Assembly: GCA_002869695.1 (NCBI GenBank) | Contig: PKUD01000109.1 | Location: forward strand, 207 to 39,335 | Source: Desulfuromonas sp. | GTDB taxonomy: Bacteria; Desulfobacterota; Desulfuromonadia; Desulfuromonadales; Geopsychrobacteraceae | DNA: 39,129 nt | Direction of reading: 5' to 3' | Shown here: positions 1-39,129 of the stretch, in pieces | Numbering within the stretch: position 1 is the stretch's first letter | How the letters are laid out: every line of letters begins with the position of its first letter | Notes under the pieces: model-generated | Told to the model about the DNA's origin: nothing | Database searches by the model: none | The model's input: the letters and a program-made list of their open reading frames with translations, nothing else | Position numbers and translations under genes: made by a program

Positions 1-411
1 GCCCTGCGGGACCGACTGGAGGATGTGCCGCTGCTGGCTGATCATTTCATCGCCAGGATTGCCGCCCGCGAGCGCCGATCCCCCCCCGAACTGAGCGAAA
101 AGGCCATCGCAGCCCTGCAGAGTTACCACTGGCCCGGCAATGTCCGGGAACTGGAGAACTTTATTGAGAAAACCCTGATCTTCAATCGGGGGGAGCAGAT
201 CGATATCGACACTATGCCCGGAGAGTTGCGGCGCAGTAATCGCGACTCGCTCAGGGATTTTTCGCTCAAGGCGGCCTCGCAGCGGCTGGAGCGCGAGTAC
301 ATCCAGAAGGCCCTGGCCGAGACCGGCGGCAACCGTACCCATGCGGCAAAGCTGTTGGAGATCAGCCTGCGCAGCCTGATTTATAAAATCAAGGATTACG
401 ACATCCAATAG
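1..411 (+). CDS. pilR: PilR-like sigma-54-dependent response regulator, 3' end (partial)
   Basis: The reading frame is open from base 1, so the start lies outside the window. The visible 136 residues are the end of a sigma-54-interacting AAA+ domain (the RDRLEDVPLLADHF stretch and the WPGNVRELENF motif that ends this domain in NtrC-type activators), followed by a Fis-type helix-turn-helix at the C terminus (GGNRTHAAKLLEISLRSL). Such proteins bind enhancer-like sites and activate sigma-54 promoters. The minor pilin genes that follow match the pilS-pilR-fimT-pilVWX-pilY1 order known from Pseudomonas and geobacteria, so PilR is the likely identity. The phospho-receiver domain is not visible, so another NtrC-family member cannot be excluded. 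Confidence 0.8.
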   Translation, partial: ALRDRLEDVPLLADHFIARIAARERRSPPELSEKAIAALQSYHWPGNVRELENFIEKTLIFNRGEQIDIDTMPGELRRSNRDSLRDFSLKAASQRLEREYIQKALAETGGNRTHAAKLLEISLRSLIYKIKDYDIQ

Positions 412-455
412 ACGGGAGAATTGGCACGCAAAGTGTGGCTATTTTGCGTACCTGC

Positions 456-472
456 CATGCAAAGATTGCATG
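456..472. promoter_or_regulatory. Perfect 7-bp inverted repeat, possible operator before fimT
   Basis: CATGCAA and TTGCATG are separated by AGA. The repeat lies in the 221-bp gap between pilR and fimT, about 50 bp upstream of the predicted fimT -35 element. This position suits an activator site, but no protein can be assigned. A nearby TTGGCACG (421-428) resembles the -24 half of a sigma-54 promoter, but the base pair expected at -12 reads GT instead of GC. Confidence 0.3.
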
Positions 473-524
473 TTTGCGTCTCTCCGAACCAGAAATCTAT
501 TCCATACGTACGTGATATCAGTGC

Positions 525-553
525 TTTACATTGATTCTAGCAACTGGTATGAA
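525..553 (+). promoter_or_regulatory. Predicted sigma-70 promoter of the minor pilin operon
   Basis: TTTACA (525-530) and TATGAA (548-553) are separated by 17 bp. A TGG just before the -10 gives it the extended -10 form. It lies about 80 bp upstream of fimT. This is a pattern match only. Confidence 0.4.
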
Positions 554-632
554 TTGTGCTTAATCTTTTAAATGCTGGAAAATCTCTTGAACGCTGCACT
601 CCATATAGGAGACAGCGACAGCCGGGGTTTCC

Positions 633-1232
633 ATGGAGGAACAATTGCAGTGTCTTGATTTGAAAACATGCCCGGGAGGGCAAAGGGTTGCCGGACAGAA
701 TGGTGTCACTCTGCTGGAACTGCTTGTCATAGTAGCCATTTTTGGCGTTCTGGCCTCAATCGCTTTCCTCGGTCTGGATGGCTGGCACAGGAGCCGGTTG
801 GGCGCAGCCACCGGAGCCCTGCTGGCTGACCTGCAGACGGCCCGAATGAATGCGATGACCGAAAGCAGCGATCCTGACGGTCGTGGTTTCGGCCTGCGGT
901 TCCTGGATAACCAGAGCTACAAGGTTTTTGAATTTGTTGATAATGGGGTAACGGATTTTACCTATGAAGGTGCTGCCGAAGAAGCGGGCGGCTACGAAAA
1001 TCGAGTTGGAAATGGAATTTCAATCACACTAGGGACTGCGGGAAATCCAGCTGGGGTCAGTAATACTCTTTTATATGATAAGCGTGGCATGGGACGGACC
1101 AGCAACTGGAGCTCCGTGATTCCACGTACCTATGTTGTGCGTCACTCAAGTTTAGCTCGAGCCAGATGTATCACGGTTTCGCAGGTCAGAATAAGAGAGG
1201 GAATCTGGAATGGATCATGTACGGTCAAATAG
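633..1232 (+). CDS. fimT: FimT/FimU (GspH)-like minor pilin
   Basis: Minor type IV pilin of 199 residues, predicted to be part of the priming complex that starts pilus assembly at the inner membrane. The prepilin signal is clear: a 24-residue leader ends in Gly24, followed by VTLLELLVIVAIFGVLASIA, with Glu at mature position 5 and a hydrophobic N-terminal helix. Mature residue 1 is Val, not the usual Phe. The following helix (GALLADLQTARMNAM) and the phase of conserved small residues match the GspH/FimT family. The start lacks a strong ribosome-binding site; GGAG at 608-611 is too far away, so initiation may be weak. First gene of a tight five-gene cluster; pilV follows after 19 bp. Confidence 0.85.
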   Translation: MEEQLQCLDLKTCPGGQRVAGQNGVTLLELLVIVAIFGVLASIAFLGLDGWHRSRLGAATGALLADLQTARMNAMTESSDPDGRGFGLRFLDNQSYKVFEFVDNGVTDFTYEGAAEEAGGYENRVGNGISITLGTAGNPAGVSNTLLYDKRGMGRTSNWSSVIPRTYVVRHSSLARARCITVSQVRIREGIWNGSCTVK

Positions 1233-1251
1233 TTCCAAAGAGGGTCGCGAG

Positions 1252-1677
1252 ATGATTGATAAAGTGATCACAAAACGGCAGGCAGGCTTCACCCTGATCG
1301 AAATGATGATCGCCCTGTTCATCCTGTCGGTTTCGATTCTCGCTTTAACTGCGGTCACTATTACCGCGATGAAGGCGAATCTCGAAAACGATGCGCGCAA
1401 CGTAGCTGTGAGACTGACCGGCGAGGTTGCTGAAGAGATTTATTCCATGGATTTTAGTGCCGCGAAATTAGAGCCAACGGGAGTAGGTGACGATCCTCAT
1501 GTCATGGACCCTGTTCCTGATGTGGACCTTCGTGGTGTCAAGAAAAAGTTTAATGTGACCTGGAGGGTTGCAGAAATTTCGGCAACCATGAAACGGGTTG
1601 ATATTAGTGTCAGTTATGACATCAAAGGAAAAACCTATACCAATCGGTCTGTCGTTTATCGACCCAGCGAAACCTGA
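1252..1677 (+). CDS. pilV: PilV (GspI)-like minor pilin
   Basis: Minor pilin of 141 residues. The start at 1252 is preferred over one at 1210 because AAAGAGGG (1237-1244) sits 7 bases upstream and because it avoids overlap with fimT. The leader is 12 residues and ends in Gly, followed by FTLIEMMIALFILSVSILAL, a textbook class III signal with Phe1 and Glu5. The globular part contains ENDARNVAVRLTGEVAEEIYSM, as in PilV/GspI proteins. Expected partner of the neighbouring FimT, PilW and PilX in a tip complex that carries PilY1. Confidence 0.85.
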   Translation: MIDKVITKRQAGFTLIEMMIALFILSVSILALTAVTITAMKANLENDARNVAVRLTGEVAEEIYSMDFSAAKLEPTGVGDDPHVMDPVPDVDLRGVKKKFNVTWRVAEISATMKRVDISVSYDIKGKTYTNRSVVYRPSET

Positions 1678-1697
1678 GCGGTTGTGGAGTATGTAAC

Positions 1698-2816
1698 ATG
1701 TTGAAAATTCTTTGTGATTCAAGGTTAAGCAACGCAGCAGAAGAAACCGCGGAATGCCATCTGCTCCAGAAACCATCTCAGCGGGGGTTCTCACTGGTAG
1801 AACTGCTGGTGACCACGGCCATCTTCTCGATCTTGTTGGCCGGGGTGTTCGGGGCCTATTTTTCCCAACTGAAACACTCAACCAATGAGTACACCAAGGC
1901 GGAATCGGAGATCGAGTTCACGATCGCCAAGCGGATCCTCGAACAAGATCTGATGATGGCAGGGTATGGACTCGCGGATGATTATAATGGGACAGGGTTC
2001 GATCCGCGGCCGGTGGTTTTTGTAGATGGCTCAGCCACAAACGACCCGGACGAATTGCGAATCAACGGGACAGCCTTGGGCTTGTCAAATCGAGCAAGTC
2101 AGGGCTGGAGCTATGTTGATTCAGTGGCACCGGCCAAGCCACACTTGAATTCCTGGGGTGATGTACGCGAAGACGTTGGGCATGACGATCGGATTATTCT
2201 GCTCAATGCCAGTACGAAACGGCTGATTACGGATGGGACCGAATGGTTGTTTAAATATTCGGACACTGTCCCGTCCAATATTCTGCGGGTGTCTGATGGG
2301 GGCGAATATGGCGGCGCGGATGATATCTTTAATGCCCTCGCATATGGCCTTTACAGGTCAGATACACATGATACAGGTGCTCGCCCATTTTACACTGTAC
2401 GCTATTACCTGGGTGGTGCTCCCCCGGAAATTTGTGCACCGGGGACCAGCAGCTTGCTCCGTGGGGAAAGTGTCAGCAGTGATACCCCGACAGGAGATCC
2501 GCTGGTGTCCTGTGTCCTCGATTTACAGGCTGGCTTCGGGTTAGATACGACAGACAGTGGTAATATCGACACCCTGACAGACACCCAGGCGACCCTGAAC
2601 AATTTGAGCCAGGAGCAGATGAACAAGCAGCTCAAGCGACTCAAAATGTATCTGCTGGTCCAGTCCGGCCGCCGGAACAATGATTACACTTATCCCCTCG
2701 ATAAGGTTTGGGTTGGAGAGGGGGGGATCGGGCGTGAGATAACCCTCACTGACGACCAGAGAGAGTATCACTGGCGTCTGGTGTCCCTGAGTGTGCAACC
2801 GCGAAATGTAAGGTGA
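1698..2816 (+). CDS. pilW: PilW (GspJ)-like minor pilin
   Basis: Minor pilin of 372 residues. The N terminus has an unusually long hydrophilic leader of about 30 residues ending in Gly, then FSLVELLVTTAIFSILLAGV with Glu5. A shorter leader from an internal non-ATG start cannot be ruled out. The segment IAKRILEQDLMMAGYGL is typical of PilW, where it follows the N-terminal helix. The C terminus (WRLVSLSVQPRNVR) matches the final beta strand seen in PilW proteins. The stop codon overlaps the ribosome-binding site of pilX, suggesting translational coupling. Confidence 0.85.
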   Translation: MLKILCDSRLSNAAEETAECHLLQKPSQRGFSLVELLVTTAIFSILLAGVFGAYFSQLKHSTNEYTKAESEIEFTIAKRILEQDLMMAGYGLADDYNGTGFDPRPVVFVDGSATNDPDELRINGTALGLSNRASQGWSYVDSVAPAKPHLNSWGDVREDVGHDDRIILLNASTKRLITDGTEWLFKYSDTVPSNILRVSDGGEYGGADDIFNALAYGLYRSDTHDTGARPFYTVRYYLGGAPPEICAPGTSSLLRGESVSSDTPTGDPLVSCVLDLQAGFGLDTTDSGNIDTLTDTQATLNNLSQEQMNKQLKRLKMYLLVQSGRRNNDYTYPLDKVWVGEGGIGREITLTDDQREYHWRLVSLSVQPRNVR

Positions 2817-2821
2817 TTAGG

Positions 2822-3355
2822 ATGAATATGATAAAAAACCAAAGAGGCGTGGCTCTGATAACAGCATTGCTGATGAGCCTGGTGATCATGGCGATGGTGA
2901 CCGGGACACTCTATTTCGTTACCCAGTCGACCAAGATGACTGGGGCGGGCAAGCGCTACGCAACAGCACAGGATGCCGCTGACGGGACCATCGATCTTAT
3001 GAAGGATGTGATCAACTTCACCATCTGGGGAGGGGATATTACTCAGGAGGATGGCCTGAAAGACATCATCGTTGAAAAGGTGCCAAGTAATCCCTGTCTG
3101 GCCAAGGCAGTTATTATCAATCCTGGGCTTACGTGCACTGTCGATATCACCCTGCCAGGTGAGATCGGTGATTTTAATGCGGAAGTGACACTTGAGCGCC
3201 TGTTCAGCAAGACTCTTCCTGGAGGGCGGCTGGAGTTCGCCCAGTCGGCGGGTGGTGCGCCCAGCAACGCCGTCTTCTTCCGGATTTCTACCGAGGTAAA
3301 AGGTCCCGGAAATACGACAGCTGAGAATTCAGCACTCTACCGGTGGGCCGGTTGA
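2822..3355 (+). CDS. pilX: PilX-like minor pilin lacking Glu5
   Basis: Predicted 177-residue membrane-anchored pilin-like protein. The start at 2822 follows AAGGTG (2810-2815) by 6 bases and nearly touches pilW. The short leader MNMIKNQRG is followed by VALITALLMSLVIMAMVTGT, the pattern of the PilX N-terminal domain. Position 5 of the mature protein is Thr, not Glu, as in GspK-type tip pilins that occupy the apex of the complex. The next segment (TKMTGAGKRYATAQDAADGTIDLMKD) is typical for the family, where the spread of small residues precedes an AE-type helix. Directly precedes pilY1. Confidence 0.8.
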   Translation: MNMIKNQRGVALITALLMSLVIMAMVTGTLYFVTQSTKMTGAGKRYATAQDAADGTIDLMKDVINFTIWGGDITQEDGLKDIIVEKVPSNPCLAKAVIINPGLTCTVDITLPGEIGDFNAEVTLERLFSKTLPGGRLEFAQSAGGAPSNAVFFRISTEVKGPGNTTAENSALYRWAG

Positions 3356-3385
3356 TTCACGCAATTGTTGAGCGAGGTTGATGCT

Positions 3386-6300
3386 ATGAATAATAAATTT
3401 TTGTGCCTGTTATTGCTGATGTTTTTGGTTGCGATTCCGTCGGCGGCGCTTGCCGCTATGGACTCCTACTGCAGTGCTCCACCTTATGTCACTCGGACCA
3501 TTGCTCCCAACATCATGGTTCTGATGGACAATTCTGAGGACATGCTTCAGCCGGCTTATCCGGAGCTGGAATATACGCCGAACGGGACCAAAGACAACTA
3601 TATCGGTTATTACAATCCTCAGGGTTGTTATTATTATTCGGGTGGTAAGTTTTACGAAGCCTTGAATGGCACGGATTCTTATACCGACTCCGATACCTGT
3701 CCGTCTACCGCCCCATTCCGCGGCAACCTGATGAATTGGGCGACCATGTCGAAGTATGATGTGTTGCAGAAGGTGATCGTCGGCGGTAATGCCACCTCAA
3801 AACAGGGGAATGCCCATACTCTTGTCAGCATCTCCGGGGTCTGGCCGGTCGACCCGGTGACTTTTCCCAGTACTGCTCGCTATTACAACGGCTGCGAATT
3901 CCGCATGAACAACGGCAACCTGACAATTATCGATCACCCGACTTCGGGGGGCGGGACCTGCCCTCTGCTGGTTCCATCGGCTGGGTTTGCCGTTGTCCCG
4001 AGGTTGGAAGAAGTTCAGCAAGACAGCACCTTGCATGACCTGTTGGCCGATTATGTTTCTACCGCAACGGGTTCAGGGCAGAAGTTTTTGTCCTCAGTTG
4101 GCAGTTTGTGGGAAAGCATCAATCTGGTGTCCGAAGCCTGGGCGGCGCGACCCTGTACGATTCAAACGGGCGCGTTGAACGGTAAGGAAGGCGAACCGTT
4201 TGATCTGGTTATGAGCCTGGTCAACAAGGAAGGCGGCAGCACCGCATCCTGGACAGCGCCTGTCATGCCGGCCTGGATGACTGGGCCGGCACTTGATGTG
4301 AATGCCAGCGGCGTCTTGGACGGGAAGGCCATATGGTCCAATTCTCAACCATCGGCGGGTATTTACAATTTTGAAGTGACGGCCTCCTCTGTCGATGGCT
4401 GCTCGGGAACAGATACCTACACCGGTCAGTTTGTAATTGAGGCTAACCCACCGGAGATCACTCACTATGTGTCGGATACTCTCGATTCGGGAACTGAAGG
4501 GGTCGGCTACACGTTTACCATGACTGGTCAGGGGGGGACCCCTGTTCTGAACTGGTCGATTACCAGTGGTTTTCTGCCACCGGGGCTCACGCTCAGTTCA
4601 ACCACTGGTGTCATCAGTGGGACGCCTGCCGCCGCAGGAACCTATAGTTTTTCTGTGCAGTTGGAGGACTCACTTGGCGCCATCGATACTGCAGCCCTGA
4701 AGATAATCATTGAAGAGGGTCTGGAAATTCTCACCAATGATTTGCCTGAAGCGTGGGAGGGAGAAGCCTATTATGCCCAGCTCAAAGCGATCGGCGGTAC
4801 GGTTGATTCGAGTGGCGGCTATACCTGGGCAGTGAGCGGGTTGCCGAGCAGTCTCTCTTTCAATGCCACCAGTGTGGCAATTGATGGAACGCCTGATAGT
4901 GGCACCACAGGGACCTATCCTGTTCTCATTAAAGTCGAGGATCACGCCGGTACGGTTGTCAGCAAAACCTTAAACCTGACAGTCGGAACCGATCCCGGTC
5001 ATGTTGTCATTCTTTCGGAAGCGGTCCTGCCGACGACCTACAATGGCGATTCGTTCCTGTTTGAAATTCAGGCGAACGGCGGTATGGTTTTCTCCTCCGG
5101 CGTCTATGCCGGCGGCTACAAATGGGGCGTCGGCGAGGAGCCGGGCAATCCTACCGGTTCAACTCTGCCGAGTTGGATGACGCTGGATGAATACACGGGG
5201 GTTCTGTCCGGAGTGCCGGACAACACGGTCGATACCCCTTATACCTTTGCAATCTGGGTCGAGGGTGGTGGAGGCCATGTCGATTACCAGTACTTCAAAC
5301 TGGAGTCACTGGCAAAAGCGCCGAAGACTACAGCCCTTCAGTCGCAGACCTTCGCCGTCAATGTGACCCTGATAGAAGAACCATTGACCGATTTAAACGG
5401 CAATGACATCTGGGATGATGGGGAGAGTTTTACCGATCTCAACGGTAACGGAGTCTGGGATGGTAAGGGTGGCGTGTTCCAGAAATTCTGGGATAGTACC
5501 GCCTCCAAGGCGCGCTGGGGAATGACCAGGTTTCGTGACGTGGGCAGCTCAGTCGAGGTTGATGTCGACACCTGTATCCCGGTTTCCAATGCTGCATCTT
5601 TTTATACCAATATCCAGAACGCTACGCCGGCGAGCAGCTCGCCACTGGCTAGCGGTCTTTATAGCGATATCAATTATTATAAATTTAACAGCGGCGGTTT
5701 TACCGGCTGCACGAACAGTGATCCGATCGACCATGTTCCCTGCCGGAAAAACTTCATGCTGGTGTTGACCTCGGGTTCGGACCTCTCGGGCACTGGTTTC
5801 CCAACGGACAGCACCTGCAACGAGTCGAATCCTGTGGTGCAGAACGCCTGCTACGCATACAACAATGACCTGCGTTCCGATGCTGAAGGCAAACAGAGTA
5901 TCTACACCTATATCGTTAACACCATGGGTGAAAACGATACCAACAATGCCATCCTCGAGGCAGCGTCCAACGCCGGTGGGGGGGTTGGTGGTAACCAGTA
6001 CTACGAAGCGAGCAGCGGCTCAGATATCGAGGATCAGTTGACCAAGGCGATTGAGGATATCCTTGCCCAGGCTGCTTCTGGTACGGCCGTTTCGGTTCTG
6101 ACAACGTCGTCGCGGGGAATCGGTTCTATGATGCAGGCCTACTTCCTGCCGATCCGGCAGGAAGCTGAGCGTGAGGTGCGTTGGACCGGTTATGTGCAGA
6201 ATCTCTGGATCGATCCGGACGATAACCTGCGTGAGGACAGCAACTCCGATTATCGGTTGAAACTTACGGACGACAATATCCTGCGACTTTATTTCAATGA

Positions 6301-8506
6301 ACAGACCAATGAGGCCAGAGCCGCTTTGTTTACCGATGCACAGCTGAAGGCCTGCACCGATGGCACTATGAGCGGCCAACCGACCATAAAAGACTTCAAT
6401 GCTGTCAGTTACACTTGGGAGGGGGGGAGCAGTCTGGTCGATCGAAGTCCGTCGTCGCGGAACTTGTTCACAGCAAAGAAATATATCCACGGGGAGTCGA
6501 CTCACAGCTCATATTATTCAGATACGTTAAGCAGTACTGATTTCAGCACAGCGAATTCAGAGCTGGATGCTCGCCTAGATGTCGCATCAGATGCGGCAGC
6601 AGCAGATAAGATCATTGGTTATGTGCGCGGGGAGTGCCTGGAATCGGGAGTCTCTGGTGATGCTGCCTGCGCTGATGCGACTGATTCGACATATCGCGAT
6701 CGACGCATCGACGGCAAAGTCTGGAAACTGGGTGATGTCATCAGTTCAACGCCGAAGGTGCTGGCGGGGACACCCAACAACACCTACCATATCGATTACG
6801 GAGATATAACTTATTACAATTTTGTCTCCAGCTCCGGAACGGACTTTAAAGACAGCTACGGCTATTCCTTGGCTGGAAACCAAAGTTATTCTGATCGTTC
6901 ATCTGTTGCCTTTGTTGGTGCCAATGACGGAATACTGCATGCCTTCCGGGTGGGCTATCTCAAAGACAAAGGGGTCACCGAAACTGGCGTGCTTGGTCTT
7001 TTTAAAAACTTTGTTGGTTTAGATGACTCTCTTAACGACAAGATCGGCGAAGAGGTCTGGGGTTATGTGCCGTACAATGCACTGCCTTACCTGAAATACC
7101 TGGCCGACCCCAACTACTGTCACATTTACTACAATGATCTGTCGGTTCGACTGGTGGATGCCAGCCTTGGTGATCTTTCTACGAATGATTCGGCTGACGC
7201 AAAGACAGAACAGAGTTGGAAGACTATCCTGATTGGCGGAATGCGATTCGGTGGTGCTTGCGAGGCAGGGGTGCCCAGCCCGCCTGGAACAGTCAGCAAT
7301 GTGGGCTATTCGGCCTACTATGCCATTGATGTAACAGATGCGGAACACCCAAAGCCTTTGTGGGAATTTAGTGACCCTGATATGGGTTACTCCACTGGTT
7401 TCCCCTCGGTGCTGAGAACCGGTGATCCGGGGGACAATGGGCGCTGGTACGTGGCGTTCGGTTCCGGTTCGACGACTCTGCCAAAAGGAGGCACTGACAT
7501 CGCACGCAGTAAGGATGGGTACCTTTACGTCCTCGATCTGGAGACCGGGGTTGTCGCACAGAAGATAAAGCTGGGTGTTGGAGAGATCGTCGGTGATGTA
7601 CTGACGATCGACAAGAACAAGGACTACGTGACTGAACGCCTCTATTTCGGCACGGCCTATGATTCTGCCGGAACCTGGAATGGCCGTCTCTATGGATTGA
7701 AAATCGACAATGTCGATTTGGCGACCAGCTGGACTCCAGCACCGGATGCTATTTTTGAAGGTGCGTTTCCATTTACCGCTTCACCTGATGCCGCCAGTGA
7801 TACCGCGGACAATGTCTGGGTCTATGCAGGCTCCGGGAAGTACTATAGTGATGTTGACGAGTATTACCTGGACGATCAGATATTCGTCGGTGTCAAGGAC
7901 CAGCTGACCAGTCCATCTTACCCGGTGGATGTGACCACCACCGGGATGGACGATAAGACGACTGCTCAGACCGCTGGGACGGTGACGGAAACTGAGGAGA
8001 TTTGTGGTTATAATGCTGTTGATAACAAGTTCGAACAGCAGACTGTGGTGACTAAGACCGACCGAACTTCAGGCGAGCAGACGACACCCGATATCGGCTG
8101 GTATGTGTTGCTACCAGACGGTGAACGGGTGATTTCACGGCCGTTGGCGGTCGGCGGACTGGTTGATTACCTGACCTATATCCCGAGTTCTGACGAATGT
8201 TCCTACGGAGGTGAGTCCTACCTTTATGCGGTTGGCTACACCACCGGTGAGGCGCCCAACAAGATTGCTATCCGGAGTTCTCAAACTACCGGTGGTGCGA
8301 CCAGTGGAGATGTTGATATTTCTCGAGGCATTCGTCTCGGGCCGGGTGCTCCCCCCACCGGGGAAGCAATTATTATCCCACCGCCAAAGGAAGGACAGGA
8401 TCAGTTGAAAAAGAAGATCCAGGTTGCCACCGGTGTTATCGTTGAGGCGGAAAACACGCCCGCCATTTCAGTCACCTCGGAGATGGTACACTGGTTGAAA
8501 AAGTAA
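3386..8506 (+). CDS. pilY1: PilY1-like tip adhesin with Ig-like insertion
   Basis: Large secreted pilus-tip protein of 1706 residues. ATG 3386 is chosen because GAGG (3374-3377) lies 8 bases upstream and the N terminus is then a good signal peptide (MNNKFLCLLLLMFLVAIPS to AALAA). Order of parts: start of a von Willebrand A-like fold (PNIMVLMDNSED, D48) to about residue 250; Ig-like repeats at about 255-640, including a clear putative-Ig (He_PIG) repeat with LPPGLTLSSTTGVISGTP; two acidic calcium-type loops (DLNGNDIWDDGE from residue 669, DLNGNGVWDGKG from 684); second part of the VWA region to about 900; then the PilY1 C-terminal beta-propeller (VGANDGILHAF near 1178) with another D-x-N-x-D loop (DKNKDYVTE near 1409). 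PilY1 proteins act in pilus extension, adhesion and surface sensing. Last gene of the pilus cluster. Confidence 0.9.
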   Translation: MNNKFLCLLLLMFLVAIPSAALAAMDSYCSAPPYVTRTIAPNIMVLMDNSEDMLQPAYPELEYTPNGTKDNYIGYYNPQGCYYYSGGKFYEALNGTDSYTDSDTCPSTAPFRGNLMNWATMSKYDVLQKVIVGGNATSKQGNAHTLVSISGVWPVDPVTFPSTARYYNGCEFRMNNGNLTIIDHPTSGGGTCPLLVPSAGFAVVPRLEEVQQDSTLHDLLADYVSTATGSGQKFLSSVGSLWESINLVSEAWAARPCTIQTGALNGKEGEPFDLVMSLVNKEGGSTASWTAPVMPAWMTGPALDVNASGVLDGKAIWSNSQPSAGIYNFEVTASSVDGCSGTDTYTGQFVIEANPPEITHYVSDTLDSGTEGVGYTFTMTGQGGTPVLNWSITSGFLPPGLTLSSTTGVISGTPAAAGTYSFSVQLEDSLGAIDTAALKIIIEEGLEILTNDLPEAWEGEAYYAQLKAIGGTVDSSGGYTWAVSGLPSSLSFNATSVAIDGTPDSGTTGTYPVLIKVEDHAGTVVSKTLNLTVGTDPGHVVILSEAVLPTTYNGDSFLFEIQANGGMVFSSGVYAGGYKWGVGEEPGNPTGSTLPSWMTLDEYTGVLSGVPDNTVDTPYTFAIWVEGGGGHVDYQYFKLESLAKAPKTTALQSQTFAVNVTLIEEPLTDLNGNDIWDDGESFTDLNGNGVWDGKGGVFQKFWDSTASKARWGMTRFRDVGSSVEVDVDTCIPVSNAASFYTNIQNATPASSSPLASGLYSDINYYKFNSGGFTGCTNSDPIDHVPCRKNFMLVLTSGSDLSGTGFPTDSTCNESNPVVQNACYAYNNDLRSDAEGKQSIYTYIVNTMGENDTNNAILEAASNAGGGVGGNQYYEASSGSDIEDQLTKAIEDILAQAASGTAVSVLTTSSRGIGSMMQAYFLPIRQEAEREVRWTGYVQNLWIDPDDNLREDSNSDYRLKLTDDNILRLYFNEQTNEARAALFTDAQLKACTDGTMSGQPTIKDFNAVSYTWEGGSSLVDRSPSSRNLFTAKKYIHGESTHSSYYSDTLSSTDFSTANSELDARLDVASDAAAADKIIGYVRGECLESGVSGDAACADATDSTYRDRRIDGKVWKLGDVISSTPKVLAGTPNNTYHIDYGDITYYNFVSSSGTDFKDSYGYSLAGNQSYSDRSSVAFVGANDGILHAFRVGYLKDKGVTETGVLGLFKNFVGLDDSLNDKIGEEVWGYVPYNALPYLKYLADPNYCHIYYNDLSVRLVDASLGDLSTNDSADAKTEQSWKTILIGGMRFGGACEAGVPSPPGTVSNVGYSAYYAIDVTDAEHPKPLWEFSDPDMGYSTGFPSVLRTGDPGDNGRWYVAFGSGSTTLPKGGTDIARSKDGYLYVLDLETGVVAQKIKLGVGEIVGDVLTIDKNKDYVTERLYFGTAYDSAGTWNGRLYGLKIDNVDLATSWTPAPDAIFEGAFPFTASPDAASDTADNVWVYAGSGKYYSDVDEYYLDDQIFVGVKDQLTSPSYPVDVTTTGMDDKTTAQTAGTVTETEEICGYNAVDNKFEQQTVVTKTDRTSGEQTTPDIGWYVLLPDGERVISRPLAVGGLVDYLTYIPSSDECSYGGESYLYAVGYTTGEAPNKIAIRSSQTTGGATSGDVDISRGIRLGPGAPPTGEAIIIPPPKEGQDQLKKKIQVATGVIVEAENTPAISVTSEMVHWLKK

Positions 8507-8524
8507 ACTGTTACGCAAGATCAG

Positions 8525-8563
8525 AAAAAACGGCCCGGAGCTGAATAGCTCCGGGCCGTTTTT
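8525..8563. terminator. Bidirectional terminator between pilY1 and sucD
   Basis: Perfect 12-bp GC-rich stem (8531-8542 with 8547-8558) around the loop GAAT, flanked by six A on the left and five T on the right. It can end transcripts from both converging genes. Confidence 0.92.
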
Positions 8564-8585
8564 CGTTTAGTTATGCAGAGATATT

Positions 8586-9458
8586 TCAGGGCTGCCAAAT
8601 TTTCAACAGCGCCTCGGCCATTTCCGCCGGGGAGTCGGCGACGCTGATGCCGCACTCGCGCAGGAAGGCTTTTTTGCTCGCGGCGTCGCCCTTGCCACCG
8701 GAGATGATTGCGCCGGCGTGGCCCATCCGTTTGCCGGCCGGAGCGGTGGCTCCGGCGATGAAGGCGGCGACCGGCTTGGTCATGTGGTCGCGGACGAATT
8801 CTGCGGCCTGCTCTTCGGCGTCGCCGCCGATCTCGCCGATCATGATCACCGCCTTGGTCTCCGGGTCGGCTTCGAACATCTTCAGGGTGTCGAGATGGCT
8901 GGTGCCGTTGACCGGGTCGCCACCGATGCCGACGCAGGTGGTCTGACCGATGTCGCGGGTGGTCAGCTGCCAGACCGCTTCGTAGGTCAGGGTGCCGGAA
9001 CGGGAGACGACGCCGACCGGGCCGGGCTTGTGGATGTAACCGGGCATGATGCCGATCTTGCACTCGCCGGGGGTGATGACGCCGGGGCAGTTGGGACCGA
9101 CCAGGCGGCAGTTCTTCCCTTCCATGTACTTGTTGACCTTGACCATGTCGAGGACCGGGACACCCTCAGTGATGCAGATCACCAGTTCGATCCCCGCATC
9201 GACGGCTTCCATGATCGCGTCGGCGCTGCCGATCGGCGGGACATAGATGACCGAAGCGTTGGCCCCGGTAGCCTTGACGGCGTCTTCGACGGTGTTGAAG
9301 ATCGGAAAACCGTCTATGTCCTGACCGCCCTTGCCGGGGGTGACTCCGCCGACCATCTGGGTGCCGTAATCGCGAGCCCCTTGGGCATGAAACAGACCCG
9401 TGGCGCCGGTAATTCCCTGGGTAATGACCTTGGTATTTTTATCAATGAGTATGCTCAT
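8586..9458 (-). CDS. sucD: Succinyl-CoA synthetase, alpha subunit
   Basis: Alpha subunit of the enzyme that interconverts succinyl-CoA and succinate with substrate-level formation of ATP or GTP. The 290-residue length matches the family. The N terminus has the CoA-binding fold ([20 protein letters not shown]), [10 protein letters not shown] lies at 121-130, and the active-site histidine that is phosphorylated is His247 in [16 protein letters not shown]. Start preceded by a good ribosome-binding site (AAGGAG on the minus strand). It follows sucC by 12 bp, so both are one operon. In acetate-oxidising relatives SucCD works beside a succinyl:acetate CoA-transferase; which one carries TCA flux here cannot be read from the sequence. 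Confidence 0.97.
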
Positions 9459-9470
9459 CGTTATCTCTCC

Positions 9471-10634
9471 TTAACCGTTGACGGCTTTGACGATTTTTTC
9501 GGCAGCGTCGGCCATGCCGTCGGCACTGACAATGTTCAGGCCCGATTCGGCCAGCAGCTTCTTGCCCATTTCGACGTTGGTTCCTTCCAGTCGAACCACC
9601 AATGGAACTTTGACACCGATCTGCTTGGCGGCCTCGATAACCCCGCTGGCGATGATGTCGCACTTCATGATGCCGCCAAAGATATTGACCAGAATCCCCT
9701 TCACTTTGTCGTCGGAGAGAATGATCTTGAACGCCTCGGTGACGCGGTCAACCGTCGCTCCACCCCCGACGTCGAGAAAGTTGGCCGGATCTCCGCCGTA
9801 GTGTTTGATGATGTCCATGGTCGCCATCGCCAGGCCGGCACCGTTGACCATGCAGCCGATATTGCCGTCAAGGGCGATGTAGGAGAGGTCGTACTGGGAT
9901 GCCTCGATCTCCATCGGATCCTCTTCGTCGTAGTCGCGCAGGTCGCGGATGCGCAGGTGACGGAACAGGGCGTTGTCTTCGAGGTTGAGCTTGGCGTCGA
10001 GGCAGAGCAGGTCGCCTTCGGCAGTCAGGATCAGCGGATTGATTTCCAGCAGAGAACAGTCGCAGTCGACAAACGCCTTGTACAGGCTCATCAGCAACGG
10101 GACCGCCTGCTTGACCTGAGGCATCTCAAAGCCGAGCTTGAAGGCGACTTTACGGGCCTGGAAAGCGGTCAGGCCGACGACGGGATCGACTACTTCGAAG
10201 AAGATTTTCTCCGGGGTTTTGGCGGCGACCTCTTCGATGTCCATCCCCCCTTCGGCGGAGGCCATCAGGGTGACCCTGTCGGTGACGCGGTCGACCAGGA
10301 AGGAGACGTAAAATTCGTCGGCGATGTTGCTCCCCTTCTCGACCAGCACCCGCTTGACGATCTTCCCTTCCGGACCCGTCTGGTGGGTGATCAGGGTCAT
10401 GCCGAACATGTCGCGGGCGAATTTTTTGACTTCGTCTGCGGTCTTGGCGATCTTGACACCGCCCCCTTTGCCGCGTCCCCCGGCATGAATCTGCGCCTTG
10501 ACCGCCCAAGGCCCGTCCCCCAGCCGTCTGGCCCAGTCACGGGCCGAGTTGCTGTTGTAGACCACGTGTCCGTCCGGCACCGGAACACCGAAGTTACGTA
10601 GAATCGCCTTTGCCTGATACTCGTGAATGTTCAT
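9471..10634 (-). CDS. sucC: Succinyl-CoA synthetase, beta subunit
   Basis: Beta subunit of succinyl-CoA synthetase, 387 residues, about the same as E. coli SucC. Begins [20 protein letters not shown], the conserved start of the ATP-grasp domain; the [14 protein letters not shown] nucleotide-binding stretch and the C-terminal [13 protein letters not shown] segment of the CoA-ligase domain are present. The start at 10634 is chosen over an upstream in-frame start at 10685 because CGAGGA lies at the right distance and because it gives the conserved N terminus. First gene of the sucCD operon, transcribed from the promoter at about 10723-10760. Confidence 0.97.
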
Positions 10635-10722
10635 CGTGTCCTCGCAGAGTTGAAATTGAGACGAATGCACCACTAACCGGAACATCCGCTTATGAAATAG
10701 AAGCAGGGCAGGTTTCCCGGCC

Positions 10723-10760
10723 CATAAGAGCGTATACCTGACAACTTGTCAGCCTGTCAA
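10723..10760 (-). promoter_or_regulatory. sucCD promoter with palindromic operator in the spacer
   Basis: On the minus strand TTGACA (10755-10760) is followed after 17-18 bp by GTATAC/TATACG. The spacer contains a perfect 15-bp palindrome, CTGACAAGTTGTCAG read on the minus strand (10738-10752). A protein bound there would block RNA polymerase, so a repressor is the simplest reading. An IclR-type regulator acting at sucCD has been reported in Geobacter sulfurreducens; whether it uses this site is unknown. Confidence 0.6.
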
Positions 10761-10849
10761 GTGGTCATACCGATTAATGGTCAGGTGTGGGTTGAAACGT
10801 CGTTGTGGGCAACTATATCGCGAACTGCGGTGAGGGCAAGCGGCGGACC

Positions 10850-10885
10850 AAGAAAACCGGTCAGAGCGGGTTTGCCCTGACCGGT
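10850..10885 (-). terminator. Terminator of the transaldolase gene
   Basis: On the minus strand ACCGGTCAG (10877-10885) pairs perfectly with CTGACCGGT (10856-10864) around a 12-base loop, followed by TTTTC. It separates the transaldolase gene from the sucC promoter downstream. Confidence 0.75.
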
Positions 10886-10916
10886 GGAGAGTGAAAAAAA
10901 CTGTTTTGGGTCCGAA

Positions 10917-11558
10917 CTACTTGGTCGATTTCCAGTCCGCAAGAAATTTTTCGATGCCGACATCGGTCAGCGGGTGCTGAGCAAGTTGCTGCATAACACT
11001 GAAGGGAATGGTGCAGATATCGGCACCGATCAGGCCCGCGTTGAGAACGTGCATCGGACTGCGAACGGACGCCACGATGATTTCCGTACCGTAGCCGTAG
11101 TTGTCATAGATGGTGCGGATCTGTTCAACGCTCTCCAGACCTTCGTGGCCGATGTCATCGAGCCGGCCGACAAAGGGTGACACATAGGTCGCACCGGCTT
11201 TTGCGGCTAGCAGCGCCTGCAGCGCCGAGAAGATCAGGGTGACGTTGGTGTTGATCCCGTCCGCGCTGAACTGCTTGGTGGCTTTGAGTCCTTCGCCGGT
11301 CATTGGCACCTTGATGACGATATTTTCGTGTATTTTGGCCAGCTCCCGACCTTCAGCCAGCATCCCGGTGGAATCGAGGGCAATGACTTCAGCGGAGATC
11401 GGGCCATCGACGATTCCGGTGATCTCGGTGATCACTTCTTTGAAGTCGCGACCACTCTTGGCGATCAGGGAAGGGTTGGTGGTGACGCCGTCGACCAGGC
11501 CCAGATCATGGGCAGTGCGGATCTGGTCAACTTCGGCGGTATCGATAAAAAATTTCAT
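10917..11558 (-). CDS. tal: Transaldolase, small FSA/TalC type
   Basis: Transaldolase of 213 residues, the compact class that also includes fructose-6-phosphate aldolase. It starts [16 protein letters not shown] and contains [14 protein letters not shown] (23-36), the Schiff-base lysine K83 in NIVIKVPMT, and [20 protein letters not shown], all standard for the family. In the pentose phosphate network it pairs with the transketolase encoded at 23958. Strong ribosome-binding site (AGGAGG) upstream. Whether the enzyme prefers transaldolase or aldolase chemistry cannot be settled by eye; genomes of this type generally use it as transaldolase. Confidence 0.95.
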
Positions 11559-11617
11559 AATGTTGCCTCCTGAAGGTTATTTTTGCCGGAAAGGTAGCAG
11601 ATAGCTTCGGTGATTGT

Positions 11618-11866
11618 CTATTTATTCATTTTGCGATACTGATTGCGGCATTTTTTCGAACAGAAGTGGAGCTGCGTGCCGGCAACTTTGGCTGTAATCG
11701 CGTCACTGAGTGGCAGATATGCCCCGCACTGAGGGTCCTGGACCATGGTTTCACCCTCGCGGGTGCGATTGCTCGGTCGCCTCGCGTTCGGTGGTTTGCG
11801 GAACAGCGCCTGAACAACTGTATAGCCGAGAAAAAAAATTAATGCCAGCAGGATCAGACGGACCAT
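11618..11866 (-). CDS. PP0621-like small membrane-anchored protein with Cys motif
   Basis: Predicted 82-residue protein. An N-terminal membrane helix (MVRLILLALIFFLGYTVVQAL) is followed by a basic linker and a small domain DPQCGAYLPLSDAITAK ending in FCSKKCRNQYRK. The C...CxxxC arrangement resembles TRASH/YHS-like metal-binding modules and the PP0621 family, which has the same helix-plus-Cys layout. The domain would face the cytoplasm or periplasm depending on topology, which I cannot decide. The start lies 5 bp after the folK stop, so it is probably cotranscribed with folK. Function unknown. Confidence 0.7.
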   Translation of the reverse strand: MVRLILLALIFFLGYTVVQALFRKPPNARRPSNRTREGETMVQDPQCGAYLPLSDAITAKVAGTQLHFCSKKCRNQYRKMNK

Positions 11867-11871
11867 AATCG

Positions 11872-12384
11872 CTACCACTTCTCCATTATTATGTTGATAC
11901 CCTCCGGCGCGGGCAGATTCTGCAGAAGGCCGCCGACGGTTTGGTTCAGCCGGGGATGATTCAGTTCTGGGGCCAGCTCGGCCAGCGGTAGGAGGACGAA
12001 ATGGCGGGTGTGCAGTCGGGGATGGGGGAGAACCAGGTCCGGATCGTCGGACAGGCACTGCCCGTAGAGCAACAGATCAATGTCCAGGGTGCGCGGAGCC
12101 CAGCGAACGTTACGGGTTCGACCGCAGGCAGCTTCAATCTCCCGGCAGCAGTCGAGCAGCTCCCGGGGGGAGAGGCTGGTGGTCAGTTGCAGCACCGCGT
12201 TGAGGTAATCGGGTTGCCCGGCTGGACCGCCGAGCGCCGGGGTCCGGTAGAGCGGGGAGCTGGCGCCGATATCGATGCAGCGGTGGCGTGACAGCTGTTG
12301 CCGGGCCTGTCGAAATTGTTGCAGCGGCTGCCCCAGATTGGCACCCAGGCCGAGGAACACCCTGTTTTCTGTACCCTGAGTCAT
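11872..12384 (-). CDS. folK: 2-amino-4-hydroxy-6-hydroxymethyldihydropteridine pyrophosphokinase
   Basis: HPPK transfers pyrophosphate from ATP to 6-hydroxymethyl-7,8-dihydropterin in folate synthesis. Signature features are FLGLGANLGQPLQQ at the N terminus, SPLYRTPALGGPAGQPDYLNAV for pterin binding, and RWAPRTLDIDLLLYG with the two metal-binding aspartates. Length of 170 residues is slightly above the usual 160. The ATG at 12384 (MTQGTENR) is preferred over one two codons upstream; neither has a strong ribosome-binding site. The partner folate genes are not in the window. Confidence 0.93.
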   Translation of the reverse strand: MTQGTENRVFLGLGANLGQPLQQFRQARQQLSRHRCIDIGASSPLYRTPALGGPAGQPDYLNAVLQLTTSLSPRELLDCCREIEAACGRTRNVRWAPRTLDIDLLLYGQCLSDDPDLVLPHPRLHTRHFVLLPLAELAPELNHPRLNQTVGGLLQNLPAPEGINIIMEKW

Positions 12385-12486
12385 AAGCAAGACATTAAAT
12401 CATAAGGGGTTGTCGGCGTCAATTTTGTCTCTTTTCGCGGGCCCCATAAGCTCTGGCAAGGTCCCGCTCCCGGCGGGAAAAATCCC

Positions 12487-12516
12487 TTTACAGCTTCCGG
12501 TGAGTTAGTGTATCTT
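12487..12516 (+). promoter_or_regulatory. Predicted promoter of tRNA-Ser
   Basis: TTTACA (12487-12492) and TATCTT (12511-12516) with an 18-bp spacer. The expected start site is only a few bases before the tRNA, as is common for tRNA genes. Confidence 0.5.
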
Positions 12517-12527
12517 GCTCAGCCTGC

Positions 12528-12618
<91 letters not shown>

Positions 12619-12665
12619 ATTCATTCTGAACGGCCCAGTCGTTATCCTGACCGGATAAAGTGATT

Positions 12666-12791
12666 GCCGGCAGAAGTGACAGCCGGGTCCCGCGCAACGG
12701 ACGGCCGCGAACTCCGTCAGGCCCGGAAGGGAGCAGCGGTAACGGTTCTGGACGTGTGCCGCGGGGGTGCCTGGCTGTCACTTGTGTCGGC
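12666..12791 (+). ncRNA. ffs: Signal recognition particle RNA (4.5S type)
   Basis: A long hairpin RNA whose apical part carries the conserved SRP core GTCAGGCCCGGAAGGGAGCA with the GGAA tetraloop and the symmetric internal loop that bind Ffh. The ends pair: AAGTGACAGCC (12675-12685) with GGCTGTCACTT (12773-12783), extended by several further pairs outward. There is no Alu domain, so it is the short bacterial type. Its position between tRNA-Ser and dnaX is common in related genomes. Exact ends are estimated. Confidence 0.93.
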
Positions 12792-12857
12792 AATTCTTAT
12801 TTGTAAAACAAATCCTACTGAACGATTCGGCGAGCCTGCTTCACGGAGACCGAGACT

Positions 12858-14534
12858 ATGTCCTACCTGGTTCTGGCACGCAAGTGGCGACCCCAGCTGT
12901 TTGATGATCTGATCGGCCAGGAGCATGTCAGTCAGACGCTGAAAAATGCTATTCTGGCCGATCGGGTCCACCACGCCTTTCTCTTTACCGGCGCCCGGGG
13001 TGTCGGTAAGACATCCGCCGCACGGATTTTTGCCAAAGCGCTCAACTGTCAGGACGGTCCGACGACAGAGCCTTGCGGGACATGTCCTTCCTGTGTTGAG
13101 ATTGCCGCTGGACAGGGGATCGATGTCTTTGAAATCGACGGGGCGTCAAATACCGGTGTCGATGATATCCGCGAATTGCGCGAAAATATCCGCTACCTGC
13201 CATCGAAATCACGCTACAAAATCTTCATTATCGATGAAGTGCATATGCTGTCGATCAATGCCTTCAACGCCTTGCTGAAAACCCTGGAAGAACCGCCGGA
13301 ACACGCAAAGTTCATTTTCGCCACGACCGAACCGCACAAGATCCCGGTGACGATCCTGTCACGCTGTCAACGTTTCGATTTCCGCAAAATCAGTACGGTG
13401 CAGGTGGCCGATCGGTTGCGATACATCGTCGACCAGGAAAAGGTGGAGATTTCCGACCAGGGATTAGCGATGATCGCCCGCTCCGGAGGCGGCAGTATGC
13501 GTGATGCCCAGTCTACCCTTGACCAGGTGATCGCTTTCTGTGGTGACCAGGTCAGCGACGCGGACCTGCAGAGTTTGTTGGGATTGGTCGATCGGCGCCT
13601 GTTGCTCGATACGCTGGAGGCGGTCCAGGAACGGGACGCTCGCCGTGTTCTCAGTGTCATTGCGCGGGTTGATGAGCATGGCCATTCGTTTCGCCAGTTC
13701 TGCCGGCAGGTGGTTGAGCTGGTCCGCTCAATGGTGGTGATCAAGGTGGTTGAGCAGCCGGGTGAGCTGCTGGATGCCGGTGAGACGGAACTGCAGGAGT
13801 TGAAGCCGCTGGCACAGCAGGTTCAACTGGAGGACCTTCAGCGGATGCTGACCCTGTTGATCAAAACCGAAGCGGAGCTGGCCCAGTCCAACTATCCGCG
13901 TCTGACCATGGAGATGCTGCTGATCCGTCTGGCGCAAATGCCGCCGGGGCAGGAAGTGTCGGTCCTGATTCGCAAACTCGAACTTCTTGAGCAGCGACTG
14001 GCCGGGACTCCGCTGCCTCCTTCCCCTCCGGCCGAATCGCCTCGTCCGGAGCCGGCACGAGCTGTGTCTCCACCGCCGCCGTCGGGAGGGGGCGCTCAAC
14101 CAAAAAAGGTTGAGGCCCCGCCGCTCGAGGCATCCGCTGACTGTGACTGGGCGGGGCTGGTCGATTTCGTCAAATCCCGCCGAGTGCGGATCGGTTCATT
14201 TCTGGAACACGGTCGGCTGGTCAGCAATCAACTGCCCCACCTTAAGGTTGCTCTGCCGGTCAGCTTTTATGGTCTCATCGACAGGGAGATGAAAGAGGAT
14301 ATCCAGCAACTGGCTACGGAATTCTTTTCCCGGCCGGTCAAGCTCGATCTGGTCAGCCTTTCGGACAATCAGTCCGCGCCTCCTTCGCTGCTGGAGGAGC
14401 GTAAGCTGCAGGAATCAGATCGGGAAAAACGCTTGAAGAGCGATGCTGTCGAGCATCCGATGGTCAAGGCGGCGATTGACATTTTTGAGGGAGAGGTTGA
14501 CAGGGTTCAACCGATTGATAAGGGTTTCGTTTAG
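12858..14534 (+). CDS. dnaX: DNA polymerase III tau/gamma subunit
   Basis: Clamp-loader ATPase, 558 residues as tau. Visible parts: Walker A GARGVGKT (45-52), the zinc-binding cysteines 64, 73, 76 and 79, DEVHMLS with Walker B (126-132), and the SRC sensor (168-170). A Pro-rich linker at about 375-425 precedes the C-terminal domain that in tau contacts the polymerase. The linker codes for a complete -1 frameshift signal (see the separate feature), predicting a truncated product of 418 residues comparable to gamma. The start at 12858 has GGAG 9 bases upstream. ybaB follows 27 bp downstream, and recR further on, the usual dnaX-ybaB-recR grouping. Confidence 0.97.
   Translation: MSYLVLARKWRPQLFDDLIGQEHVSQTLKNAILADRVHHAFLFTGARGVGKTSAARIFAKALNCQDGPTTEPCGTCPSCVEIAAGQGIDVFEIDGASNTGVDDIRELRENIRYLPSKSRYKIFIIDEVHMLSINAFNALLKTLEEPPEHAKFIFATTEPHKIPVTILSRCQRFDFRKISTVQVADRLRYIVDQEKVEISDQGLAMIARSGGGSMRDAQSTLDQVIAFCGDQVSDADLQSLLGLVDRRLLLDTLEAVQERDARRVLSVIARVDEHGHSFRQFCRQVVELVRSMVVIKVVEQPGELLDAGETELQELKPLAQQVQLEDLQRMLTLLIKTEAELAQSNYPRLTMEMLLIRLAQMPPGQEVSVLIRKLELLEQRLAGTPLPPSPPAESPRPEPARAVSPPPPSGGGAQPKKVEAPPLEASADCDWAGLVDFVKSRRVRIGSFLEHGRLVSNQLPHLKVALPVSFYGLIDREMKEDIQQLATEFFSRPVKLDLVSLSDNQSAPPSLLEERKLQESDREKRLKSDAVEHPMVKAAIDIFEGEVDRVQPIDKGFV
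14084..14157 (+). promoter_or_regulatory. Programmed -1 frameshift signal in dnaX
   Basis: Four elements line up. The slippery heptamer A AAA AAG is at 14102-14108 in the correct phase (CCA AAA AAG). A Shine-Dalgarno-like GGGAGGGGG (14084-14092) ends 9 bases upstream. An 8-bp GC stem, GCCCCGCC (14115-14122) with GGCGGGGC (14150-14157), begins 6 bases downstream. In the -1 frame the next codons are GGT then TGA (14111-14113). Shifted ribosomes would therefore add one glycine and stop, giving a product of 418 residues. The same arrangement produces gamma in E. coli. Confidence 0.85.
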
Positions 14535-14561
14535 TTCATCAGCTTTGGAGGACGTCAGAAA

Positions 14562-14876
14562 ATGGCAAAAGGTCTTGGTAACATCATGAAACAGGCGCAG
14601 CAGATGCAGCAGAAAATTGCCCGCCTGCAACAGGAACTCGAAGGTCGCGAAATAGAGGCGGCGGCCGGTGGCGGAATGGTCACTGCGGTTGTGAACGGCA
14701 AGCAGCAGCTGCTCAGCGTGAAGATCGAGAAGGCGGTTGTGGATCCGGAGGACGTCGAAATGCTGGAAGATCTGGTTACGGCTGCAATCAACGAGGCGTT
14801 GAAAAAAAGCCAGGAGATGATGCAGCAGGAGATGGGCAAGGTAACCGGTGGTATGAGTCTCCCTGGCCTGTTTTAA
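14562..14876 (+). CDS. ybaB: YbaB/EbfC nucleoid-associated protein
   Basis: Small DNA-binding protein of 104 residues. The N-terminal helix (GNIMKQAQQMQQKIARLQQELEG) is a Gln/Met-rich coiled coil typical of the family, followed by the beta sheet with GGGMVTAVVNGKQQLLSVKI and the helix with DLVTAAINEALKKSQEMMQQEMG. YbaB dimers bind DNA and act in nucleoid organisation, and the gene usually lies between dnaX and recR as here. GGAGG 10 bases before the ATG supports the start. A terminator follows, so recR appears to have its own transcription start. Confidence 0.95.
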   Translation: MAKGLGNIMKQAQQMQQKIARLQQELEGREIEAAAGGGMVTAVVNGKQQLLSVKIEKAVVDPEDVEMLEDLVTAAINEALKKSQEMMQQEMGKVTGGMSLPGLF

Positions 14877-14906
14877 CCCGCGATGCTCATGATATTTATC
14901 GAAAAG

Positions 14907-14950
14907 AATCCGCAGCGGTTGCCGAGGCAGCAGGGGTGCGGATTTTTTTC
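14907..14950 (+). terminator. Terminator after ybaB
   Basis: AATCCGCA (14907-14914) pairs with TGCGGATT (14937-14944), with a loop of 22 bases that can pair further, followed by seven T. It splits dnaX-ybaB from recR. The AT-rich stretch 14995-15125 after it probably holds the recR promoter, but I see no clear match to consensus. Confidence 0.8.
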
Positions 14951-15151
14951 TTTCTGTGCGCCTCAGAAAAATGCGCAAGCGGGTTGCGCTTAACTGTATA
15001 CATTATAAGATTGAACTTTCGCGGTGTTATATGCTAGTGTCTCTACTTTGGTAAGACCAATTAGCCAAAATGTTTTGGGGAGATTATAATTTTTTACCTT
15101 CCCTGAAAAAATAGAACAGCATTTTAAAATTCTGGAATTCAAAGGCATTCC

Positions 15152-15748
15152 ATGTTAGGCTCGCTTCCGTCTTTCGACCGCCTGGTCGCAGAATTGTCGA
15201 AACTTCCGGGAGTCGGAGGGAAGACGGCGGCTCGGCTTGCTTTCCATCTGCTGCGGGCTCCACAGGCTGACACCGATGCGCTTGCCGACGCCCTGCGTGA
15301 AATGAAACAGAAGGTCGCTTTCTGCTCCCACTGTTTCCATATTACGGAAACCGATCCCTGCGCGATCTGCAACGACCCTTCCCGGGACGGGCGCCTTTGC
15401 ATTGTCCAGGAACCGCAGGATCTGCTGGCTATCGAGAGAAGCCATGCTTTTCATGGTCGTTACCATGTCCTGCACGGGGCTCTGTCCCCACTGGACGGCA
15501 TCGGCCCCGAAGAATTGAAAATCGCCCCTCTGCTGGAGCGATTGCGCCAGGAACAGGTTGAGGAGATCCTCCTGGCAACCAATTTTACTGTCGAAGGTGA
15601 AGCAACCGCGCTTTATCTGGCCCGTCTGCTCAAGCCGCTGGGGATGAAAATCACCCGGTTGGCACACGGCATCCCGATGGGCAGCGACCTCGAATATATC
15701 GATACGGCGACGGTTCAGCAGGCGGTGGACAGTCGGCGGGATTTTTAA
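15152..15748 (+). CDS. recR: Recombination mediator RecR
   Basis: RecR of 198 residues, the normal length. It works with RecO (and RecF) to load RecA on gapped DNA. Visible parts: N-terminal helix-hairpin-helix (KLPGVGGKTAARLAFHLL, 17-34), a C4 zinc finger (Cys58, 61, 70, 73), the Toprim domain starting with LCIVQEPQDLLAIERS, and the C-terminal KITRLAHGIPMGSDLEYID. The ribosome-binding site is weak (AAAGG 8 bases upstream). It stands alone behind an internal terminator instead of being tightly joined to ybaB. Confidence 0.97.
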   Translation: MLGSLPSFDRLVAELSKLPGVGGKTAARLAFHLLRAPQADTDALADALREMKQKVAFCSHCFHITETDPCAICNDPSRDGRLCIVQEPQDLLAIERSHAFHGRYHVLHGALSPLDGIGPEELKIAPLLERLRQEQVEEILLATNFTVEGEATALYLARLLKPLGMKITRLAHGIPMGSDLEYIDTATVQQAVDSRRDF

Positions 15749-15802
15749 CCGGAACGTTCACTGAATTCTCTGTTTTTTTACGTGTTGCCTGATTCATCTA
15801 TC

Positions 15803-15844
15803 AAACAGAAATCCAGTTCAGCCCAGAACTTACTGGAACCAGTA
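15803..15844 (+). promoter_or_regulatory. Inverted repeats upstream of pyruvate:ferredoxin oxidoreductase
   Basis: TACTGG and CCAGTA (15831-15844, two-base centre) lie 40 bp before the PFOR start. A second, weaker pair AGTTC/GAACT lies immediately upstream (about 15815-15830). They could be regulator sites; no regulator is assigned. Confidence 0.3.
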
Positions 15845-15883
15845 TTGGGTTATCCATTATCAACAGAGTAGAAGGAGGTTTGC

Positions 15884-19465
<3,582 letters not shown>

Positions 19466-19489
19466 AAACTGACTGCCATTGCACGGTAA

Positions 19490-19528
19490 AAGGCTCCTGC
19501 CAGGTCACTGGCGGGAGCCTTGTTTTTT
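19490..19528 (+). terminator. Terminator after PFOR
   Basis: A 14-bp stem with one G-T pair (19490-19503 with 19508-19521) around a GTCA loop, then G and six T. Confidence 0.93.
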
Positions 19529-19715
19529 GCGCCGGCCTCGCAGGGCGAAGGCAAAAGGGGTGATCATTCGCCATCAGATCCGTCTGACTTTGCTTTTGCC
19601 GATGAATTTGCCCCGGATCCCCTACCGGAATGAACATGGTTTATTTTTAGCTGTTGCCGCGGAACGCTAGATTGATTTTCCGCAAAGCGGAACCCCACTG
19701 TCTCTAGGTGACTTC

Positions 19716-20621
19716 ATGGCTGAATTTTTCTCTGTCCTTATCAATGTTGTTTCTCCGGTCTTCGGTATTGTTGTTGTAGGATTTTTACTCGGAGGTCGGC
19801 TGCAGCTGCAGGCGCGCACCCTGACCCGGGTGGCCTATTACCTGTTTGCTCCCGCATTTATTTTTCAGGCGATCAGTGGCGCTGATATCCCGTTGGACAG
19901 CGCTCTGCGGATGATTGCTTTTATTGTTCTGACCCATCTTGTGGGCGTGTTGTTCGCCGCCGGGATTGGTCGTCTGCTCGGTAAATCGAAAGAGATGATC
20001 GCGGCGCTGGTGATGATTGCGGCGTTCGGTAATGTCGGCAACTATGGCTTGGCAGTCATCCGTTTCCGCTTCGGGGATATCTCCGTGGCACCATCGAGCC
20101 TCTACTTTGTCGGTATCTCAATTACTGCGTTTATCCTCTGCGTCGGTGCCGCAGGCTGGGCCAAGGGCGGGAGCAAGGGGGCTGTCTGGGGGGTTGCGAA
20201 AACTCCGGTCCTGTGGGCAGCCATTCCTGCACTGCTGGTTTCGGTCGGCGGTGTTTCTGTTCCGCTGATGTTGGCGCGGATGGTCAGCCTGTTGGCTGAC
20301 GCGATGATCCCAGTGATGCTGTTCGCCCTGGGCTTGCAGCTGCTGGAGCAGAGACGCGTTTCCCTTGCGGCGGATGTCTGGCTGGCTTCCGCAATCCGGT
20401 TATTGCTGGTGCCGGCGGTCGCATGTCTGATGGCGATCCCCTTTGGCTTGAGTACGGTGGAGACGGCCGCCGGGATTCTGCAGGCCGGCATGCCGACAGC
20501 TATTTTTGCGGCTATTATCGCCAAGGAGAACGATATCCTGCCCGACTTCGTCACCTCGGTTGTGGTGGTTTCGACGCTGGCCAGCCTGGTGACCTTGACG
20601 CTCCTGATGGTGATGCTGTAA
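19716..20621 (+). CDS. AEC (auxin efflux carrier) family permease
   Basis: Integral membrane protein of 301 residues with about ten predicted helices in two halves, matching the AEC family of secondary transporters. Family marks include the first helix VVSPVFGIVVVGFLLGG, the FAPAFIFQAISG segment, the GNVGNYGLAVIRFRFG stretch with the conserved Asn-Tyr-Gly crossover, and a C-terminal GILQAGMPTAIFAAIIAKEND. Relatives export or import carboxylic acids such as malate or other organic anions; the substrate here is unknown. AGGTGA precedes the ATG. The upstream 190 bp contain a short perfect hairpin TTCCGC-AAA-GCGGAA (19678-19692) of unknown role. The gene lies between PFOR and the alanine-type attenuator. 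Confidence 0.85.
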   Translation: MAEFFSVLINVVSPVFGIVVVGFLLGGRLQLQARTLTRVAYYLFAPAFIFQAISGADIPLDSALRMIAFIVLTHLVGVLFAAGIGRLLGKSKEMIAALVMIAAFGNVGNYGLAVIRFRFGDISVAPSSLYFVGISITAFILCVGAAGWAKGGSKGAVWGVAKTPVLWAAIPALLVSVGGVSVPLMLARMVSLLADAMIPVMLFALGLQLLEQRRVSLAADVWLASAIRLLLVPAVACLMAIPFGLSTVETAAGILQAGMPTAIFAAIIAKENDILPDFVTSVVVVSTLASLVTLTLLMVML

Positions 20622-20653
20622 GGCGGTAAAGCATTTAGCGCGGGGAATTTGTT

Positions 20654-20680
20654 TGACTTGCCTGGCGCTCTGTGATAATC
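20654..20680 (+). promoter_or_regulatory. Predicted promoter of the Ala leader transcript
   Basis: TTGACT is followed after 15 bp by GATAAT, which has an upstream TGT (extended -10), or after 17 bp by TAATCC. The transcript would begin about 30 bases before the leader peptide start, as expected for an attenuator. Confidence 0.55.
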
Positions 20681-20715
20681 CAAGCAGCTAACTTTACCAA
20701 CATGAGGACTCAATC

Positions 20716-20796
20716 ATGATCAACACGGCAGCAGCGGCAGCACGAGCGAACCGGGCGACATTACGCCTAGAGACTGTCCGTCACCTGAAGGGGTGA
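20716..20796 (+). CDS. Alanine-rich leader peptide (26 aa)
   Basis: Short ORF starting M-I-N-T followed by five consecutive Ala, then R-A-N-R-A, and ending in V-R-H-L-K-G. Seven of 26 residues are Ala, encoded only by GCA (4) and GCG (3), that is, by codons read by one tRNA-Ala(UGC). GAGGA lies 8 bases before the ATG. The stop (20794-20796) is 24 bases before a terminator hairpin, and the region between can form a competing structure. This is the layout of amino-acid leader peptides such as trpL or pheL, with Ala as the sensed residue. No function other than as a sensor is expected. Product unlikely to be stable. Confidence 0.75.
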   Translation: MINTAAAAARANRATLRLETVRHLKG

Positions 20797-20853
20797 GCCG
20801 CGTAACTGCATAATTTACCGAGGCCATGGACAGACCAGTCCATGGCCTTTTTT
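20774..20853 (+). promoter_or_regulatory. Attenuator (antiterminator/terminator) before the aminotransferase
   Basis: Terminator: an 11-bp perfect stem (20821-20831 with 20838-20848), loop AGACCA, then six T. Antiterminator: 20774-20781 can pair over 8 bp with 20826-20833, which uses the 5' arm of the terminator. A ribosome that stalls at the Ala codons (20728-20742) leaves 20774-20781 free to pair; a ribosome that reaches the stop codon covers it and the terminator forms. Low charged tRNA-Ala would thus turn the downstream gene on. Confidence 0.72.
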
Positions 20854-20886
20854 ATTTCTTTATTTTATTGATTCGGGAGATCGAAG

Positions 20887-22191
20887 ATGCGCAACAATAT
20901 CGTTCATATCGGTGCCGGCGAGCTCACCTATGAGATCCGGGCGATCGTTGATATTGCTGAAAAACTCAACAGGCTTGGCATCAAAACCAACATGGAGAAT
21001 ATCGGTGATCCGGTTGCCAAGGGGGAGAAGATCCCCACCTGGATGAAGGAGATCGTTGCCGATCTGGCCATGCAGGACTGCTCATACGGCTATTGTGCGA
21101 CCAAGGGGTTGCTGCAGACCCGTGAGTTTCTCGCCGAAAAAACCAACTGTCGCGGCGGAGTGCAGATCAGCGCCTAGGACATCATCTTCTTTAACGGACT
21201 CGGTGATGCCATCCAGAAGGTGTACGGCCTGCTGCGGCGTGAAGCCCGGGTCATCGGTCCTTCACCGACCTACTCGACGCACTCTTCAGCGGAAGGCGCT
21301 CATGCCGGACAGGCTCCGGTGACTTACCGCCTTGATCCGGACAACAACTGGTACCCGGACCTGGATGACCTGCGTCTCTCGATAAAATACAATCCGACCA
21401 TCTCCGGGATTCTGATCATCAACCCGGATAATCCGACCGGTGCTGTCTACCCCGAGCGCATCCTGCGGGAGATGATCCAGATCGCCAAGGAGTTCGACCT
21501 GTTCGTCATCTGCGACGAAATTTACAACAACATTGTTTACAATGGGCAGTCGACCAGGCCGATTTCAGATCTGGTCGGGGACGTGCCGGCGATCTCCATG
21601 AAGGGTATCAGCAAGGAAGTGCCCTGGCCTGGCTCACGCTGTGGCTGGATCGAGGTCTACAATGCGGACAAGGACGAGCTTTTCAGTCGTTATATCCAGA
21701 GCATCCTCAATTCGAAGATGGTCGAGGTTTGTTCCACGACGCTGCCACAGAAGGCGATTCCGAAAATTCTCAGTCACCCGCTCTATGAGGGCTATCTGCG
21801 GGACCGGATAGCACGCTATGAAAAGTTTTCCAACATTGCCTACGACCTGCTGAAGAAAGTTCCGGGGCTCAAAGTCAACCGGACCAATGGCTCTTTTTAT
21901 ATGAGCGTGGTCTTTGACCGCTCCCGGCTCAACCAGAGACAGACTCTGCCGATTGAAAATAAGGAGGTCCGCCAGATGGTTGAAGAGCTGGTGGCACCGC
22001 CGAGCGTGTCGCTGGATAAACGCTTCGTCTATTACCTGTTGGCTTCCACCGGAATCTGTACCGTGCCGATCTCTTCCTTCTGCACCGAAGAGCGTGGGTT
22101 CCGGATTACCTTCCTGGAGCAGGACGAACAGGAGTTTCTCAAGATCTTCCAGACGATCGCCAGCAGTATAGAAGCTTACCTGATCTCCTGA
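20887..22191 (+). pseudogene. PLP-dependent aminotransferase (AlaA/AlaT-like), interrupted by in-frame TAG
   Basis: Fold-type I aminotransferase of 434 codons with the amber codon TAG at codon 97 (21175-21177). Both sides are a single continuous frame: the N-terminal 96 residues (HIGAGELTYEIRAIVDIA) and then DIIFFNGLGDAIQKVYGLLR through ILIINPDNPTGAVYPE (substrate and PLP binding) and SMKGISKEVPWPGSRCGW with the Schiff-base lysine. No other defect is seen. Relatives usually carry an acidic residue before D-I-I-F-F-N-G, so a single GAG to TAG change is the simplest explanation. It may be a recent mutation, a sequencing error, or an amber codon that is read through. The ribosome-binding site GGGAG is intact, and the attenuator upstream implies a role in alanine or pyruvate-linked amino-acid synthesis. 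Confidence 0.8.
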
Positions 22192-22226
22192 AGCGCTTTC
22201 CCCGGGAAAGGTGATAGACTGGCTTT

Positions 22227-23603
22227 ATGACAATGTTTTCGACGGATAATCGCAACCTGCCCATAGAGAATCGGGCGCAATTAACTGAATACCTCACCCG
22301 CGGCGGCAAGCCTGAGCAGGACTGGGGTGTCGGCCTGGAAGTCGAGAAGCTGATTCTCGACAGGCAAACCGGTGAGGCGGCACCCTACGAGCGTATCCAT
22401 GACCTGCTCAGTGCCCTGGAGGGGACTCTGGGGTGGGTGGGAATTTATGACAATGAGCACCTGGTCGGCCTGCAGGGCGGCAACTCCTCGGTGACCCTTG
22501 AGCCCGGCGGCCAAATCGAATTGTCCGGGCGGCTCTGTCGTGATATCCATTGCAGCAAACGCGATTTTGATCGTTACGCCGGCCAGATTGTCGCTGTCGG
22601 TCGCGAGCAGGGGCTCTGTTTTCTCGGCCTGGGTGCACAGCCTTTTACGCCGCTGGAGCAGATTGAATGGCTGCCCAAGCAGCGCTACGATGTGATGGGT
22701 CCGTATATGCTGCGGACCGGGGATATGGGTCAGCGGATGATGAAGCAGACCGCCGGGACCCAGGTGAATCTGGACTTTTCCGACGAGGCGGATTGCGTCC
22801 GCAAGGTCCGGGTGGGCCAGCTGCTGACCCCGGTTTTCTATGCCCTGTTTGCCAACTCACCGATCCTTGAAGATCGTCCTTCCGGCTGCCTGTCGGTCAG
22901 GGGTGAAATCTGGTCACGCACTGACGCGGATCGCTGTGGCCTGATCGAGCAGCTGCTCAAGACCGGCACCGGCTTCTCCGACTATGTTGATTATGCTTTG
23001 GATGTTCCCCTCTATTTTATCCAGCGTGAAGGGAGACTCTACAACCTGACCGGCACCCGCTTTACCTTCCGCCAGTTTCTCGAGAGTGGCTACCTTAACT
23101 TCCGTGCAACCCTGGCTGACTGTGAGCTTCACCTTTCGACCCTGTTCCCGGAAGTCCGTTTGCGCCCGCAGGTAGAGGTCCGTACTGCTGACAGTCTGCC
23201 GCAGCGGATGGCCGCATCAGTTGCCGGATTGGTCAAGGGTTTGCTCTACAGCGAAGAGTCGCTAAGGACCGTCGAGAGGTTGCTGGGTGATTTGAGCCTG
23301 GAAGAATTCAGGGCGCTTTATCGCAGCTCCTGGAAGTTGGGATTGAAGACACCTTTTCAGGACGGTTCTCTGGGTGAGGTCGCTGGTGATCTGCTGCAGG
23401 AGGCAAGGAGGAGTCTACAGCGGCAGTTCCGCGAGCAACTGAGTGATGCTGATGAAAGTCATTTCCTCGATGATCTGGACGCCATAGTTCGCCAGGATCA
23501 GACTCTGGCGGAGAAGCTTCTCTCACGCTGGCAGGGGGGGCGCGAGGAAAAGCTGACGTTGCTCCTTGAACATTGCGGCTATGGGGAGAATCATTCCCGC
23601 TAA
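22227..23603 (+). CDS. gshA: Glutamate-cysteine ligase, plant type
   Basis: ATP-dependent ligase for gamma-glutamylcysteine, first step of glutathione synthesis, 458 residues. It belongs to the plant/alphaproteobacterial class, shown by VGLEVEKLILDR, the glutamate-binding GGNSSVTLEPGGQIELSG, and GQRMMKQTAGTQVNLDFSDEADC with the conserved Met-Met-x-x-T-x-x-x-Q-V. LTGTRFTFRQFL near 270 also matches. Two start codons (22227 and 22233) are possible, and neither has a good ribosome-binding site. It follows the broken aminotransferase by 35 bp and probably shares its transcript, so it may be under the Ala attenuator as well. Confidence 0.92.
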   Translation: MTMFSTDNRNLPIENRAQLTEYLTRGGKPEQDWGVGLEVEKLILDRQTGEAAPYERIHDLLSALEGTLGWVGIYDNEHLVGLQGGNSSVTLEPGGQIELSGRLCRDIHCSKRDFDRYAGQIVAVGREQGLCFLGLGAQPFTPLEQIEWLPKQRYDVMGPYMLRTGDMGQRMMKQTAGTQVNLDFSDEADCVRKVRVGQLLTPVFYALFANSPILEDRPSGCLSVRGEIWSRTDADRCGLIEQLLKTGTGFSDYVDYALDVPLYFIQREGRLYNLTGTRFTFRQFLESGYLNFRATLADCELHLSTLFPEVRLRPQVEVRTADSLPQRMAASVAGLVKGLLYSEESLRTVERLLGDLSLEEFRALYRSSWKLGLKTPFQDGSLGEVAGDLLQEARRSLQRQFREQLSDADESHFLDDLDAIVRQDQTLAEKLLSRWQGGREEKLTLLLEHCGYGENHSR

Positions 23604-23957
23604 CCCGATGTCAGTGCGCTTTTGCACAGTTTGGTCGTGCGGCCCCGTCAGCAATAAATTACGAAATGCCACGTAGTCTGTGGCGGCCCCGTTCGCTATA
23701 GTCGAAGCCATCAGAGGTCTGGTGTGGCAGTCGGGCCGCTGACAAAAAAACTTTTTCAGTTCCAACCTCCTTAAACGGGCTGTTGACGAGGATTCCTCCC
23801 TCCTCCTTCAGCCTGTTTTTTTTTGTTGTCGAGGGAGCCGGAGAAACTGCTTTCCGGGCCGAAAAAAATGCTATCTACTGCGCTTGTCCCCTTGTTTTTT
23901 ACAGCAGTTCCTGTTTCAATGTGGCAGCCAAAATTCCCATGCAAGGAGCCCACAATA
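23604..23957. other. Intergenic region between gshA and tkt
   Basis: 354 bp without a supportable gene. It holds a 10-bp direct repeat GCGGCCCCGT (23639-23648 and 23683-23692), a possible -10 TATAGT (23697-23702), and the hairpin plus T tract at 23773-23824. An in-frame extension of tkt upstream to 23823 exists but lacks a ribosome-binding site and conserved sequence, so I treat it as non-coding. Confidence 0.5.
23773..23824 (+). terminator. Terminator-like hairpin upstream of tkt
   Basis: AAACGGGCTG (23773-23782) pairs with CAGCCTGTTT (23809-23818), one G-T pair, with a pairing-capable pyrimidine-rich loop and nine T. It probably ends the gshA transcript; if the tkt promoter lies before it, it would act as an attenuator. 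Confidence 0.6.
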
Positions 23958-25934
23958 ATGTCCAAAGAATTTGCTTTGCCTGTCGTCCGCAACTCCGTCG
24001 ATACGATCCGTCTGCTTGCGGCCGACGCGGTTGAAAAGGCCAACTCCGGCCACCCGGGAACGCCGATGGAGGCGGCCCCGATCGCCTATCTGCTCTATAT
24101 GAAGCACCTGCGCCATAACCCGACCAACCCGGACTGGGCCGGCCGTGACCGGTTCATCCTCTCCTGTGGTCATGCCTCGGCACTGATCTACAGCATGCTG
24201 CATCTGACCGGTTATGACCTGTCGCTGGATGACATCAAGAACTTTCGCCAGTTCGGCAGCAAAACCGCCGGACATCCGGAATTCCGCCACACGCCAGGGG
24301 TTGAGACGACCACCGGACCCCTCGGGCAAGGGGTGGCCGTTGCTGTCGGCATGGCAATGGGTGGCCAGTATCTGGCCCAGAACGTTGATGACGAACTGTT
24401 CGATTACCGCACCTGGGTGATCTGCTCCGATGGCGACCTGATGGAAGGCGTTTCCGCCGAGGCCGCTTCGCTGGCCGGGCATCTGCGACTCGGGAACCTG
24501 AATTACCTCTACCTGGATAACAAGATTACCATCGAAGGTGATACGGCCCTGGCCTTCAGCGAAGATGTCGGCGCGCGTTATCTGGCTTATGGCTGGCACG
24601 TTGAGCGGGTGGAGGGCGAGAATATGGCCGAGATCGATGCGGCCATGGAGCGTGCCAAAAATGACCCGCGTCCGTCCCTGATCGTTGCTCGCACCCATAT
24701 CGGCCAGGGGGCGCCGAACAAGCAGGACACCCATGATGCCCACGGAGCTCCCCTGGGAGCCGAAGAGCTGGCTTTGACCAAGCAGGCTTACAACCGGAGT
24801 CCGGAGGAGAGCTTTGTGGTGCCGGCCGAGGTTGCCGAGCATATGCGGAGTTGCCTGGCCAGGGGCGCTGAACTGGAGAAGGCCTGGCAGCAGCAGCTTG
24901 CGGCAAAACAGGCAACCCCCGTCGTGGCCGATTGGCTGGCGGTTGCCAACGGCGATCTCCCGGCCGGCTGGGATGCCGCTCTGCCGGAGTTTGCCGCCGG
25001 GGACAATAAGGCCACCCGCCAGGCGAGCGGCGCCGCGATTAACGGTCTGGCGCCGAACATGCCGCTGCTGATCGGCGGGTCGGCTGATCTGGGGCCGTCC
25101 AATAACACCGAGATCAAGGGGGAGAGGTCCTGGTTGCCGGGGCAGAGCGGTCGCAACATTCATTACGGCATTCGCGAGCATGCCATGGGCTCGATCATGA
25201 ACGGTCTGGCCCATACGCCCGGCGTGATTCCGTTTGCCGGAACCTTTTTCGTGTTTGCTGATTATATGCGTCCGGCCATGCGTATGGCGGCGCTGATGGG
25301 GATAGCTCCCATCTATGTGTTGACCCATGACTCCATCGGTCTGGGCGAGGACGGCCCGACCCATCAGCCGGTCGAACACCTGGCATCGCTGCGGGCAATG
25401 CCTAATATGACGGTGATCCGCCCGGCGGATGCCAACGAAACCGTGGAAGCCTGGAAAGCGGCAATCACCAACCGCCAGGGTCCGACGGCTCTGGTGCTGA
25501 CCCGCCAGGGGTTGCCGACCGTCGACCGGGAGAAGTTTTCCGGCGCGGATGGTTTACAGCGGGGCGGTTATGTCCTGGCAGCTGAAGAGGGGGATCTGCG
25601 GCTGATCCTGATTGCCACCGGTTCTGAGGTGCAGCATGCTCTCGCCGCGCGGGAGACGCTGCAGGCGGAAGGGGTCGGCACTCGGGTTGTTTCGCTGCCG
25701 TCCTGGGAACTCTTCGAAGCGCAGGAGCAAGCATATCGGGATGAGGTCCTGCCCCCTGCCTGTGCTGCGCGGGTCGCCATGGAAGCAGGGACCAGCTTTG
25801 GTTGGGAGCGCTACGCCGGTTCGGTCATCGGCATGAGCAGCTTCGGCGCCAGCGCTCCGGCCGGTGAGCTGATGAAACATTTTGGCTTTACCGCTGAAAA
25901 CTTTGTCGCCCGGGCCAAGGAACTTCTCGGCTGA
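23958..25934 (+). CDS. tkt: Transketolase
   Basis: Thiamine-diphosphate enzyme of the pentose phosphate pathway, 658 residues, normal length. The start at 23958 has AAGGAG 9 bases upstream and gives the conserved N terminus. Motifs: SGHPGTPMEAAPIAY, the HTPGVETTTGPLGQG substrate loop, the ThDP motif from CSDGDLMEGVSAEAA to LYLDNKITIEGD, and in the pyrimidine domain GIREHAMGSIMNGLA with the catalytic Glu, then DSIGLGEDGPTHQPVEHLA with the substrate histidine. Works with the transaldolase at 10917 to make pentose and erythrose-4-phosphate, the latter being a substrate of the AroF encoded at 28339. A strong terminator follows. Confidence 0.97.
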   Translation: MSKEFALPVVRNSVDTIRLLAADAVEKANSGHPGTPMEAAPIAYLLYMKHLRHNPTNPDWAGRDRFILSCGHASALIYSMLHLTGYDLSLDDIKNFRQFGSKTAGHPEFRHTPGVETTTGPLGQGVAVAVGMAMGGQYLAQNVDDELFDYRTWVICSDGDLMEGVSAEAASLAGHLRLGNLNYLYLDNKITIEGDTALAFSEDVGARYLAYGWHVERVEGENMAEIDAAMERAKNDPRPSLIVARTHIGQGAPNKQDTHDAHGAPLGAEELALTKQAYNRSPEESFVVPAEVAEHMRSCLARGAELEKAWQQQLAAKQATPVVADWLAVANGDLPAGWDAALPEFAAGDNKATRQASGAAINGLAPNMPLLIGGSADLGPSNNTEIKGERSWLPGQSGRNIHYGIREHAMGSIMNGLAHTPGVIPFAGTFFVFADYMRPAMRMAALMGIAPIYVLTHDSIGLGEDGPTHQPVEHLASLRAMPNMTVIRPADANETVEAWKAAITNRQGPTALVLTRQGLPTVDREKFSGADGLQRGGYVLAAEEGDLRLILIATGSEVQHALAARETLQAEGVGTRVVSLPSWELFEAQEQAYRDEVLPPACAARVAMEAGTSFGWERYAGSVIGMSSFGASAPAGELMKHFGFTAENFVARAKELLG

Positions 25935-25962
25935 GTGCGGCAGAACTGATTGATTCATGCTG

Positions 25963-25997
25963 AAGGGAGCGGCCGGACTGGTCGCTCCCTTTTTTTA
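25963..25997 (+). terminator. Terminator after tkt
   Basis: 12-bp stem (25963-25974 with 25980-25991, one G-T pair) around GGACT, followed by a run of seven T. Confidence 0.92.
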
Positions 25998-26088
25998 TTC
26001 CCCGGGAGCTTCTCCCTTGGGTCGAAGAGATAAACAGGCACGGGTCGAGTATAATTGGTACTAAAGAAAAAGTTCCCGGGAGGTGTCC

Positions 26089-26487
26089 ATGAAGTGGCTG
26101 TTCTATCTGGGTAGTCTGTGTCTGGTGGTCGGTTGCACTGTTTCCTTGCCGAATAAAATGGCCTGGAAGGATTACCATATCGCCCGGCATGCATTGCATG
26201 TCACCTACAACCGTGCCGATGTCCTCGGCTGTGAGGACCTGGGATCCGTCCACGGTCGATCCAACGATGATGTCGGTTCGGCCAAGGAAAAGGCGATGTC
26301 CGCAGCTGTGCTGATGGGCGCCGATCATCTCCTGCTCGAGCAGATTGAGGCGGACCTTGACACCAGAAGCGCCTACCTGCCTCTGCCGATGAGCGACACT
26401 TCTGTGCATGTCTATGGGACCGCCTACCGATGCGGGAAATGCCCGCAATGTGCCAGCGAGATTGAAAAAAGCAATATCCCCCAATGA
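26089..26487 (+). CDS. DUF4156-like lipoprotein
   Basis: Small predicted lipoprotein of 132 residues. The start at 26089 follows GGGAGG by 5 bases. The signal peptide MKWLFYLGSLCLVVGC ends in a lipobox with Cys16. The mature part shows the pattern of DUF4156-type proteins: V-L-G-C-E-D-L-G-S-V-H-G, then KEKAMSAAVLMGADHLLLEQ, and a closing VHVYGTAYRCGKC. These proteins are of unknown function and are attached to the outer or inner membrane. Extra Cys near the C terminus (CGKCPQC) is not typical of the family and might bind metal or form disulfides. Flanked by terminators on both sides, so it is monocistronic. Confidence 0.75.
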   Translation: MKWLFYLGSLCLVVGCTVSLPNKMAWKDYHIARHALHVTYNRADVLGCEDLGSVHGRSNDDVGSAKEKAMSAAVLMGADHLLLEQIEADLDTRSAYLPLPMSDTSVHVYGTAYRCGKCPQCASEIEKSNIPQ

Positions 26488-26595
26488 CGTGACCGGCGAA
26501 TCTGCGCCCCGAGTGCGTCCTGTTTCAGTTTCACCCCATTCACCGATATAATTCTGATCTTCTGAGATGTTGTTGATAGCTCCAGAAGAGGGGAT

Positions 26596-26627
26596 AGGCT
26601 CGGGCAAGCAGAGCCTGTTTCTTTTTT
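26596..26627 (+). terminator. Probable terminator after the lipoprotein gene
   Basis: AGGCTC (26596-26601) pairs with GAGCCT (26611-26616), 9-base loop, then GTTTCTTTTTT. Short stem, so moderate strength. Confidence 0.6.
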
Positions 26628-26736
26628 GCAAGATTTCAGTTATCTTGTCATGCCAAATGTTTGCCATGTGAAGCTGCGTTTGATTATGGCGCCATCTTAT
26701 TTATTGATATTCAGTTGAAAGCGGAGGCAAAGGGGT

Positions 26737-27765
26737 ATGAGTTGTAAGGGGCTGTTCATCGCCTTGTGGCTAGCTGTGCTCATACCCCTTACTGTCGGCG
26801 TAACGGCCGCCTGTTCCCTGGTTCTGGCCGGCACAGTTCTGGGCTCAGATGGCTCACCGCTGAGTGGTGCCGATGTCGAGATCGTCTCTCTCGCAGAGCG
26901 CGTTGCATTTACTGCGAGCTGTTCGACCAATCTTGCGGGTGGTTTTTCCTTTTCACTCGTTCCCGGTTCTTATCGTCTCCGCTTGTCCTATACGCAGGAT
27001 GGAGTGAGTGCCACCGTTCCCCTCAGATCGGCCCTTTTTACCGACACCGTCATCTGCACCGTGGAAACAGATACCGTTCTGCCAGACGTGGTTCTGCCTC
27101 TGGTCTCCCTGAGCGGGAAGGTGCTGGACAGTTTCGGAGTGCCTGTCAGAGGAGCATCTGTCGCGTTCGGAAATGGCATGTGGGGGCAAGGCTGGGCGTA
27201 CTATTCATCCGGGGGAACAATCTATACCGATTCCTCCGGCAACTACAGGGTGTCTCTCCACCCTTACAATGATTACAGGGTCACAATCTCACCGCCGAAA
27301 AGAAGCGGATTGTTGCCCCAGACAATCCTTGGTTTTGCTGTATTGCGGGACACTGTCAGCAACTTTATCTTTCCTGTGGCCGCCAGCGTTGAGGTGCCTG
27401 CCGGAAAGGATGTTGCCGTAAGTCCGCTGCCTAACCTTAAGTTGGTTTTTGATTCCGTCACGGGTGGGGGGACTCTCACCGCACAGGCCCTGCCTGATCT
27501 TCTGCCGCCGGTAAACACCCGCATACCGGAAGAGACCTCGTTCCAAATCATGTCCACCGCGGTTTTCAGCGGTCAGGTAGAGGTTTGCCTGAACTATGAT
27601 GAAACAAAATTGGCCAACAGGAGCGGTGAGAGCAGTCTCAAGCTCGCTCATTACGATGGGCGACTGTGGGAAGACATAACAACCCAGGTAGATGTCGCGA
27701 AAAACATGGTGTGCGGTGTCACCGCTCCTTTCTTTCAACTCGTGAGTCAATGGAGCAGCTTGTAA
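26737..27765 (+). CDS. Secreted protein with carboxypeptidase-regulatory-like Ig domains
   Basis: Predicted exported protein of 342 residues. The N terminus is a signal peptide (LFIALWLAVLIPLTVGVTAAC); the Cys after TAA may be a lipoprotein site, but the lipobox is imperfect. Two carboxypeptidase-regulatory/transthyretin-like folds follow: LAGTVLGSDGSPLSGADVEIV with SCSTNLAGGFSFSLVPGSYR (about 30-90), and LSGKVLDSFGVPVRGASVAF with YTDSSGNYRVSLHP (about 128-185). The C-terminal 110 residues (SGQVEVCLNYDETKLANRSGE, then LKLAHYDGRLWEDITTQVD) form a compact domain that I recall from other secreted deltaproteobacterial proteins but cannot name. Function unknown; a cell-surface or matrix role is inferred. 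Ends close to the tRNA-Phe terminator on the opposite strand. Confidence 0.7.
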   Translation: MSCKGLFIALWLAVLIPLTVGVTAACSLVLAGTVLGSDGSPLSGADVEIVSLAERVAFTASCSTNLAGGFSFSLVPGSYRLRLSYTQDGVSATVPLRSALFTDTVICTVETDTVLPDVVLPLVSLSGKVLDSFGVPVRGASVAFGNGMWGQGWAYYSSGGTIYTDSSGNYRVSLHPYNDYRVTISPPKRSGLLPQTILGFAVLRDTVSNFIFPVAASVEVPAGKDVAVSPLPNLKLVFDSVTGGGTLTAQALPDLLPPVNTRIPEETSFQIMSTAVFSGQVEVCLNYDETKLANRSGESSLKLAHYDGRLWEDITTQVDVAKNMVCGVTAPFFQLVSQWSSL

Positions 27766-27780
27766 AGAATAGTCGATAAT

Positions 27781-27818
27781 GAAAACAGAAAAGGGGTTAG
27801 CTGAAAAGCTAACCCCTT
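27781..27818 (-). terminator. Terminator of tRNA-Phe
   Basis: Perfect 11-bp stem (27791-27801 with 27808-27818); on the minus strand it is followed by TTCTGTTTTC. Lies 9 bases after the tRNA CCA end and could also act on the converging gene. Confidence 0.85.
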
Positions 27819-27826
27819 GAACTTTC

Positions 27827-27902
<76 letters not shown>

Positions 27903-27914
27903 AAAGAGACTGTG

Positions 27915-27944
27915 TTTATAGTTGATTCTGTTTAAAACTGTCAA
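27915..27944 (-). promoter_or_regulatory. Promoter of tRNA-Phe
   Basis: On the minus strand a consensus TTGACA (27939-27944) is followed by TATAAA (27915-27920) after 18 bp, or CTATAA after 17 bp. Confidence 0.8.
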
Positions 27945-28084
27945 GGGAAAATCGGCAGTCTGGCGGAGAAAATTTTACAGGTTTGCTGGCTGGTCCCCTT
28001 TGCTGTGCTCTGGTTTTCCCATTTTTCTCTTGCTTCAAATGATTTCGGCGCGTAAACTTCCGACAATTCCAAGGAGTTGAGCTG

Positions 28085-28162
28085 ATGTCCGTTGCGATCG
28101 CACCCTGTTTTTATTTTTTCTTTTGGTTTTTTGGCTTTAGCCAGCCGACTGCCAGAGGGTAG
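28085..28162 (+). CDS. Phenylalanine-rich leader peptide (25 aa)
   Basis: Short ORF starting at ATG 28085 with AAGGAG 8 bases upstream. Codons 9-18 read F-Y-F-F-F-W-F-F-G-F: seven Phe (six TTT, one TTC) plus one Tyr and one Trp in ten codons. The stop TAG is at 28160-28162, 36 bases before a terminator hairpin. This is the form of pheL-type leader peptides that sense charged tRNA-Phe. It precedes DAHP synthase, the entry enzyme of aromatic amino-acid synthesis, so the logic is complete. The presence of Tyr and Trp codons may let the other aromatic residues contribute. Confidence 0.9.
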   Translation: MSVAIAPCFYFFFWFFGFSQPTARG

Positions 28163-28242
28163 GATCTGTAGCGCAACGGAAACTTGAAACGACACAGAAA
28201 CCATGGCAGAACGGCAGCGATTCTTCCATGGTTTTCTTTTTT
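28144..28242 (+). promoter_or_regulatory. Phe attenuator before DAHP synthase
   Basis: Terminator: AAACCATGG (28198-28206) pairs with CCATGGTTT (28226-28234), with an inner AGAA/TTCT stem, then a T-rich tract to 28242. Antiterminator: 28149-28154 (CTGCCA) pairs with 28204-28209 (TGGCAG), and 28144-28147 (GCCG) with 28212-28215 (CGGC), removing part of the terminator stem. A ribosome stalled at the Phe codons leaves 28144-28154 exposed; one that reaches the stop codon covers it. Confidence 0.85.
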
Positions 28243-28258
28243 AGCATGTATTTAATTG

Positions 28259-28288
28259 AGGCCGCCGGAAGAATCAGGCGGCCTTTTT
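28259..28288 (+). terminator. Second terminator-like hairpin before aroF
   Basis: A perfect 8-bp stem, AGGCCGCC (28259-28266) with GGCGGCCT (28277-28284), followed by five T. It lies 16 bp after the Phe attenuator and 50 bp before the aroF start. Confidence 0.7.
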
Positions 28289-28338
28289 GCCTTTCATCGT
28301 TCCTGGCGAATGCCGAACCAACTGAAGGGAGATCAGTC

Positions 28339-29361
28339 GTGATTATTGTCATGCAAAAAGGAGCCAGTGCCGAGGCACTGGCAGAAGTTGAAAGAAGGGT
28401 TGTTGAGTTGGGTTACCAGCCCCATGTGATCCATGGGGAGACCCGCAATGTTGTCGGCGCGGTTGGCGATGAGCGTGGCAAGGAAGTCTTGCAGACGCTT
28501 GAAGTTCTGCCTGGTGTTGAGCGGGTGGTGCCGATTCTGAAGCCCTACAAGCTGGCCAGCCGCGAGGTTCAGCCTGAGACCAGCGAGGTCGAGATCGTGC
28601 CGGGTCTGGTGATCGGCGGCCAGGAGTTTATCGTTGTCGGCGGCCCCTGCTCGGTGGAGAGCCAGGAGCAGATCAACGAGTCGGCGGTGGCGGTCAAGTC
28701 GGCCGGGGCTCGACTGTTGCGCGGCGGTGCGTTCAAGCCGCGGACCAGCCCCTATTCATTCCAGGGAATGGAGGAGGATGGCCTCAAGCTGCTGGCGGAG
28801 GCCCGGGCACTGACCGGGTTGCCGATCGTCACCGAGGTGGTCAACCCACGTGATGTGGAGCTGGTTGCCAAGTATGCGGATGTCATGCAGGTCGGTGCCC
28901 GGAATACCCAGAACTTTGCACTGCTGAAGATGCTGGGTCAGCTTGATAAACCGATTCTTCTCAAGCGCGGAATGGCGACGACGATTCAGGAATTTCTGAT
29001 GAGCGCGGAGTATATTCTCGCCGAGGGGAACCGGCGTGTGATCCTTTGCGAACGGGGCATCCGGACATTCGAAACCGCGACGCGCAATACACTGGACATC
29101 TCCGCGGTTCCGGTCCTCAAGCAGCAGACTCACCTGCCGGTGATGATTGACCCGTCGCATGCCACCGGACATGCTCATCTGGTTCCGCCGATGTGTTATG
29201 CTGCCGCTGCCGCTGGAGCTGACGGGCTGCTGGTTGAGGTCCATCCCTGCCCTGAAGAGGCTGCCAGTGATGGGCCCCAGTCGTTGCGACCGGCCGATTT
29301 CGCGGCCATGATGAAGAAACTCAAGTTGTTCGTGGACGCAGCCGGGCGGAGCCTGGGTTAA
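28339..29361 (+). CDS. aroF: 3-deoxy-7-phosphoheptulonate (DAHP) synthase
   Basis: Condenses phosphoenolpyruvate and erythrose-4-phosphate to DAHP, the first step of the shikimate pathway. Length of 340 residues fits the class with an N-terminal ferredoxin-like regulatory domain ([20 protein letters not shown] to about residue 70) followed by the catalytic barrel: [61 protein letters not shown], and the late DPSHATGH with the metal-binding histidine. The start is GTG 28339 with AAGGGAG 8 bases upstream; a start further upstream would lie inside the terminators. Expression is probably set by the Phe leader at 28085, and the regulatory domain may add feedback control. Confidence 0.95.
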
Positions 29362-29395
29362 CTTCCGTTTGGCTTGACAGGTGGAGCAGACGCAT

Positions 29396-29707
29396 ATGTT
29401 TTTTATTCCTTTGACGCAGATCGAAAGTGTTGAGCTGGTCATTCACAGCCTCAAGGCTGCCGCCGGAGAGGCCGATTGCCGGAGCTGCCCGGCGAGCAAG
29501 GTGTGCACCAAGCAGTGTCTGGCCATTGCCCGGGCAATTGAGCAGATGTTCGGCGAAGGGACGTTGCCGGGGGCTGATGATGCGGAGGCGCTGCTGGCCG
29601 CGGAGCTTACCCGGGAAAAACAGTCCGATGGGACGGAACAGGTCCCGGAGGGGAAGGCCGTGGAGAAGTCACATTTGCGTTTGGTCAAGTCGCAACCGGC
29701 AGATTGA
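29396..29707 (+). CDS. Small Cys-motif protein of unknown function
   Basis: Predicted 103-residue soluble protein. I do not recognise the family. The N-terminal half is a short helix (SVELVIHSLKAAAGEADC) running into a Cys cluster CRSCPASKVCTKQC, i.e. C-x2-C-x5-C-x3-C, followed by another helix (AIARAIEQMF). The second half is acidic and probably disordered until a short basic C terminus (SHLRLVKS). Four cysteines in 14 residues suggest a zinc or iron-sulfur site. Start ATG 29396 is preferred; a GTG at 29381 would add five residues. It lies 34 bp behind aroF, so it is probably cotranscribed. Confidence 0.6.
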   Translation: MFFIPLTQIESVELVIHSLKAAAGEADCRSCPASKVCTKQCLAIARAIEQMFGEGTLPGADDAEALLAAELTREKQSDGTEQVPEGKAVEKSHLRLVKSQPAD

Positions 29708-29795
29708 CAGTAGTCCGGGAACATTGTAGAAACATGCTTTGTTGTATACGGGAACTGTGAATGTTATTTATTCCATTTGTCACGAGGAGCAGGTG

Positions 29796-30965
29796 ATGTA
29801 CAAAATCATGACGCGGAACCAGATTTCGATCAAGGGATTGGAAAAGTTTCCCCTGGGGAAATACGAGGTAGCCAGTGAGATCAGTCATCCTGACGCAATT
29901 ATGCTGCGTAGCCACAAGCTGGCGCCAGAAGAGATAGCGCCAACGGTGCAGGCGATCGGCCGGGCCGGGGCCGGGGTGAATAACATCCCGGTGGAGACGT
30001 GCACGGATCGCGGGATTGTCGTCTTCAACGCGCCCGGAGCAAATGCCAACGCGGTTAAGGAGCTGGTTATCGCCGGCCTGATGCTGGCCTCGAGGGATAT
30101 CCTGGGGGGCATCGACTTTGCCAAGAGGTTGCCTGCGACGATGGACGCGGCGGCCATGAGCAAAGAGGTTGAGGCGGCCAAGAAGGACTATGCCGGGACC
30201 GAACTTGCGGGTAAAACTCTCGGTATCGTCGGGCTGGGGGCGATCGGCTCGCTGGTTGCTGAAACCGCACTGATTCTGGGCATGAAGGTTATCGGCTATG
30301 ATCCCGCCCTGTCGGTGGATGCGGCCTGGCGGTTGTCGCGGGATATCGAGCGGATGGAAAACATGCAAAGCCTGCTGTCGAAGTCCGATTTCGTCACATT
30401 ACATCTGCCGGTCATGGAGGCGACCCGGAACCTGATTAACCAGGACATGGTCGACAGCTTCAAGCCGGGAGCCTGCCTGCTGAACTTCTCCCGGGAAAAG
30501 CTGGTCGATACGCAAGCGGTGCTCAGCGGCCTGGAGGGCGGGAAACTGGCCAAGTATATCTCCGATTTCCCGGTGCCTGAGCTGCAGGGTCGCGCTGACG
30601 TGATCCAGATTCCTCATCTGGGCGCCAGTACCGAAGAGGCGGAAGAGAATTGCGCCATCATGATTGCTAATCAGTTGATCGATTTTATTGAAAACGGCAA
30701 TATCAAAAACTCGGTGAACTTTCCCAATACCACTCTGGAGCGTTCCGGGCCGTACCGCATTGCTATCTGTAACAAGAATGTGCCGAAGATGCTTGGGCAA
30801 ATCCTTTCCGTTCTGGCTGATCGTGATCAGAATGTCGCCGACATGATCAACAAGAGCCGCGGCGAGATTGCCTATAACCTGATTGATGTAGAGCGTGAGC
30901 CGGCAGTCGATCTGAAAGAGGTTCTGGAGGCGATCGACGGGGTCATCAACGTGCGAATTTTTTAG
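29796..30965 (+). CDS. D-3-phosphoglycerate dehydrogenase-like protein, short form
   Basis: NAD-dependent 2-hydroxyacid dehydrogenase with a C-terminal ACT domain, 389 residues. The start at 29796 follows GAGGAGCAGGTG directly. Motifs: GRAGAGVNNIPVE, the Rossmann GLGAIGSLVAETALILGMKVIGYDP, LNFSREKLVD with the catalytic Arg in a changed setting, DFPVPE, and IPHLGASTEEAEENCA with the catalytic His. The usual N-C-A-R-G-G segment is N-F-S-R-E-K here. The ACT domain (YRIAICNKNVPKMLGQILSVLADRDQNVADM) is typical of SerA. It is placed 26 bp before serC, so a role in serine synthesis is likely, but a different 2-hydroxyacid substrate is possible because a full-length SerA is encoded nearby. Confidence 0.85.
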   Translation: MYKIMTRNQISIKGLEKFPLGKYEVASEISHPDAIMLRSHKLAPEEIAPTVQAIGRAGAGVNNIPVETCTDRGIVVFNAPGANANAVKELVIAGLMLASRDILGGIDFAKRLPATMDAAAMSKEVEAAKKDYAGTELAGKTLGIVGLGAIGSLVAETALILGMKVIGYDPALSVDAAWRLSRDIERMENMQSLLSKSDFVTLHLPVMEATRNLINQDMVDSFKPGACLLNFSREKLVDTQAVLSGLEGGKLAKYISDFPVPELQGRADVIQIPHLGASTEEAEENCAIMIANQLIDFIENGNIKNSVNFPNTTLERSGPYRIAICNKNVPKMLGQILSVLADRDQNVADMINKSRGEIAYNLIDVEREPAVDLKEVLEAIDGVINVRIF

Positions 30966-30991
30966 AAACATATGTCATGGGAGGACAACCA

Positions 30992-32080
30992 ATGAGCAAG
31001 GTCTATAATTTTGGGGCCGGGCCGGCAATGCTGCCGGAACCGGTGATGGAGAAAATTCAACAGGAATGGCTCGACTATCAGGGGATGGGCGTTTCGGTGA
31101 TCGAAATCAGCCATCGCGCCAAGGAGTTTGTGGCCATTCTCGAAGATGCGCAGGCACTGTTCCGTGAGCTGAGTGGTGTGCCGGACAACTACAGGATTTT
31201 ATTTATTCACGGTGGGGCGCGGATGCAGTTTTCCGCTCTGCCGCTCAACCTTGCGGGTCGTAAGTCAGGCAAGAGATGTCTCTACTTCGAGACCGGTAAC
31301 TTTGCCAAGCTGGCTTCGAAGGATGCCAAGGAGTTCTGCAACGTCGAGATCGCGGCCAGCAGCGCCGAGACCAACTATGACCGGATTCCCGAGTACGACC
31401 CGGCGATCTTTACCGACGATGTTTCCTATGTCCATATCACCGGCAACAACACCATCTACGGGACCCGCTGGAACCAGTTCCCGGAGACCGGCGATGTGCC
31501 GCTGGTTGCCGATATGACCTCGGAAATCCTGTCCCGGCAGATCGATTATTCCAAATTCGGGGTTATCTACGCCGGGATGCAGAAGAACCTCGGGCCCTCC
31601 GGAATGGCAATGGTCATTATCCGTGAAGACCTGCTCGGTCATGCCGATGCGAAGACGCCGATCCTGCTGGATTACACCGCAGCGAATAAGGACAACTCGT
31701 TGACCAATACCACCAACACCTTTGCGGTTTACACCACCAAGCTGGTCCTCGAATGGTTGAAGGGGCAGGGTGGTGTTGCGGCGATCGAGAAACGCAACGA
31801 GGCGAAGTCGGCCAAACTGTACGCTGTGATCGACGCTTCCGATTACTATCGTGGTGTGGCTCATCCGGAACATCGTTCGATCATGAACGTCAGCTTCAAT
31901 CTGCCCAGCGAGGAGTTGGAGGCCAAGTTTCTCAAGGAGGCAGGGGCGGCAGGACTGTATGCTCTCAAGGGCCATCGCAATGTCGGTGGCATCCGTGCGT
32001 CGATCTACAACCCGATGCCGATGGCTGGGGTTGATGCTCTGGCGACATTTATGCAGGAGTTTGAAAAGAATAACAGCTAG
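30992..32080 (+). CDS. serC: Phosphoserine aminotransferase
   Basis: Converts 3-phosphohydroxypyruvate and glutamate to phosphoserine and 2-oxoglutarate. 362 residues, normal length. The N terminus is YNFGAGPAMLPEPVMEKIQQ, a SerC signature; the internal FIHGGARMQFSALPLNL and the PLP lysine in YAGMQKNLGPSGMAMVI are present, as are TNTTNTFAVYTTKLVLEWL and the C-terminal GLYALKGHRNVGGIRASIYN. The start is ATG 30992 with GGGAGGA 6 bases upstream. It forms a two-gene unit with the preceding short SerA. Confidence 0.97.
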   Translation: MSKVYNFGAGPAMLPEPVMEKIQQEWLDYQGMGVSVIEISHRAKEFVAILEDAQALFRELSGVPDNYRILFIHGGARMQFSALPLNLAGRKSGKRCLYFETGNFAKLASKDAKEFCNVEIAASSAETNYDRIPEYDPAIFTDDVSYVHITGNNTIYGTRWNQFPETGDVPLVADMTSEILSRQIDYSKFGVIYAGMQKNLGPSGMAMVIIREDLLGHADAKTPILLDYTAANKDNSLTNTTNTFAVYTTKLVLEWLKGQGGVAAIEKRNEAKSAKLYAVIDASDYYRGVAHPEHRSIMNVSFNLPSEELEAKFLKEAGAAGLYALKGHRNVGGIRASIYNPMPMAGVDALATFMQEFEKNNS

Positions 32081-32114
32081 GCCGGCTGGCTGTTTGTGCC
32101 GCAGAGAACCAATA

Positions 32115-32152
32115 AAGCCCTGAAAATCATCGATTTTCAGGGCTTGTCTCTT
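32115..32152 (+). terminator. Terminator after serC
   Basis: A perfect 14-bp stem (32115-32128 with 32132-32145) with a three-base loop ATC, then GTCTCTTT. It also faces the 3' end of the converging PilZ gene. Confidence 0.8.
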
Positions 32153-32175
32153 TGGATCGATCCGCAGTGGTCGGG

Positions 32176-32547
32176 TTAGTGAATTGGTGACACGGTGTAC
32201 TGCTTGATATACAGGTCTAGTTGCTCCTGCTGTTCGCTGGACAGTCCGGTGAACGCGAGACAGTTCCTGCGGATATCAGTCAGATCGCTGCCGGTCCAGC
32301 AGTCTCCGACGCTGGTGACAGGAACGTTTTTGATGCAGAGGTCGTCATTGTAGTAGAGGTCCAGTTGGGTGATCTGTTGTCCCTCCATCTTTTCGCCCAG
32401 GTAGCGAAAGGCCAGACCTCCCTTGCTGATATCGATAATATGGTACGGCATGCCGACCGGTGCTGAGGAGACCATGGCAAGTGCGCGGTCTCTCGCCTGG
32501 TAGCGAGGATGGGTTCTTCTTCGGTTGCTCTGTAGCTTGCTTTCCAT
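32176..32547 (-). CDS. PilZ-domain protein
   Basis: Single PilZ domain of 123 residues. The c-di-GMP motifs are present: R-R-R-T-H-P-R at residues 9-15 (RxxxR) and D-I-S-K-G-G-L (D/NxSxxG) near residue 39. Such proteins bind cyclic di-GMP and act on motility, pili or exopolysaccharide. AGGAG stands 8 bases before the ATG. Nothing in the sequence names the target. Confidence 0.85.
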   Translation of the reverse strand: MESKLQSNRRRTHPRYQARDRALAMVSSAPVGMPYHIIDISKGGLAFRYLGEKMEGQQITQLDLYYNDDLCIKNVPVTSVGDCWTGSDLTDIRRNCLAFTGLSSEQQEQLDLYIKQYTVSPIH

Positions 32548-32850
32548 CTAGAACACTCCTGAACAAAGAGGATATCGGTATCCTCCCCCCGCTCTGGAAT
32601 TCTTGCAAAAAACAGGCCTTGATGATGCCTGACAGCACAAGGTGGCTCAGATTTCTTGCAGAAGAGTCTCCGGGGGTACAAAAGCCCTCTATTCTAAAAG
32701 AATTTTTAAGAGTATAAAAAAGAACCGGGTGACGGTTGGCGGAGACCGTTGACTTCCTGAACGTCGGCTTTTTAACAAGGTGTCGAATTTTTTTACACTT
32801 TTCACGCCGTCGCTCCTCGTGATTGTCGCAAATTTTCAACAAGGCGGGAC
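32548..32850. other. Intergenic region between PilZ and VanZ-like genes
   Basis: 303 bp between divergent genes. AT-rich centre (32690-32720) and a hairpin ACGGT-N8-ACCGT near 32730-32750 followed by TTGACT. I see no gene and no match to known c-di-GMP riboswitch cores. Confidence 0.4.
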
Positions 32851-33786
32851 ATGGATCAATTTCAAACTTATCACTGGAAAGTCCGGTTTCTGGTCGCCGT
32901 CGCCCTGGTCTGCCTGGTGTTGCTGTTTGTCGGGGGGCCCGTATTTTCTCAACGGTCTCATGCATATCTCTGGGGGCTTGGCCATCTGCTCTGCTTCGCT
33001 GCCTGGAGTGCTCTACTGGGCGTGTGGCGACGCGATTGGACCTACCGGCGCCTCTTTTGGGTTGTCATCGGGGCGACCCTTGGTGGCAGCCTGGTTATCG
33101 AGCTGCTGCAGACAATGGTCGGGCGCTATTTCAGCCTTGTCGATATGTTCAACAATGTGGTCGGCAGCCTGCTGACCCTGGCTTTTTTCTCTTCGCAACG
33201 CCTCGTTTTGCCGCTGTTGCGCCGGCGGCTGATGCAGGGGATCGCATTGCTGTTGCTGCTGGTCAGCTGCTTTCCTCTGGGACGGGTGCTGCTGGATGAA
33301 TATAAGGCCCGGCAAGCGCTGCCGGTGCTGGCGGATTTTGAATCTCCCAGCGAACTGGAGCGCTGGGGGGGCGCAGATATTTCGTTATCGGGAGATGTTG
33401 TGTCCCATGGCCGCTTTTCGCTCAAGGCGGTCCTGACGACAGATCATTACTCCGGCATCAGTTTCAAGTTTTTCCCCCGCGACTGGCGCGGCTACAGGGG
33501 CCTTTCCTTCGATCTTTACAACCCCTCTGCAGACCCTCTGCGCGTCACATGCAGAATCCATGACCGTCTTCATTCGGCCAACGACAATGCCTACAGCGAC
33601 CGTTTCAACCGCAGTTACCTGCTGCCACCCGGATGGACAACCATCGATCTCGACCTGGAGCAGGTTGCCCGGGCTCCACAAACCCGGACCCTCGAACTCA
33701 GCCAGATCGACGGCTTGGGACTTTTCGTGACCCAGCAGCCGGTCAGTAAAATTCTCTATCTGGATTATCTCCGCCTACGTCGATAG
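32851..33786 (+). CDS. VanZ-like membrane protein with C-terminal carbohydrate-binding-like domain
   Basis: 311 residues. The N-terminal part has four to five hydrophobic helices in the VanZ-like pattern (HAYLWGLGHLLCFAAWSALL and GGSLVIELLQTMVGRYFSLVDMFNNVVGS with the conserved acidic residues and the helix end). After a final membrane helix (MQGIALLLLLVSCFPLGRVL) the last 150 residues look extracellular: LADFESPSELERWGG, HGRFSLKAVLTTDHYSGISF and W-R-G-Y-R-G-L-S-F-D-L-Y-N-P, the pattern of beta-sandwich CBM/CIA30-like domains. Function unknown; a cell-surface role is inferred. AAGGCGGG precedes the ATG, and serA follows after 89 bp with its own promoter. Confidence 0.75.
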   Translation: MDQFQTYHWKVRFLVAVALVCLVLLFVGGPVFSQRSHAYLWGLGHLLCFAAWSALLGVWRRDWTYRRLFWVVIGATLGGSLVIELLQTMVGRYFSLVDMFNNVVGSLLTLAFFSSQRLVLPLLRRRLMQGIALLLLLVSCFPLGRVLLDEYKARQALPVLADFESPSELERWGGADISLSGDVVSHGRFSLKAVLTTDHYSGISFKFFPRDWRGYRGLSFDLYNPSADPLRVTCRIHDRLHSANDNAYSDRFNRSYLLPPGWTTIDLDLEQVARAPQTRTLELSQIDGLGLFVTQQPVSKILYLDYLRLRR

Positions 33787-33805
33787 GTCCGCGACGTATA
33801 CTGGA

Positions 33806-33834
33806 TTGACAGTCACCTGAGGATGGGCATAAAA
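33806..33834 (+). promoter_or_regulatory. Predicted serA promoter
   Basis: Consensus TTGACA (33806-33811), then CATAAA after 16 bp or ATAAAA after 17 bp, 45 bp before the serA start. Confidence 0.6.
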
Positions 33835-33875
33835 TCCCCCTTTTCGACAGCGAGAACCCTTTTAAGGATATCAGC

Positions 33876-35465
33876 ATGAAAGTATTGATTACGGATGAAA
33901 TTTCGAAAAGTGGCCTGTTGCCGATCATTGACGACCCGAGGATCCAGGTCGATTTCAAGGTCGGCCTGCCGGTGGAGGAGCTGCATCGGGTGATTGGTGA
34001 TTACCAGGCGATTGTCACCAGGAGTATGACCCAGGTCGATCAGGCGCTGCTCGAGAAGGCCACTAACCTCAAGATTGTTGCCCGGGCCGGGGTAGGTATC
34101 GACAATGTCGATGTGGATGCGGCCAGCAGCCGCGGAATTATTGTCGTCAATGCACCGTACGGCAATGTCAACTCGGCCGCCGAGCACACCATGGCGATAC
34201 TGCTCTCCTATTGCCGCAATGTGCCGCCGGCCAACGCCAGCCTCAAGGGTGGCAACTGGCAGCGGGCCCCGTTTACCGGGCACGAGCTGAAAGACAAGAC
34301 TGTCGGGGTGATCGGTCTCGGCAAGGTCGGCGGGCGGGTTGCCCTGCGCTGCAGGGCCTTCGAGGCCAAGGTGATCTGCTGCGACCCCTATATCTCGGAA
34401 AAGCGGGCCGAAGATTTCGGGGTCAAGCTGGTGTCGCTGGAAGATATCATCCGTTTCTCGGATATCATCACCGTTCACACCCCGCTCAACGATGAAACCC
34501 GCAATCTGATAAATGCCGAACATTTTTCCGGGATGCAGGATGGAGTGTTTATCGTCAACTGCGCCCGCGGCGGAATCATCAACGAGCAGGCGATGCTTGA
34601 CGCTCTGGAGAGCGGCAAGTGCGGTGGCGCAGCCTTCGATGTCTGGAGCGAAGAGCCGCCGAAAAGCGATCTGCTGAAAAAGCTGATCGGCCATCCGAAA
34701 ATGCTGGTGACCCCGCACCTGGGTGCCAATACCTTCGAGGCCCAAAAGAACGTCGCCGTCGATGTCAGCAAGGAGATTGTCAATTATGTCGATGGCCGGC
34801 CGTTGTCGAATGCGGTGAACGTGCCCCGTTTCGACCCCGAACTGATGGAGCAGATGAAGCCCTACATGAAGCTGATATCAATCATCGGCGACTTCATCTC
34901 GCAGTTGGCTCCGCCCAACCCGAACAAGATCACGTTCACCTATAACGGGAAGCTGGCCCGCTTCGACTGTGCGCCACTGAGTGTCTGCGGTCTGGCTGCG
35001 CTGCTCAACCACTGCACCGACCAGGAGATCAACATGGTCAATGCCGGGATGGTGGCCCGGCAGATGGGGATTGCCGTTGAGGAGGTCCGTTCGGTCGATA
35101 CCGACTCCTTCTCCAATCTGATCACCCTCACCCTGGAAAGCCCGGAAGGGAAACGGACCATCGCCGGCACCCTGTTTGAGGGGATCCCCAAGATTGTCAG
35201 GATGCGCCACTTCGATATCGATTTCCGCCCGGAGGAGCATATGCTGGTGATGAATTATGCTGATCGACCGGGTTCGATCGGCAAGATCGGTACGATTCTC
35301 GGCGATGCCGGGGTCAATATCGGCAACATGAACCTCGGTCGCCGGCAAAAGGCCGGAGAGGCGATGGTCGTGCTCTCGGTCGATTCGCCGGTGAATGAAG
35401 AGACGCTGCAGAAGGTCGCCGCAGCAGTTGACGCCCGTTTTGTCCGGGCGGTGCATATCCGCTAG
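33876..35465 (+). CDS. serA: D-3-phosphoglycerate dehydrogenase, full length
   Basis: First enzyme of serine synthesis, 529 residues, the long type with an intervening domain and a C-terminal ACT domain. Motifs: [16 protein letters not shown], the NAD site [18 protein letters not shown]-type [13 protein letters not shown] with the catalytic Arg, FDVWSEEPP with the catalytic Glu, and [19 protein letters not shown] with the catalytic His. The intervening domain is about 320-450, the ACT domain about 453-529 ([20 protein letters not shown]). The ACT domain is the usual site of serine feedback. AAGGAT is 8 bases upstream. It is separated from serC by PilZ and VanZ genes and has its own promoter and terminator. 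Confidence 0.96.
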
Positions 35466-35494
35466 GCTGGCAAAAGAAGCAAGGTAACGGAAAG

Positions 35495-35523
35495 GCGCGC
35501 TCCGCAGGGAGTGCGCTTTTTTT
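35495..35523 (+). terminator. Terminator after serA
   Basis: 9-bp stem (35495-35503 with 35508-35516, one G-T pair) around GCAG, then seven or more T. Confidence 0.9.
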
Positions 35524-35565
35524 ATTGTGAGTGTAGCCGGCCGCTGCCGGTCAGCGCATCCCTGG

Positions 35566-36399
35566 CTACTCGATAAACAACGGCAAATCGCAGGGCGGGA
35601 TGATGCCACGCTGTTGGGCCCGGCTGAACAGGGTCTCGATGGCGTTAACCCCCGCCTCGCCGAGGTCGACTGAGAACGGATTGACGTAGAGGTTGATGTG
35701 CTCATTGATGACCGAATCAGCCAGTTCCTGGGCGTGTTGGCGGATATAGCGTTTCGGCTGCTCCGGATGGTGCAGGGCATATTCAACACTGGCACGCAGG
35801 GCCGCATCTATCTGCTGAATGCATTCTACTCCAAGACTGCGCCGGGCCAGGATGCCGCCGAGCGGAATCGGGTGGCCGGTTTCGTCTTCCCACCATTGCC
35901 CCAGGTCCAATATGCTGACCAGCCCCTGTTGCCGATAGGTGAAACGTGATTCGTGAATGATGACCCCGGCATCGACGCTGCCGTCGGCTACGGCGGCCAT
36001 GATCCGGTGGAAGGGCATCTCGCGGACCTGGTCAAAACCCTCGCCGTAGAGCTGCAGCAGCAGGTTGGCTGTCGTCAGGCGACCGGGGATGGCGATGGTT
36101 TTGCCCCGCAATTTGTCCATCGACGTGGTGTTTCGGCTGACCAGCAGCGGGCCGCAGCCGCGGCCCAGGGCACCGCCGCTACGGAGCAGGGCATAGTTCT
36201 GACGCAGGTGGCCGAAGGCATGATAGGAGATTTTTGTCAGGTCCAGAACTCCGTCCAGCGCCAGCCGGTTGAGGGTTTCCACATCCTCCAGCTGTTCGCG
36301 GATCTGCACGCCATTGAGTTCGATTTTGCCGTGGATCAGCGCGTAAAAGATAAAGGTGTCGTTGGGGCAGGGGGAGTATCCCAGCGTCAGTTGTTGCAT
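35566..36399 (-). CDS. mqnD: 1,4-dihydroxy-6-naphthoate synthase
   Basis: Enzyme of the futalosine route to menaquinone, 277 residues. Periplasmic-binding-protein-like fold beginning with LTLGYSPCPNDTFIFYALIHG, the MqnD signature, then DLTKISYHAFGHL, GGALGRGCGPLLV, and GSVDAGVIIHESRFTY. ATG 36399 is chosen because it overlaps the 3' end of mqnB by 13 bases, with GGAG 8 bases upstream and the conserved N terminus. The overlap implies translational coupling. Menaquinone carries electrons to terminal reductases or cytochromes. Confidence 0.93.
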   Translation of the reverse strand: MQQLTLGYSPCPNDTFIFYALIHGKIELNGVQIREQLEDVETLNRLALDGVLDLTKISYHAFGHLRQNYALLRSGGALGRGCGPLLVSRNTTSMDKLRGKTIAIPGRLTTANLLLQLYGEGFDQVREMPFHRIMAAVADGSVDAGVIIHESRFTYRQQGLVSILDLGQWWEDETGHPIPLGGILARRSLGVECIQQIDAALRASVEYALHHPEQPKRYIRQHAQELADSVINEHINLYVNPFSVDLGEAGVNAIETLFSRAQQRGIIPPCDLPLFIE

Positions 36400-37124
36400 A
36401 AACAGGTCTCCAGCATGCTCCAGTTGTCCAATATCTGGGTCAGCCCCCATTGAGCGGTTGCTGATCCATGTTCGATGTCCCATTGAGCGGGATCGCGGCT
36501 GCCGGTGGGGTTGGAAATGCCGCGCAGCTCCAGAAACGGCACCTGATAACAGGCGCAGGCCTGGGCTGCGGACGCTCCCTCCATGGACTCGCAGATCCCC
36601 GCAGTGCGCTTTTCCAGTTCCGCGCTGAGCCGGGGGGTGCCGCTGCAGGTGCTGACGGTGACAAAGGGGCCACAGCGGAACTGTTTCGCGTCGGTTTTGG
36701 CAGCTCTTGCCAGAAGCTCGGAGGTTGCCTGCAGCAGCTCCGATTGTAGAAGGATGCGCTGGACCGGAGGCGGGGTGGCCGGGATTGCCATATTCTCCAG
36801 TGGCAGAAACCCCTCAGGGGTGATGGTGCCAAGATCGCCAAAAATTTCTTCCGAAGCGAGGGCCAGCGCACCGGTGTCCAGTCCGCTGCCCGGATAGCTG
36901 CCACCGCAGCCTACCATCAGGACTGCAGCGGGCCGGACTCGTTCCAGCGCTCTCGTCAGGCTGATCGCTGTACTGGCTGGCCCCATGCCGGTGTGAAGCA
37001 AGCATGTTTCATGTCCGGCAGCTGTTTGCCCCCGGTAACTCTGCTCGGCAGAGGCGGGATCCAGCTGCATCTGCTGGCGGAGAGCTCTGGTTTCCAGTGA
37101 AGTGGCGGCGATGAGCAGAAGCAT
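36387..37124 (-). CDS. mqnB: Futalosine hydrolase
   Basis: Nucleosidase that removes adenine or hypoxanthine in the futalosine pathway of menaquinone synthesis. 245 residues, of the MTA/SAH-nucleosidase fold: LIAATSLETRALRQQM, HTGMGPASTAISLTRALE, VGCGGSYPGSGLDTGALALA, and the purine-binding SMEGASAAQACACYQVPFLELRGISN with catalytic Asp/Glu region. GGGGA precedes the ATG. Second gene in a three-gene unit (37137-38240, mqnB, mqnD), separated from the first by 12 bp. Confidence 0.93.
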   Translation of the reverse strand: MLLLIAATSLETRALRQQMQLDPASAEQSYRGQTAAGHETCLLHTGMGPASTAISLTRALERVRPAAVLMVGCGGSYPGSGLDTGALALASEEIFGDLGTITPEGFLPLENMAIPATPPPVQRILLQSELLQATSELLARAAKTDAKQFRCGPFVTVSTCSGTPRLSAELEKRTAGICESMEGASAAQACACYQVPFLELRGISNPTGSRDPAQWDIEHGSATAQWGLTQILDNWSMLETCLCNN

Positions 37125-37136
37125 AGCGTCCCCGGC

Positions 37137-38240
37137 CTAGCTGGAAAACCAGCCCTTGCGGATCAGGTCACGGCGCAGTACCGTGCCCTGGTTGCGGACA
37201 ACGCCATGGTACCAGAAGCGTTCCTGGCGCAGACCTGGAAGAGAGGGAGGGTCAAGCCGTTTACGGCGATCGGTGAGAATATTCCGGAAGCCGCTGTCAG
37301 GCTCAGCAACAATTTTTTCGATTTTCCCCGCCAGCTCCGAGGGGGCTGCTTCGATCACATACTGAATGCAATCCCTGATTTTCAATGCCTGGCGGTATTC
37401 TTCGAGGTCGCCATCGAAGCCATTTTCACATTCGGAGACGAAATCGCTCCAGTCGAGCAGGAGTCCGCCAAATTCGTTCCCCGCCATGTCGTCAAAAAGG
37501 TTCTGCTCCAGAATATCCGTTACCTGGCTCTGTTCTTTGCGGGTCAGGAAAAACGAGAGTCCCTCCTCCACCGGGTACATATCCAGCAGTTCGACCAGTT
37601 CATGACAGAAATTCAAAGAATCGAGATCAGAGTCGCACATCGCTGCCAGGGAGGCCGGAAGTTCTTTGCGCGGCAGGCCGAGAAGCGAAACATGGTCGTG
37701 GCCGTAGTCGGTCGGCAGGCTGAGATCGGAACTGTATGAAATGCCGTTGCAGGTTAGAAAGTCACACAGGCGCAGATGATTATCAGTAAAGAAGGTCAGG
37801 ACCTTCTCCTCGGAGTAAAACATCTCCAGGCCGGCGCGGTTGTTGGCCAGGCCGAAACCGACAAATCCATCATGGATCAGCCGGTCCAGGTACGGGGCCA
37901 GTACCTGTAAAATCTCCTCCGCCGGCAGATAGGGTGAATAATAAACCTCCGGCGCGGGGCGCTTGTCCGCACTGTCCTGGCAGGTTGAGGTCAGAACTTC
38001 AGGGTCGGGATAATATTCAAGAATGCAGAACGCCTCGCCAGGAAAATATCTGGAAAATGAGCGAACCAGCTGGGGAATTTTTTCCGTGCTGGCAACGGCC
38101 GTCAAGCGATAGGCATTTTCACAATCCTCAAGCAGGGCAAGGTCATACCCTTCGAGGGGAACTTTCTCAGAGTCGGTGCACCAGCGGCGCAGGCCAACGG
38201 GCGATTGAAACTGTTCTGACAACGGCGTGGATCCTTTCAT
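37137..38240 (-). CDS. Hypothetical protein in the mqnBD unit
   Basis: Predicted 367-residue soluble, acidic protein; I do not recognise the family. There is no signal peptide or membrane segment. Visible parts: an N-terminal region up to about 190 with aromatic-rich strands (AFCILEYYPDP, EVYYSPYLPAEEILQVLAPYLDRLIHDGFVGFGLANN, MFYSEEKVLTFFTDNHLRLCDFL), a helical middle (SLNFCHELVELLDMYPVEEGLSFFLTRKE) and a basic C terminus (TDRRKRLDPP, RDLIRKGWFSS). The order of features resembles nothing specific. Operon position argues for a link to menaquinone genes or merely shared expression. It is divergent from mglB with 153 bp between them. Confidence 0.6.
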   Translation of the reverse strand: MKGSTPLSEQFQSPVGLRRWCTDSEKVPLEGYDLALLEDCENAYRLTAVASTEKIPQLVRSFSRYFPGEAFCILEYYPDPEVLTSTCQDSADKRPAPEVYYSPYLPAEEILQVLAPYLDRLIHDGFVGFGLANNRAGLEMFYSEEKVLTFFTDNHLRLCDFLTCNGISYSSDLSLPTDYGHDHVSLLGLPRKELPASLAAMCDSDLDSLNFCHELVELLDMYPVEEGLSFFLTRKEQSQVTDILEQNLFDDMAGNEFGGLLLDWSDFVSECENGFDGDLEEYRQALKIRDCIQYVIEAAPSELAGKIEKIVAEPDSGFRNILTDRRKRLDPPSLPGLRQERFWYHGVVRNQGTVLRRDLIRKGWFSS

Positions 38241-38325
38241 TCCCAGGTTGGGATGTTACTTAGAAACTATTAAATTTGTGCCGACAAGTCAACTGTGTCG
38301 AAGGGTAAACGCTAGGTTAAAGCGC

Positions 38326-38355
38326 TTGCAAGATATTGCGCGGAGATGTTATACA
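38326..38355 (+). promoter_or_regulatory. Predicted mglBA promoter
   Basis: TTGCAA (38326-38331) and TATACA (38350-38355) with an 18-bp spacer, 38 bp before mglB. On the opposite strand TTGACT (38287-38292) followed after 17 bp by TAGTTT may serve the divergent unit. Confidence 0.5.
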
Positions 38356-38393
38356 ATGCAATGGCTTAGATAATTCTCACAAGGAGATTTTAC

Positions 38394-38891
38394 ATGCTGG
38401 CTCCTCAGAATACCTTCGTGATGTACGAAGAGGAACTGCAGCGCATTACCGCGCTGATTGAAAAGCTGCTGCGCGAGTCGAACTCGAAAGTCATCTTTCT
38501 GGTCGACAAGAACGGGCAGCTCATTGCCGCTACAGGTGAAACGGACAATCTCGACACGACCAGCCTGGCTTCTCTGACAGCTGGGAATATTGCGGCAACC
38601 GGCGGGCTGGCAAAGTTGATCGGAGAAAAAGAGTTCTCAATCCTTTTCCACGAAGGGGAGAAGGACAACATCCATATTTCCATTGTGGGCGGGCGGGTGA
38701 TTCTGGTCGTTATCTTTGATCAGCGCAGCTCACTCGGACTGGTTCGCCTGCGAGTCAAAAAAGCCAGCGAGGAACTCGGTGGCGTGTTTGACGACCTGGC
38801 GAAAAAGACTGAGGAGATGAGTGAATCGGCAGCCGTCGACAGTCCTTTTGCTGAAATCACCGATGACGATATCGACAACCTCTTCAACTAA
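38394..38891 (+). CDS. mglB: MglB, Roadblock/LC7 domain GTPase-activating protein
   Basis: Roadblock/LC7-fold protein of 165 residues. The core is [25 protein letters not shown], then [21 protein letters not shown], and [27 protein letters not shown], with an acidic C-terminal tail ending DDDIDNLFN. MglB homologues act as GTPase-activating partners of MglA and set cell polarity, placing the type IV pili at one pole in Myxococcus. AAGGAG lies 7 bases before the ATG. mglA follows 14 bp downstream, so they form an operon. Confidence 0.93.
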
Positions 38892-38905
38892 TCGAGGCCT
38901 GCAGG

Positions 38906-39129
38906 ATGTCCTTTATCAACTACGCTTCACGCGAAATCAATTGCAAGATCGTCTACTATGGTCCAGGGCTCTGCGGGAAAACGACCAACCTGCAGTTCAT
39001 CTACAACAAGAGTGCGGAAGAGACCAAGGGTAAGATGATCTCGCTGGCCACGGAGACGGAGCGAACCCTGTTTTTCGATTTCCTGCCCCTTGCGCTGGGG
39101 GAGATACGTGGCTTCAAGACCCGCTTTCA
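38906..39129 (+). CDS. mglA: MglA, Ras-like GTPase (5' part)
   Basis: The N-terminal 74 residues are visible; the frame runs out of the window. It starts [19 protein letters not shown] with the G1 loop GPGLCGKT (residues 19-26) and continues [20 protein letters not shown]. The segment [24 protein letters not shown] is the switch I and following strand of MglA. MglA is the polarity switch that acts with MglB on type IV pili. The ribosome-binding region is GAGG, 9 bases before the ATG. Confidence 0.95.

Follow-up and report, generated by a model that had tools for sequence, protein, structure and literature searches.

Does the short alanine-rich ORF in front of a predicted aminotransferase gene act as the leader peptide of a transcription attenuator, and if so, would alanine be the amino acid to which it responds? 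The locus lies in the window (the whole stretch of 39,129 nt that was analysed), which comes from a draft genome of 3.29 Mb in 219 contigs. The features on which the argument depends are as follows.

19716–20621, upstream of the leader: predicted transporter gene (Mem_trans), from a Pfam-type family match
20653–20679, + strand: possible promoter-like element TTGACT-N15-GATAAT, weak and with a short spacer, picked by eye
20704–20708, + strand: Shine-Dalgarno (SD) sequence GAGGA of the leader ORF, 7 nt before the ATG at 20716
20716–20796, + strand: leader ORF MINTAAAAARANRATLRLETVRHLKG, 26 codons, read from the sequence
20728–20742, + strand: control region GCA GCA GCG GCA GCA (five Ala codons), read from the sequence
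20743–20745, + strand: CGA codon (Arg) with an Ala codon directly 3', conserved among the leaders
20746–20748 and 20755–20757, + strand: further leader Ala codons, read from the sequence
20774–20786, + strand: antiterminator strand (strand 2), overlapping the 3' end of the leader ORF, from pairing and covariation
20820–20853, + strand: intrinsic terminator with a 12-bp stem, a 6-nt loop and six T
20887–22191, + strand: AlaA-like PLP aminotransferase (PRK06855), with an interrupting TAG at 21175–21177 in this assembly
22227–23603, + strand: glutamate-cysteine ligase gene gshA (plant type), with Pfam GCS2 over its cut-off

Direct reading bore out the five consecutive Ala codons and two more, all GCA or GCG, reported in the initial annotation; the run occupies leader codons 5–9 and is followed by CGA GCG AAC CGG GCG. 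The 26-codon ORF and its GAGGA were also as described there, except that the spacing is 7 nt and not 8. The terminator stem spans 20820–20849, with a G.U end pair, and the six T, correctly noted, lie at 20848–20853, whereas the stem measures 12 bp instead of the 11 bp claimed and starts 23 nt, not 24, after the end of the stop codon (20796). The alternative 8-bp pairing that had been proposed, between 20774–20781 (CTGTCCGT) and 20826–20833 (ATGGACAG), is present with one G.U, and a second segment pairs 20784–20786 with 20821–20823. The 8-bp pairing would break the terminator. The 161-nt leader folds at −58.2 kcal/mol, lower than 200 of 200 shuffled sequences (z = −4.86), with the Ala codons in the minimum free energy (MFE) fold paired with a segment 3' of the stop. 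A consensus promoter scan of 20500–21000 returned no promoter-like site. A stretch TTTGACTT...CTATGCTAACC occurs upstream in L035, one of the orthologous loci described below.

Orthologues of the aminotransferase were drawn from a set of 79 relatives, 71 of which gave a match, and from GTDB genomes (the best 80 of 549), and 110 loci yielded 87 distinct upstream regions, 23 being dropped as duplicates or because of contig ends or starts that were not reached. A leader was counted by script when an SD-led ORF had 4 or more Ala among 12 residues and ended 0–70 nt before a terminator, an SD-like match being required for every leader counted in this way. Such a leader was found in 63 of the 87 distinct upstreams and in none of 870 dinucleotide-shuffled ones. 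With a slightly revised script, 64 of the 87 were counted at a threshold of at least 4 Ala and likewise at one of at least 5, compared with 2/248 and 0/248, respectively, for control upstreams of other ORFs (at least 200 aa, either strand, loci L031–L110, some of these ORFs not being genes). These figures bear on the simplest alternative, that an ordinary constitutive terminator happens to be preceded by a chance ORF. An SD-led ORF plus a terminator of any kind is indeed not rare, being found in 44/870 shuffles and 33/248 control upstreams, but the Ala runs, in 0/870 and 2/248 of the same sets, are present in 63–64/87 orthologue upstreams, and the antiterminator covaries (see below), which together make coincidence hardly tenable.

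When five leaders recognized by eye are added to the 63 found by script, with starts reassigned, Ala leaders total 68 of the 87 distinct upstreams, which are related to one another, so that these counts are not independent draws. The search of orthologous upstream regions proposed in the initial annotation thus yielded the Ala codon clusters and terminators it had looked for. The 19 upstreams without a leader belong to four Desulfuromonadales loci and to 15 distant orthologues (within L093–L110, at most 74% identity). The four loci (L035, L046, L052 and L057) form one clade with a support of 99, and no terminator was found in this clade either. A palindromic ACTGTATACAGT box is present at 2823–2834 of L035 and also upstream in L046 and L057, all of which have lost the Ala leader; a transcription-factor site may have replaced the leader in these three loci. 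A similar but imperfect ACTGTATACAGT-like box is present in L026, which has retained its leader. On a quickly built tree of the 110 rows, the presence or absence of the leader requires 4 changes vs 27.8 with shuffled labels.

Across the phylum, an orthologue at E ≤ 1e-120 was detected in 82 of 395 genomes. Among those having it, an Ala leader is present in 9/9 genomes of the same order and in 6/8 of the same class outside the order (G141, G361 and G230 by script; G433, G278 and G176 by eye), none being found in G103 and G321 of that class. In other classes it was counted in 10 of 65 orthologues (G359, G379, G099, G253, G299, G347, G155 and G439 by script; G260 and G403 by eye), a figure in which G403 is counted on an ORF other than the one chosen by the script, which was not accepted, L155, L165 and L184 have upstreams too short to judge, and most of the remaining leaderless loci were judged by script only. 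The terminators of these other-class leaders differ in sequence (GGCCGTGGGC, GGCCGCGGG, GGGGCTGCGGGC, CAGCCGTAGGC) and the Ala runs are kept. In L188, L186 and L177 (from G176, G278 and G433), inspection by eye placed the leader ATG just 3' of a promoter-like element with no clear SD, and the leader peptide there is perhaps translated from a leaderless start.

The reading frame of the 68 leaders is closely tied to the Ala codons, Ala accounting for 657 of the 2141 frame-0 codons but for 159 of 2073 when the frame is shifted by +1 and 76 of 2073 when it is shifted by +2. Each leader contains 5–14 Ala (median 9, mean 9.7) and a mean of 2.5 Arg, Ala richness being a condition on which the 68 were selected. 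When the ORF was instead chosen blind to composition (by SD strength, then ATG, then length, with its end 10–50 nt before the terminator), the Ala leader was returned in 68/68 loci, with Ala as the commonest residue. When equally long leaders with 65–98.5% identity were compared (42 pairs), differences at codon positions 1, 2 and 3 numbered 205, 225 and 333 over all codons, and 72, 59 and 128 over codons with Ala on either side; the Ala codons shared by both members were identical in 272 cases and synonymous in 76. The leader ORFs exhibit a moderate third-position excess. Decay of the frame while the hairpins persist, named in the initial annotation as an observation that would speak against a leader peptide, was not seen, Ala being frame-specific and third-position differences prevailing.

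Codon choice is also biased. Of the 657 Ala codons in the leaders, 462 are GCA or GCG, vs 599 of 2015 in the aminotransferase genes that they precede (with codons of related loci treated as independent, the odds ratio is 5.6 and the Fisher p 1.6e-75), and GCC, the commonest Ala codon of the downstream genes, is not the one that the leaders prefer. Under the usual wobble rules, GCA and GCG are read by tRNA-Ala(UGC). These observations weigh on a second alternative, in which the Ala codons would be a by-product of a GC-rich stem (GCNGC with GCNGC) and the element a structural or protein-bound attenuator to which the amino acids of the ORF are irrelevant. It draws on the GC-richness of the leader and on the pairing of the Ala codons with the segment 3' of the stop in the MFE fold, but leaves several observations unaccounted for: i) the frame of the SD-led ORF coincides with the GCN register in 68/68 selected loci, ii) differences at Ala codons lie mainly at the third position, iii) the Ala runs are kept where the terminator sequence differs, iv) GCA/GCG and not GCC are preferred, and v) the same 3' module is also located behind Leu, Trp and aromatic codon runs (see below). 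We consider this alternative very improbable.

Besides Ala, the leaders are marked by the Arg codon CGA, which accounts for 63 of 173 Arg codons in the leaders vs 88 of 1593 in the genes that follow them. An in-frame CGA-GCN is found in 52 of the 68 leaders and is absent from 16. CGA may be retained for slow decoding or for RNA pairing. In the trp leader, a ribosome stalled at the Arg codon after the Trp codons is noted to block attenuation as well (PMC1183508). The leader could accordingly be imagined as an arginine or global-stalling attenuator sensing slow CGA decoding or translation stress at large, in which the Ala codons would be filler, and the strong over-use of CGA and the frequency of CGA-GCN are what such an element might display. 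However, Arg averages 2.5 per leader against 9.7 for Ala, CGA-GCN is missing from 16/68 leaders while at least 5 Ala are present in 68/68 (Ala richness having been selected for), and the downstream enzyme is AlaA-like, so that this explanation, somewhat less remote than the other two, still appears improbable. Sensing of alanine through the Ala codons is the reading that we retain.

An attenuator of this kind needs two mutually exclusive stems, and both were analyzed in an alignment of 60 attenuators (A2). In the terminator, 97.8% of cells are paired and 6 of 12 pairs have two-sided changes, and 0 of 500 shuffles reached any of the five covariation measures. In the antiterminator, 82.3% of cells are paired, dropping to 27–43% when the strand is slid by 1–3 columns; 38 cells have two-sided changes vs a shuffled mean of 15.6 (0/500 shuffles), and the covariation score is 0.210 vs 0.174 (0/500), with two of the five measures, the number of pairs with two-sided changes (183/500) and the number of pair types (426/500), not above the shuffles. 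The covariance of both stems, suggested in the initial annotation as a check, was thus observed. Averaged over the 68 loci, the energy of pairing between strand 2 and the terminator arm of the same locus is −17.6 kcal/mol, compared with −12.8 when the strand is shuffled and −15.0 when the terminator is swapped; the pairing ranks at or below 5% of shuffles in 36/68 loci (3.4 expected), and the own terminator beats the mean swapped one in 54/68. In 57/68 loci the best pairing is confined to the 30 nt that end with the stop codon, and in 11/68 it lies elsewhere. A ribosome at the stop would mask most of strand 2, and one in the Ala run would not.

To put numbers on this, the transcript was folded up to the terminator loop and the probability that the terminator 5' arm is held by upstream RNA was taken as the antiterminator probability. 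Its median is 0.77 with a ribosome on the Ala codons, 0.71 with no ribosome and 0.18 with a ribosome at the stop, the last value omitting all RNA 5' of the ribosome, so that it is partly built in and favours the attenuator model. The at-stop probability, to which the same applies, is less than half of the Ala-stalled maximum in 58/68 loci, and 31/68 loci pass a strict switch criterion (above 0.4 on the Ala codons and below 0.15 at the stop). Without a ribosome, the probability is at least 0.5 in 55/68 loci and falls below half of the Ala-stalled maximum in only 8/68. Because the antiterminator is still favoured without a ribosome, a protector hairpin of the trp type appears to be weak or absent by thermodynamics; either such a hairpin is kinetically favoured, or an untranslated leader would read through.

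A covariance model covering the ORF tail and the terminator (R1, 96 positions) was used to look for the same 3' module elsewhere. In the genome from which the window comes, it has one strong match, the Ala leader site itself (E = 3e-15), and seven weaker ones (E = 0.01–0.5), one of which is the opposite strand of that site; the other six showed no convincing Ala leader, the nearest to one being an ORF at L113 that has 4 Ala in 12 residues and lies on the strand of the match. Matches at E ≤ 0.001 are present in 139 of 297 genomes of the phylum. The 30 best-scoring of all matches (L111 and L119–L147) were inspected, non-Ala ORFs by eye and genes by family search. Seven are Ala leaders before the aminotransferase (L111, L119, L120, L126, L128, L137 and L138), 22 carry a leader-like ORF of another kind, either with a codon run or less convincing, and at L144 no leader-like ORF was recognized and no gene identified. 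The shared module would comprise a strand 2 resembling GCCCATCGCC, with which the leader ORF ends, and a terminator resembling AAGGCCATGGGC; in L121, the best of the non-Ala loci, the sequence is CGCCCATTGCCTT...AAGGCCATGGGC, as in the Ala loci.

The codon run matches the gene in 16 of the 23 non-Ala loci, the weak L123 included. Leaders rich in Phe, Tyr and Trp precede DAHP synthase in eight loci (L130, L133, L136, L139, L140, L143, L146 and L147), and aromatic-rich leaders precede ADH synthase (2-amino-3,7-dideoxy-D-threo-hept-6-ulosonate synthase) in L125 and L131. Trp leaders stand before trpS (L129) and trpD (L134), and Leu leaders before leuA in L124 and, more weakly, in L123; L127 has leuA with a Leu-containing ORF that has no SD, and in L122 a Leu-rich ORF precedes the gene for the gamma subunit of a 2-oxoacid oxidoreductase. 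Tyr-rich leader-like ORFs with terminators in L142 (MERETPRTCGYGYYYSRLYRCACP) and L132 (MFENTPTQAYYYRFYFRRGDCP) precede an indolepyruvate ferredoxin oxidoreductase alpha subunit, whose matches are slightly below the cut-off and cut by the locus end; attenuation of such an aromatic keto-acid enzyme, if true, would be unusual. Four leaders have no assigned gene, i.e. those of L121 (Leu), L141 (aromatic), L145 (Trp) and L135 (Ile). The DAHP synthase and ADH synthase leaders have GGCC-type terminators and are candidate aromatic attenuators to which no Rfam model corresponds. Rfam gave no match at the gathering score in 20 of these R1 loci. By analogy, the Ala codons would likewise point to the amino acid handled by the downstream enzyme, and our confidence in an Ala attenuator is raised because the codon runs of the R1 loci match their genes.

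With 746 bits vs a cut-off of 443, the aminotransferase falls in NCBIfam PRK06855, a family whose name states no substrate. Its nearest solved relative is the glutamate-pyruvate aminotransferase AlaA of E. coli (1.8e-45), it scores below the cut-off of the NCBIfam alanine aminotransferase model (NF006230, 197.5 vs 534 bits), and in the tree the window gene groups with those of Desulfuromonadales. The product of the enzyme is presumably alanine. Codon 97 is an in-frame TAG (21175–21177), a feature missed in the initial annotation, the other 67 leader-bearing loci having a Glu, Asp or Asn codon there. Pyrrolysine was considered at this position, and no PylS over the cut-off was found in the same genome; a nonsense mutation or an assembly error is therefore likelier. 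The best NCBIfam model for gshA is TIGR01436, at 387.7 bits below its cut-off of 463.15. In 54 of the 68 leader-bearing loci gshA lies on the same strand, at most 300 nt past the aminotransferase gene; it is likely to be on the same transcript and would then be co-regulated with the aminotransferase by the leader. The genome also encodes an alanine dehydrogenase (over its cut-off), and hence alanine may have another source. No SD-led ORF plus terminator was found upstream of the alanine dehydrogenase gene or of alaS in this genome.

Overall, we consider it highly probable (about 0.88) that the element is a classical ribosome-mediated transcription attenuator with alanine regulatory codons; the conserved ORF, its frame, the codon bias and the two covarying stems uphold the initial annotation, which had placed a leader-peptide attenuator before the aminotransferase gene. 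RNA polymerase would start upstream of the leader ORF, with a ribosome trailing it on what is predicted to be a translated leader. With Ala-tRNA charged, the ribosome would pass the Ala codons and reach the stop, its footprint lying over most of strand 2, so that the terminator stem could form and transcription would end before the aminotransferase gene. When charged Ala-tRNA, chiefly the species reading GCA and GCG, is scarce, the ribosome would stall in the Ala run, leaving strand 2 free to pair with the terminator 5' arm, and the resulting antitermination would carry transcription into the AlaA-like aminotransferase gene and, as a rule, gshA. Both the signal, Ala-tRNA charging, and the ribosome positions are presumed in this scheme, which predicts a rise in expression on alanine starvation. 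A wider proposal, which we advance tentatively and with considerable doubt, is that the phylum uses one module with exchangeable codons (Ala, Leu, Trp or aromatic), the Ala form of which is tuned to the tRNA-Ala reading GCA and GCG, has CGA as a second timer and couples alanine with glutathione synthesis.

Ala-specific attenuation, kept across dozens of species, would lengthen the textbook's short list of amino acids and would offer a way into the control of alanine synthesis in Desulfuromonadia, which reduce metals and sulfur. The bias for GCA/GCG over GCC makes it possible to test whether the codons of a leader are selected according to how sensitive a single isoacceptor is to starvation, and the recurrence of the 3' module behind Ala, Leu, Trp and aromatic runs would allow a change of attenuator specificity to be traced. 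The link to gshA raises the question of why a cell would switch its supply of alanine jointly with that of glutathione.

The initial annotation knew of no established Ala-only leader, and none was found in searches of the open-access literature. A 2004 survey of proteobacterial attenuators by Vitreschak and others (FEMS Microbiol Lett 234:357) is cited in PMC1262725. No model of Rfam 15, its curated amino-acid leaders included, matched 20600–20900 at E ≤ 1; at the gathering score, the only Rfam matches in the window lie elsewhere and are to the small SRP RNA of bacteria and to two tRNAs (12681–12779, 12528–12612 and 27830–27902). The T-box model had no match at the gathering score in the whole window and none at E ≤ 1 in 20600–20900.

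Classical leader-peptide attenuators are known from the trp, his, phe, leu, ilv and thr amino-acid operons. Like them, the Ala leader has a short SD-led ORF with a codon run for an amino acid, here presumably the one linked to the downstream enzyme, a stop near the antiterminator strand, an intrinsic terminator and mutually exclusive stems. It differs from them in its Ala codons, in having an AlaA-like aminotransferase and gshA as targets, in the conserved CGA codon and in having no clear protector hairpin by thermodynamic folding. In the trp paradigm an untranslated leader terminates, whereas the Ala leader without a ribosome favours the antiterminator in folding. The alaS T-box leaders of Firmicutes bind uncharged tRNA directly and have no ORF; the Ala leader would resemble them in reading tRNA-Ala charging and in controlling transcription via an antiterminator, but has an ORF and no T-box match. 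The trp leader attenuator itself has been described (PMC1183508). Also comparable are candidate uORF attenuators found by sequence comparison, which include a Cys uORF (uORFC-8-2) before cysS in Rhodobacterales and a Phe-type one (uORFC-13-1) (PMC8632094). They too are candidates from codon runs and structure alone, and one of them (Cys) lies outside the textbook amino acids, whereas their codons and targets are different and the Cys one comes from another class. Set beside these systems, Ala would be a new amino-acid specificity of a known attenuator type, with a response to alanine predicted from its sequence.
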